DNA of 45,227 nt from an uncultured Traorella sp. (lineage in GTDB: Bacteria; Bacillota_I; Bacilli_A; Erysipelotrichales; Erysipelotrichaceae): positions 1 to 45,227 of the forward strand of contig CALUVS010000017.1 in NCBI GenBank assembly GCA_944324265.1. The letters are read 5' to 3'. The notes under the pieces are model-generated. The model saw only the letters and a list, made by a program, of their open reading frames with translations, was not told the DNA's origin and did no database searches. The stretch's first letter is position 1. The number at the start of each line of letters is the position of its first letter. This document shows, in pieces, positions 1-45,227 of the stretch. The position numbers and the translations under genes are program-made.

Positions 1-723
1 ATGCTGGATGAAATAATTCAGAATAAGCCGCGGCTGATCTTACTGACAAAGATTGATAAAGCAGATCCCAATCAGACGAAGCTGTGGATGGAAGCACTGA
101 AAAATGATACGACAATGATCTTAGGAGCGAATGTCTTGAAAGATAATATGACTTCTTTGATTACCAATGCCTGCAAGGAATGCATGAAAGCGATGATTGA
201 ACGGCAGAAAAGAAGAGGCATAAATCCAAGAGCTATCCGTGTCATGATTGTCGGTATTCCCAATGTCGGCAAATCGACACTGATCAATCGCATTGCCAAA
301 AAGAAGGCAGCGATGGCTGCAGATAAACCAGGTGTTACTCGAGCTTTGCAGTGGGTCAAGATCAACAATGATCTGGAATTGCTGGATACACCAGGTGTTT
401 TATGGCCGAAATTTGAAGATGAAAATGTTGGTTTATGTCTGGGCATCAGCGGAGCTATCCGTGATGAAATTCTGCCATTGGAAGATGTGGCAATTTTCGG
501 CATGAATCATCTGATTCACCATTATCCGGATTTATTGAAGGAACGCTATCATGTGGATGTGGAAGAGGATGCCATCAAAATGTTTGAAAAGATTGCCGAA
601 GAAAGAAAAATGATGAAATCAAACAATGAATTGGATCTGGAAATAACGATTCAGATGTTTATCAGAGAAGCCCGCAATGATATGATCGGACGCATCAGCT
701 GGGAGATGTATCATGCAGACTGA
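1..723 (+). CDS. rbgA: Ribosome biogenesis GTPase RbgA (YlqF), 5'-truncated by window edge
   Basis: This is a circularly permuted GTPase that acts in late 50S subunit assembly. The motifs run in permuted order: G4 TKID at residues 16-19, G1 GIPNVGKST at 85-93, and G3 DTPG at 129-132. From family knowledge, full-length RbgA is about 280 residues and begins with a FPGHM-type segment. That segment is absent, and residue 1 aligns with the internal NKPR region of Bacillus RbgA, so about 40 N-terminal residues lie upstream of the window. The ATG at position 1 is therefore probably internal. The C-terminal RNA-binding helical region is present. Its TGA stop lies inside rnhB (11-base overlap), the same rbgA-rnhB pairing as in Bacillus, which suggests coupled translation. 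Confidence 0.95.
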   Translation: MLDEIIQNKPRLILLTKIDKADPNQTKLWMEALKNDTTMILGANVLKDNMTSLITNACKECMKAMIERQKRRGINPRAIRVMIVGIPNVGKSTLINRIAKKKAAMAADKPGVTRALQWVKINNDLELLDTPGVLWPKFEDENVGLCLGISGAIRDEILPLEDVAIFGMNHLIHHYPDLLKERYHVDVEEDAIKMFEKIAEERKMMKSNNELDLEITIQMFIREARNDMIGRISWEMYHAD

Positions 724-1336
724 AAATGCCTATGAGAAGGCTTTTTATGAGCAAGGGAAACAATATATCGTCGGCATTGATGAAGCAGGCAGAGGACCGA
801 TTGCCGGGCCGTTAGTGGTAGCTGCAGTGATGTTTGAAAAAGGCTATTCTCATCCTGAAATATATGATTCAAAAAAAATCAGTGAAAAAAAACGCAATGA
901 ATTATTTCAAGTGATCATTCATGATGCCTTGGAATATCATATTGCGATTGTAGAACCCTCTGTGATCGATGAATTGAATATTTATCGAGCCACACAGAAG
1001 ACCATGGAAGATCTGGTCACAATGTTTGAACATGTGGATGGTGTTTTGACGGATGCGATGCCGTTACGAGTCTGCAGCTGTCCTTATGAAGCCATTATCA
1101 AAGGAGATATGAAAAGTGTCAGCATTGCCGCTGCCAGTATCTTAGCGAAAGTGACTCGCGATCACATCATGATGGGCTATGATCATTTGTATCCTGCTTA
1201 TGGCTTTGCCAAGCACAAAGGTTATCCGACCAAAGCTCATTTAGAAGCTTTGGAAAAAGAAGGCGTATTGCCGATTCATCGGAAAAGCTATGGTCCTGTA
1301 GCCAAATGCAGTCAAATAAAATTTGATTTTGATTAG
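713..1336 (+). CDS. rnhB: Ribonuclease HII
   Basis: RNase HII cleaves the RNA strand of RNA-DNA hybrids and removes misincorporated ribonucleotides from DNA. The signature GIDEAGRGPIAGP near residues 21-33 holds the first catalytic Asp-Glu pair, and the DSKK segment that follows is also typical. The 207-residue length suits the short form without the N-terminal extension of Bacillus RnhB. The ATG at 713 lies inside the end of rbgA, so translation is probably coupled. About 200 bases follow before the next gene. Confidence 0.95.
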   Translation: MQTENAYEKAFYEQGKQYIVGIDEAGRGPIAGPLVVAAVMFEKGYSHPEIYDSKKISEKKRNELFQVIIHDALEYHIAIVEPSVIDELNIYRATQKTMEDLVTMFEHVDGVLTDAMPLRVCSCPYEAIIKGDMKSVSIAAASILAKVTRDHIMMGYDHLYPAYGFAKHKGYPTKAHLEALEKEGVLPIHRKSYGPVAKCSQIKFDFD

Positions 1337-1351
1337 ATTTGGAAAACTTCT

Positions 1352-1427
1352 GAATCTTTTTTTGCTGTTGAGAAGGGAAAATTCAAGGATTCAACGATAT
1401 GATCATTGAATTAACAGAAAAAGATTC
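1352..1427. repeat. Imperfect long-range inverted repeat in the rnhB downstream gap
   Basis: GAATCTTTTT at 1352-1361 is the exact complement of AAAAAGATTC at 1418-1427, with 56 bases between. The arms are A/T-rich and the loop long, so this may be a weak transcript-end structure for rbgA-rnhB. The rest of the gap (1428-1541) contains a TATAAT-like hexamer at 1505-1510 without a good -35 box. Confidence 0.3.
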
Positions 1428-1575
1428 TGTAACATTTTTCTTTATTTGCGCAAATTTGGGACATTGAAAAATTTTGTCTAATGCATTTTTTATAGTCGTG
1501 TCCATATAATTAAATGGTAAAATAGAGATAGGATATGACATATGAAAAAAATATAGGGATAAACTTATTCAATTA

Positions 1576-2553
1576 GTGATTTTGATTGCGATATTGGTGT
1601 TTTTTCTCTGCATTTTCGAAGATTCTTCAGATTTGATTCTCAAGGAGCTGCGCAATACAGATTACACGATCATGTTCCAGCTGATTCCTTTGATGGTTCT
1701 GTTTGAAATTTTAGGTGCACTGAATATGAAATGGACAGCGGAACAATATCATAAAAAAATGATTTTATCGGATAATGTCTTATTTCTATTTTCAGCTAGT
1801 TTTTATTCCTTCATAACTTTTGGCGGAGGTACATGGATCTATTATTTAACTTATTTTAAGAAGCATGATCTAGATGTTTCAGAAACAGTTGGAATCAATG
1901 TTTATTTATATGTTATGGATAAAATTGCAATCTTAATGGCGGCCAACATTGCTTTGATCTATGGTTATTCAGTTTTTTATTCTTTATTGGGAAATGTATT
2001 TTTCTTGATATTAGCTGCGCATATCCTTACTCTTTTGATGGTTGGAGTTATCTTGTCGTTATGTCTGTCTGAAAAAATCCACCGCAATGTTATGACATTT
2101 TTAAGAAAGGTGATCAGAAAAGAAAACTTCCAGCAATACTTAGATACATTGGAACATGAATTGGCTGATCTTGGCAAAGAAATGCCCTTTCTTCTGCACT
2201 CAAGAACAATTACATGCAAGGTATTTGGACTTTCTGTTTTAAAGCATGCTGCTTTATGCATTGTTCCTTATTTTATTTTGTGTGAATCAATGCTGATGCA
2301 TTGGCTGGATTGCATGAATCTGATGGCTTTGGTGAATGTGTTTTCAGGCTTGATTCCGCTTCCCGGCGGGTTAGGTTCTTTTGACTTCGGCTATCTTTTG
2401 TTTTTTGTTCCTTATGTTGGGGAAGTGAAGGCTGTCTCTTCTTTGCTTTTATATCGTTTTCCAACCTTTATTGTTCCGATATTGATTGGTTTGGGTATTG
2501 TTTTGATTCGTTGGATTCATGGTCTTTTTGCTGTAAATGATCAGAAGGGGTGA
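1576..2553 (+). CDS. Lysylphosphatidylglycerol synthase transmembrane-domain (UPF0104/YbhN-like) protein, start disrupted
   Basis: This is a polytopic membrane protein of about 325 residues with many hydrophobic segments. The family-typical stretches are FGGGTWIYYLTYFKK near residue 82 and LIPLPGGLGSFDFGYLLFF near 260. They match the flippase-like transmembrane half of MprF (PF03706 family); no aminoacyl-transfer domain is present, so substrate and direction are unknown. The frame opens at GTG 1576, with no clear ribosome binding site. A better start is ATG 1542, preceded by AGGA, but it is out of frame by one base. Removing one A from the seven-A run at 1545-1551 would give an N-terminus starting MKKYRDKLIQLV joined to this frame. 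The gene is thus frameshifted, phase-variable or affected by a sequence error. It overlaps the next gene region at its stop. Confidence 0.75.
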   Translation: MILIAILVFFLCIFEDSSDLILKELRNTDYTIMFQLIPLMVLFEILGALNMKWTAEQYHKKMILSDNVLFLFSASFYSFITFGGGTWIYYLTYFKKHDLDVSETVGINVYLYVMDKIAILMAANIALIYGYSVFYSLLGNVFFLILAAHILTLLMVGVILSLCLSEKIHRNVMTFLRKVIRKENFQQYLDTLEHELADLGKEMPFLLHSRTITCKVFGLSVLKHAALCIVPYFILCESMLMHWLDCMNLMALVNVFSGLIPLPGGLGSFDFGYLLFFVPYVGEVKAVSSLLLYRFPTFIVPILIGLGIVLIRWIHGLFAVNDQKG

Positions 2554-2558
2554 TTGAA

Positions 2559-3689
2559 ATGAAGAAAATTAAATTGCAGTTTGAGAAAAAGCTGGCAGAT
2601 ATAACGATCAAAGATTTGATTACTTTAATTCTTTGTTTTGCTGGCTTTTTTCTGATTGTCCATTATTTTGAACAAATCGGAGGCTTATTGAAAATACTGA
2701 TTGATGCATGCAAACCATTTTTATATGGAATTGTTTTTGCTTTTATCTTTAATATTCCAATGCGTTTTTTTCAGCGTCATCTGCCGAAATACAAGGGAAG
2801 AGAATCCCGCTTTTTAGCGGCAATGCTGGCACTTGTCATTATTGTTACAGTCATTGTATTGATTGGTTTTGTCATTATTCCGCAGATTGCTGATAATGTC
2901 ACTTCTTTTGTAAATCAATTGCCCGCAGTGATTGATACTGCGGATGATTGGCTGGCAGAAATTCTGCAGCGGTTTCATTTAAGCGAAGATGTGATTGCGC
3001 AATTGATTCAGAAGATCAATGATCTGGGAAATGATTTATTGGCATATATGGAATCGCTTCTGCCGATGGCCAGAGATTTTATTGCCCGTGCAGCAGAAGG
3101 TATCAGCAATGTCGGCATCGGTATTGTTGTCGCTATTTATCTGACGATTTCCAAAGAAAAGTTATTTGCCCAATGCAAAGAGATCAGTGAAACGATTCTG
3201 CCGAAGAAGGTATATGATTCGTTGTTTTATTTCTATCATTTGGTCAATGATGTTTTCAAACGTTTTGTCAGCGGACAGCTTCTGGAAGCTTTGATCATTG
3301 GGGTACTCTGTTATTTTGGCTGTTTATTGCTCAATATTCCATATGCACCGACTTGTTCTTTGATCATTGGCTGTACGAATATTATACCTATTTTCGGACC
3401 TATTATCGGAACACTGATGTGTGTCATTTTGATTGCTTTCACTTCACCTATCCAAGCACTTGTCTTTTTGGTTTTCGGCATTGTGCTGCAGCAATTTGAA
3501 TCCAATATTATTTATCCGCATATTGTGGGTAATTCTGTGGGCCTTGAACCTTTGTGGTCATTGTTTGCCATTACAGTATTCGGCAAACTCTTCGGTGTAG
3601 TCGGAATGATCATAGGATTGCCGATTGTGTCCATTGCATATGAATTGATCTATCAGTTTTATCTGAAATTAAAGAAAACGAAAAAATAA
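2559..3689 (+). CDS. AI-2E family transporter (PerM/YdiK-like) membrane protein
   Basis: This 376-residue multi-pass membrane protein has the layout of the AI-2E transporter family (PF01594). It has N-terminal helices, a soluble middle segment (residues about 95-170) rich in amphipathic helices, and a conserved C-terminal block with IPIFGPIIGT and the later family-typical QQFESNIIYPHIVG. Members are proposed exporters of small molecules or ions, and the substrate cannot be told from sequence. I chose ATG 2559 over the upstream GTG 2550 because AGGGGTG lies 7 bases before it. The gene directly follows the UPF0104-type gene and is probably cotranscribed with it. Confidence 0.85.
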   Translation: MKKIKLQFEKKLADITIKDLITLILCFAGFFLIVHYFEQIGGLLKILIDACKPFLYGIVFAFIFNIPMRFFQRHLPKYKGRESRFLAAMLALVIIVTVIVLIGFVIIPQIADNVTSFVNQLPAVIDTADDWLAEILQRFHLSEDVIAQLIQKINDLGNDLLAYMESLLPMARDFIARAAEGISNVGIGIVVAIYLTISKEKLFAQCKEISETILPKKVYDSLFYFYHLVNDVFKRFVSGQLLEALIIGVLCYFGCLLLNIPYAPTCSLIIGCTNIIPIFGPIIGTLMCVILIAFTSPIQALVFLVFGIVLQQFESNIIYPHIVGNSVGLEPLWSLFAITVFGKLFGVVGMIIGLPIVSIAYELIYQFYLKLKKTKK

Positions 3690-3826
3690 GATTGAAAAGG
3701 CAAATCGATGAAAAATGTAATAATTCAAACGAAGTGAGAAAAAGTAGGACAGAATGATTTTTTTGTTCAGTTATTCTTTTTTCTGAACATGCTAGAATGT
3801 ATGTGTTTTAGAAAGGATGATAAAAA

Positions 3827-4576
3827 TTGAAAGCTCATTTTGATGAATTATCACAGATTATTTCAGATTTAGAAACCGATCAGACAAACTGATTAAACAG
3901 CAAAACAGCTGCTGAAAAACTAGAAAAGAATGGTGAGAATAAACTGAAAGAAAAGAAAAAGAAAACAATGCTTCAGCGCTTTTTTGATCAGTTCAAAGAT
4001 GCCATGATCATTATCTTGATTATTGCGGCTGTTATTTCATTTGCCATTGCCTTTGCGGAAGGTGAGCCAAGTGAATTTGTGGAACCTGTTTTGATTCTTT
4101 TGATTGTCATTTTGAATGCAGTCAGGGATGTATTGCAGGAAAGCAAAGCCGAGAAGGCATTGGATGCATTGAAAAATTTATCTGCACCGCATGCCCGTGT
4201 CATTCGTGAGGGCAAGGAACAAATTATTGATGCTTCGAAGCTTGTTCCGGGCGATATCATTCGTTTGGAAGCCGGTGATTTCGTTCCGGCGGATGCTCGC
4301 TTGATTTTTTTCTGTCAGCTTGAAAAGTGAAGAATCGGCATTGACGGGTGAATCTGTTCCAGCAGTAAAGATGCTTCCGCGGATGTCAAAGAAGATGCCG
4401 CCTTGGGAGATCGTTCCAATATGATTTTTTCCGGCTGCAGCATTACCTATGGTACAGCTTCAGCGGTTGTTACGGCAACCGGAATGAATACGGAAATGGG
4501 AAAAATTGCCAATCTGCTGAGCAATGAAGAAGATTCACAGACACCATTGCAGAAAAAAATACTTAGAGGCAATTGA
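3827..4576 (+). pseudogene. Remnant of a cation-translocating (calcium-type) P-type ATPase
   Basis: The reading frame starts at TTG 3827 behind AAAGGATG and encodes the N-terminal cytosolic segment, M1/M2 helices and part of the actuator domain of a P-type ATPase. The recognisable parts are KLKEKKKKTMLQRFFDQFKD, VPGDIIRLEAGDFVPADARL and LTGESVP. Four lesions are visible. An in-frame TGA at 3890-3892 stands where the family has Gly. One extra T in the seven-T run at 4305-4311 shifts the frame, and one missing base near 4366-4370 restores it. The protein then stops at 4574-4576, after about 250 codons against roughly 870-900 for the family. The DKTGT phosphorylation motif and the nucleotide-binding domain are gone, so no pump can be made. 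Confidence 0.9.
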
Positions 4577-4656
4577 ATCATAAAAAATTAATCTTAAAAC
4601 TACTTTCCAATTAATATACAAAACTGCGTTAAAAATCTTTCATATGAATTGTCTTT

Positions 4657-4696
4657 AAAATCACTTCACGCATATAAATGAGTGAGGTGATTTTTT
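4657..4696 (+). terminator. Hairpin with T-run overlapping the dprA ribosome binding site
   Basis: AAAATCACTTCAC (4657-4669) pairs with GTGAGGTGATTTT (4682-4694) with a single G-U pair and a 12-base loop, followed by T residues. It looks like an intrinsic terminator for upstream transcription, but its 3' arm contains GAGGTGA, the dprA Shine-Dalgarno sequence, 6 bases before the ATG. If the hairpin forms in a dprA message, the ribosome site is masked. Confidence 0.6.
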
Positions 4697-5431
4697 ATGC
4701 GCAAACAAATCTTATCGTATGCGATTACTTATCAAGGAGAATATCATGCTATTGCGCAGGCTATTCAGAAAAATGAGCGCTGGCATGAAATTGAATATAA
4801 CGGTGATTATGTCACCATTTTGGATGAGCATTATCCCAAAAAATTATTTGAACTGGAAAAGCCGCCTTTCATCTTATTTTACAGCGGTGATCTTTCTTTG
4901 CTGGAAGAAGATCTTTTATGTGTGATTGGTTCTCGTCAGCCCTCTTGTCTGGCTCAAACTCACATTCAGGAATTAATGACGCATCTGAATGATCGATGGA
5001 CGATTTTGAGCGGATTGGCAAAGGGTGTAGATGGTTTGGCCCATGAGGCTGCCTTGCAGCATCATAGAAAAACAATTGGAGTCATTGGATGCGGTCTGGA
5101 TATTATTTATCCGAAAAGCAATGCATCTTTGTATCAAGCCATAAAGAATAATGGATGCATTGTTTCAGAATATCCCAATGGCTGTCAGCCATTGGCCCAT
5201 CACTTTCCTTGGCGAAATCGTCTTTTGGCAGCTTTATGCCGAAAATGTGTTGTCATCGAAGCTAAAAAGAAAAGCGGTACTCTGCTGACAGTAAACTATG
5301 CCAATCAGTTGGATCGACCGATCTATGTGTTTCCGCATCGTTATGAGGATGACTTTGCTTTCGGCAGCAATCAGCTCATTCAATTAGGCTGCAGTCTGAT
5401 TTTGGATAAAGAAGATATTCAAATCATATAA
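4697..5431 (+). CDS. dprA: DNA processing protein DprA (Smf), short form
   Basis: DprA binds incoming single-stranded DNA during transformation and loads RecA. The Rossmann-like core is clear: CVIGSRQPS near residue 76, ILSGLAKGVDGLAHEAAL near 98-115, then VIGCGLDIIYP, FPWRNRLLAALC and KSGTLLT. At 244 residues it is shorter than typical DprA (about 290-370). It has only a reduced N-terminal region and no C-terminal winged-helix (DML1) domain. It precedes topA as in Bacillus. The start is supported by GAGGTGA 6 bases upstream, which lies in a hairpin arm. Whether the organism is competent cannot be told from this window. Confidence 0.93.
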   Translation: MRKQILSYAITYQGEYHAIAQAIQKNERWHEIEYNGDYVTILDEHYPKKLFELEKPPFILFYSGDLSLLEEDLLCVIGSRQPSCLAQTHIQELMTHLNDRWTILSGLAKGVDGLAHEAALQHHRKTIGVIGCGLDIIYPKSNASLYQAIKNNGCIVSEYPNGCQPLAHHFPWRNRLLAALCRKCVVIEAKKKSGTLLTVNYANQLDRPIYVFPHRYEDDFAFGSNQLIQLGCSLILDKEDIQII

Positions 5432-5436
5432 AACAA

Positions 5437-5466
5437 TTGACAAATTCAAATGAATGTGGAAATAAT
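5437..5466 (+). promoter_or_regulatory. Sigma-A-type promoter for topA
   Basis: A perfect TTGACA (5437-5442) is followed after 18 bases by AATAAT (5461-5466). It lies just after the dprA stop and 22 bases before the topA ATG, giving topA its own start in addition to readthrough. Confidence 0.6.
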
Positions 5467-5487
5467 TAAGGAACTGAGGTGATGGTA

Positions 5488-7638
5488 ATGAAGAAATTAG
5501 TTATTGTGGAATCACCGTCTAAATCCAAAACAATTGAAAAATATTTAGGAAAGGATTATTCGGTTGTTTCCAGCAAAGGACATATACGAGATTTGGCTGT
5601 ATCCGGTAAGGGCGGACTCGGTATAGATGTAGAACATGATTTTACACCTACCTATGTCACTAATTCCGATAAAAAAGAAGTAGTCAAAGATTTGAAAGCA
5701 AAAGCAGCCAAAGCAGATGAAATTTATTTGGCCAGTGACCCTGACCGTGAAGGGGAAGCGATTGCTTGGCATCTAGCCACGGTTTTAGGTGTCGATATTG
5801 AACAGAAAAATCGTGTTATCTTCAATGAAATTACGAAGAATGCGGTTTTGGAGGCCTTTGATCATCCAAGAACAATTGATATGAATTTGGTGAAAAGCCA
5901 GGAAACCAGAAGAATGCTGGATCGCATCATCGGGTTTAAGCTAAGCAATTTATTGCAGAATAAGATCAAAAGTAAGTCAGCCGGACGTGTACAATCAGTT
6001 GCTCTGCGTTTGATCGTAGAACGTGAAAATGAGATCAAAGCATTTCAAAGCGAAGAATATTGGAGCATTGATGCTATTATCAAGAAAGGCAGAAAAGAAT
6101 TTAAAGCTTCTTTATTAAAAGTAGATAAGAAAAAAGCTCAATTAAAGAATGAAGAAGATGCTAAAGCCATTGAACAAAGATGTGCTCAGGGTGAATATGT
6201 TGTTCAGTCCATTGAAAAAAAGGTAAAGAAAAAACAGGCAAAGCTGCCGTTTATTACTTCTACTTTGCAGCAGGAAGCATCGACAAAATTAGGCTTTTCT
6301 TCCAAAAAGACGATGCAGATTGCCCAAAAGCTGTATGAAGGAGTTGAAATCAGAGGCAATAATGAAGGTTTGATTTCCTATATGCGTTCTGATTCTACCC
6401 GATTAAGTGATGTGTTCGTCAAAGATGCTTTTGCCTTCATTGAAGATAATTATGGGAAAAATTATGTGGGAAAAGTACATGCCAAAAACAATGCCGGTGC
6501 TCAGGATGCCCATGAAGCCATTCGTGTGACACATGTGGATTACACACCGGAATCCATCAAAAGCTATCTGACCAATGATCAATATAAACTATATAAGATG
6601 ATTTATGCGCGTACGTTGGCTTATTTGATGGCACCAAGCGAATTTGATGTAGTCAATGCACAGATTGTCAACAATGGCTGTGAATTCTCTGCGAATGGTT
6701 CTGTTCAGACATTTGATGGTTATCTGAAGATTTATGCCGATTATGAACAAAATAAAGATGAGGTATTGCCGCCATTAAGTGAAAATGAAGTGCTGGAAAA
6801 TGTGAAATTGGATGCCAAACAGCACTTTACTGAACCGCCGCTGCGTTATTCTGAAGCACGTTTAATCAAAGAAATGGAAGAAAACGGTATCGGACGTCCT
6901 TCTACCTATGCTTCCATTATTGATACAATAGTGGCCAGAAATTATGTGACTTTGGAAAAAAGCAGCGAGAATTCTAAAACAAAAGTCTTTTTCCCGACAG
7001 AACAGGGAATTTTGACCGATACTAAGCTGCAGGAATTCTTCTCCAGCATTATCAATGTTTCTTATACAGCCAATATGGAAAAAGATCTGGACTTGATTGC
7101 GGAAGGCAAATTGAATTCAGTAGAAGAACTAAGAAAATTTTATGATAAGTTTGTTCCCTTATTGGATGAAGCTTATGCCAATATGGAAAAGAAAGAATTG
7201 GAAAGAACCGGTGAGTTGTGTCCGGAATGCGGCAGTGAGCTTGTCTACCGCAACGGCCGTTACGGACGTTTCATCTCCTGTATTAATTTTCCGAAGTGCA
7301 AATATACGCGAAATGAAGAACAGGAACAAATCAGTGATGAAAAATGTCCGAACTGCGGTTCTCCGTTTATCCTGAAAAAAGGAAGATATGGGGCTTTCTG
7401 GGCTTGTTCCAATTATCCGGAATGCAAGACTATTAAAAATGATAAACCGAAAGAGGAACCAAAACCAACCGGTGAGATGTGTCCGGAATGCGGCAAGCCT
7501 CTGATTGAACGCAAGTCCCGCTATGGCACCACTTTTATCGGCTGCAGCGGTTATCCGAAATGTCATTACATTAAAAAAGAACCTAAAGAAAGCAAAACGA
7601 AGAAAACTCGTACAAAAAAGGTGAAAGAAGATGAATAG
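5488..7638 (+). CDS. topA: DNA topoisomerase I
   Basis: This type IA topoisomerase relaxes negative supercoils. The TOPRIM domain is at the N-terminus ([19 protein letters not shown], then DPDREGE at residues 84-90). The catalytic tyrosine is Y298 in [14 protein letters not shown]. Three four-cysteine zinc ribbons close the protein, each of the form CPxCG...C...PxC, followed by a lysine-rich tail. At 716 residues it is close to Bacillus TopA (691) with a full set of zinc ribbons. ATG 5488 is chosen over GTG 5479 and ATG 5482 because GAGGTG ends 6 bases before it. The last 8 bases overlap trmFO. Confidence 0.97.
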
Positions 7639-8923
7639 AGTAACGATTGTCGGTGCAGGACTGGCCGGCTGCGAAGCCTGCTGGCAGTTAATCAAACGCA
7701 ATATACCGGTAACCTTGATTGAAATGCGCCCAAGCAAGATGACTCCTGCCCATAAAAGTGAATATTTTTGTGAATTGGTTTGTTCTAATTCACTGCGCAG
7801 TGATGAAATAACTAATGCAGTCGGTTTATTAAAACAAGAAATGCGTCAGATGGATTCTTTGATCATGCAGGCTGCGGATAAGCATCGTATTCCTGCGGGC
7901 AGTGCTTTGGCGGTCGATCGAATCGGTTTTGCCAAAGAAATTACGGATACGTTAAAAAATCATCCATTAGTAGAAGTGGTTGAAAAAGAAGTGTGTGAAA
8001 TTCCGGAAGGATATGTCATCTTGGCCAGCGGGCCTTTGACCAGTGATGCCTTAAGTGCCTCCATTCAGAATTTGCTGCAGGAAGAGGAATTTCATTTCTA
8101 TGATGCCGCAGCACCGATCATTGAAAAAGACAGCATTGATTTTTCAAAAGCGTATATGAAATCCCGTTATGATAAGGGAGAGGCCAGCTATATCAATTGT
8201 CCGATGAATAAAGAACAATTTGATGCTTTTTATGAATCTTTGATTCATGCGGAATGTGTTAAGATGCATGATTTTGAAGATGAGAAATATTTTGAAGGAT
8301 GCATGCCGTTTGAAGAAATGGCTCGCCGCGGTCAGAAAACGTTGCTTTTTGGTCCGATGAAACCGGTGGGACTGGAAACAGATGACATCAAACCTTATGC
8401 AGTTGTACAGCTGCGTCAGGATGATGCCGCAGCTACGCTGTACAACATTGTCGGCTTTCAGACGCATTTGACATGGCCGGAACAAAGAAGAATCATCGGC
8501 ATGATTCCGGGACTTGAAAATGCAAAGTTTGCTCGTTATGGGGTCATGCATCGCAATACTTACATATGTTCTCCGCGTGTATTGAAAGCGACTTATGAGT
8601 GCAATCGCAAGGAAAATTTATTTTTTGCCGGACAGATGTGCGGGGTAGAAGGATATATTGAATCTGCTGCCAGCGGTTTATTGGCCGGATTGAATATGGC
8701 CAATCGAGTCAGAGGCAAAGAATGTGTGATTCTGCCGCCAAGCTGCATGATGGGAGCTATGGCTCACTACATTACACATACACACCCAAAATATTTTCAG
8801 CCGATGAATGCCACTTACGGCATCATGCAGTGTCTGGTGAAGACCAACAAGCAAAATCGCAAAGAAATGCTGGCGAAGCAAGCATTGGATGTGATTGAAC
8901 AGATGAAGGAAAAATTTGACTGA
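7631..8923 (+). CDS. trmFO: tRNA (uracil-5-)-methyltransferase TrmFO (Gid), folate/FAD-dependent
   Basis: TrmFO makes m5U54 in the T-loop of tRNA using methylenetetrahydrofolate and FADH2. The N-terminus has the FAD-binding glycine motif [12 protein letters not shown]. The family block [12 protein letters not shown] follows near residues 48-59, and [22 protein letters not shown] occurs near residue 340. The 430-residue length is normal (435 in Bacillus). Position between topA and xerC matches the Bacillus topA-gid-codV order. The ATG at 7631 lies inside the end of topA and its TGA shares a base with the xerC ATG, so the three genes are likely translated together. Confidence 0.96.
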
Positions 8924-9828
8924 TGGACCAACAAATTGAAAATTTTCTTTTGCAGATCTCCATTGCCAATACACAAAGTGAACATACTCAGCAAAGTTAT
9001 TCATTGGATCTGAAAAAATTCAAGGAATTCTGTCTGAGGGAAGGAATTGACCATTTTGAAGAAGTTGACCGCAATTTTATATTGAACTATATTGCTTATT
9101 TAAGAAAAGAATGTCTGCTGAAAACAAGTTCGATTGCCCGTCATCTTTCTTGTCTTCGCTCATTTTATCATTTTTTAAGAGAATGCGGAGTCATGCAGAA
9201 AGATCCTTTTGTGAAAGTCAGTGCCGGCAAGAAAAGTCAGAAGATTCCTGAATTCTTATATGCCGAGGAAATGGATGAATTGCTCGATTCCATTCCGTTG
9301 GATACAAAAGAAAATATCCGCAATCGGGCTTTGTTTGAATTGATGTATGCCTGCGGGCTGCGTGTGAGTGAAGCCAAAGATCTGAAATTGCAGGATGTTG
9401 ATTTTCATGAACAGATGATTCGTGTTGTCGGAAAGGGAAGCAAGGAGCGAATTGTTCCTTTCCATGATGAAGCCAAGGAAATATTGGAAATGTATTGCAG
9501 AGAAGTAAGAAAATACTGGTGCAGCGATGATGTCAAGGAAGTCTTTGTCAATCAGAGAGGAAAACCGCTCACTTCCAGAGGCATTCAATATCTATTGGAT
9601 AAAGTAGTGAATGAGAGTCCTCTGCGCATGCATGTTCACCCGCATATGTTCCGTCATTCCTTTGCGACCCATCTGTTAGACAATGGGGCAGATTTGAGAA
9701 TCGTGCAGGAACTTTTGGGACATAAAAATCTTTCAACAACCCAAGTTTATACGCATATCAGCCAGAAAAAGATCATCGATACCTATAATCATGCTTTAGC
9801 GCGGGCAAAAAAAAGGAAAAACGAATAA
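8923..9828 (+). CDS. xerC: Tyrosine recombinase XerC
   Basis: This 301-residue site-specific recombinase resolves chromosome dimers with a XerD partner at dif. The N-terminal SAM-like core-binding domain spans residues 1-90. The catalytic set is complete: R147 (GLRVSE), K171 (GKGSK), H241 and R244 (HMFRH), H267 (GHKNLS) and nucleophile Y276 (VYTH). XerC and XerD are hard to separate by sequence; I chose XerC from the conserved position after trmFO, where Bacillus has codV. A phage integrase is unlikely because of the size and the housekeeping context. The ATG overlaps the trmFO stop by one base. The hslUV and codY genes that follow in Bacillus are absent. Confidence 0.9.
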   Translation: MDQQIENFLLQISIANTQSEHTQQSYSLDLKKFKEFCLREGIDHFEEVDRNFILNYIAYLRKECLLKTSSIARHLSCLRSFYHFLRECGVMQKDPFVKVSAGKKSQKIPEFLYAEEMDELLDSIPLDTKENIRNRALFELMYACGLRVSEAKDLKLQDVDFHEQMIRVVGKGSKERIVPFHDEAKEILEMYCREVRKYWCSDDVKEVFVNQRGKPLTSRGIQYLLDKVVNESPLRMHVHPHMFRHSFATHLLDNGADLRIVQELLGHKNLSTTQVYTHISQKKIIDTYNHALARAKKRKNE

Positions 9829-9853
9829 AAGTGCTTGTTTTCAGGCACTTTTT
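9827..9853 (+). terminator. Intrinsic terminator after xerC
   Basis: The arms AAAAGTGCTTG (9827-9837) and CAGGCACTTTT (9842-9852) pair with one G-U and a TTTT loop, followed by T residues. The 5' arm begins at the xerC stop codon. The hairpin overlaps the -35 box of the rpsB promoter. Confidence 0.85.
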
Positions 9854-9863
9854 GTATTATAAT
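9835..9863 (+). promoter_or_regulatory. rpsB promoter, -35 box inside terminator hairpin
   Basis: TTGTTT (9835-9840), 17 bases, then TATAAT (9858-9863). The -35 hexamer spans the end of the 5' arm and the loop of the xerC terminator. Transcription would begin near 9870, leaving a leader of about 120 bases before rpsB. Confidence 0.65.
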
Positions 9864-9878
9864 CTTCTGTGCGTGAAA

Positions 9879-9946
9879 TGATGCGCAAATACACACATCA
9901 TGGATACATTGTCCCGTGCCCTTTGACGAAGCAGTCACTACAAGGG
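9879..9946 (+). promoter_or_regulatory. Structured 5' leader of rpsB-tsf (possible S2 autoregulatory element)
   Basis: Two helices are visible between the promoter and the ribosome binding site. TGATG (9879-9883) pairs with CATCA (9896-9900). CCCTT+TGAC (9919-9927) pairs with GTCA (9934-9937) and AAGGG (9942-9946), with a GAAGCA loop and a 3' CTAC bulge. Ribosomal protein leaders of this kind usually bind the encoded protein. That S2 is the ligand here is inference. Confidence 0.4.
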
Positions 9947-9992
9947 TTATCAATGAGATGAAATGATGGAGGAAAAACGGAGGAAAAAAATT

Positions 9993-10946
9993 ATGTCAGT
10001 TATTTCAATGAGAAAATTGTTGGAAGCAGGAGTTCACTTCGGTCACCAGACAAGAAGATGGAATCCAAAGATGAAACCAAACATCTATGCTTCAAGAAAT
10101 GGTTTGTACATCATCAATCTTGAAAAGACTCAGGCTCAGATTGATGAAGCTTATGATGCATTAAAGAGCATTGCTGAAAATGGCGGAAAAGTATTGTTCG
10201 TAGGTACTAAAAAACAAGCTCAGCAGATCGTGATGGAAGAAGCTTTGCGTTCTGGTTCTTTCTATGTTAACCAGAGATGGTTAGGTGGTTTATTAACAAA
10301 CTTCAGAACTATTCAGAAACGTGTAAAACGTTTGATTGAAATCGAAGAAATGGAAGCTAGCGGAGCTATCGAAGTTTATACTAAGAAAGAAATCGCTCAG
10401 ATCCGTAAAGAAAAAGATAAATTGGAAAACTTCTTAGGCGGTATCAAAGAAATGAAGAAATTGCCTAACGCATTATTCGTTATCGACCCTAAAGAAGAAC
10501 ACAATGCAGTTGCAGAAGCTAAGAAATTAGGTATCCCTGTATTTGCGATGGTAGATACTAACTGTGACCCAGAAGTAGTTGATTACCCTATTGCATCTAA
10601 TGATGATGCTGCTCGTTCAATCAAATTGGTTGTTGAGTTATTGGCTGATGCAATCGTTGAGGCGAAAGGCGGATTATTATCTGTTGCTCACCAGGTTGAA
10701 GAAGAAGCTGATGTGACCATGGCAGATGTTATCGTAAATGTTGAAGAACAGATTGCTGAAAATGAACGCCGCCGTCGTCAGAGAAATGAAGAAAGACGTG
10801 CTGCTCAGGCAAATCGTCGTCCTTATAACAAAGATGGCAAAGGCAGAAGAGAAGGGAAGCCTTTCAAGAAAGAAGCTAAGGCTGAAGAAACTCCAGCTGA
10901 AGCACCAGTTGTAGAAGCCGCTGCTGAAGAAGCAAGCGCTGAATAA
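9993..10946 (+). CDS. rpsB: 30S ribosomal protein S2 with extended charged C-terminus
   Basis: S2 binds the 30S head/body junction. The N-terminus [26 protein letters not shown] and the later [12 protein letters not shown] and NALFVIDP blocks are diagnostic. ATG 9993 has GGAGG 9 bases upstream; the in-frame ATG at 9963 would lengthen the protein by 10 residues without family support. The conserved S2 core ends near residue 230. About 80 more residues form a basic Arg/Lys-rich stretch followed by an acidic Glu/Ala-rich end, making 317 residues against 246 in Bacillus. It is followed by tsf after 17 bases, the usual S2-EF-Ts operon. Confidence 0.97.
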
Positions 10947-10963
10947 TCAGGAGGATCAAAATT

Positions 10964-11854
10964 ATGGCAATTACTGCTGCAGATGTAAAAGCACTTCGTG
11001 ATAAAACAGGTGCTGGTATGATGGATTGCAAAAAAGCCTTAACTGAATGTGATGGCGATATTGCAAAAGCAAGTGAATGGTTAAGAGAAAAAGGGATTGC
11101 TAAGGCTGCTAAGAAAGCTGACCGTATTGCTGCTGAAGGGGCAACTCGTGTAGCAGTAGACGGCAATACAGCTGTTGTATTCGAAGTTAACTCTGAAACA
11201 GACTTCGTTGCTAAGAATGAACAGTTTGTTGCATTGTTAGACAAGATTCAGTCAGTATTGTTATCTGCTAAACCAGCAAATATGGAAGAAGCATTGGCTG
11301 CACCAGTAGATGGTACAACTTTGGAAGCATTAGTTACAAATGCTACAGCTACTATTGGTGAAAAAATCACTTTCAGACGTTTTGAAATCGTTGAAAAAAC
11401 AGATAATGATGCTTTCGGTGCATACATTCACATGGGCGGAAAAATCAGTGCTTTAGCTGTATTGGAAGGTACAACTGATGCTGCTGTGGCTAAAGATATT
11501 GCAATGCAGGTTGCATCTATGAACCCACAGTTTGTCAGCCGTGAACACATGCCAGCTGAATTCATCGAAAATGAAAGACATGTACAGCTTGAAATCTTGA
11601 AGAATGATGCTTCATTAGCTAACAAGCCTGAAAAAGTATTGCACGGTATCGTTGAAGGACGTTTATCTAAATCTTTACAGGAAATTTGCTTAGTTGACCA
11701 AGTATTCTTTAAAGATCAAGGCATGAAAGTTAAAGATTATGTCAAAGCTCACAATGCTACAGTAAAAATGTTTGTTCGTTATGCTGTAGGTGAAGGTATT
11801 GAAAAACGTCAGGATAACTTCGCTGAAGAAGTTATGGCTGCTGTTCAAGGTTAA
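10964..11854 (+). CDS. tsf: Translation elongation factor Ts
   Basis: EF-Ts exchanges GDP on EF-Tu. The N-terminal UBA-like segment [19 protein letters not shown] and the core motif [15 protein letters not shown] near residues 70-84 identify it. The 296-residue length matches Bacillus EF-Ts (293). An AGGAGG site stands ahead of the ATG. It shares the rpsB transcript and is closed by the terminator at 11863. Codon choice in rpsB and tsf looks like that of a highly expressed pair, with more TAC and AAC than neighbouring genes; this is an impression, not a count. Confidence 0.97.
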
Positions 11855-11862
11855 TAACTTAC

Positions 11863-11896
11863 AAAAAAATCGGCTGATCATCGGCTGATTTTTTTT
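11863..11896 (+). terminator. Intrinsic terminator after tsf
   Basis: The two halves AATCGGCTGAT (11869-11879) and ATCGGCTGATT (11881-11891) are near-identical and also near-complementary through two G-U pairs. They fold into a hairpin followed by a run of eight T residues. Confidence 0.85.
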
Positions 11897-11945
11897 AGGA
11901 ATGAGATTATTCACATGAGAACACATAATGTTTTTCGGTTTCATG

Positions 11946-11974
11946 TTGTTTTGAAAGATACAATCTAGTATAAT
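11946..11974 (+). promoter_or_regulatory. Sigma-A-type promoter for pyrH-frr
   Basis: TTGTTT (11946-11951), a 17-base spacer, then TATAAT (11969-11974). Transcription would start near 11981, about 24 bases before the pyrH ATG, so the leader is short. Confidence 0.7.
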
Positions 11975-12004
11975 AGATAAGAGAAACAAAGTAGGAGATA
12001 TACA

Positions 12005-12715
12005 ATGTATAAAAGGGTACTATTGAAATTGAGCGGTGAAGCTTTAAGCTCACCTCAGTACGCATTTGATCCGCAGATCTTGCGCAAGCTGGCATTGGAA
12101 TTGAAAGAGGTTCATGAAGCAGGTGTTGATTTGGCTATCGTTGTCGGCGGAGGCAATATCATGCGCGGAAAATTAAGTGCTGAAATGGGTATTGAAAGAA
12201 CACAGGCCGACAATATGGGAATGCTGGCCACAGTTATCAATGCTTTGGCTGTGCAGAATGCGCTGGAACAGGTAGGTGTTCCGACTCGTGTCCAGACGGC
12301 AATTGAAATGAATCGTGTTGCAGAGCCTTATATTTTAAGAAGATGTCTGCGCCATCTGGAAAAAGGACGTGTCGTTATTTTTGGGGCAGGAACAGGAAAT
12401 CCGTATTTTTCTACCGATACGACAGCAGCATTAAGAGCGAGTGAAATTAAAGCTGATGTTATTTTGATGGCAAAAAACGGTGTCGATGGTGTTTACAGTG
12501 CAGATCCAAAAACAGTGAAAGATGCTGTGCGTTATGAAACATTATCTTATATGGATCTGATTCAGAAAAACTTACAGGTCATGGATGTGACAGCAACTAG
12601 TATGTGCATGGATAATGATGTTGACCTGATCGTTTTCAATATGAATGAAAGCGGCAATATATTAAAAGCTATTAAAGGAGAGGTAGTCGGAACTACTGTT
12701 AGCAAGAAAGGGTAA
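12005..12715 (+). CDS. pyrH: Uridylate kinase (UMP kinase)
   Basis: This bacterial-type UMP kinase of the amino acid kinase family phosphorylates UMP to UDP. The N-terminal [12 protein letters not shown], then [10 protein letters not shown], the [17 protein letters not shown] block and [12 protein letters not shown] are family-diagnostic. The length of 236 residues is normal. It has its own promoter and an AGGAG site, and is separated from frr by only 3 bases, the standard pyrH-frr pair. Confidence 0.97.
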
Positions 12716-12718
12716 TTT

Positions 12719-13264
12719 ATGAACACAATTTTAGAAAATGCAAGAGAAAGAATGAACAAAGCAATTGAATCACTGAATTCAAACTTAGCTACGATCCGTA
12801 CAGGACGTGCGAATCCTCAAATGCTGGAACATGTTGAAGTAGAGTATTATGGTAGCCCTACACCAATTAATCAGATGGCTTCTATTACTGTGGTGGAAGG
12901 CCGTCAGTTATGCATCAAACCATATGATAAATCAATTCTGAAAGGCATTGAAAAAGCAATCAATGCGGCAAATCTTGGCATTGCACCTCAGAACGATGGG
13001 GAAGTCATTCGTTTGAATGTGCCGACTTTGACTGAAGAAACACGTAAAGAACTGACTAAAACAGCTTCTAAAGTGGGTGAAGAAGCCAAGGTTGCTATTC
13101 GTAACATTCGTCGAGATGCCAATGATGCAGTGAAGAAGAACAAAGAATTGACAGAAGATATGGCGAAACAAGCTAATGAAAAGATCCAGAAATTAACAGA
13201 TGAATTTGTTAAGAAAGTGGATGATACAGTAGCTGCTAAATCAAAAGATATTATGTCAATTTAA
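12719..13264 (+). CDS. frr: Ribosome recycling factor
   Basis: RRF splits post-termination ribosomes together with EF-G. The segment LATIRTGRANPQMLEHVEVEY near residues 22-42 and RRDANDAVKK near residue 132 are typical. The 181-residue length is close to the usual 185. The start lies 3 bases after the pyrH stop, and the ribosome site AAAGGG is inside the end of pyrH. A compact terminator follows. Confidence 0.97.
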   Translation: MNTILENARERMNKAIESLNSNLATIRTGRANPQMLEHVEVEYYGSPTPINQMASITVVEGRQLCIKPYDKSILKGIEKAINAANLGIAPQNDGEVIRLNVPTLTEETRKELTKTASKVGEEAKVAIRNIRRDANDAVKKNKELTEDMAKQANEKIQKLTDEFVKKVDDTVAAKSKDIMSI

Positions 13265-13268
13265 TCAG

Positions 13269-13294
13269 AACCCACTCGTGTGGGTTTTACTTTT
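13269..13294 (+). terminator. Intrinsic terminator after frr
   Basis: AACCCAC (13269-13275) and GTGGGTT (13280-13286) pair around a TCGT loop, followed by TTACTTTT. It ends just before the uppS ribosome site, so the downstream lipid operon probably relies partly on readthrough or an unseen promoter. Confidence 0.7.
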
Positions 13295-13305
13295 GAGGTG
13301 AATTT

Positions 13306-14013
13306 ATGAAACGTGAAATACCTGCCAATATCGCTATTATCATGGATGGAAACGGGCGATGGGCCAAAGCCAAAGGGCTTCCCAGAACTAAAGGACATCT
13401 GCAGGGAAGCGAAAATATTCGTATTATTGCGAAAGAAGCAAATAAGTTAGGAATCAAGAATCTGATCCTATATGCTTTTTCTACGGAAAATTGGGCAAGA
13501 CCGGAGGAAGAAAAAAATTATTTATTTCAATTGCCGAAGCTTTTCTTCGGCAAATACATTGATGAATTGAAAAGAGAAAATATTCGGGTCAGTGCAATCG
13601 GAGAATATGAGAAATTTCCAGCTTCTACTGTCAGTGTCATCAACAAAGCGATAGAAGAAACAAAGAATTGTACAGGATGTAATTTATGCTTAGCTGTCAA
13701 TTATGGCGGAAGAAGAGAAATTATGCTGGCGGCGAAACAGATGGCCGAAGACTATAAAAAAGGAATCGTGGAAGAAATCAATGAAGATTGCTTATCGGAT
13801 TATTTAATGACAGAAGTCAAAGATGTGGATCTGTTGATTCGTACCAGCGGAGAAGTCCGTGTCTCTAATTTCCTTTTATGGCAGATTGCTTATGCAGAAA
13901 TGATGTTTGTCGATTGTGCATGGCCGGATTTTTCTGTTGAAGAATTGCATAAATGTCTGGAAGCATATCAGTATCGTGATCGAAGATTCGGAGGTCTGAA
14001 AAATGAAAACTAG
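13306..14013 (+). CDS. uppS: Undecaprenyl diphosphate synthase
   Basis: This cis-prenyltransferase makes the C55 lipid carrier for peptidoglycan. It shows IIMDGNGRWAK with catalytic D14, then AFSTENW and the C-terminal DLLIRTSGE...SNFLLWQ.AYAE block. Its 235 residues are slightly short of the usual 245-260. GAGGTG precedes the ATG. It overlaps cdsA by 11 bases and starts the uppS-cdsA-dxr-rseP block conserved across Firmicutes. Confidence 0.96.
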   Translation: MKREIPANIAIIMDGNGRWAKAKGLPRTKGHLQGSENIRIIAKEANKLGIKNLILYAFSTENWARPEEEKNYLFQLPKLFFGKYIDELKRENIRVSAIGEYEKFPASTVSVINKAIEETKNCTGCNLCLAVNYGGRREIMLAAKQMAEDYKKGIVEEINEDCLSDYLMTEVKDVDLLIRTSGEVRVSNFLLWQIAYAEMMFVDCAWPDFSVEELHKCLEAYQYRDRRFGGLKNEN

Positions 14014-14770
14014 AGTTATCACAATGTTAGGTATTTTAGCTGTAGTCATTCCATGTCTTTTGCTTGGCGGTATCTGGATGCGCTTATTGGTGGCATTTAT
14101 TGTAGCTGTCGGCACCTATGAATTTTCAAGACTTTCTGATGCGGAATTTCCGATGCCGCTAGTCATTGGCTTGATTGTTGTTGAGCTGATCGGTATCATG
14201 CTGCCGACAGAAATTGTCATGGGTTATGTCGGAATTATCTATTTGTTTCTGCTCTCTTTGCCGATCTTCAATGAAAATCTGACACCCAAAGACAGTTTTG
14301 TCTGCATGAGCTTTGTTTTCTTCTTTATTTTGATCGGCAGTACTTTTATTCGTATCTATAATGCAGAATCACGTTTTATCTGGTTTATTATCATTGCTAC
14401 TTATGTTTGTGATTCTTTTGCTTATCTATGCGGAAGACAATTCGGAAAACATAAGCTGGCACCAAGAATTTCACCGAATAAAACAGTGGAAGGAAGTATC
14501 GGCGGCTGGTTTTTCGGGATGATCATCAGTTTATTATATGGGTATTTTTTTATTAATTCGGATCATCTGACTTCCATTGCCATTGCTTCTTTTTTCCTGC
14601 CTATTTTCGGACAGATCGGTGATTTGGCTTTCTCTGCTATCAAGCGAAGCTATAAGATCAAGGACTTTGGAAACTTACTTCCGGGACATGGCGGTGTATT
14701 GGACCGAGTTGATTCACTGCTGTTTAATATCGTTGTCTTCGGTTTTATCTTTACGATGGTGAATCTATGA
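14003..14770 (+). CDS. cdsA: Phosphatidate cytidylyltransferase (CDP-diglyceride synthase)
   Basis: This integral membrane enzyme makes CDP-diacylglycerol, the branch point for phospholipids. The protein is mostly hydrophobic helices, with NKTVEGSIGG near residue 160 and the C-terminal signature GDLAFSAIKRS..KDFGNLLPGHGGVLDRVDS near 205-240. The length is 255 residues, typical of the family. The start lies inside uppS and the stop overlaps the dxr ATG (ATGA), implying coupled translation. Confidence 0.95.
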   Translation: MKTRVITMLGILAVVIPCLLLGGIWMRLLVAFIVAVGTYEFSRLSDAEFPMPLVIGLIVVELIGIMLPTEIVMGYVGIIYLFLLSLPIFNENLTPKDSFVCMSFVFFFILIGSTFIRIYNAESRFIWFIIIATYVCDSFAYLCGRQFGKHKLAPRISPNKTVEGSIGGWFFGMIISLLYGYFFINSDHLTSIAIASFFLPIFGQIGDLAFSAIKRSYKIKDFGNLLPGHGGVLDRVDSLLFNIVVFGFIFTMVNL

Positions 14771-15915
14771 GAAAGATCATATTATTGGGAGCCAGCGGCT
14801 CCATCGGACAGCAGACATTGGATGTAATTGAAGCTCATCCGGATCAGTTCGCCCTTGCCGCTTTCAGTGTCGGAAAGAGAATTGAAAAGGTCCATGAGAT
14901 TTTGAAGAAACATTCGGTTCGCTTTATATGTGTCCAAGAGGAAAAAGATGCAGAGGAATTAAAGAAGCAATATCCTGATCTGAACATTTATTTTGGTGAT
15001 GAAGGTCTGAAACAATTGGTTCAGTTATCAGAAGGAGATATGGTGCTGAATGCTTTGGTCGGTTTTGTTGGATTTCTGCCTACATTATGTGCCATTGAAC
15101 ATCATAAGGACGTGGCTTTAGCGAATAAGGAAACTTTGGTTGTCGGCGGAAAATTCATCAAAGAAAGCATTCAAAAAAATCAAGTCAAGCTTTTGCCGGT
15201 TGACAGTGAACATTCTGCCATTTATCAATGTATGATGGGATATGAAAAAGAAGATGTCAAGCGATTGATCATTACTGCCAGCGGCGGAAGCTTTCGTGAT
15301 AAAACAAGAGATGAATTAAAAAATGTGACAAAAGAAGAAGCTTTGGCTCATCCGAATTGGTCTATGGGAGCCAAAATCACCATTGATTCCGCAACAATGA
15401 TGAATAAAGGGTTTGAGGTAATCGAAGCTCACTATCTTTTTGATATGGATTATGATAAAATTGATGTATTGATGCACAAAGAGAGTATCATTCATTCCTT
15501 GGTGCAGTTTCAGGATGGGGCTATCTTAGCCCAGATCGGTGATGCAGATATGCGCCTGCCGATTCAGTTTGCCTTATCTGAAGGCAGAAGATTGAAGAAT
15601 GAAACGCACTTTGATTTTATGGATATACCTTTATTGCATTTTGGCTGTGCGGACACAGAACGCTTTCCTTTATTAGCTGCAGCTTATGAATGCGGGCGAA
15701 AAGAAGGAAATGCATGTGCTATCTTAAATGCAGCCAATGAAACAGCAGTGTATGCGTTTTTAAATGAACAAATTAGTTTTTTGCAAATTGAGGATTGCAT
15801 CTTTGAAGCATTGAAGGAAATTGAATACATCGAAGATGCGACCATTGAAGATATACTTCTTACGGATAAGAAAACGCGGGAATTTGTGAATCAATACGTG
15901 AAAGGTGGAATTTAA
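14767..15915 (+). CDS. dxr: 1-deoxy-D-xylulose-5-phosphate reductoisomerase
   Basis: Dxr performs the second step of the MEP isoprenoid pathway, using NADPH and a divalent metal. The NADPH motif ILLGASGSIGQQTLDVIE is at the N-terminus. ALANKETLVVGG near residue 118, LLPVDSEHSAIYQ near 140 and ATMMNKGFEVIEAHYLF near 210 are active-site blocks. The 382-residue length is standard. It shows that this organism uses the MEP route and sits next to uppS, which consumes the product. Confidence 0.97.
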   Translation: MRKIILLGASGSIGQQTLDVIEAHPDQFALAAFSVGKRIEKVHEILKKHSVRFICVQEEKDAEELKKQYPDLNIYFGDEGLKQLVQLSEGDMVLNALVGFVGFLPTLCAIEHHKDVALANKETLVVGGKFIKESIQKNQVKLLPVDSEHSAIYQCMMGYEKEDVKRLIITASGGSFRDKTRDELKNVTKEEALAHPNWSMGAKITIDSATMMNKGFEVIEAHYLFDMDYDKIDVLMHKESIIHSLVQFQDGAILAQIGDADMRLPIQFALSEGRRLKNETHFDFMDIPLLHFGCADTERFPLLAAAYECGRKEGNACAILNAANETAVYAFLNEQISFLQIEDCIFEALKEIEYIEDATIEDILLTDKKTREFVNQYVKGGI

Positions 15916-16974
15916 TTGAACGCTATTCTAAATCTTGTAGTATTTATCTTAGTTCTTTCAGCGATCATTATCATTCATGAATTTGGTCATCTTTTAGCTG
16001 CAAAGAAATTTGGTGTATACTGCAATGAGTTTTCAATAGGGATGGGAAAAGTATTATTTCAAAGACAAAAAGGTGAAACCATGTATTCTATACGTATCTT
16101 GCCGATCGGCGGTTATGTTAGCATGGCAGGCGAAGAAGGAACGGATGTCACTGATATTCCTGTTGAGCGAACAATCAAAGGAAAGAAAACCTATCAGCAA
16201 GTCATCATAATGGCTGCCGGAGCTGTGATGAATGTCCTTTTAGCTTGGGTCATTTTTATTGGTGTTGTTATGGCCAGAGGGACTGTGGCTGGTCCTGCAG
16301 AACCTGTCATCAGCAGCATTACTCCGAATACACCGGCTGAAAATGTCGGCTTGGAGGTCGGTGACCGCATTGTAAAGGTGACATTGCCTGATGGTGTAAC
16401 TGTTTATCCGGAAACATTTGATGAAATTGTGGAACGAACCAATGAATTTGTCGGCGAACAGATCATTTATACCATTGAAAGAGATGGAGTGGAGACAGAC
16501 TATATTTTGGCTGCCGAATATAACAGCAAGATGGATGCCTATTTGATCGGAGTTCAAGGTGAAAGCACGATTCGGGAAATTGCTTGGTATGAGGCTTTTG
16601 TCTATGGTACACAGAGCATGTGGGATTCGTTTATCCAGATCTTAGCAGCAATCGGCGGTCTGTTCCGAGGTGTCGGCTTAGAAGATATGTCGGGACCGGT
16701 AGGGATTTTCCAAGCGACAAGTCAGGTGGCCCAGAGCGGATTTATTTCCATCATCTTATGGATCGGGTTGCTTTCCCTGAATGTCGGTATCTTTAATCTG
16801 CTGCCATTGCCGATTCTGGATGGCGGACGCATTGTAATCAGTGTTGTAGAAAAAATTATCGGACGTCCATTAGGTGAAAGATTCGAAACAGTCTTAATGC
16901 TGATTGGTTTATTCTTATTGGTCGGATTGATGGTATTTGCCACTTGGAATGATGTCTTACGTTTATTCAGCTGA
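15916..16974 (+). CDS. rseP: Site-2 intramembrane zinc metalloprotease RseP (RasP)
   Basis: This membrane protease cuts transmembrane segments of anti-sigma factors, FtsL and signal-peptide remnants. The zinc motif HEFGH is at residues 21-25 in the first helix. A single PDZ domain spans roughly 130-215. The second metal-ligand motif NLLPLPILDGGRI lies near residue 295. Its 352 residues are shorter than the Bacillus protein (422). Translation starts at TTG 15916, directly abutting the dxr TAA, with AAAGGTGG 6-13 bases before it. This suggests termination-reinitiation coupling. Confidence 0.95.
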   Translation: MNAILNLVVFILVLSAIIIIHEFGHLLAAKKFGVYCNEFSIGMGKVLFQRQKGETMYSIRILPIGGYVSMAGEEGTDVTDIPVERTIKGKKTYQQVIIMAAGAVMNVLLAWVIFIGVVMARGTVAGPAEPVISSITPNTPAENVGLEVGDRIVKVTLPDGVTVYPETFDEIVERTNEFVGEQIIYTIERDGVETDYILAAEYNSKMDAYLIGVQGESTIREIAWYEAFVYGTQSMWDSFIQILAAIGGLFRGVGLEDMSGPVGIFQATSQVAQSGFISIILWIGLLSLNVGIFNLLPLPILDGGRIVISVVEKIIGRPLGERFETVLMLIGLFLLVGLMVFATWNDVLRLFS

Positions 16975-16981
16975 TAAAAAT

Positions 16982-17004
16982 GGGATTCTTATGAATCCTT
17001 TTTT
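16982..17004 (+). terminator. Intrinsic terminator after rseP
   Basis: GGATTC (16983-16988), loop TTAT, GAATCC (16993-16998), then six T residues. It closes the uppS-cdsA-dxr-rseP operon. Confidence 0.85.
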
Positions 17005-17019
17005 GTTATTGCAGAAATA

Positions 17020-17028
17020 TGATAAAAT
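17020..17028 (+). promoter_or_regulatory. Extended -10 promoter for the nucleoside phosphorylase gene
   Basis: TGA followed by TAAAAT forms an extended -10 element. No good -35 box lies at 16-18 bases; the nearest, TTGTTA at 17003, is only 14 bases away. It is 25 bases before the ATG. Confidence 0.35.
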
Positions 17029-17052
17029 AGAAATAAATGCAAGGAGGTTCTT

Positions 17053-17802
17053 ATGTGGTTTTACAAAGAAGATGAGACAAAATCTGTGTTTACCGGTGCT
17101 GATCAAATCGAAAATGATGATTTAAAGGTATCAGATACGATTGTTTTGCTTTATATGAAGGGCATTGATCTGATCAAAGAGATGTATGAAACAGAACAGC
17201 TGCCTCATCTTTTTCCGCGTTTTCTGAATGCTTGTCCGGTATATAAAATAACATTGCCGAATCATAAAAGCTGCTGCTTTTTGGATGGCGGACGCGGTGC
17301 TCCTATGGCTGCAGATACTATTGAGATTTGTCATGCATTGGGCGCAAAAAATGTTCTATCAGTCGGGTTGATCGGCTGTTTTGACAAAGATCTTCAGATC
17401 GGTGACATTGTCATTCCAAACAAAGCCTATGTGGAAGAAGGTACTTCTTTGCATTATTATGAATCAATTGAATACAGTGAACCGGATGCCAAGCTTTTCA
17501 GTCAATTGACTGATGCTATTCCCAATCACACAATAGCATCAATCGTCTCTTGTGATGCTGTTTATCGTCAGACATTTTATAAAGAAGCCTTATGGCGAAA
17601 AAAAGGATGTGTCGGTGTTGATATGGAAACTTCTGCTTTGCTGAGCATCGGAAAGTATCTGGGTCTCTCTGCTGCTTCAGTTCTGATGGTATCCGATAAG
17701 CACCCGCTTCATGAAAATGATGTACCGTGGATCTGGGATATGAACAGTGATCGAAGAAAACAGCTGCTGAAGCAAGTGATTGATTTTGCTTTGACATTAT
17801 AA
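17053..17802 (+). CDS. Nucleoside phosphorylase (PNP/uridine phosphorylase family)
   Basis: The protein has the PNP/UDP phosphorylase fold (PF01048). GAKNVLSVGLIGCFDKDLQIGDIVIP (about residues 96-121) carries the family signature and VDMETSALLSIGKYLG (about 192-207) the ribose-binding Met-Glu region. Such enzymes split nucleosides with phosphate, feeding base salvage. Sequence alone does not settle purine, uridine or methylthioadenosine specificity; the 249-residue length fits a uridine phosphorylase-like member. AGGAGG lies 5 bases before the ATG. It occupies the place where Bacillus has proS-polC after rseP. Confidence 0.8.
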   Translation: MWFYKEDETKSVFTGADQIENDDLKVSDTIVLLYMKGIDLIKEMYETEQLPHLFPRFLNACPVYKITLPNHKSCCFLDGGRGAPMAADTIEICHALGAKNVLSVGLIGCFDKDLQIGDIVIPNKAYVEEGTSLHYYESIEYSEPDAKLFSQLTDAIPNHTIASIVSCDAVYRQTFYKEALWRKKGCVGVDMETSALLSIGKYLGLSAASVLMVSDKHPLHENDVPWIWDMNSDRRKQLLKQVIDFALTL

Positions 17803-17806
17803 ATAT

Positions 17807-17855
17807 AAAAACAGCACTTATTCAGAATAACTTTTGATAAGTGCTGTTTTATTTT
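17807..17855. terminator. Bidirectional intrinsic terminator
   Basis: AAAACAGCACTTAT (17808-17821) and ATAAGTGCTGTTTT (17837-17850) are perfect complements. A T-run follows on both strands. It separates the convergent phosphorylase and hemolysin III genes. Confidence 0.9.
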
Positions 17856-17857
17856 GC

Positions 17858-18514
17858 TTATAAGAAAAAGATAATGGCAACTGCATGAGCAAGTGCAGCC
17901 AGATTTATGCAGATGTGCCAAATCATATGGTGGTATTTCTTAACATATTGTTTTTTGTAAAAATAAGTACCGATTGAATACAGAATACCGCCTAATATAA
18001 TTAAGAAAAGCATGATCGGATTGCTTCTTTGCAGCAAAGCAGGCAAAAATAAGACGGCAATCCATCCCATGACCAAATAAATGGTAACCGAAATGGTCGG
18101 ATAAGATTTTCTGGCAATTGCTTTATAGAGAACACCGATCACAACCATTGTCCACTGTATGATCAAGATCAGCACTCCTTCCCATCCTTGAATGACACAC
18201 AAAGCAATCGGAGTATAAGTACCTGCAATGGCTACATAAATAAAGCAGTGATCCAAGATACGAAAGATGTATTTTTGGGTACTGTTGAATTCCATTGAAT
18301 GATAGAGGCAGCTGACAAGAAACATCAGAAAGATCGATATCATAAAAACAGAAACACCGACGGACTGCATGACACCGCCTTTGATATAAGCGTAAACAGC
18401 CGCTGCCGGCAGTGAACATAGTGCAATGACGGACATGACGCCATGGGTAATACTGTTTCCTACTTCTTCACCAAAACTTAATTTGGTAAGATTTTTCATT
18501 GAGTTTTTTTCCAT
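17858..18514 (-). CDS. Hemolysin III family (PAQR-type) membrane protein
   Basis: This seven-helix membrane protein of the hemolysin III/PAQR family (YplQ-like) shows EEVGNSITHGV near the N-terminus, SCLYHSM near residue 68, DHCFIYVAIAGTYTP near 90-104, and MIWHICINLAALAHAVA near the C-terminus. These hold the conserved His and Asp residues of the family. The biochemical role is not settled, since true haemolytic activity is proven only for a few members. It is the only minus-strand gene in the window. I chose ATG 18514 (218 residues); GTG 18523 in the same frame is an alternative, with GAGGAA immediately upstream. Confidence 0.88.
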   Translation of the reverse strand: MEKNSMKNLTKLSFGEEVGNSITHGVMSVIALCSLPAAAVYAYIKGGVMQSVGVSVFMISIFLMFLVSCLYHSMEFNSTQKYIFRILDHCFIYVAIAGTYTPIALCVIQGWEGVLILIIQWTMVVIGVLYKAIARKSYPTISVTIYLVMGWIAVLFLPALLQRSNPIMLFLIILGGILYSIGTYFYKKQYVKKYHHMIWHICINLAALAHAVAIIFFL

Positions 18515-18542
18515 TTTCTTCACTTCCTCATTCTAGTTTAAC

Positions 18543-18563
18543 ATGTATTTGATGAAAATACAT
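18543..18563. promoter_or_regulatory. Dyad ATGTATTT-N5-AAATACAT between divergent hlyIII and smc
   Basis: A perfect 8-bp inverted repeat with a 5-base centre lies in the 108-base divergent gap. It is just upstream of the hemolysin III start and 23 bases before the smc -10 box. The spacing and symmetry suit a dimeric regulator, but no regulator is identified. Confidence 0.35.
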
Positions 18564-18591
18564 TAAATTGTTTGAAATGTTGTGTTATAAT
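18563..18591 (+). promoter_or_regulatory. Promoter for smc-ftsY with extended -10
   Basis: TGT-TATAAT (18583-18591) forms an extended -10. The best -35 at 17 bases is TTAAAT (18563-18568), matching three of six consensus positions. The smc ATG follows 32 bases later with AAGGAGG. Confidence 0.5.
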
Positions 18592-18622
18592 TACTTGGCT
18601 AAGGTTTTTTAAGGAGGGTGTC

Positions 18623-21562
18623 ATGTTCCTAAAACGTATTGAATTGCAAGGATTTAAATCATTTGCAGATAAAACAATCATAACATTTGATCATGAAGTT
18701 GTCGGAATCGTCGGTCCGAATGGCTGCGGAAAGAGCAATATTACCGATGCGATTCGCTGGGCCTTGGGCGAACAGTCAATCAAAAGCTTACGAGGAGATA
18801 AAATGATTGATGTTATCTTCAATGGATCTGATACCCGCAAACCGGTCAATATGGCGGAGGTCACTCTGGTTTTTGATAATACAAATCACTATCTGCATAT
18901 CGATTATGATGAAGTGGAAATAACCCGAAGGCTGCATCGAGCAAGCGGAGAAGGGGAATACTTCATTAATAAGACACCTTGCCGTTTGAAAGATGTCAAA
19001 GATCTGATCATGGATACAGGATTGGGACGTGATTCTCTTTCCATTATTTCCCAAGGAACAGTGGCTAATTTTGTGGAAAGCAAGCCGGAAGAACGTCGTG
19101 CTTTATTCGAAGAGGCTGCCGGTGTATCAAAATATAAAAAGCGTAAAAATGAGTCATTGGGAAAATTGAATCGTACACAGGAAAATTTAGACCGATTGGA
19201 AGATATTTTGCTGGAATTAGAACGTCAGATCACTCCTTTAAAGCGTCAGGCAAAAAAGGCTCAGGAGTATCTAGAAAAGAAAAAAGAATTAGAGACAATC
19301 GAAATCAGTGTCTTGGTTGATGAAATTGAATTATATACTTCTAAAATTGATGAAACAAAGAAACAACTGTTTGAATATGAATCCACACAGGCGATTCAGG
19401 AAACAACCATTGCCATGAATGAAGCAAAAAATCTGGAGATCCGCAAAGAAATCAGTGATCTGGATAAAGACATCAATGCTCTTCAGGAAAAATTTATTTT
19501 GGTGATGAATGAAATTCAGGCATTGGAAGCAAGCAAAACAGAAATTGATGAGAAACGTAAATATGCATTGGAAACAGCCAGCAATGAGGAACGTGCCAAA
19601 GAATTGAAGGCGATGCTGGATGAGGTCAGCTATGAATATCATGATCGCTTGAGTCGTGTTTCAGAACTGCGCGTGAATTTAGATTTGAAAGAAGAAGAGA
19701 TGAATAAGCTGAATGATACATATGCTCAATTGCGTAATGAACATAATCAGCAGGCCAATTATCTCAATCGTATCAAAAGCCAGCAGATGTCTTTGGAAGG
19801 GCAATTAAGACAGCCATTCAATCATCAGCAGGGAGTTCGTACGATCATGAATGCCAAAGATAATTTTATGGGTGTTTTAGGAGTTGTTTCTCAAGTGCTT
19901 CATCCGCAGGATGGCTATGAACAGGCCATCAGTTCTGCGGTGGCCGGTGCCATGTATCACATTGTCTGTGAAGATGAAATGAGTGCACGTCATGCGATTA
20001 CATATCTGAAAAAAAATCAATCCGGAAGAGCTACCTTCTTGCCTTTGAGTGTACTGAAAGAACGGTATTTGCCGCATGATCAGGAAATTATTGCTTCCAA
20101 TATGATTGGGTATCTGGGGGTTGCCAGCAGTTTTGTCAATTGTGAAGAAACTTATGATTTGTTAAATAGTTCTTTGCTCGGCAATGTGCTTGTAGCGGAT
20201 AATCTGACCAATGCCAATGAATTGGCCAAAGCATTGAAGTTTAAATTTAAGATTGTCACCTTGGATGGTGAAGTGGTCAATCGTGACGGAAGTATGACCG
20301 GAGGAAAGACAAAAGAATCTTTCTCACCGATGGCATTGCAGAAAGAATTGAATGAAATCAAAAAAATGGTTGAAAAACAAGAGGTGCTGGTCAATGAACT
20401 GGACAATAAACTGCATGCTTTGATCAGCAAGCGTGAAGTATTATCTGCTGATATTGTACAGTTTCAGATTGATTTGGCAACGCTGACACCTGTTGTGGAT
20501 GCGAAAAAAGCAAAAATGGAGCGTATTAAGGCCGAATATGAAGAATGCCGTCCTTCTGATATGAAAGAAGATCAAGAAGAAATGATCAGCGCTGAGCCTC
20601 TGGTAGCTCAATTATCAGCGGCTTATAAACGACGTGATTCAATTACCAGTGATATTAAATCCAAAAGAGAAAGAAGAATGAAGGCAGCCAATGAATCAGA
20701 ACGAAATGAGAGCCAGATTCGTCAGCTGCGCCGAGATATCAACAGCTTGATGAGTGAAGCCAAGCAGATTGAAATGGAACAAGTCAAAGCTGAAACCAAT
20801 TTGGAAAATGCATTGAATCGTTTAAGCAGTACGTATGAAATGACGTATGATTTTGCAAAGACGATGCGTATCGATACAGATATGATCGAAGCACGCAAAA
20901 AAGTTTATGTACTGCGTCAGGAAATTGCACAGTTGGGCAATATAAATCTTGAAGCTCCGACCCAATATGAAGAAGTTTCATCTCGTTATGAATTTATGAC
21001 AAAGCAAAGAGAAGATTTGATCAGTGCGAAAAATAAGATCTTGGAAGCTATTGATGAAATGGATGAAATCATGGCGAAGCAGTTCAAAGAAACATTTGAT
21101 GCTATTGATGCTCAATTGAACAATGAATTCAGAAAATTGTTCGGCGGCGGAAAAGCTTCACTGAAATTAGTGGATCCGAATGATATTTTGAATACAGGGA
21201 TTGATATTGATGTTCAGCCGCCAGGCAAGAACATCACCAATCTGACCTTGCTTTCCGGCGGTGAGAAGAGTTTGGTGGCTATCTGTGTGCTGTTCTCTAT
21301 CTTGAGAGCCTGCACGATGCCGCTTTGTATTTTCGATGAGGTAGAGGCTGCCTTGGATACTGCCAATGTAGAAAGATTTGCGAAATATATTTCACAGTTC
21401 AGAGACGGATCACAGTTTATTGTCGTCACCCATCGTCCGGGAACAATGGAACAATGTGATACTCTGTATGGTGTGACAATGAAGCATCGCGGTGTCAGCA
21501 GCATGCTTCGTGTACAATTGAATGAAGCGAAGAATTATGCTTCACAGGAAGGAGCAAACTAA
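18623..21562 (+). CDS. smc: Chromosome segregation/condensation ATPase SMC, short-armed
   Basis: SMC forms the ring ATPase that compacts and separates chromosomes with ScpA/B. Walker A GPNGCGKSN is at residues 31-39. The first coiled coil covers roughly 165-395 and the hinge about 400-570 (VLGVVSQVL...YEQAISSAVAGAMYHIV). The second coil covers about 575-800. The C-terminal head has LLSGGEKSLVAI and Walker B CIFDEVEAALD. At 979 residues it is about 200 shorter than Bacillus SMC (1186). The loss is shared between both coil arms while heads and hinge are intact. ATG 18623 has AAGGAGG upstream; an in-frame start 17 codons earlier lacks family support. ftsY follows at once, as in Bacillus. Confidence 0.96.
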   Translation: MFLKRIELQGFKSFADKTIITFDHEVVGIVGPNGCGKSNITDAIRWALGEQSIKSLRGDKMIDVIFNGSDTRKPVNMAEVTLVFDNTNHYLHIDYDEVEITRRLHRASGEGEYFINKTPCRLKDVKDLIMDTGLGRDSLSIISQGTVANFVESKPEERRALFEEAAGVSKYKKRKNESLGKLNRTQENLDRLEDILLELERQITPLKRQAKKAQEYLEKKKELETIEISVLVDEIELYTSKIDETKKQLFEYESTQAIQETTIAMNEAKNLEIRKEISDLDKDINALQEKFILVMNEIQALEASKTEIDEKRKYALETASNEERAKELKAMLDEVSYEYHDRLSRVSELRVNLDLKEEEMNKLNDTYAQLRNEHNQQANYLNRIKSQQMSLEGQLRQPFNHQQGVRTIMNAKDNFMGVLGVVSQVLHPQDGYEQAISSAVAGAMYHIVCEDEMSARHAITYLKKNQSGRATFLPLSVLKERYLPHDQEIIASNMIGYLGVASSFVNCEETYDLLNSSLLGNVLVADNLTNANELAKALKFKFKIVTLDGEVVNRDGSMTGGKTKESFSPMALQKELNEIKKMVEKQEVLVNELDNKLHALISKREVLSADIVQFQIDLATLTPVVDAKKAKMERIKAEYEECRPSDMKEDQEEMISAEPLVAQLSAAYKRRDSITSDIKSKRERRMKAANESERNESQIRQLRRDINSLMSEAKQIEMEQVKAETNLENALNRLSSTYEMTYDFAKTMRIDTDMIEARKKVYVLRQEIAQLGNINLEAPTQYEEVSSRYEFMTKQREDLISAKNKILEAIDEMDEIMAKQFKETFDAIDAQLNNEFRKLFGGGKASLKLVDPNDILNTGIDIDVQPPGKNITNLTLLSGGEKSLVAICVLFSILRACTMPLCIFDEVEAALDTANVERFAKYISQFRDGSQFIVVTHRPGTMEQCDTLYGVTMKHRGVSSMLRVQLNEAKNYASQEGAN

Positions 21563-21563
21563 A

Positions 21564-22544
21564 ATGGGTTTCTTTTCAAAACTAAAAGATACTTTTTCTA
21601 AAAAAGAAGATAAAGATCGTTATTTGACGGGTTTATCAAAATCTAAGAAGACTTTTTCAGATCGTTTAAGAAAGCTTTCTCTTTCTTTTACAGGAGTCAA
21701 TGAAGAATTTTTGGAAGAATTGATGGTTGTTTTATTGGAAGCAGATTTGGGAATTCACACAGCACAGAAGGTTGTGGATGAAGTGGAAAATAGGGCAATG
21801 GATCGCCGTTTGAAGACGATCGATGAGATTTATGAATGTCTGATTGAAGTATTAAGTGATATTTATAATGAAACGGAAGAAAAAGAATTCCAGTTCAATG
21901 AGAGTGGACCGACAGTAATTTTGATGGTCGGTGTCAATGGCAGCGGCAAGACCACAACGACTGCCAAATTGAGTCAATATTTTATGAATCAAGGAAAAAC
22001 AGTAGCAGTTGCGGCGGCGGATACTTTCCGTGCCGGAGCGATTGATCAATTGGCTGAATGGGCTTCTCGTTTGAATATTCCTTGTATCAAGGGCAAAGAA
22101 AACTCAGATCCAAGTGCGACATTGGTGGATGCCTGCCGTTATGCCAAGGAACATCAGATCGATGTTTTGATCGGTGATACAGCCGGACGTCTGCAGAATA
22201 AGGTCAATTTGATGAATGAGCTGGCCAAGATGAAACGTGTCGTTGCCCGTGAAATTGAAGGGGCTCCGCATGAAGTCTGGCTGGTATTGGATGCCACAAC
22301 CGGACAGAATGGTTTATCGCAGGCTGAAATTTTCAATGAAGTCTGTGACTTGACGGGTGTGATCTTGACCAAACTGGACGGCACAGCCAAAGGCGGTATC
22401 GTGATTGCCATCAAAGATCGATTAGGTCTTGGAGTCAAATTTGTCGGTTTAGGCGAACGTGTCGATGATCTGCGCGAATTTGACTTGACAAGTTACTTGT
22501 ATGGATTGAGTGAAGGATTGATCGAACATGAAGAAAATGAATGA
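21564..22544 (+). CDS. ftsY: Signal recognition particle receptor FtsY
   Basis: FtsY is the SRP receptor GTPase that delivers ribosome-nascent chains to SecYEG. The NG domain begins near residue 28 (TFSDRLRKL). The P-loop GVNGSGKTT is at 123-131, followed by DTFRAGAIDQL, DTAGRLQ, TKLDGTAKGG and GLGERVDDLREFD. The acidic A domain is cut to about 20 mostly basic residues (GFFSKLKDTFSKKEDK), typical of Gram-positive FtsY. ATG 21564 follows the smc stop by one base, with AAGGAG inside the end of smc. Its own end overlaps ylxM by 17 bases. Confidence 0.96.
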   Translation: MGFFSKLKDTFSKKEDKDRYLTGLSKSKKTFSDRLRKLSLSFTGVNEEFLEELMVVLLEADLGIHTAQKVVDEVENRAMDRRLKTIDEIYECLIEVLSDIYNETEEKEFQFNESGPTVILMVGVNGSGKTTTTAKLSQYFMNQGKTVAVAAADTFRAGAIDQLAEWASRLNIPCIKGKENSDPSATLVDACRYAKEHQIDVLIGDTAGRLQNKVNLMNELAKMKRVVAREIEGAPHEVWLVLDATTGQNGLSQAEIFNEVCDLTGVILTKLDGTAKGGIVIAIKDRLGLGVKFVGLGERVDDLREFDLTSYLYGLSEGLIEHEENE

Positions 22545-22839
22545 GATGAATGAGTATCTGGACTGGTATGAAAGTCTTTTGACGGAAAAACAGGCAGATA
22601 TTTGTTCACAATATTATCGAGAAGATCTTAGCTTATCCGAGATCAGTGAAAATTATGACATCAGCCGTGCAGCTGTTCAGGATACATTGAAAAGAAGTGA
22701 GAAATTGCTTTTTCATTATGAGGAAAAATTGCAACTTATCGCAAAATTTCATGCACGGAATGAAATTTATGGTAAAATAAAAGAGTTGAATATATCAGCT
22801 GTCAATCAGCTGGTTCAAGAATTAGAAGAAATAGATTAG
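22528..22839 (+). CDS. ylxM: YlxM/UPF0122 family SRP-associated helix-turn-helix protein
   Basis: This is a small 103-residue protein of the YlxM family. LLTEKQADICSQYYREDLSLSEISENYDISRAAVQDTLKRSE is a sigma-70 region 4-like helix-turn-helix. In streptococci YlxM stimulates the SRP GTPases, and in most Firmicutes it lies between ftsY and ffh. Here ffh does not follow, and acetate kinase comes instead. Starts at 22528, 22537 and 22546 are all possible; I took the first because AAGGA lies about 10 bases before it. Confidence 0.9.
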   Translation: MKKMNEMNEYLDWYESLLTEKQADICSQYYREDLSLSEISENYDISRAAVQDTLKRSEKLLFHYEEKLQLIAKFHARNEIYGKIKELNISAVNQLVQELEEID

Positions 22840-22850
22840 AAGGAGACAAC

Positions 22851-24047
22851 ATGACAAAGATTATTTCAGTAAATGCAGGTAGTTCAAGTTTGAAATTCCA
22901 ATTATTTGATATGCCAAGCGAAACCGTTTTAACAAACGGAATTGCAGAACGTATTGGTTTGGATGAAGGGATCTTTACGATCAAGGTAAACGGGGAAAAA
23001 CACACACAGAATCTTCCTATCAAGGATCACAAGGTAGCCGTTGAATTATTATTGAAGGCACTTGTGGAATACAAGGTAGTAGAATCTTTGGATGAAATCA
23101 AAGGTGCAGGGCACCGTATCGTGCAGGGCGGCGGATACTTTGATCAAAGTGCAGTTGTTGATGAGGATGTTGTAGCGAAGGTAGCTGAATTAGCTGATTT
23201 AGCTCCATTGCACAATCCAGCTCACTTGATCGGATACAATGCTTTTAAAGAAGCATTGCCTCAGATCGGCCACGTCTTTGTATTTGATACAGCGTTCCAC
23301 CAATCAATGGGACCAGAAAGCTATTTATTCCCAGTACCAATGGAATGGTATACAAAATACAAAGTAAGAAGATATGGGGCTCACGGTACTTCTCACCAAT
23401 ATGTTGCGAACCGTACAGCTGAATTGATGGGCAAAGATGTCAAAGATATGAGAATCATTACTTGCCATTTAGGAAACGGTGCAAGTATTACTGCGGTAAA
23501 AGGCGGTAAATGCGTCATTACTTCAATGGGTCTGACACCATTGGGCGGTATTATGATGGGAACTCGCTGCGGTGATATTGACCCTGCTATCGTACCATTT
23601 GTTATGAAGAAAACAGGTATGACTCCTGATGAAATGGATACAGCTTTAAATAAAAAATCAGGTATGTTAGGTATCAGCGGCATTTCAAGTGATGCTCGTG
23701 ATATTGAAAATGCTGTGGCAGAAGGTGATGAAAGAGCTATCTTAACTCAGAAATTGTACGTAACTCGTGCTGTCAATGTCATCGGCGGCTACTACATGCA
23801 GATGGGCGGATGTGATGCAATCGCATTTACAGCTGGTCTTGGTGAAAATGATACAAACTTAAGAGGTATGATCTGCCAGGCATTGGAAGAAGGTATGGGC
23901 ATTCAGCTGGATTACGAACTGAACAGCAAAACACGAGGCAAAGAAGTCTGCGTTTCAACTCCAGATTCTAAGGTTGCCGTTTGGGTTGTGCCAACGAATG
24001 AAGAATTGGTCATTGCCCGCGATACATATCGTTTATTAGGTTTCTAA
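22851..24047 (+). CDS. ackA: Acetate kinase
   Basis: AckA interconverts acetyl phosphate plus ADP with acetate plus ATP, the energy-yielding last step of acetate fermentation. The N-terminal SVNAGSSSLKFQLF and the GHRIVQGG, FDTAFH and HLGNGAS blocks are the ASKHA/acetokinase signatures. The 398 residues are full length. AGAAGGAGAC precedes the ATG, 11 bases after ylxM. No pta is in the window. Confidence 0.97.
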   Translation: MTKIISVNAGSSSLKFQLFDMPSETVLTNGIAERIGLDEGIFTIKVNGEKHTQNLPIKDHKVAVELLLKALVEYKVVESLDEIKGAGHRIVQGGGYFDQSAVVDEDVVAKVAELADLAPLHNPAHLIGYNAFKEALPQIGHVFVFDTAFHQSMGPESYLFPVPMEWYTKYKVRRYGAHGTSHQYVANRTAELMGKDVKDMRIITCHLGNGASITAVKGGKCVITSMGLTPLGGIMMGTRCGDIDPAIVPFVMKKTGMTPDEMDTALNKKSGMLGISGISSDARDIENAVAEGDERAILTQKLYVTRAVNVIGGYYMQMGGCDAIAFTAGLGENDTNLRGMICQALEEGMGIQLDYELNSKTRGKEVCVSTPDSKVAVWVVPTNEELVIARDTYRLLGF

Positions 24048-24048
24048 A

Positions 24049-24981
24049 ATGTTTGATACATTGGTTTCATATCTGAACAGATATGATACGATATTGATTT
24101 TTCGTCATGTGATGCCGGATGGAGATGCTTTGGGCAGTCAATTCGGATTGAAGGCATTCATTGCAGAATATTTTCCGCAAAAGAAGGTCTATGCGTTAGG
24201 TTCTCGTCCTAAACAGAAATCTTCATTTCCAATGAGTGATATCTTTGAAGGTGATTGTTCTGATGCCTTGGCAATTGTCTGTGATACGGCCAATCGTGAA
24301 AGAATTGATGATGAACGCTATGCTTTATGCAAAGAAATCCTGAAAATTGACCATCATCCTATCGTGGATAATTTCGGTCATGAAAATTTGGTTGCAGTAA
24401 AGGCTAGTGCAACCTGTGAGATTTTAGCTGCGATGTTCATGCAGGCGAAGGTAAAGCTCAATGCTGATGCTGCATCCTATTTATTCTGCGGACTGATTGC
24501 GGACACACAGCAGTTTTCTATTCCATCTGTTACTTCACTGACATTTGAATGTGCTGCTTATTTAAGTCAATGCTTCATTGATATTCAGGCATGCAACGAA
24601 AAAATGTTTTCTTCTACCTATGAAGAATATCATTATGAATCATTATTGAGAAATAAAGTTCAGGTCATCGATGGACGTTTGGCTTATGTCATTGCTTCAA
24701 AAACAGATTATGAATCTTGTCATGTTCCTTTTATTCAAGCCAAAGATAAGGTTCATGTCATGGCCAAGGTCACTGATTTTGAAATGTATTGTTTATTCAC
24801 TGAAAATGAAGAGGGAACTTATCAAGGTTCACTGCGTTCCAAAAAAGTGCAGCTCAATGATATAGCGGCACGATACAATGGGGGCGGACATGCATTGGCC
24901 AGCGGAGTCAAACATCTGACTTTTGATCAGGTTCATGAATTATTGAAGGAATTAAATGATCGATTAGAGAATAATAATTGA
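24049..24981 (+). CDS. nrnA: DHH-family oligoribonuclease/pAp phosphatase NrnA
   Basis: This 310-residue DHH/DHHA1 phosphoesterase degrades nano-RNAs and dephosphorylates pAp in relatives. It has RHVMPDGDALGSQ near residues 19-31, CDTAN near 83, IDHHP near 104 and the DHHA1 motif GGGHALASG near 282. The Asp/His metal ligands are all present. NrnA, GdpP and MgpA-type proteins share this core; the lack of PAS/GGDEF domains and the length favour NrnA. It starts one base after the ackA stop. Confidence 0.9.
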   Translation: MFDTLVSYLNRYDTILIFRHVMPDGDALGSQFGLKAFIAEYFPQKKVYALGSRPKQKSSFPMSDIFEGDCSDALAIVCDTANRERIDDERYALCKEILKIDHHPIVDNFGHENLVAVKASATCEILAAMFMQAKVKLNADAASYLFCGLIADTQQFSIPSVTSLTFECAAYLSQCFIDIQACNEKMFSSTYEEYHYESLLRNKVQVIDGRLAYVIASKTDYESCHVPFIQAKDKVHVMAKVTDFEMYCLFTENEEGTYQGSLRSKKVQLNDIAARYNGGGHALASGVKHLTFDQVHELLKELNDRLENNN

Positions 24982-25009
24982 CAGAAGATGCGAATCTTCT
25001 GTTTTTTCT
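24982..25009 (+). terminator. Intrinsic terminator after nrnA
   Basis: CAGAAGAT (24982-24989), loop GCGA, ATCTTCTG (24994-25001) and six T residues. It begins at the nrnA stop and ends where the next -35 box begins. Confidence 0.9.
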
Positions 25010-25037
25010 TGAAACGATGTTTAAGTTCGTATATAAT
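25009..25037 (+). promoter_or_regulatory. Sigma-A promoter for the MATE exporter gene
   Basis: TTGAAA (25009-25014), 17 bases, TATAAT (25032-25037): a near-consensus promoter. The predicted start near 25044 rules out the in-frame GTG at 25046 as a normal start and supports ATG 25061. Confidence 0.8.
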
Positions 25038-25060
25038 ACTTTTTTGTGAGTGAGGTACAT

Positions 25061-26410
25061 ATGAATAATAGTTTGCTTGAGGGAAAAATATCATCTGCTC
25101 TGCTGCATTTTGCTATTCCGTTTTTGATTGCAAGTGCTCTGCAGGCGTTATATGGGGCCGCTGACTTATTTGTGGTCGGTCAGTTTGCCGATGCCGCCTC
25201 TGTTTCCGGCGTTTCTACCGGCAGTCAGCTGATGCAGACCATTACTTATATTATTTTGGGATTATCTACCGGCGGTACAGTCTTGATTGCAACACAGATC
25301 GGCCGTCAGGATTATAAAAGAGCTGCGGATGTCATCGGCAGTTTTTCAATGCTTTTGATTATTTTGGCTATTGTGCTGACACCTTTGGTATTCTTGCTGA
25401 AGGATTTTATGCTTGCTGCAATGCAGGTGCCGGCATTAGCGTTATCTGAAACCCAAAATTATGTTTTGATCTGTACATGCGGGATTCCTTTTGTCATCGG
25501 CTACAATGCTGTCAGTGCTATTTTCAGAGCATTGGGTGATTCAAAGACACCGGTCTTATTTATTTTGATTGCCTGTATTGTGAATGTCGTTCTGGATTTT
25601 GTGCTGGTGGCAATTTTCCATATGAATGCCAGCGGAGCAGCAATTGCTACTATTTTTGCACAGGCTATCAGTTTTTTTGCAGCATTGGTCTATATGATCA
25701 AAAAAGGCTTCAGCTTTGAAATTACCAAAGACAATTTTCACTGTGACGGTCATATTATCTTAACAATATTAAAAATCGGTATTCCGTTGGCCATGCAGGA
25801 GCTTTTGATCAATATATCATTCTTAGTTATTACAGCCATCATCAATGGTATGGGATTAGTAGAAAGTGCTTCAGTAGGCATTGTAGAAAAGATCATTGTC
25901 TTTGCAATGCTTCCGCCAAGTGCGATTTCCAGTGCTGTTGCAACAATGAGTGCACAAAATATCGGAGCTGGAGAACGCAAAAGAGCTTTGCAGGTCATGA
26001 AATATGGGATTTATTATAGTTTATTGATTGAAGGAGCTATTTTTCTTGTCAGTCAGTGTCAGCCAACTTGGCTGACAGCAATTTTCTCCAATGATCAGGC
26101 TGTCATTGATACTGCAGCATTATATTTATTAAGTTATTCTTATGATATGCTGGTGGTGGCCTTTACTTTCCCGATGAATGCTTATTTCAGCGGATGCGGA
26201 AAATCTATCATACCGTTGGTTCATTCCTTGATTGCTACCTTTGCGATTCGTCTGCCGTTATGTCTGTGGCTTTCTGTTCAGCCGAATATCACCTTATTTG
26301 AAATGGGAATACCGGCACCATTGGCAACATTGGTTTCTGCAATCATCGCCGCTGTCTGCCTCGTATATATTAATCGGGATATTCTTTTTCATAAAAAGGC
26401 TGCATCATAA
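25061..26410 (+). CDS. MATE family efflux transporter
   Basis: This 449-residue protein has about twelve hydrophobic segments in two similar halves. ILHFAIPFLIASALQALYGAADLFVVGQF-type residues open it, and GTSTGG-like and ALGDSKTPVLF motifs match the multidrug and toxic compound extrusion family. It is likely a Na+- or H+-coupled exporter of cationic drugs or metabolites, with substrate unknown. It has its own strong promoter and TGAGGT before the ATG, and no terminator is evident before the lepA promoter. Confidence 0.92.
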   Translation: MNNSLLEGKISSALLHFAIPFLIASALQALYGAADLFVVGQFADAASVSGVSTGSQLMQTITYIILGLSTGGTVLIATQIGRQDYKRAADVIGSFSMLLIILAIVLTPLVFLLKDFMLAAMQVPALALSETQNYVLICTCGIPFVIGYNAVSAIFRALGDSKTPVLFILIACIVNVVLDFVLVAIFHMNASGAAIATIFAQAISFFAALVYMIKKGFSFEITKDNFHCDGHIILTILKIGIPLAMQELLINISFLVITAIINGMGLVESASVGIVEKIIVFAMLPPSAISSAVATMSAQNIGAGERKRALQVMKYGIYYSLLIEGAIFLVSQCQPTWLTAIFSNDQAVIDTAALYLLSYSYDMLVVAFTFPMNAYFSGCGKSIIPLVHSLIATFAIRLPLCLWLSVQPNITLFEMGIPAPLATLVSAIIAAVCLVYINRDILFHKKAAS

Positions 26411-26417
26411 GATTTTC

Positions 26418-26446
26418 TTGTTATAGATGTGAGTTTTGTGTATAAT
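26418..26446 (+). promoter_or_regulatory. Sigma-A promoter for lepA
   Basis: TTGTTA (26418-26423), 17 bases, TATAAT (26441-26446). The lepA ATG is 27 bases beyond the -10 box. Confidence 0.75.
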
Positions 26447-26472
26447 AATATAGCGTAAAAAGGAGAGATTCG

Positions 26473-28275
26473 ATGGAGCAAAAGTATATCAGAAATTTTT
26501 CAATCATTGCACATATTGACCATGGAAAGTCTACTTTGGCTGATCGAATTCTGGAATTGACAGATACAGTTTCAAATCGTGAAATGAAAGATCAGCTGCT
26601 GGATACAATGGATCTGGAAAGAGAAAGAGGCATTACCATTAAATTGAATGCAGTAGCTTTGAATTATAAGGCAGATGACGGCAATACCTATACGTTTCAT
26701 TTAATTGATACGCCGGGTCATGTGGACTTTACTTATGAAGTCAGCCGTTCTTTGGCTGCTTGTGAAGGAGCTGTGCTTGTTGTCGATGCAGCACAGGGAA
26801 TTGAAGCACAGACATTGGCGAATGTGTATTTAGCTTTGGATAATGACCTGGAAATTCTGCCGGTCATCAATAAGATTGACTTGCCAAGTGCGCAGCCGGA
26901 AGTTGTCATTGAAGAAATTGAAAATGTCATCGGACTGGATGCACATGATGCTCCTTTGATTTCCGCCAAAAGCGGATTGAATGTCAAAGAAGTTCTGGAA
27001 CAGATCGTAAAAAAAGTTCCTGCACCGAAAGGAGATGTGAATCATCGTCTTCAGGCATTGGTGTTTGATTCCATGTATGATGCTTATCGCGGAGTCATTG
27101 CCTTTGTCTGTGTCAAAGAAGGAAGAATTCGTGTCGGCGATAAAATTCGTTTCATGGCGACAGGAGCGGAGTATGAAGTGCTGGAAGTAGGCATTCGTAC
27201 ACCTAAGGAAGTAAAAAAAGAAGAACTTGTATGCGGAGAAGTCGGTTGGATTTCTGCCAGCATCAAGACAGTGAAGGATGTTCGTGTCGGGGATACGATC
27301 ACCCATGCAGATATGCCGGCCATTGAACCATTGGCGGGATATCGTGAATTAAATTCAATGGTATATTGCGGTTTATATCCGGTTGAAAGCAATCGCTATA
27401 ACGATTTGCGAGATGCTTTGGAAAAATTGCAGCTCAATGATGCTTCTCTGCAATTTGAAGCAGAAACATCACAGGCATTAGGCTTTGGATTCCGATGCGG
27501 CTTTTTGGGCTTACTGCACATGGATGTCATTCAGGAAAGAATTGAACGAGAATTCAATATTGACATCATTGCGACAGCTCCAAGTGTTGTTTATCATGTC
27601 AACTTAACAGATAAAACACAGATCAAGGTGGACAATCCAAGCATGCTGCCGGATCCGCAAGTCATTGAATCCATTGAGGAGCCATTTGTCAAAGCCAGCA
27701 TCATGTGTCCGAAGGAATTCATCGGACCGATCATGGAATTGGCGCAAAGCAAACGCGGAACTTATCAGGATATGCAGTACATTGATGATAATCGTGTTAC
27801 GATCATCTATCAGCTGCCATTGGCAGAAATTGTCTATGATTTCTTTGATAAGCTGAAATCATGTTCCCGAGGTTATGCTTCATTTGACTATGAACTGAGC
27901 GGCTATCAAGTCAGCAAGCTGGCAAAGATGGATATCTTGCTGAATGGAGAAGTTATCGATGCTTTATCCTGCATCGTTCATAAAGATTTTGCTTACAATC
28001 GAGGCAAAAACTTATGTGAGAAATTGCGTAAGCTGATTCCTCGCCAGCAGTTTGAAATTCCGATCCAAGCTGCTCTCAACAGCAAGATCATCGCTCGTAC
28101 CAATATTTCTGCACTGCGCAAAAACGTCTTAGCGAAATGCTATGGCGGGGATATTACACGTAAGAAGAAATTGCTGGAAAAACAGAAAGAAGGTAAGAAA
28201 CGCATGAAGCAAGTAGGTTCTGTAGAAGTGCCTCAGGAAGCATTCATGGCGATCTTATCTGTCGATGATGAATAA
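26473..28275 (+). CDS. lepA: Elongation factor 4 (LepA)
   Basis: This ribosome-associated GTPase acts in translation quality control or initiation. G1 AHIDHGKST is at residues 13-21, then [12 protein letters not shown] (G2), DTPGHVDF (G3) and NKIDLP (G4). The EF-G-like domains and the LepA-specific C-terminal block ([33 protein letters not shown]) follow. The 600-residue length is standard. AGGAGA precedes the ATG. In Bacillus lepA is followed by hemW; here two extra genes stand between them. Confidence 0.97.
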
Positions 28276-28302
28276 ATCCGAAAGTGTTTTTCGGATTTTT
28301 TT
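28274..28302 (+). terminator. Intrinsic terminator after lepA
   Basis: AAATCCGAAA (28274-28283) pairs with TTTCGGATTT (28289-28298), followed by more T residues. It separates lepA from the three-gene hemW operon. Confidence 0.9.
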
Positions 28303-28344
28303 GTCTGGTTTTGTCGGAAATCAACTATTTTGATACGAATCAAG

Positions 28345-28350
28345 TATAAT
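28345..28350 (+). promoter_or_regulatory. -10 box TATAAT placing transcription start at or near the ATG
   Basis: TATAAT stands 6 bases before ATG 28357, and no ribosome binding site lies between lepA and the gene. If it is used, the message for the winged-helix gene would be leaderless. No convincing -35 hexamer sits at 17 bases (TCAACT). Confidence 0.4.
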
Positions 28351-28356
28351 CAGTTC

Positions 28357-29097
28357 ATGAACTTAGCCCAAAAATATACCGATGAATTTTATGCTACTCG
28401 CTTAGAAATAGAAAAACAGATGCCTATTATCGGTATCAATGCCTTATGGAATGAAATTCTGCAGTATCGTAATAATTTTCGCAAAGAAACGATGATCTGC
28501 GGCATCAAATACAGTGTTGTACTGACTCCTGCGATTCAATCCTGGATCAAGCAGACAGAACAGGAGCTGCAATTTCATGAATTATTGATGCATATTTATG
28601 ATGATCAATTATTTGATGCACATTTTTTTCAATTATCGCCATTGATTCAATGTTTTTTCATTTATCATATTGAAAGTCTTTATGTGCAGAAAGGGAAAAA
28701 ATATGAATTGTTATCTGCACATGAATTCATTTCTTCTTTATTTGAAGAAAGCCGAGATTCAATCCTAAATCAAGAGAATACGGATATCACTCGTCCGATG
28801 CAGGAGTGTTTGAGTCAAGTTTGTTCACAATATAAGCGAAAGATGATAGAATGTAGAAAGAAAGTGAGTACTGATCCCAAAATGCTGGCGCATCTCTATC
28901 CTCAGCTTGTCAAACGGCAATGTCTTTTCTATGCTTCTCATGTAGAAAAAGGATATTATTATGATGTGATGGACTATGTAGAATATTTTCATTGTTCTTA
29001 TGAGACAGGACGGCAGCATCTGCTTCGCTTAGCAGAATGCGGTTTATATGAGAAGAAAAGAGTCGGCAAAAAAGATGTGTACACAGTAAATTTATGA
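28357..29097 (+). CDS. Uncharacterised protein with C-terminal winged helix-turn-helix
   Basis: I do not recognise the family. The protein is 246 residues, has no signal peptide and is predicted cytosolic. Residues 1-190 are mostly helical and rich in aromatic residues. Residues about 202-246 (DVMDYVEYFHCSYETGRQHL, then LAECGLYEKKRVGKKDVYTV) read as a winged helix resembling those that end Fic-type proteins, but no Fic motif HPFxxGNG is present. A DNA-binding regulator is the simplest inference. The start at ATG 28357 is chosen over TTG 28330 because the TTG would lie upstream of the -10 box. Its stop overlaps the next gene (ATGA), so it is cotranscribed with the Spo0A-like gene and hemW. Confidence 0.7.
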   Translation: MNLAQKYTDEFYATRLEIEKQMPIIGINALWNEILQYRNNFRKETMICGIKYSVVLTPAIQSWIKQTEQELQFHELLMHIYDDQLFDAHFFQLSPLIQCFFIYHIESLYVQKGKKYELLSAHEFISSLFEESRDSILNQENTDITRPMQECLSQVCSQYKRKMIECRKKVSTDPKMLAHLYPQLVKRQCLFYASHVEKGYYYDVMDYVEYFHCSYETGRQHLLRLAECGLYEKKRVGKKDVYTVNL

Positions 29098-29744
29098 TAA
29101 AAACCGGTATTTTATGCGAAACTCAGCTCTTGCTTGAAAAAATATATGCCTGCTATCGTTTCAATCCTTCACTGCAGTTTTATGCACTGAAGGATTTAAC
29201 GCTTCAGGAAATCAATCAGCTGGATATGCTGCTGATTGATTTCAATGAACATAATTCAGAAGTATATCTAGAGAATGCTTTGGAAAAGAATATTCCTGTA
29301 ATTGTCATTTTTCATGAAATGACGATGGAAAATATGGAATGTATCTTACATTATAATATACAAATGTATGCTTTTATTCATTCCTCTGTTTTGGAAATAT
29401 ATGCGCTGTTTCGGCGAATTATGCACAAGCATCCCGCTATCAGTCAAAATAAAAGTGAACAGATTGAACAATTATTAACAGAAAGTCACTATCCGGTTCA
29501 TTTGTTCGGTTCTGTTTATATGAAAACAATCTTGCTTTATTGCATAGAAAATCAAATTACTTTATTAAAAATGAAAGACTGTTATGAAATGGCAGCGATG
29601 CGTCATCAAACAACTGTTTCCCGTGTAGAAAAAAGTCTGCGCAAAGCGGTCAGTGACAGTCAGAGTGAACAGAATCTGCCTCATATCAGCAACGCACAGG
29701 CAGTCAGTTTATTAATTCATCAGCTGGAAAGGAGGGGCATATGA
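29094..29744 (+). CDS. Spo0A-like regulator: degenerate receiver plus Spo0A-type DNA-binding domain
   Basis: This 216-residue protein has two parts. Residues 1-110 look like a receiver fold: a strand/helix pattern with DMLLIDF giving D49 where receivers have the phosphorylated Asp. The N-terminal acidic pair is missing (GILCET), and the switch Lys is replaced by His in YAFIHSS. Residues about 123-214 align by eye with the Spo0A C-terminal domain. PVHLFGSVYMKTILLYCIEN corresponds to PAHIKGYLYLREAI..., HQTTVSRVEKSLRKAV to NTTASRVERAIRHAI, and ISNAQAVSLLIHQL to PTNSEFIAMVADKL. The recognition-helix residues SRVE and the following Arg are kept. It overlaps both neighbours (ATGA at each end), so it is made with the winged-helix protein and HemW. 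Confidence 0.75.
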   Translation: MIKTGILCETQLLLEKIYACYRFNPSLQFYALKDLTLQEINQLDMLLIDFNEHNSEVYLENALEKNIPVIVIFHEMTMENMECILHYNIQMYAFIHSSVLEIYALFRRIMHKHPAISQNKSEQIEQLLTESHYPVHLFGSVYMKTILLYCIENQITLLKMKDCYEMAAMRHQTTVSRVEKSLRKAVSDSQSEQNLPHISNAQAVSLLIHQLERRGI

Positions 29745-30829
29745 GTCAATCATTGTATTTGCATGTACCTTTTTGTGATCATATATGTGCTTATTGTGAT
29801 TTTGAACGCTGCCGATCACATCCTTTGCTTATGGAAAAATGGTGTGAGCGGATCATTGAAGAAATTGCAGAGCACCATGAAATACTTAAAACTTGTTATA
29901 TCGGCGGAGGAACACCTTCTGCTTTGCCGTTAGACCTTTTGGAAAAACTGCTTCAGGCTTTATCGCCTTTATGTCAGAATGCAAAAGAATTTACTGTTGA
30001 GGCAAATATTGAAAATCTGACACCGGAAAAATGCAGAGTTTTGTCTTCTTATCATGTCAATCGCATCTCACTTGGAATTCAGACACTGCAGGATGAACTT
30101 TTAAGGATCATTGAGCGTCATCACCGCAAGGAAGATGTAGAGAAAGCCTTACAGATGATTCATGAAGCAGGCATTCACAATATCTCAGTAGATTTGATCT
30201 ATGGTCTGCCATCACAGACGTTAAACATGTGGCAAAAGGATTTGGAGTGGGCGGCAAGTCATCCTTTGATTTCCCATATTTCGATTTATTCACTGACAAT
30301 TGAAGAAAACTCGAAATTCGGACGTCAGGGAATTGAACCCTGCAGTGAAGAATTGGATGCCGATATGTATGAAAGTGCCATCCAAATCTTGAAAAGTCAT
30401 GGCTATGAACATTATGAAATTTCTAATTTTGCCAAAAACGGCAGACGAAGTCTTCATAATATCCAATATTGGAAATATCATGACTTTATCGGATTAGGAT
30501 GCGGTGCCTATGGATTGGAAAATCATGTATATTATCATATTCCATTTCAATTGAATGATTATATCAAGGGAACATTGAAACGCATTGAAGAAATCAAAAG
30601 CAAAGAAGATGAAATGTTTGAATGTGTCATGATGGGACTGAGATTGCGTGAAGGAATCAATCGTCATGATTTTTTGATGCGTTTTGACATAGATCTTGCT
30701 GATCAATACAAAAAAGCTATTCAAGAGAATATTCAAAAAGGATATTTGGAGCTGACAGAAGACTCTCTTTTCTGTACGCCGAAAGGATTTGAACTACTTC
30801 ATGAGGTTTTGCTGGTATTTATGCCGTAA
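29741..30829 (+). CDS. hemW: Radical SAM heme chaperone HemW (coproporphyrinogen III oxidase-like)
   Basis: HemW is a radical SAM protein that binds and delivers heme. The cluster motif C12-x3-C16-x2-C19 lies in LHVPFCDHICAYCDF. IGGGTPSAL near residue 55, NRISLGIQTL near 107 and VDLIYGLPSQT near 150 follow in the HemN/HemW order. The sequence YCDF rather than HemN's YCGC, and the shorter 362-residue length, favour HemW. A strong AAAGGAGG precedes the ATG within the end of the Spo0A-like gene. Confidence 0.92.
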   Translation: MSQSLYLHVPFCDHICAYCDFERCRSHPLLMEKWCERIIEEIAEHHEILKTCYIGGGTPSALPLDLLEKLLQALSPLCQNAKEFTVEANIENLTPEKCRVLSSYHVNRISLGIQTLQDELLRIIERHHRKEDVEKALQMIHEAGIHNISVDLIYGLPSQTLNMWQKDLEWAASHPLISHISIYSLTIEENSKFGRQGIEPCSEELDADMYESAIQILKSHGYEHYEISNFAKNGRRSLHNIQYWKYHDFIGLGCGAYGLENHVYYHIPFQLNDYIKGTLKRIEEIKSKEDEMFECVMMGLRLREGINRHDFLMRFDIDLADQYKKAIQENIQKGYLELTEDSLFCTPKGFELLHEVLLVFMP

Positions 30830-30843
30830 ATATGTAAGTTTTA

Positions 30844-30872
30844 ATGACAGAAATAATAATTCATGATACACT
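30844..30872 (+). promoter_or_regulatory. Promoter for the methionine-rich lipoprotein gene
   Basis: ATGACA (30844-30849), 17 bases, TACACT (30867-30872) with TGA directly before the -10 box. GTGGAGGG and the ATG follow within 27 bases. Confidence 0.5.
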
Positions 30873-30898
30873 TAACTTAACAGTGGAGGGTTTATATT

Positions 30899-31654
30899 AT
30901 GAAAAAACTGTTATCATTAGGATTAGGTCTATTGCTGATCTGCGGCTGTACTTCAGCAACAACAGGCAATCAGTCTCCTTATGAATTGTATTCAGAAGCA
31001 TTGAGCCGTGTACGGAATGAAACAAAGATGGAAATGAATATGACAAGTTCCATCAGCATGGCAATGGATGAGGAAACGGTGGATATGGTCATGGATATCA
31101 ACATGAAAATGGATCAAAGTGACCAAACCAATCCGGTATTAGCAATGACCATGGATATGGATATGCTTGGAGAAACTATCAGCATGGCGGCTTATTATCA
31201 GGATGGCATGTATTACATGGACATGCTGGGAGAAAAAATGGCTGTAGAAATGCCTTTTGATGAAGCTTTGGGACAGGTAGAGGATATGAGCAGCGATACG
31301 GAAGAATTCACAGAAGCTGATTTTGAAGGGGCAGAATACACAGAACAAAACGGCAATCATGTCATTTCTTTAAAGATGAGTCAGGAAACAATTGATGAAC
31401 TGACAGCACAGGCATTGGAACAGGCCTCTTTGAGTGATGTTGGAGATGCCTCCATTGAATACGGAGATATTGTTTCAACGATTACAATTGACAGCAATGG
31501 TGATTTAGTCAGCACAGATCTTCAGATGCCGATGACATTTACTATTGACGGACAGATACTGACCATGGATATGGGTGTCAAAGTAGATTATGTCGCTTTC
31601 GGTGATCAGGTTGTTATCGAAATGCCTGATTTCTCTGATTACACACAATATTAA
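30899..31654 (+). CDS. Methionine-rich lipoprotein (DUF6612-like)
   Basis: This secreted lipoprotein has MKK plus a hydrophobic stretch and lipobox ICG-C17, so it is probably anchored on the outer face of the membrane. The rest resembles the LppX/LolA-like DUF6612 family of Firmicutes lipoproteins, predicted beta-rich with a hydrophobic cavity; ligand and role are unknown. Residues 44-118 hold 19 methionines in 75 positions, often spaced every second residue (MDMDM, MEMNM). That would line one face of beta strands with Met. The C-terminal half is less unusual. It is monocistronic, with its own promoter and a terminator. Confidence 0.75.
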   Translation: MKKLLSLGLGLLLICGCTSATTGNQSPYELYSEALSRVRNETKMEMNMTSSISMAMDEETVDMVMDINMKMDQSDQTNPVLAMTMDMDMLGETISMAAYYQDGMYYMDMLGEKMAVEMPFDEALGQVEDMSSDTEEFTEADFEGAEYTEQNGNHVISLKMSQETIDELTAQALEQASLSDVGDASIEYGDIVSTITIDSNGDLVSTDLQMPMTFTIDGQILTMDMGVKVDYVAFGDQVVIEMPDFSDYTQY

Positions 31655-31685
31655 TTAAAAAGATCAATCATTGAAAATAAAAAAA

Positions 31686-31724
31686 AACACAGATTAGGCC
31701 TTGTTTTAGGGCTTGATCTGTGTT
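31686..31724. terminator. Intrinsic terminator after the lipoprotein gene, with stronger minus-strand T-run
   Basis: AACACAGAT (31686-31694) and ATCTGTGTT (31716-31724) are perfect complements; an inner GGCC/GGGC stem extends the hairpin. The plus-strand tail is only TATATTATTT, while the preceding A-run (from 31679) gives a strong T-run on the minus strand. Confidence 0.7.
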
Positions 31725-31729
31725 ATATT
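31701..31729 (+). promoter_or_regulatory. rpsO promoter embedded in the terminator hairpin
   Basis: TTGTTT (31701-31706), 17 bases, TATATT (31724-31729). The -35 box is in the hairpin loop region and the -10 box begins in its 3' arm. Transcription would begin near 31736, right at the S15 leader stem. Confidence 0.55.
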
Positions 31730-31736
31730 ATTTAAG

Positions 31737-31785
31737 GTTTCTATCTGTGATTATTGAATCCTCAACTTTATTCTCGGATAGAAAT
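31737..31785 (+). promoter_or_regulatory. Candidate S15 (rpsO) leader structure
   Basis: GTTTCTATCT (31737-31746) pairs with GGATAGAAAT (31776-31785) over ten positions, eight Watson-Crick and two G-U. It encloses about 29 bases and stands 15 bases before the AGGAGG of rpsO. S15 leaders that bind S15 are known in Firmicutes; membership in that Rfam class needs a covariance search. Confidence 0.5.
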
Positions 31786-31809
31786 GACAGAAAATAGGAG
31801 GAAAAACAA

Positions 31810-32076
31810 ATGATTTCAAAAGCTGAAAAACAATCTATTATGAAAGAATACGCAATCCACGAAGGAGATACAGGTTCTCCAGAAGTACAGGTTGCTGTGT
31901 TGACTGCTAACATCAACAAATTAACAGAACACATGAAAGTGCACAAACACGATTATCACTCTCAGCGTGGTCTGCTTCAGATGGTAGGTCACCGTCGTAA
32001 TCTTTTGGCTTATTTAAAAGATAAAGACTTAGATCGTTATAAAACTTTAATTACTCGTCTGAACTTACGTAAATAA
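31810..32076 (+). CDS. rpsO: 30S ribosomal protein S15
   Basis: S15 is a primary binder of 16S rRNA (h20-h22 junction). The 88-residue length and the blocks [41 protein letters not shown] and LLAYLKDKD are diagnostic. AGGAGG precedes the ATG. The pnp gene that usually follows rpsO is absent; a DUF1848 gene comes after a terminator. Confidence 0.98.
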
Positions 32077-32083
32077 GATTGTC

Positions 32084-32113
32084 AAAGCATACTCAACAAG
32101 GGTATGCTTTTTC
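32084..32113 (+). terminator. Intrinsic terminator after rpsO
   Basis: AAAGCATACTC (32084-32094), loop AACAA, GGGTATGCTTT (32100-32110) and T residues. Confidence 0.85.
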
Positions 32114-32128
32114 TATATGGAGGTTTTT

Positions 32129-33049
32129 ATGATACTTTTTGCCAGCGGAAGATGTGATATTTGCGGCTATTACAGTGAATGGCTGATGAATCGTATCCAT
32201 GAAGGATATGTGGATGTACGCAATCCGTTTGATCTGCATCAGATTTCACGCATATCTTTGGATGAAACACAAGTGGATTGTCTTTTGCTATGTACGAAAA
32301 ATCCGATACCGATACTTCAATATTTGGATGAATTAAAAAAATTCTGTTTATTATTTCATGTAACGATCACCGCATATCATGAAGATGTGGAAAAGAATGT
32401 CAAAGATAAAAAGAAGATCTTACAGGCCGTTCATGAATTATCCGTACAATTGGGCAAGGAACATGTTGTGTTGCGTTATGATCCGATCTTATTGAATGAT
32501 CGATATACAATTGATTATCATACCAAAGCCTTTGAAAAGATCTGTGCTGAAATGAAGGAAGATGTTTCTAAGATCATTATTTCCTTTGTCGATATGTACA
32601 AAAATACAAGAATGCATGCCAAAGAATTGAACATGCAGGAATTAAGTGAGGCTCAGATGCATGAAATAGGGAAAAGATTCGGCAAGATTGCTCAAAAGTA
32701 CTCAATCCAAGTTCAGACGTGTGCGGAAAAGATTGATTTAACTCGTTATGGCATTTTATCCGGCAATTGTGTGGATCAAGAAGAAATTGAAACTTTGTGC
32801 GGACATGCGATTGCAGCCAGAAAAGGAGTGCGCAAAGAATGCAGCTGTATTGAAACCGTAGATATCGGTGATTATAATTGCTGCGGACATGGCTGTAAAT
32901 ATTGCTATGCCAACTATGATGAATCAAGCATTGGTCTGCGGATGAAAGAACATGATCCCCAAAGCAGTGTCTTGATTGGGCATATAAGCAAGGAAGATAA
33001 AATACATGTGCGCAGAAGCAAAAGCATTCATCAATTGCGCATCATTTAG
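32129..33049 (+). CDS. DUF1848 family protein with C-terminal cysteine cluster
   Basis: This 306-residue protein matches DUF1848: an N-terminal SGRCDICGYYSEW segment, a central barrel-like region with LLCTKNP and VVLRYDPIL, and a C-terminal cysteine-rich block CSCIETVDIGDYNCCGHGCKYCYANYD (about residues 238-264). HDPQSSVLIG follows. The dense cysteines, including CKYC, suggest a metal or iron-sulfur site, and the barrel-like layout recalls radical SAM proteins; no function is established. ATG 32129 is used because GGAGG lies 5 bases upstream, while ATG 32117 would put the start within that site. Confidence 0.8.
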   Translation: MILFASGRCDICGYYSEWLMNRIHEGYVDVRNPFDLHQISRISLDETQVDCLLLCTKNPIPILQYLDELKKFCLLFHVTITAYHEDVEKNVKDKKKILQAVHELSVQLGKEHVVLRYDPILLNDRYTIDYHTKAFEKICAEMKEDVSKIIISFVDMYKNTRMHAKELNMQELSEAQMHEIGKRFGKIAQKYSIQVQTCAEKIDLTRYGILSGNCVDQEEIETLCGHAIAARKGVRKECSCIETVDIGDYNCCGHGCKYCYANYDESSIGLRMKEHDPQSSVLIGHISKEDKIHVRRSKSIHQLRII

Positions 33050-33051
33050 AG

Positions 33052-33077
33052 AAAAGGCTAATGCAGCCTTTTATTTT
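33052..33077 (+). terminator. Intrinsic terminator after the DUF1848 gene
   Basis: AAAAGGCT (33052-33059), loop AATGC, AGCCTTTT (33065-33072) and ATTTT. Confidence 0.85.
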
Positions 33078-33138
33078 ACCCTAAAATAACGTAATTATAC
33101 TTGAACTCATTTAAAATTCTTGTTTTTTTGCTTACTCA

Positions 33139-33166
33139 TTCAAATAACGACAAAATTCGCTATAAG
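33139..33166 (+). promoter_or_regulatory. Possible promoter of the carbohydrate ABC operon
   Basis: TTCAAA (33139-33144), 16 bases, TATAAG (33161-33166). The match is weak. TACAAT at 33175 is an alternative -10 box. Either way the operator at 33165-33178 overlaps or directly follows the -10 region. Confidence 0.3.
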
Positions 33167-33178
33167 TAAGTGCTTACA
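33165..33178. promoter_or_regulatory. cre/LacI-like operator upstream of the ABC operon
   Basis: AGTAAGTGCTTACA contains the palindromic arms GTAAG and CTTAC around a TG centre. It matches 12 of 14 bases of the site at 39911-39924. Such sites bind CcpA or other LacI-family regulators. Its place at the promoter suggests repression of the importer. Confidence 0.6.
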
Positions 33179-33223
33179 ATAGTCCTATAGAAAGATAACA
33201 TCAAGGGATGTTGGAGGTACGAT

Positions 33224-34516
33224 ATGAAAAAAATACTATCACTATTGTTTGCGTTTACGGCGGCAATAGGAATGAGTGGATGCGGTGCAGAAGGTGAAAC
33301 ACTGCAGGAAACAGGAAGTGTCTATTATTTGAACTTTAAGCCTGAACAGGATGAAGCCTGGCAGGAATTGGCTGAAGATTATACAGAAAAAACAGGAATT
33401 CCGGTGACAATTGTAACGGCTGCCAGCGGTAATTATGAAACGACATTGATGTCAGAAATGGGAAAATCCAGTGCTCCGACATTGTTTCAGGTCAATGGGC
33501 CGATTGGTTTGGCCAATTGGAAAGACTATGCTTATGATTTAAGTGATTCTGAATTTTATGGTGAATTGACAAATGAAAGCTTTGCTTTGGAAAATGGGGA
33601 TGAAGTAGCAGCAGTAGCGTATGTCGTTGAGTCTTATGGAATCATTGCTAACCAGACATTGTTAGAAGCTGCAGGACATTCATTGGATGAAATACAGTCA
33701 TTTGAAGATTTGAAACAAGTGAGTGAAGATATTACAGCGAGAAAAGATGAATTGGGCTTTGCGGCATTCAGCAGTGCAGGAATGGATGGTTCTTCGGATT
33801 GGCGATTTAAGACTCATTTAGCGAATTTACCGATTTATTTTGAATATCAGGATGAAAATATACAGTCTACTGAAAAGATTCAGGGAACTTATTTAAATGA
33901 ATATCGTAATATTTGGGATCTTTATATTAATAATTCAACAACAGAGGCTTCTATGCTGGCTGCTAAGACCGGTGATGATTCACGAAATGAATTCTTAGCT
34001 TCAGAAGCTGTATTTTTCCAGAATGGTTCATGGGAATACGGCAATTTAACAGGTGAAGGAAAATTCAGTGATGAAGATTTAGTGATGATTCCGATTTATA
34101 TCGGTGTCGGTGATGAAGCAAATCAAGGCTTAAATACCGGAACTGAAAACTATTGGGTCGTAAATAAAGAAGCAGATGAAAAAGATATTGAAGCAACTTT
34201 GGACTTTATGTACTGGTGTGTATCCAGTGAGGAAGGAACAGAAGCGTTAGCCAATGAAATGGGTTTTGTTATTCCGTTTGAAAATGCACAGAAATCCAAT
34301 AACTTATTTGTACAGCAGGATGTTGCATATACTGCAGAAGGAAAAACACCGGTATCTTGGAATTTCACTACTATGCCTTCAGAGGAATGGAAAAATGGTG
34401 TCGGTCAGGCATTGACTGCTTATGCGGCAGATCAAAGTGATGAGAACTGGCAGAAGGTTGAAGATGCATTTATCAATGGCTGGGCCAGTGAGTACGCTTT
34501 AGTAAATCAAAACTAA
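33224..34516 (+). CDS. Carbohydrate ABC transporter substrate-binding lipoprotein (family 1)
   Basis: This is the extracellular solute-binding protein of a sugar importer. It has a signal peptide with lipobox MSG-C20, then the family 1 fold: FKPEQDEAWQELAEDYTEKTGIPVTIVTA, APTLFQVNGPIGLANW, and a C-terminal region with EAVFFQNGSWEYG. The length is 430 residues. Binding-site residues do not reveal the sugar; a di- or oligosaccharide is likely for this family. It begins the operon, with GGAGG 6 bases upstream and an operator at the promoter, and two permeases and an ATPase follow. Confidence 0.92.
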   Translation: MKKILSLLFAFTAAIGMSGCGAEGETLQETGSVYYLNFKPEQDEAWQELAEDYTEKTGIPVTIVTAASGNYETTLMSEMGKSSAPTLFQVNGPIGLANWKDYAYDLSDSEFYGELTNESFALENGDEVAAVAYVVESYGIIANQTLLEAAGHSLDEIQSFEDLKQVSEDITARKDELGFAAFSSAGMDGSSDWRFKTHLANLPIYFEYQDENIQSTEKIQGTYLNEYRNIWDLYINNSTTEASMLAAKTGDDSRNEFLASEAVFFQNGSWEYGNLTGEGKFSDEDLVMIPIYIGVGDEANQGLNTGTENYWVVNKEADEKDIEATLDFMYWCVSSEEGTEALANEMGFVIPFENAQKSNNLFVQQDVAYTAEGKTPVSWNFTTMPSEEWKNGVGQALTAYAADQSDENWQKVEDAFINGWASEYALVNQN

Positions 34517-34545
34517 ATATTGTATTTGCATATGAGAAAACAGCT

Positions 34546-35397
34546 ATGGAAAAAGCATTAAAAAAATATACATGGGTCTTTATCGGCCCAACTCTTCTGG
34601 CCTTTATCATTGGTTTTATCCTTCCTTTTCTTCAAGGCCTCTATTTGTCCATGAGTCAGTTTACAACAGTCAAGAATGCAACATTTGTTGGATTTTCTAA
34701 CTTTATCCGTGCAATTGAAGACGCTGAATTTCTGAATTCATTCCAGTTTACGATTGCTTTTGCCATCGCTGCAGTTTTGCTGATCAATGTGATTGCCTTT
34801 ATTTTTGCTTTGCTTTTGACAAGAAAATTGAAAGGAACGAATATTTTCCGTACAATCTTCTTCATGCCGAACTTGATCGGCGGTATTGTGCTGGGGTATA
34901 TTTGGCAGATTCTGATCAATGGTGTATTGGCACTGGTCAGTGAGCCTTTGCTGGCGCTGAATGCAAATGCCGGATATTGGGGACTGATCTTGCTGACATG
35001 CTGGCAGCAAATTGGTTATATGATGATCATCTATATTGCCGGATTAAGCAATATTTCTGAAGATATCTTAGAAGCGGCAATGATTGACGGAGCGAAAGGA
35101 ATGCAGATCTTATGGAAAGTGAAAATTCCGATGCTGATGTCTTCCTTTACGGTCTGTATCTTTCTGACACTGACCAATGCTTTTAAGCTTTATGATCAGA
35201 ATTTAGCACTGACTGCCGGTGATCCGAATAAGTTTACGGAAATGCTGGCATTGAATATTACCAATACCTTTTATTCTCGGGCCGGAGCTCAATGGAAGGG
35301 AATTGGACAAGCCAAAGCTGTCTTATTCTGTATTTTGGTTGTAGTGATTGCTATGACACAGCTAAGAGCCACTCGCAGAAAAGAGGTGCAGTCATGA
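34546..35397 (+). CDS. Sugar ABC transporter permease (MalF/MsmF type)
   Basis: This 283-residue inner-membrane permease has about six helices. The EAA loop reads EAAMIDGAKGMQILWKVKIPML near residues 182-203 and contacts the ATPase. The start ATG 34546 has no clear Shine-Dalgarno sequence; GAGAAAA lies upstream. Translation may depend on coupling to the binding-protein gene 30 bases before. It overlaps the next permease at ATGA. Confidence 0.92.
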   Translation: MEKALKKYTWVFIGPTLLAFIIGFILPFLQGLYLSMSQFTTVKNATFVGFSNFIRAIEDAEFLNSFQFTIAFAIAAVLLINVIAFIFALLLTRKLKGTNIFRTIFFMPNLIGGIVLGYIWQILINGVLALVSEPLLALNANAGYWGLILLTCWQQIGYMMIIYIAGLSNISEDILEAAMIDGAKGMQILWKVKIPMLMSSFTVCIFLTLTNAFKLYDQNLALTAGDPNKFTEMLALNITNTFYSRAGAQWKGIGQAKAVLFCILVVVIAMTQLRATRRKEVQS

Positions 35398-36233
35398 TCC
35401 AGAATAAAATTAAGAATGGATTCATCATTGCTGGCCTTATTTTATTAAGTGTGCTTTATTGTTATCCGATTGTTTTGATCTTGATCAATTCATTTAAAAT
35501 TGAAACGGCCATCAGTACATCGACTGCCTTTCAATTGCCGACACTAGAAACTTTTGCGGGCTTTGCCAATTATGTTCAGGCGATTATAGCCAATTGTTTT
35601 CTGACCAGCTTATTCTATAGTCTGATCATTACGCTGACTTCAGTAGCCGCCATCCTTTTGTTTACATCCATGTGTGCTTGGTTTATTACCCGTGTTGCTT
35701 CCAAATGGAATAAGCTGCTGTATTATTTATTCGCCTTTTCAATGGTTGTGCCGTTTCAGATGGTTATGTTTACCTTATCTTCTACAGCTGATGCATTAAA
35801 CTTAAATAATCCGTTCAATATCTGGATCATCTATTTGGGATTCGGAGCAGGATTAGCTGTCTTTATGTTCTGCGGATTCATGCGTTCGATTCCGCTTGAA
35901 ATTGAAGAAGCTTCGATGATGGATGGATGTACGCCTCTGCAGACCTTCTTTCAAATTGTATTTCCGATCCTAAAGCCAACTATGGTTTCTGTGGGAATCT
36001 TAGAGGCGATGTGGATATGGAATGATTATTTGCTGCCGACACTCGTTTTGGACATCAAAGTTTATAAAACGATTCCGATGCTGATACAATATTTTCGAGG
36101 CAGTTATGGAAGAGTGGAAATGGGAGCGATGATGGCTTCTATTATATTAAGTATTCTGCCGATCGTTCTTGTTTATTTGATTGGTCAGAAGCATATCATC
36201 AAAGGAGTGACTGCCGGAGCAGTCAAGGGGTAA
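35394..36233 (+). CDS. Sugar ABC transporter permease (MalG/MsmG type)
   Basis: This second permease of the importer is 279 residues with about six helices. Its EAA loop is EEASMMDGCTPLQTFFQIVFPILKP near residues 178-202. ATG 35394 is favoured by GAGGTG 5 bases upstream; longer in-frame starts run into the previous gene. It overlaps the MalF-type gene by 4 bases and is 2 bases from the ATPase gene. Confidence 0.92.
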   Translation: MIQNKIKNGFIIAGLILLSVLYCYPIVLILINSFKIETAISTSTAFQLPTLETFAGFANYVQAIIANCFLTSLFYSLIITLTSVAAILLFTSMCAWFITRVASKWNKLLYYLFAFSMVVPFQMVMFTLSSTADALNLNNPFNIWIIYLGFGAGLAVFMFCGFMRSIPLEIEEASMMDGCTPLQTFFQIVFPILKPTMVSVGILEAMWIWNDYLLPTLVLDIKVYKTIPMLIQYFRGSYGRVEMGAMMASIILSILPIVLVYLIGQKHIIKGVTAGAVKG

Positions 36234-36235
36234 TT

Positions 36236-37372
36236 ATGGCAAAAGTGAAATTAGAACATATCAAAAAAATATACCCCAATGGATTTGAAGCCGTCAAAGA
36301 TTTTTCTTTGGACATTGAAGATGAAGAATTTGTCATCTTTGTAGGGCCCAGCGGCTGCGGCAAGACCACTACCTTGCGGATGATTGCCGGACTTGAACAA
36401 TTGAGTGAGGGGGAGCTTTGGATTGATGAGAAGCGAATGAATGATGTAGAGCCGCGGGATCGCGATATTGCGATGGTATTTCAATCTTATGCACTGTATC
36501 CGCATATGTCGGTTTATGATAATATGGCATTTGCATTGAAACTGAAGCATATTGATAAGAAAATAATCGAAGAAGCGGTGATGCATGCCGCAGACATCTT
36601 AAATTTAAAAGAATTGCTGAAAAGAAAGCCTTCGCAATTATCCGGCGGTCAAAGACAGCGAGTGGCTATGGGAAGAGCTATCGTAAGAAATCCGAAAGTC
36701 TTTTTGATGGATGAACCATTGTCCAACTTAGATGCAAAGCTGCGGGTACAGATGCGTTCAGAGATCTATAAACTGCATCAGCGCCTGAAAGCAACCATCA
36801 TCTATGTCACTCATGATCAGACGGAAGCCATGACGCTGGGCACACGGATCGTGGTCATGGACAAAGGAGAAATTATGCAGCAGGATACTCCGATGAATTT
36901 ATATCATCGGCCTCAGAATTGCTTTGTTGCCGGCTTTATCGGCTCTCCGCAGATGAATTTTATTGAGACGCTCTGCATGATTGATGAAAATCAAGTGTAT
37001 CTGATGCATCAAGGTCAATCCTTTGAAGTATCTTCTTATCTTAAAGAAAAATTAATAAAAGGAAATTATCATGAAAAGGAAGTGATTCTTGGGATTCGGC
37101 CGGAAGATCTGAAAATTCAGGCAGTATCGCAGAATTCAATTCAAGGAAAGATCATTATCAAAGAATTATTAGGATATGAAACAAGTGTGCGCATGGCATT
37201 TTATGAAAAAGAAATCACGGCCATGGTTTCATCGGAAGAAGTGATTCATATGGATCATGAATTAAAATTATATTTGGATATGAATCATGTGCATTTATTT
37301 GATGCACAGACAAAGCAGGCCATTGCTCATGCAGTGGATGCAGATCTAGATGTTAAGGGAAGAAATAATTGA
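36236..37372 (+). CDS. ABC transporter ATP-binding protein (MsmK/UgpC/MalK type)
   Basis: This ATPase energises the sugar importer. It shows Walker A GPSGCGKTT near residues 37-45, Q-loop MVFQSYALYPHM, signature LSGGQRQRVAMGRA, Walker B VFLMDEPLSNLDAKLR and H-loop THDQTEAMT. The C-terminal TOBE/OB region (about 240-378) is typical of the MalK/MsmK branch, which can serve several importers. Its presence in the operon gives a complete system. A strong terminator follows. Confidence 0.94.
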   Translation: MAKVKLEHIKKIYPNGFEAVKDFSLDIEDEEFVIFVGPSGCGKTTTLRMIAGLEQLSEGELWIDEKRMNDVEPRDRDIAMVFQSYALYPHMSVYDNMAFALKLKHIDKKIIEEAVMHAADILNLKELLKRKPSQLSGGQRQRVAMGRAIVRNPKVFLMDEPLSNLDAKLRVQMRSEIYKLHQRLKATIIYVTHDQTEAMTLGTRIVVMDKGEIMQQDTPMNLYHRPQNCFVAGFIGSPQMNFIETLCMIDENQVYLMHQGQSFEVSSYLKEKLIKGNYHEKEVILGIRPEDLKIQAVSQNSIQGKIIIKELLGYETSVRMAFYEKEITAMVSSEEVIHMDHELKLYLDMNHVHLFDAQTKQAIAHAVDADLDVKGRNN

Positions 37373-37389
37373 TAAAACAAAAAAGCAGG

Positions 37390-37415
37390 AAAAGCCTTAA
37401 AATAGGCTTTTTTTT
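37390..37415 (+). terminator. Intrinsic terminator after the ABC operon
   Basis: AAAAGCCT (37390-37397), loop TAAAAT, AGGCTTTT (37404-37411), then four more T residues. Confidence 0.9.
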
Positions 37416-37424
37416 CAATTTTTA

Positions 37425-37453
37425 TTGACTTGGTGCTTAAACTGTGATAAACT
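37425..37453 (+). promoter_or_regulatory. Promoter of rplU-prp-rpmA
   Basis: TTGACT (37425-37430), 17 bases, TAAACT (37448-37453) preceded by TGA (extended -10). It starts 10 bases after the ABC operon terminator. The transcript would begin near 37460. Confidence 0.65.
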
Positions 37454-37459
37454 ACATGC

Positions 37460-37559
37460 GTTGCAGTTCCTATATGAGAATGAGCAACCGCACATAGCAG
37501 GATCTAAGTTACGCAAGTCTCCTGTGTTGGCGAGTCTTAAAATTAAAGGAGGTGCGAGT
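37460..37559 (+). promoter_or_regulatory. L21 (rplU) leader region
   Basis: The 100-base untranslated leader holds two helices. GTTGC (37460-37464) pairs with GCAAC (37484-37488). CAGGA (37498-37502) pairs with TCCTG (37520-37524), extended by ACA/TGT around a TAG bulge. L21 leaders ahead of rplU are a known Firmicutes regulatory class. Its position, size and stems fit, but I have not scored it against the model. It precedes AAAGGAGG. Confidence 0.55.
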
Positions 37560-37871
37560 ATGTACGCAATTATTGAAACTGGTGGAAAACAGGTAATGTG
37601 TGAAGTAGGATCAACTATTTTCGTTGAAAAACTGGATGCTCAAGTAGGTGATACAGTTGAATTTGACAAAGTAGTATGCTACTCAAACAGAACTACTAAA
37701 GTAGGAGCTCCTTATGTAAAGGGTGCTAAAGTTATCGCTAAAGTTGAAAAACAAGGCAAAGATAAGAAAATTGTTATTTTCAAATACAAATGTAAAGATG
37801 GTAGTTCACACCGTAAACAAGGGCACAGACAGCCTTACACGAAATTAACAATTGAAGCTATTGAAGCTTAA
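37560..37871 (+). CDS. rplU: 50S ribosomal protein L21
   Basis: L21 is a 23S rRNA-binding protein. The 103-residue sequence opens with [16 protein letters not shown] and ends with the [14 protein letters not shown] block. ATG 37560 behind AAAGGAGG is certain by homology; the frame stays open upstream into the leader, but that part is untranslated RNA. The stop overlaps the prp start by one base. Confidence 0.98.
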
Positions 37872-38191
37872 TGATCAAAGTTCGTGTTCAAACGGTGCGT
37901 AACTGTATCCAAACTGTGAAACTGAAGGGTCATGCCGATAGTGCTCCGCATGGACAGGATCTGGTATGTGCTGCCGTCAGTTCCATGGCTGTTGGAACGT
38001 TAAATGCATTGGCAGAGATGTGTGAGAATTCATTTACTGCTTCGATGGATGCAGGAGATATTGAAATTCATATCACAAATCTGCAGGATTCTGATTGTCA
38101 GCTGATCTGCAGAACATTTTTGATTCAGCTGAAAACAATCGAAGAAAGTTATTCAAAATACATTCAAATACAACAGGAGGTGTCATCATGA
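37871..38191 (+). CDS. prp: Ribosomal-processing cysteine protease Prp (YsxB)
   Basis: Prp removes the N-terminal extension of L27 in Firmicutes and related phyla. The catalytic pair is H21 in LKGHAD and C33 in DLVCAAVS, matching the positions known in Staphylococcus aureus Prp (H22, C34). The length is 106 residues. It sits between rplU and rpmA and overlaps rpmA by 4 bases (ATGA), so enzyme and substrate are produced together. The L27 encoded next carries the extension. Confidence 0.95.
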
Positions 38192-38472
38192 AATTTGTAT
38201 TAGATATTCAGTTATTCGCTTCTAAGAAAGGGGTAGGTTCTACTAAGAACGGTCGTGATTCCCACTCAAAACGCTTAGGGGCTAAGAAAGCTGATGGACA
38301 ATTTACAAACTGCGGTTCTATCATTTACCGTCAGCGTGGTACGAAGATCCACCCAGGATTGAACGTAGGACGTGGTGGTGACGATACATTATTTGCAACA
38401 GCTGCTGGTATTGTTCGTTACGAAAGATTAGGTAAAGGCAAAACTAAAGTTTCTGTTTACCCACAAGCTTAG
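38188..38472 (+). CDS. rpmA: 50S ribosomal protein L27 with cleavable N-terminal extension
   Basis: L27 reaches the peptidyl-transferase centre with its N-terminus. The protein is 94 residues. The first ten residues, [10 protein letters not shown], precede [15 protein letters not shown] and form the Prp-type extension, with cleavage expected between F10 and A11. The staphylococcal site is LQFF|A, so the Leu at the second-last position is a variant. AGGAGG precedes ATG 38188; the frame is open further upstream inside prp without homology. Confidence 0.97.
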
Positions 38473-38473
38473 T

Positions 38474-38503
38474 AAAATCTCCTAATAGGAGATTTTCTTT
38501 TTT
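38474..38503 (+). terminator. Intrinsic terminator after rpmA
   Basis: AAAATCTCCT (38474-38483), loop AAT, AGGAGATTTT (38487-38496), then CTTTTTT. The obgE ribosome site follows closely and no promoter is seen between, so obgE likely depends on readthrough. Confidence 0.85.
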
Positions 38504-38529
38504 ATGGATGCTTAGAAAGGAGTTCTGGC

Positions 38530-39816
38530 ATGTTTGTTGATCGAGTTAAGATACATGTAAAAGCAGGCAAGGGCGGTGATGGAATCGTTGCATTCCGCCG
38601 TGAAAAATATGTACCGTTGGGAGGACCTAGCGGAGGAGATGGAGGAAATGGCGGAAGCGTTATTTTTGAAACAGATCCGGGAAAATTTACTTTGCTTGAT
38701 TTAAGATATAATCGTAAGGTTGCTGCTGGTGACGGTGAAAAAGGCAAACCTAAGAAAATGCATGGAGCCAATGGAAAGGATGTCATTGTACGTGTTCCGC
38801 AGGGAACCATTGTGAAAAATGCTGAAACAGGAGCTATTGTTGCTGATTTGACGCATGTGAATCAAAGAGCAGTCATCGTTTCCGGAGGAAAGGGCGGAAG
38901 AGGAAACTTCCATTTCCGCAATTCTGTCAATTCTGCTCCTGAATATTGTGAGATGGGAACATTCGGCAATGAAATGGATGTTATTGTCGAATTGAAGGTA
39001 TTGGCTGATGTCGGTCTTGTCGGCTTCCCATCTGTCGGAAAATCTACGTTGTTATCTGTTGTTTCCAGTGCAAAACCAGAAATCGCAGATTATCACTTTA
39101 CAACCTTGAAGCCTAATTTAGGAATGGTGCAGGTGCCTGACGGCAGAAGCTTTGTCATGGCAGATTTGCCGGGATTAATTGAAGGTGCTTCTCAAGGAAA
39201 AGGCTTAGGCTTTGAATTCCTGAAACACATTGAAAGATGCCGTGTCATTATTCATGTCGTTGACATGGGGGCGAATGACGGCAGAGATCCAGTGGAAGAC
39301 TATCGCATCATCAACAACGAATTAGCAAGCTATCAATATCGTCTGATGGAACGTCCGCAAATCGTTGTTGCGAATAAAATGGATCTGGAGGGTGCCGCTG
39401 AAAACTTAAAGCGTTTCAAAGAAGCTTATCCGGATGTGGAAGTATTTGAAACAACAACAATCATTGCTGAAGGATTAGATCCGGTACTATACAAAGCTGC
39501 CGATTTATTGGCGGTTACGGATCCATTCCCAATGGAAGGCAGTGAGCAAAGTGCCAATACACAAGGGGTATTGTATAAATTTGAAGAAGAAAAACCAGCC
39601 TTTGAAATTAAGAATCTGGGCAATGGCCGCTGGCAGCTGGTCGGAGATGAAATTGAAAAGGCGTTCAGAGCCACATCCTTTACGACTGAAGAGGCTGATC
39701 AGCGCTTTGCCAGAAAGATGCGCAAGATGAATGTGGATGCAGCTCTGCGTGAAGCCGGCTGTCAAGATGGCGATATTGTCATTATCTGTGATTATGAATT
39801 CCAATTCTTAGAATAG
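38530..39816 (+). CDS. obgE: GTPase ObgE/CgtA
   Basis: Obg is an essential 50S-associated GTPase linking ribosome maturation and stress. The glycine-rich Obg fold spans residues 1-158 (KAGKGGDGIVAFRREK, GGPSGGDGGNGG). G1 GFPSVGKST is at 165-173, then DLPGLIEGA and NKMD. The C-terminal OCT domain (about 350-428) is present, as in Bacillus Obg (428 residues, the same length). AAAGGAG precedes the ATG. The rpmA-obgE order is conserved. Confidence 0.97.
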   Translation: MFVDRVKIHVKAGKGGDGIVAFRREKYVPLGGPSGGDGGNGGSVIFETDPGKFTLLDLRYNRKVAAGDGEKGKPKKMHGANGKDVIVRVPQGTIVKNAETGAIVADLTHVNQRAVIVSGGKGGRGNFHFRNSVNSAPEYCEMGTFGNEMDVIVELKVLADVGLVGFPSVGKSTLLSVVSSAKPEIADYHFTTLKPNLGMVQVPDGRSFVMADLPGLIEGASQGKGLGFEFLKHIERCRVIIHVVDMGANDGRDPVEDYRIINNELASYQYRLMERPQIVVANKMDLEGAAENLKRFKEAYPDVEVFETTTIIAEGLDPVLYKAADLLAVTDPFPMEGSEQSANTQGVLYKFEEEKPAFEIKNLGNGRWQLVGDEIEKAFRATSFTTEEADQRFARKMRKMNVDAALREAGCQDGDIVIICDYEFQFLE

Positions 39817-39838
39817 CGATTTATATCGCTATTTTTTT
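39812..39838 (+). terminator. Intrinsic terminator after obgE
   Basis: AATAGCGAT (39812-39820), loop TTAT, ATCGCTATT (39825-39833) and T residues. The stop codon of obgE is part of the 5' arm. Confidence 0.9.
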
Positions 39839-39910
39839 AATAGGGTTTCCTCTTTTATCATTGCTTTTTTATTGATATTTCTTTTTAAAAAAGAATTTTA
39901 ATCATCAAAA

Positions 39911-39924
39911 AGTAAACGCTTACA
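39911..39924. promoter_or_regulatory. cre-like operator upstream of the Lrp-like/acyl-CoA synthetase operon
   Basis: AGTAAACGCTTACA matches the classical cre/LacI core (TGNAANCGNNNNCA type) with the central CG. It lies 8 bases upstream of the -35 box, a position used for CcpA activation as well as repression. It differs from the 33165 site at two central bases. Confidence 0.65.
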
Positions 39925-39932
39925 TTATTCTA

Positions 39933-39960
39933 TTGACTTTTTTTTAAAACGAGCAATAAT
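39933..39960 (+). promoter_or_regulatory. Promoter of the Lrp-like/acyl-CoA synthetase operon
   Basis: TTGACT (39933-39938), 16 bases, AATAAT (39955-39960). GAGGTGA and ATG 39984 follow 24 bases after the -10 box. Confidence 0.6.
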
Positions 39961-39983
39961 AAAAGTAAAGAGGTGACTGGAAT

Positions 39984-41192
39984 ATGTCTAAAAAATATTT
40001 AATTGGTACAGAGGAACAACAGGCCTACATGAAAGATTATAACTGGAATCTCAAAGGCTATAGTTATTTTGAACCAGGAGTTGTCTCTACTGACCACAAA
40101 TTCTATTCTGCTTTTAATGTGGCGAAATCATTCTATCAAGTTTATCCTGAAGTATTTAATCTGAAGTATATCAATGAAAAAACTGGATTAAGTACAGATG
40201 AGATCAAAGCAAGAATTAAAAAAATGTATGAGAAGCATGAAATTATGCTTGTAAAAAATTCTTGCGTAGGTGTTTTGGGCTTTGGCTTGTATTATTGGAT
40301 TGTCAAGCTGAAAGATAATATCAGCAGCGAGGATCGTCAGAGAATTGTTGATTGGATGCAGAATAATGATCAGATATGTACCGGCTATGTCATGGATGAA
40401 AACAGCGATTTTGATTTTTTCAACGGCAATCATATGCGGACGCTGGATAATTTGATCTGCGGAGTTTTAGATAAGTTTAGATTTGATCCATGTGTTGACT
40501 ATGTTCATATTTGCCCGGTCCGAAGATTAGTCAGAGAATCTCATGTGAATCAGTTTGATTCATTAAAAGATTATCGTAAGTATTTTTGGAGTGAAGAACA
40601 AAAGAAAAACATATTAACTTTCCAAAATGAAATGGATGCTTATGATTTTGCAATCATTGATGCTATCAATAATGTAGAAACAGTGGCGGATATGTTTGAT
40701 TATGATGTATTGGCACAATTATCCGGATTGAATGCACAGGAAATGAAAGAGGATTTTGTATATTTGGTTGAACAGACAAAAACAGTAATTCCAATGGTAT
40801 ATTTTAATTATCGTGCTGTTGGATTGAAAATGCATTTCTTCTTGGTAACAATGTTTGATAATACACCGACATGGCGTCGGGAACAGATCTGTGATGAATT
40901 GGCAGAAATGAGTGAATTTGAAAATATTTTTGAATTTGGTGATGCTCATCATCATTTGATTCTTTCTGCTTACGAAGAGATTACAGATATTCAGAGAATA
41001 AAAGAAAAACTGTTAAGCTATGCTGAAATAGGTGAAATAATGGAAGCAACATCCAGCCGACAGCTAAGAAGGTGGACTTGCCGTTTGGATGCGGAAAATG
41101 ATTTGTGGGAAGAATGCATTTTTACAGATGATTTACTGCAGGATAGAGCCCGTGATAAAGTTCTATGTTCAAATTGTAAGGAGGAAAAATAG
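39984..41192 (+). CDS. Tandem Lrp/AsnC-like regulator (two HTH-RAM modules)
   Basis: The 402-residue protein reads as two Lrp/AsnC-type units in one chain. Unit one has a helix-turn-helix around residues 55-92 (LKYINEKTGLSTDEIKARIK). A RAM-like beta-alpha-beta-beta-alpha-beta region follows at about 100-186, with YYWIVKLK, CTGYVMD, DFFNGNH and VHICPVRRLVRE. Unit two repeats this with a weaker HTH-like part at 222-270 and a RAM-like part at 283-367 (FFLVTMF, NIFEFGD, HHLILSAYEE). A CSNC motif ends the protein. Residue identity between the units is low, so the duplication is old. It is 2 bases upstream of the acyl-CoA synthetase gene and probably controls it. The family call is by pattern, not by search. 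Confidence 0.5.
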   Translation: MSKKYLIGTEEQQAYMKDYNWNLKGYSYFEPGVVSTDHKFYSAFNVAKSFYQVYPEVFNLKYINEKTGLSTDEIKARIKKMYEKHEIMLVKNSCVGVLGFGLYYWIVKLKDNISSEDRQRIVDWMQNNDQICTGYVMDENSDFDFFNGNHMRTLDNLICGVLDKFRFDPCVDYVHICPVRRLVRESHVNQFDSLKDYRKYFWSEEQKKNILTFQNEMDAYDFAIIDAINNVETVADMFDYDVLAQLSGLNAQEMKEDFVYLVEQTKTVIPMVYFNYRAVGLKMHFFLVTMFDNTPTWRREQICDELAEMSEFENIFEFGDAHHHLILSAYEEITDIQRIKEKLLSYAEIGEIMEATSSRQLRRWTCRLDAENDLWEECIFTDDLLQDRARDKVLCSNCKEEK

Positions 41193-41194
41193 TT

Positions 41195-42589
41195 ATGCGT
41201 ATTGATGAAGCTCGTCCTTATGTTGTGGACAAATTAAAATATGCTTTAAATCCTTCTTCGATAGCTGTTGTCGGTGCCAGCAGATATCCAACAAAAGTCG
41301 GAAATAAAGTGGTCAGTGAATTGCTGAAATGGGGTTATCAAGGAAAGATTTATCCAATCAATCCTCGTGCAGATAAAGTATTGGGCTTAAAGGCTTATCC
41401 TACATTGAGAGATATTCATGAAGAAATCGATTTGGTATTTATTGCTGTACCGGCTCATTTGGTTACAGCGGTTGTTCAGGATGCAGTGGCTGTTCAAGCC
41501 AAAGTTGTTACTATTGCAACCAGTGCATTCAAAGAAATCGGAAGAGAAGAATTGCAGAATAATATTACGCAATATCTCAGAGATCATCAAATTCCTTTGA
41601 TTGGACCAAATCTTGTCGGAATGGGAACGCCTTATGCTCATTTCAACTGCGGTTTCATTCCATATCTGCCTGTGGAAGGACCGGTGGCAATGATCAGTCA
41701 ATCAGGAGCAAATTTATTGGCTGCTTTAGGAACCAGCCAGATGAATCACTTCGGTATGTCATTTTTTGTCGGATTGGGCAATAAAGCAGATGTAGATTTC
41801 AGTGAATTTATTGAATATGCACAGAATGATCCGCATACAAAATGCTTATCTATCTATATTGAAGGCTTGGACAGTCCGCAGGCGTTCATCAAATCTTGCC
41901 AAAAGGTGACAAAGCCAATTGTCGTTATTAAGGTTGGCGGCAGCAAGATCGGCAATAAGGCAGCTTTTGCACATACTGCCAGTGAAAACCCTGAATCTGA
42001 TGATTATTATGATCAAGTCATCAAAGAAGCGGGTGCGATTCGTGCTCAGACTTGGCAGGAATTTTTGGATATTTCCTTGGCTTTGGGCTATATGCCTCCA
42101 TTAAAAGGAGATCATGTTGTGATGGTTACCAATGGCGGCGGAGCCGGTTTGCTTTCTTGTGATCATTTTGAACGATGCGGCATGCCATTGCACGAATTGA
42201 AAGAAATATCACCGCTATTGGAATCCCGTATCCGTGCTTACATGCCGATGTTCGGTTCTCCGCTGAATCCAGTTGATATCAGCGGTACAGCTAGTGTGAT
42301 CCAATACAAAGGAGCTTTTAAACAAGTATTAAGAGATCCGAATGTGGATGGATTATTAGGCGCTATCTGTCCGACTGCAGTAACTGATGTCAATGGGGTA
42401 GCTGAAGCCGCTATCGAAGTATATGAATCCTGCAAAGATCTGCATAAACCATTCATTATGATCTGTCAAGGCGGTCAGGAATGCCATGAAGCCATCATGA
42501 AGCTGAGAGATCATGGAATTCCGGCTTATCCAACTGCAGAACAAGCAGTCAATGCAATGGTTGCTTTAAGAAAACAAGCGATTAAATAA
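41195..42589 (+). CDS. Acetate/acyl-CoA ligase (ADP-forming), alpha subunit
   Basis: This alpha subunit of an NDP-forming acyl-CoA synthetase interconverts acyl-CoA, ADP and phosphate with acid, CoA and ATP. The CoA-binding Rossmann domain opens with SSIAVVGASRYPTKVGN (residues 21-37). The ligase domains follow with GPNLVGM, SQSGANLLAAL and GGGAGLL. The phosphorylated His is probably H260 in AAFAHTAS, close to His257 of the Pyrococcus alpha subunit. At 464 residues it holds only the alpha part; the ATP-grasp beta subunit that should accept the phosphate is neither fused nor adjacent. AAGGAGG lies 10 bases upstream. Confidence 0.85.
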   Translation: MRIDEARPYVVDKLKYALNPSSIAVVGASRYPTKVGNKVVSELLKWGYQGKIYPINPRADKVLGLKAYPTLRDIHEEIDLVFIAVPAHLVTAVVQDAVAVQAKVVTIATSAFKEIGREELQNNITQYLRDHQIPLIGPNLVGMGTPYAHFNCGFIPYLPVEGPVAMISQSGANLLAALGTSQMNHFGMSFFVGLGNKADVDFSEFIEYAQNDPHTKCLSIYIEGLDSPQAFIKSCQKVTKPIVVIKVGGSKIGNKAAFAHTASENPESDDYYDQVIKEAGAIRAQTWQEFLDISLALGYMPPLKGDHVVMVTNGGGAGLLSCDHFERCGMPLHELKEISPLLESRIRAYMPMFGSPLNPVDISGTASVIQYKGAFKQVLRDPNVDGLLGAICPTAVTDVNGVAEAAIEVYESCKDLHKPFIMICQGGQECHEAIMKLRDHGIPAYPTAEQAVNAMVALRKQAIK

Positions 42590-42609
42590 GTTTTATATTT
42601 TATGAATCA

Positions 42610-42641
42610 AACAGGGATGATGCATTCATTCCTGTTTTTTT
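42610..42641 (+). terminator. Intrinsic terminator after the acyl-CoA synthetase gene
   Basis: AACAGGGATGA (42610-42620), loop TGCAT, TCATTCCTGTT (42626-42636) with one G-U pair, then T residues. Confidence 0.9.
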
Positions 42642-42660
42642 ATGAAAGTTAAGTTCTGCA

Positions 42661-42669
42661 TGATATAAT
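42661..42669 (+). promoter_or_regulatory. Extended -10 promoter for the GNAT gene
   Basis: TGA-TATAAT is an extended -10 with a perfect hexamer; no good -35 box lies upstream (TATGAA at 17 bases). AGAGGAGAT and the ATG follow. Confidence 0.55.
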
Positions 42670-42690
42670 ATTTTCAAAGAGGAGATAAAT

Positions 42691-43218
42691 ATGGAAAAAA
42701 TGATTTTAATGAAACCGGATGCTTCTTTTGCGGAAGAAATTCGTTCTTATCGTGAAGAATTTTTGAAAAATGGCGATTCCATGGATGGAACAGCAAGTCT
42801 GCGCCGTGATGAGGATCCAGTGGTTTGGCTGAAAAATGTGGAGCTTTATGCAGACAAAGAAACAGTTCCAAGTAATTTTGTATGTGCCACTCAATTTATT
42901 TATGTTCGTGAAGCGGATCATAGAATTGTCGGGATGATTCAAATCAGACATGAACTGAATGAATATTTAAGTCAATACGGCGGACATATCGGTTATTCAG
43001 TACGTCCGAGTGAACGAAGAAAGGGCTATGCGAAACAAATGCTTCAAAAATGTCTTCCATACTGTAAATCATTGGGTATGGATCGGGTATTAGTTTCTTG
43101 TATAGATACAAACATTGCCAGCCGCAAAACGATATTGGCCAATGGCGGTGTCTATGAATCCACTGTTTATGAACCGAATGAACAGATTAATTTAGAGAAA
43201 TATTGGATTCAATTGTAA
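42691..43218 (+). CDS. GNAT family N-acetyltransferase
   Basis: This 175-residue acetyltransferase has the GNAT core. FIYVREADHRIVGMIQIRHELN forms the central strands. GYSVRPSERRKGYAKQML (about residues 108-125) is the acetyl-CoA loop, with the R-x-x-G-Y-A pattern. VLVSCIDTNIASRKTILANGG (about 136-156) is the motif B end. The substrate is unknown; the length and ending resemble small-molecule GNATs of Firmicutes. It is followed after 19 bases by the DUF3592 gene, probably on the same message. Confidence 0.9.
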   Translation: MEKMILMKPDASFAEEIRSYREEFLKNGDSMDGTASLRRDEDPVVWLKNVELYADKETVPSNFVCATQFIYVREADHRIVGMIQIRHELNEYLSQYGGHIGYSVRPSERRKGYAKQMLQKCLPYCKSLGMDRVLVSCIDTNIASRKTILANGGVYESTVYEPNEQINLEKYWIQL

Positions 43219-43237
43219 ATACAGAAGGAGTGAGAAT

Positions 43238-43627
43238 ATGTTTGTCGTTTGGCTGATGGGCACTATCTTTTTAAGTGTAGGTCTTTTCGTATGTGTACCG
43301 CGTTATATTCGCTTTTTCAAATGCAAAGCTTCTGTTATTGGTATCATGAACGGTCTGCGTCATCATCGAGATAATGACGGCACCAGCACAAAAGCATATT
43401 ATGAATATACTGTCAATGGCGTTCATTATCAAAAGAATACAGGATGGACAAGCAACGGGATTTTCCGTGTCGGAAAAGAATGCGTTGTCAAATATGATCC
43501 AAATAAACCAGAGCGTTCCTATCTTCCGAAAACCGGACAGATCATCAATTGTATGGTCGGTACTCTATTTGCTTTTGCCGGAGTCGGCATTTTTATCTGC
43601 GGCTTTCTTTTGATGAGAATACTATAA
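43238..43627 (+). CDS. DUF3592 small membrane protein
   Basis: The 129-residue protein has an N-terminal transmembrane helix (about residues 2-24), an outward beta domain (AYYEYTVNGVHYQKNTGWTS, then GKECVVKYDPNKPERSYLP), and a C-terminal helix at about 107-127. YDP.NP-type wording between two helices is the hallmark of DUF3592; the function is unknown. AGAAGGAG precedes the ATG. Confidence 0.8.
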   Translation: MFVVWLMGTIFLSVGLFVCVPRYIRFFKCKASVIGIMNGLRHHRDNDGTSTKAYYEYTVNGVHYQKNTGWTSNGIFRVGKECVVKYDPNKPERSYLPKTGQIINCMVGTLFAFAGVGIFICGFLLMRIL

Positions 43628-43628
43628 T

Positions 43629-43642
43629 GCAACCAAAGTTGC
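43629..43642. repeat. Short palindrome GCAAC-CAAA-GTTGC
   Basis: A perfect 5-bp inverted repeat with a 4-base centre begins just after the DUF3592 stop, 8 bases before the promoter of the HTH gene. It may be a weak hairpin without a T-run, or an operator for the HTH protein. Confidence 0.3.
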
Positions 43643-43649
43643 GCTCTAG

Positions 43650-43677
43650 TTGGCAGTCATGAGATGAATTTTATGAT
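43650..43677 (+). promoter_or_regulatory. Promoter for the membrane-anchored HTH gene
   Basis: TTGGCA (43650-43655), 16 bases, TATGAT (43672-43677). Transcription would begin near 43684, shortly before GGAGGG and ATG 43705. This argues against the in-frame start at 43681. Confidence 0.55.
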
Positions 43678-43704
43678 ATATTGAAACTGACGGAGGGTGC
43701 AAAT

Positions 43705-44415
43705 ATGTCTCTAGGAACAAAAATTAAAGCATATCGGAAAAAAGCTGGGATGTCTCAGGAAAAATTAGCTGAGCTGTGCGGTGTCAGCCGTCAAGCTATT
43801 GCCAAATGGGAAAGTGATCTCAGTATGCCGAACAGTGATCATTTATTTCAGCTGGCTCAAATATTCCATGTTTCTGCAGAAAACTTATTGGCCGCGGAAG
43901 AAACGCAGAAAGAAGAAAAAAAGAAGCAGTTCAAGAAAAATATTTCTGCCGGTTTCTTTATGATCTTAACTTATCTTCTTGTTTATTTGCTGGGACGGAT
44001 CATATGTGCCAAACCGCAGGATCAAAGTGTTCTGGGCTGGCTTTTCGGAATAGATTCCATTTATTATTTATATGGCTGGTTATTGACAAGCAAGCTTTTC
44101 TGGATTGCGATGCTGATTTCTGTATTGCCGGCTTTTTTCGGAAAGATTTATTATTCACTGACAACTCTTGTCTCATTTGTGCTTGGCATTTTCATAGGAG
44201 AAATATTCGGTCCTTATCCGCAGGGAGCTTTTTATGGACATAATCATTATGGATGGGCCATCTGGCTTTTGATCTTTCTGTTTTCAATCGGAATGGGCAT
44301 TGCTTTAGAAAAAATAATGAAGAAAGAATATTCTCAGCATGATCTTAAGCTTTGGTTTGGCTGCTGGATGCTTTGCTTTGTCATAGCGGTAGTGTTTGTG
44401 TATGCGGTACGCTGA
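43705..44415 (+). CDS. Xre-family HTH regulator fused to a membrane domain
   Basis: The 236-residue protein starts with an Xre/Cro helix-turn-helix (residues 5-60: KIKAYRKKAGMSQEKLAELC, VSRQAIAKWESDLSMPN). A short lysine/glutamate-rich linker follows (about 68-82), then about five hydrophobic helices to residue 236. Membrane-anchored Xre regulators of this type are common in Firmicutes and probably sense membrane or small-molecule signals; the target is unknown, perhaps itself or the following lipoprotein. ATG 43705 has GGAGGG upstream. Confidence 0.88.
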   Translation: MSLGTKIKAYRKKAGMSQEKLAELCGVSRQAIAKWESDLSMPNSDHLFQLAQIFHVSAENLLAAEETQKEEKKKQFKKNISAGFFMILTYLLVYLLGRIICAKPQDQSVLGWLFGIDSIYYLYGWLLTSKLFWIAMLISVLPAFFGKIYYSLTTLVSFVLGIFIGEIFGPYPQGAFYGHNHYGWAIWLLIFLFSIGMGIALEKIMKKEYSQHDLKLWFGCWMLCFVIAVVFVYAVR

Positions 44416-44492
44416 AGTTTTCAATTGAATGATAATTTGAAACTTTTTTCCTTTTGAAAAAGTATTATAGATGGAAAGGGTAGGTGAATGCA

Positions 44493-45116
44493 TTGAAGAA
44501 AATAGTTTTATGTTTGGCATTGCTGCTGATGGGCTGCTCACAGACGGTCACTGAACAAAATAATCCTATGCCGACTTTTCAGGCTCAGGTTTTAAATGAA
44601 GATTTATTGGTCAATGGTCTGGAAGGGACAGAAGGTCTTATTTCTGTCAATACAAGTGAATGCAATGATTGTGCAGAGGTACAGGTCGGAGATATCGTAG
44701 AAATTACTTATGATGGGACAATTGCGGAAAGCTATCCGGCACAGGTCAATGGGTTGTCCATGAAAGTGATTGAAGAAGCTGAGGCTGCATTGATGATCGA
44801 TAATTGGTTTTATCAGGGAGAGGATGAAATGACATTGACTTTCTTCAATTATACTGATAAGCCGATTTATTTATTAGCTATTCCTGTTTTGGAGATATGG
44901 GAAGAGGATGGTTTTGTACCGATGGAAACACAGATCGCCGGCTGCGGAGTAAGAGATATTGTGGAAGATGAATATACGATTACTTTGCCGCTGACTGAAA
45001 TGTTTCCGGATCTGAATGACGGTCACTATCGCATCAGCTTCAATATTTCAAAAGAACAAGAGGACAGTACAGGTTTTGATGTAAGTGCAGAATTTGATTA
45101 TCAAAAGGCATTCTAG
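44493..45116 (+). CDS. Lipoprotein with Ig-like C-terminal domain
   Basis: This probable surface lipoprotein has KKIVLCLALLLMG-C as signal peptide and lipobox. The middle part (VQVGDIVEITYDGTIAESYPAQVNG, about residues 63-87) looks like a small OB/beta module found in Firmicutes DUF3221-like proteins. The C-terminal part (about 100-200: LTFFNYTDKPIYLLAIPVLEIWEEDG, LPLTEMFPDLNDGHYRISFNI) resembles the Big_14 immunoglobulin-like fold. TTG 44493 is preferred because AGGTGA lies 5 bases before it; GTG 44484 adds three residues and is possible. The ligand is unknown. Confidence 0.75.
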   Translation: MKKIVLCLALLLMGCSQTVTEQNNPMPTFQAQVLNEDLLVNGLEGTEGLISVNTSECNDCAEVQVGDIVEITYDGTIAESYPAQVNGLSMKVIEEAEAALMIDNWFYQGEDEMTLTFFNYTDKPIYLLAIPVLEIWEEDGFVPMETQIAGCGVRDIVEDEYTITLPLTEMFPDLNDGHYRISFNISKEQEDSTGFDVSAEFDYQKAF

Positions 45117-45128
45117 TGCCTTTTTCTT
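45103..45128 (+). terminator. Intrinsic terminator overlapping the lipoprotein stop
   Basis: AAAAGGCA (45103-45110), loop TTCTAG containing the stop codon, TGCCTTTT (45117-45124) and further T residues. Confidence 0.85.
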
Positions 45129-45156
45129 TACCTTCAATGAGGTTGTTGTGTATAAT
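45127..45156 (+). promoter_or_regulatory. Possible promoter near the window end
   Basis: TTTACC (45127-45132), 18 bases, TATAAT (45151-45156). Only the -10 box is strong. A transcript would start near 45163 and meet the hairpin at 45176-45218. Confidence 0.35.
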
Positions 45157-45175
45157 CCCGTCTTTGACAGTTAAA

Positions 45176-45218
45176 AACTCAGAATAAACCTTAATCATAG
45201 GCTTTTCTGAGCTTTTTT
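45176..45218 (+). terminator. Terminator-like hairpin at the window end
   Basis: CTCAGAA (45178-45184) pairs with TTCTGAG (45205-45211), with an inner CCT/AGG stem, followed by C and six T residues. No coding region lies between it and the previous terminator. Confidence 0.65.
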
Positions 45219-45227
45219 AATGTAACG

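Follow-up and report, generated by a model that had tools for sequence, protein, structure and literature searches.

A hairpin at the dprA start in Traorella as a candidate read-through insulator with a competence-type promoter built into it

In a 45,227-nucleotide stretch of DNA from an uncultured Traorella sp. (Erysipelotrichaceae), which was analyzed as a whole and is called the window here, the Shine-Dalgarno sequence of dprA lies within a hairpin. The loop of this hairpin carries a -10-like box of a promoter motif that dprA shares with comGA and comEA across the family. With moderate confidence, we propose that the hairpin is a read-through insulator that is bypassed by a competence-type promoter built into it.

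Results

The Shine-Dalgarno sequence of dprA is paired in a hairpin

The gene at 4697-5431 (forward strand, as are the hairpin and promoter features described below) was correctly named dprA in the original prediction. Its product matches NCBIfam TIGR00732 with 212.9 bits (cut-off 191.15) as well as Pfam PF02481, and dprA matches were found in 56 of the 60 genomes searched. The comparison genomes include that of Traorella massiliensis (NZ_LT629969), which belongs to the same genus as the window.

Upstream of dprA, AAAATCACTTCAC (5' arm, 4657-4669) and GTGAGGTGATTTT (3' arm, 4682-4694) form a dyad of 13 pairs, including one G-U, with additional pairing from an inner CAU/AUG helix. The Shine-Dalgarno sequence GAGGTG (4684-4689) is within the 3' arm and pairs with 4662-4667, and a T-run (TTTTTT, 4691-4696) fills the space between it and the ATG at 4697. 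This layout is the one originally predicted, and structure prediction bears it out: the minimum free energy of 4650-4699, -18.1 kcal/mol, lies far below the mean of its shuffles (-5.4; z -5.99), and none of the 200 shuffles matches it. The wider fold of 4640-4720 gives a z of -3.44 (1 of 200 shuffles).

The dprA hairpin is not among the calls of a simple terminator scan, probably because the loop limit (3-8) and the five-T tail rule of the scan exclude it. When we searched Rfam with the whole window, there was no match at the hairpin; the sole match is the ribosomal protein L21 leader (RF00559, 37476-37547). A DNA search of the window's own 2.2-Mb genome with 4560-4720 returned the self match alone. 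Given this single copy, we set aside a genome repeat family as the source of the dyad. We likewise set aside the idea that the dyad marks the edge of a mobile insertion, given that no matching repeats were found at both ends.

From the open reading frames, we take the gene order in the window to be YlqF-like, rnhB, lysylphosphatidylglycerol synthase-like, AI-2E transporter, broken cation ATPase, dprA and topA. The immediate upstream neighbor of dprA is therefore not rnhB in this genome. In the other Traorella (4 of 4), the rnhB stop is 50-52 nt ahead of the dprA ATG. Because rnhB adjoins dprA there, we conclude that about 3.3 kb was inserted in the window genome. With spacing as short as in the other Traorella, a separate leader promoter could not be accommodated outside rnhB. 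The region 3830-4570 holds a remnant of a cation-transporting P-type ATPase (E1-E2_ATPase domain match at 3968-4327), with a frame that is broken near 4330 and truncated before dprA.

A promoter motif is shared by dprA, comGA and comEA

Read side by side, the dprA upstream regions of relatives show a T-tract, AGGA, about 17 nt, CGTATA, a Shine-Dalgarno sequence and the start. De novo expectation maximization (EM) on 71 non-redundant dprA upstream regions returned a promoter-like motif, TTTTTAGGA and TTCGTATATA separated by a gap of 11-17 nt. With short gaps, EM had initially converged on T-tracts, and this run was replaced by one with a narrower region and wider gaps. These settings were picked after inspection of the data; the transfer to comGA and comEA was done later.

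We rely on this transfer because the end of rnhB (TTTTAG with its stop) could inflate a motif derived from dprA only. Under the dprA-trained model, 31 comGA/comEA upstream regions outscore 364 control starts (Mann-Whitney p 2.5e-13), and 16 of the 31 are above the 95th percentile of the controls. The pattern C[GA][AT]ATA at -40 to -17 occurs in 23 of 70 dprA regions, 15 of 31 com regions and 13 of 375 controls, versus 1 of 70, 4 of 31 and 16 of 375 for the reversed pattern. The exact CGAATA core is present in 3 of 70 dprA regions. The family motif includes a T-rich stretch and marks dprA, comGA and comEA.

These counts depend on several filters. Regions of dprA at least 80% alike were merged (80 to 71), and one upstream region shorter than 60 nt was dropped, as was one dprA without a clear start before the counts. 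The redundancy filter removed the T. massiliensis locus (L158), for which values are reported separately, and the dprA of genome G010 is outside the 70 regions because it is absent from the 80 loci. The com rows dropped were comEA of G029 (start not found), comEA of G001 (contig edge) and comGA of G015; paralogue or PilT-like matches (L065, L067, L068) were also dropped before the counts. The control starts came from the same loci (391, some of them still dprA) and were cleaned to 364. A comGA query of 35 residues proved too short, recovering 5 of 33. In several relatives (L176, L178, L190 and L185), a terminator-like hairpin stands ahead of dprA and its T-run passes into the CGTATA box.

The promoter-like boxes of the window interleave with the hairpin

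Alignment with the family motif TTCGTATATA places the -10-like box of the window, CATATAAA, at 4671-4678, in the hairpin loop. Its core is CATATA, not the CGAATA of the ComX cin-box, and the window's own T-rich stretch upstream is weak. The -35-like box, TTGTCTTT (4649-4656), departs from the AGGA-type box of the family. We read it from its position as a lineage variant of that box because comGA and comEA of the same genome carry TTTTTGTTCTTTT and TTTTTGTGCTTTT, and the comGA of another Traorella carries TTTTTGTCAA. The family EM model scores 7.5 on the window and places its first block elsewhere, not on TTGTCTTT; a pattern made from the com promoters of this genome finds comGA and comEA, which are its own sources, and misses dprA. 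Within Traorella, the -35 box varies between TTGTC and AGGA/GGGA.

In the available text of PMC6560143, the pneumococcal ComX motif is TTTTTNHNNNYTHTTMCGAATADWNWRRD followed by the start. Counting 13 nt from the C of the window's box (C4671), as in that motif, we predict a transcription start at 4684, which would give a 13-nt leader that opens with the Shine-Dalgarno sequence. Because this position is inside the 3' arm, the predicted transcript from the embedded promoter would begin there and lack the 5' arm.

The predicted probability that the Shine-Dalgarno sequence is unpaired is 0.00 in the read-through RNA of the window but 0.48-0.76 if the RNA begins at -17 or -14, so read-through RNA would be mute or terminated and promoter RNA translated. 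In RNA from 4684, the Shine-Dalgarno sequence can pair weakly downstream (-7.6 kcal/mol, z -0.98). The original prediction that a transcript from upstream is masked or stopped agrees with these values, since such RNA carries both arms and the hairpin with its U-run could terminate it. Its further proposal, a switch by refolding, temperature or a bound protein, is not supported: the -10-like box is in the loop, and it looks likely that the 5' arm is not transcribed with dprA, which the prediction itself had named as the case against it.

The dyad is conserved in Traorella

The dyad and T-run are kept at dprA in all five Traorella examined, as the original prediction had suggested checking, and they also occur at dprA, comGA and comEA of one other genome (G010). 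DprA identity to the window is 52-56% among the Traorella compared, and the arm complementary to the Shine-Dalgarno sequence is retained in all five dprA regions, with one stem mismatch in one of them (L156). For the four non-redundant Traorella dprA, the duplex shuffle p values are 0.006, 0.015, 0.027 and 0.050, and the T. massiliensis duplex has -12.6 kcal/mol. In G010, the dyad is strong at comGA and comEA and weak at dprA (p 0.12; z -1.68). Similar hairpins with a Shine-Dalgarno sequence and a T-rich tail are found at two further dprA loci (L171 and L213), and these may have separate origins.

Of the 101 dprA and com regions taken together, 7 have a duplex p of at most 0.01, versus 4 of 375 controls (Fisher p 0.0025, uncorrected for kinship). 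A run of at least six T ending at most 3 nt from the start codon is found in 6 of 101 versus 0 of 375 (Fisher 8e-5, likewise uncorrected for kinship); the carriers are 4 of 70 dprA, which are the four non-redundant Traorella, and 2 of 31 com regions, both from G010.

The Traorella genomes G003 and G004 have 41 sites of the competence-type promoter, and 30 sites with loci were examined for the dyad. It is strong (p 0.01) at the two dprA sites (p 0.003 and 0.004) and at 0 of the 28 others, the next-best site having a p of 0.029. The promoter type therefore does not need the dyad.

Discussion

A proposed insulator with an embedded promoter

In the proposed arrangement, the -35 box would directly precede the 5' arm, which would itself serve as promoter spacer; the -10 box would fall in the loop and transcription would start in the 3' arm. 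Read-through RNA from the genes upstream, namely rnhB in other Traorella and the membrane-protein genes and ATPase remnant in the window, would have both arms, and would terminate before the ATG, hide the Shine-Dalgarno sequence, or both. RNA from the embedded promoter would be translatable, lacking the 5' arm. This promoter is probably read by an alternative sigma factor from the SigH locus, and DprA would then be made only while that factor is active. The logic is testable: dprA should be silent to read-through from an essential neighbor and free when its own promoter fires. Several observations weigh against this proposal: the divergent -35 of the window and its low score under the family model, the nearly invariant stem with its unfavorable covariation term, the stem mismatch in L156, the weak dyad at dprA of G010, the downstream pairing open to RNA from 4684, and the loss of rnhB as upstream neighbor in the window genome.

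Such logic, in which read-through RNA is silenced and own-promoter RNA escapes, is established for I-TevI and other genes of phage T4 and has been proposed for read-through of sigG. According to the parts of PMC2988022 available to us, RNA from upstream promoters of the T4 genes I-TevI, mobE, segB, e and soc folds and hides the Shine-Dalgarno sequence, and the late promoter is positioned to leave the 5' side out of the RNA that it makes, so that the Shine-Dalgarno sequence is free. We propose the same logic for dprA, where this pairing in upstream-started RNA is predicted. The T4 cases, however, are phage genes with late-promoter timing, whereas dprA serves competence in a bacterium, carries a T-run at its start and has a SigH/ComX-like promoter. 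For Bacillus subtilis sigG, the available text of PMC5942855 describes a large hairpin proposed to block translation of read-through RNA, which RNA from the gene's own promoter cannot form. Both hairpins thus belong to read-through RNA and are absent, for dprA by prediction, from own-promoter RNA. Unlike dprA, sigG is a sporulation gene with 20 or more pairs and, as far as that text goes, no competence promoter.

Alternative explanations

The explanation that best survives beside this one, though we consider it unlikely, is that the hairpin simply ends the upstream gene as an intrinsic terminator and happens to extend over the start of dprA, with masking as a by-product and the box in the loop for lack of space. 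The U-run directly after the hairpin fits it, many relatives have (by eye) an ordinary terminator with a T-run that merges into the promoter, and in Traorella the interval from rnhB to dprA is too short for another terminator. The stem, however, is A-U rich (5 G-C of 13 pairs), the loops of relatives are long, and the terminator scan passed over the hairpin. Moreover, comGA and comEA of G010 keep the dyad despite a separate terminator-like hairpin upstream (by eye).

We regard it as improbable that dprA is transcribed from a start upstream of 4657 with a leader that works as an RNA switch (a riboswitch, a thermosensor or a hairpin bound by a protein), as originally proposed. A hairpin masking the Shine-Dalgarno sequence is the usual form of such a switch, and production of a competence regulator is lowered by a 13-bp inverted repeat in the Staphylococcus aureus sigH leader (PMC3486894, available text). 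That repeat acts on the regulator's own leader, whereas the dyad described here would act on dprA and has the promoter inside it. Against a switch, the promoter motif is found across the family and falls in the loop, other Traorella lack space for a leader promoter, and Rfam is without a match at the hairpin.

Equally improbable is that the dyad works as DNA, as a repressor operator or a promoter spacer element. The arms are mostly invariant in the Traorella alignment, with little covariation (covariation term +2.32, unfavorable), and ACCT recurs in the spacer of several G010 sites. Such a role is at odds with the missing dyad at the other 28 Traorella sites examined that have this type of promoter, and with the stem-extending T-run, which lies outside the promoter and has no counterpart in the 375 controls. 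A chance dyad on an ordinary weak sigma-A promoter is the least credible account: TTGTCT and TATAAA are also compatible with such a promoter, and a sigma-A-like promoter near 25000-25040 scores high with the motif as well, but the fold has a z of -6.0 and recurs in all five Traorella despite the divergence of DprA.

A candidate sigma factor and a wider regulon

Returning to the insulator with its embedded promoter, the window genome encodes a divergent sigma-70 factor between two genes that we take to be rlmB-like and nusG-like, and this interval is the position of the SigH locus in Bacilli. A profile built from seven such proteins has matches in 21 of 21 genomes; the weakest best match is 8.4e-18, and the protein there is a candidate orthologue only. 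By text search, at least one rlmB-like or nusG-like neighbor is present at 15 of 20 sigma loci. Against TIGR02859 (SigH equivalog), the factor scores 39.0 bits in the window genome and 62.4 in G010, and the cut-off of 294.8 is not reached. We infer that this factor acts on the dprA/com motif. SigH-type factors drive competence genes in Lactobacillus sakei and S. aureus, according to the available text of PMC3364868 and PMC3486894. In the C-terminal region 4 of the sigma factor, L114, L119, L288 and L289 differ from L120 and L121 (Traorella versus other genera), and co-evolution with the -35 box is possible.

The layout of the ComX motif is close to that of the Erysipelotrichaceae dprA/com motif (PMC6560143). 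As far as the available texts go, the streptococcal ComX/SigX cin-box and the SigH genes of L. sakei have in common with it a T-rich stretch, a CGAATA-like box and dprA/com targets (PMC6560143, PMC4497675, PMC3364868). Unlike the cin-box, the box in Erysipelotrichaceae reads CGTATATA or GCATATATAA and is accompanied by a -35 of the AGGA type.

Patterns derived from the com promoters find 25 sites in G004 and 16 in G003 (reversed pattern, 0), and 15 in G010 (reversed, 3). Their matches at com genes are circular; the remaining sites are not. Among the products of the downstream frames are two families of repeated proteins that lack a Pfam match and look Rpn-like by eye. Others are small hydrophobic peptides, a helicase that we take to be ComFA, a PDDEXK_2/Rpn-type protein that matches PF12784 and falls below the cut-off of TIGR01784, and a protein resembling TnpB (PF07282, PF01385). 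Many of the G004 and G003 sites (L237-L266) precede repeated Rpn-like genes and frames for small holin-like peptides, and those of G010 (L267-L281) include the ComFA-like gene, PDDEXK_2 proteins and the TnpB-like gene. Several sites have near-identical upstream regions, so gene copying accounts for part of the site count. In pneumococcus, Rpn-type pseudogenes are also ComX-regulated (PMC6560143, available text).

We give somewhat less than an even chance to a broader reading, that of an apparently undescribed Erysipelotrichaceae competence regulon under a diverged sigma factor of the SigH locus. Promoter-fused terminators would insulate its core operons from read-through, a role that a promoter-containing hairpin would take at dprA of Traorella and at a relative's com operons. 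In T. massiliensis and relatives, the promoter type would have multiplied to dozens of sites, followed by repeated genes of the Rpn-type nuclease-like kind, by small toxin-like peptides, by a TnpB-like gene and by a pilus-like operon. Our literature search found no study of competence control in Erysipelotrichaceae, and the promoter motif and candidate sigma factor make natural competence testable in this family.

A survey, in its available text, reports that ComEC-domain proteins were lost in Erysipelotrichaceae (PMC6299819), and a search with PF03772 (ComEC) gave matches in 0 of 11 genomes. In the window genome, a 503-residue frame 3' of comEA (L113, contig C23) contains VGQGD...HEDSDHSGG and looks like a diverged ComEC.
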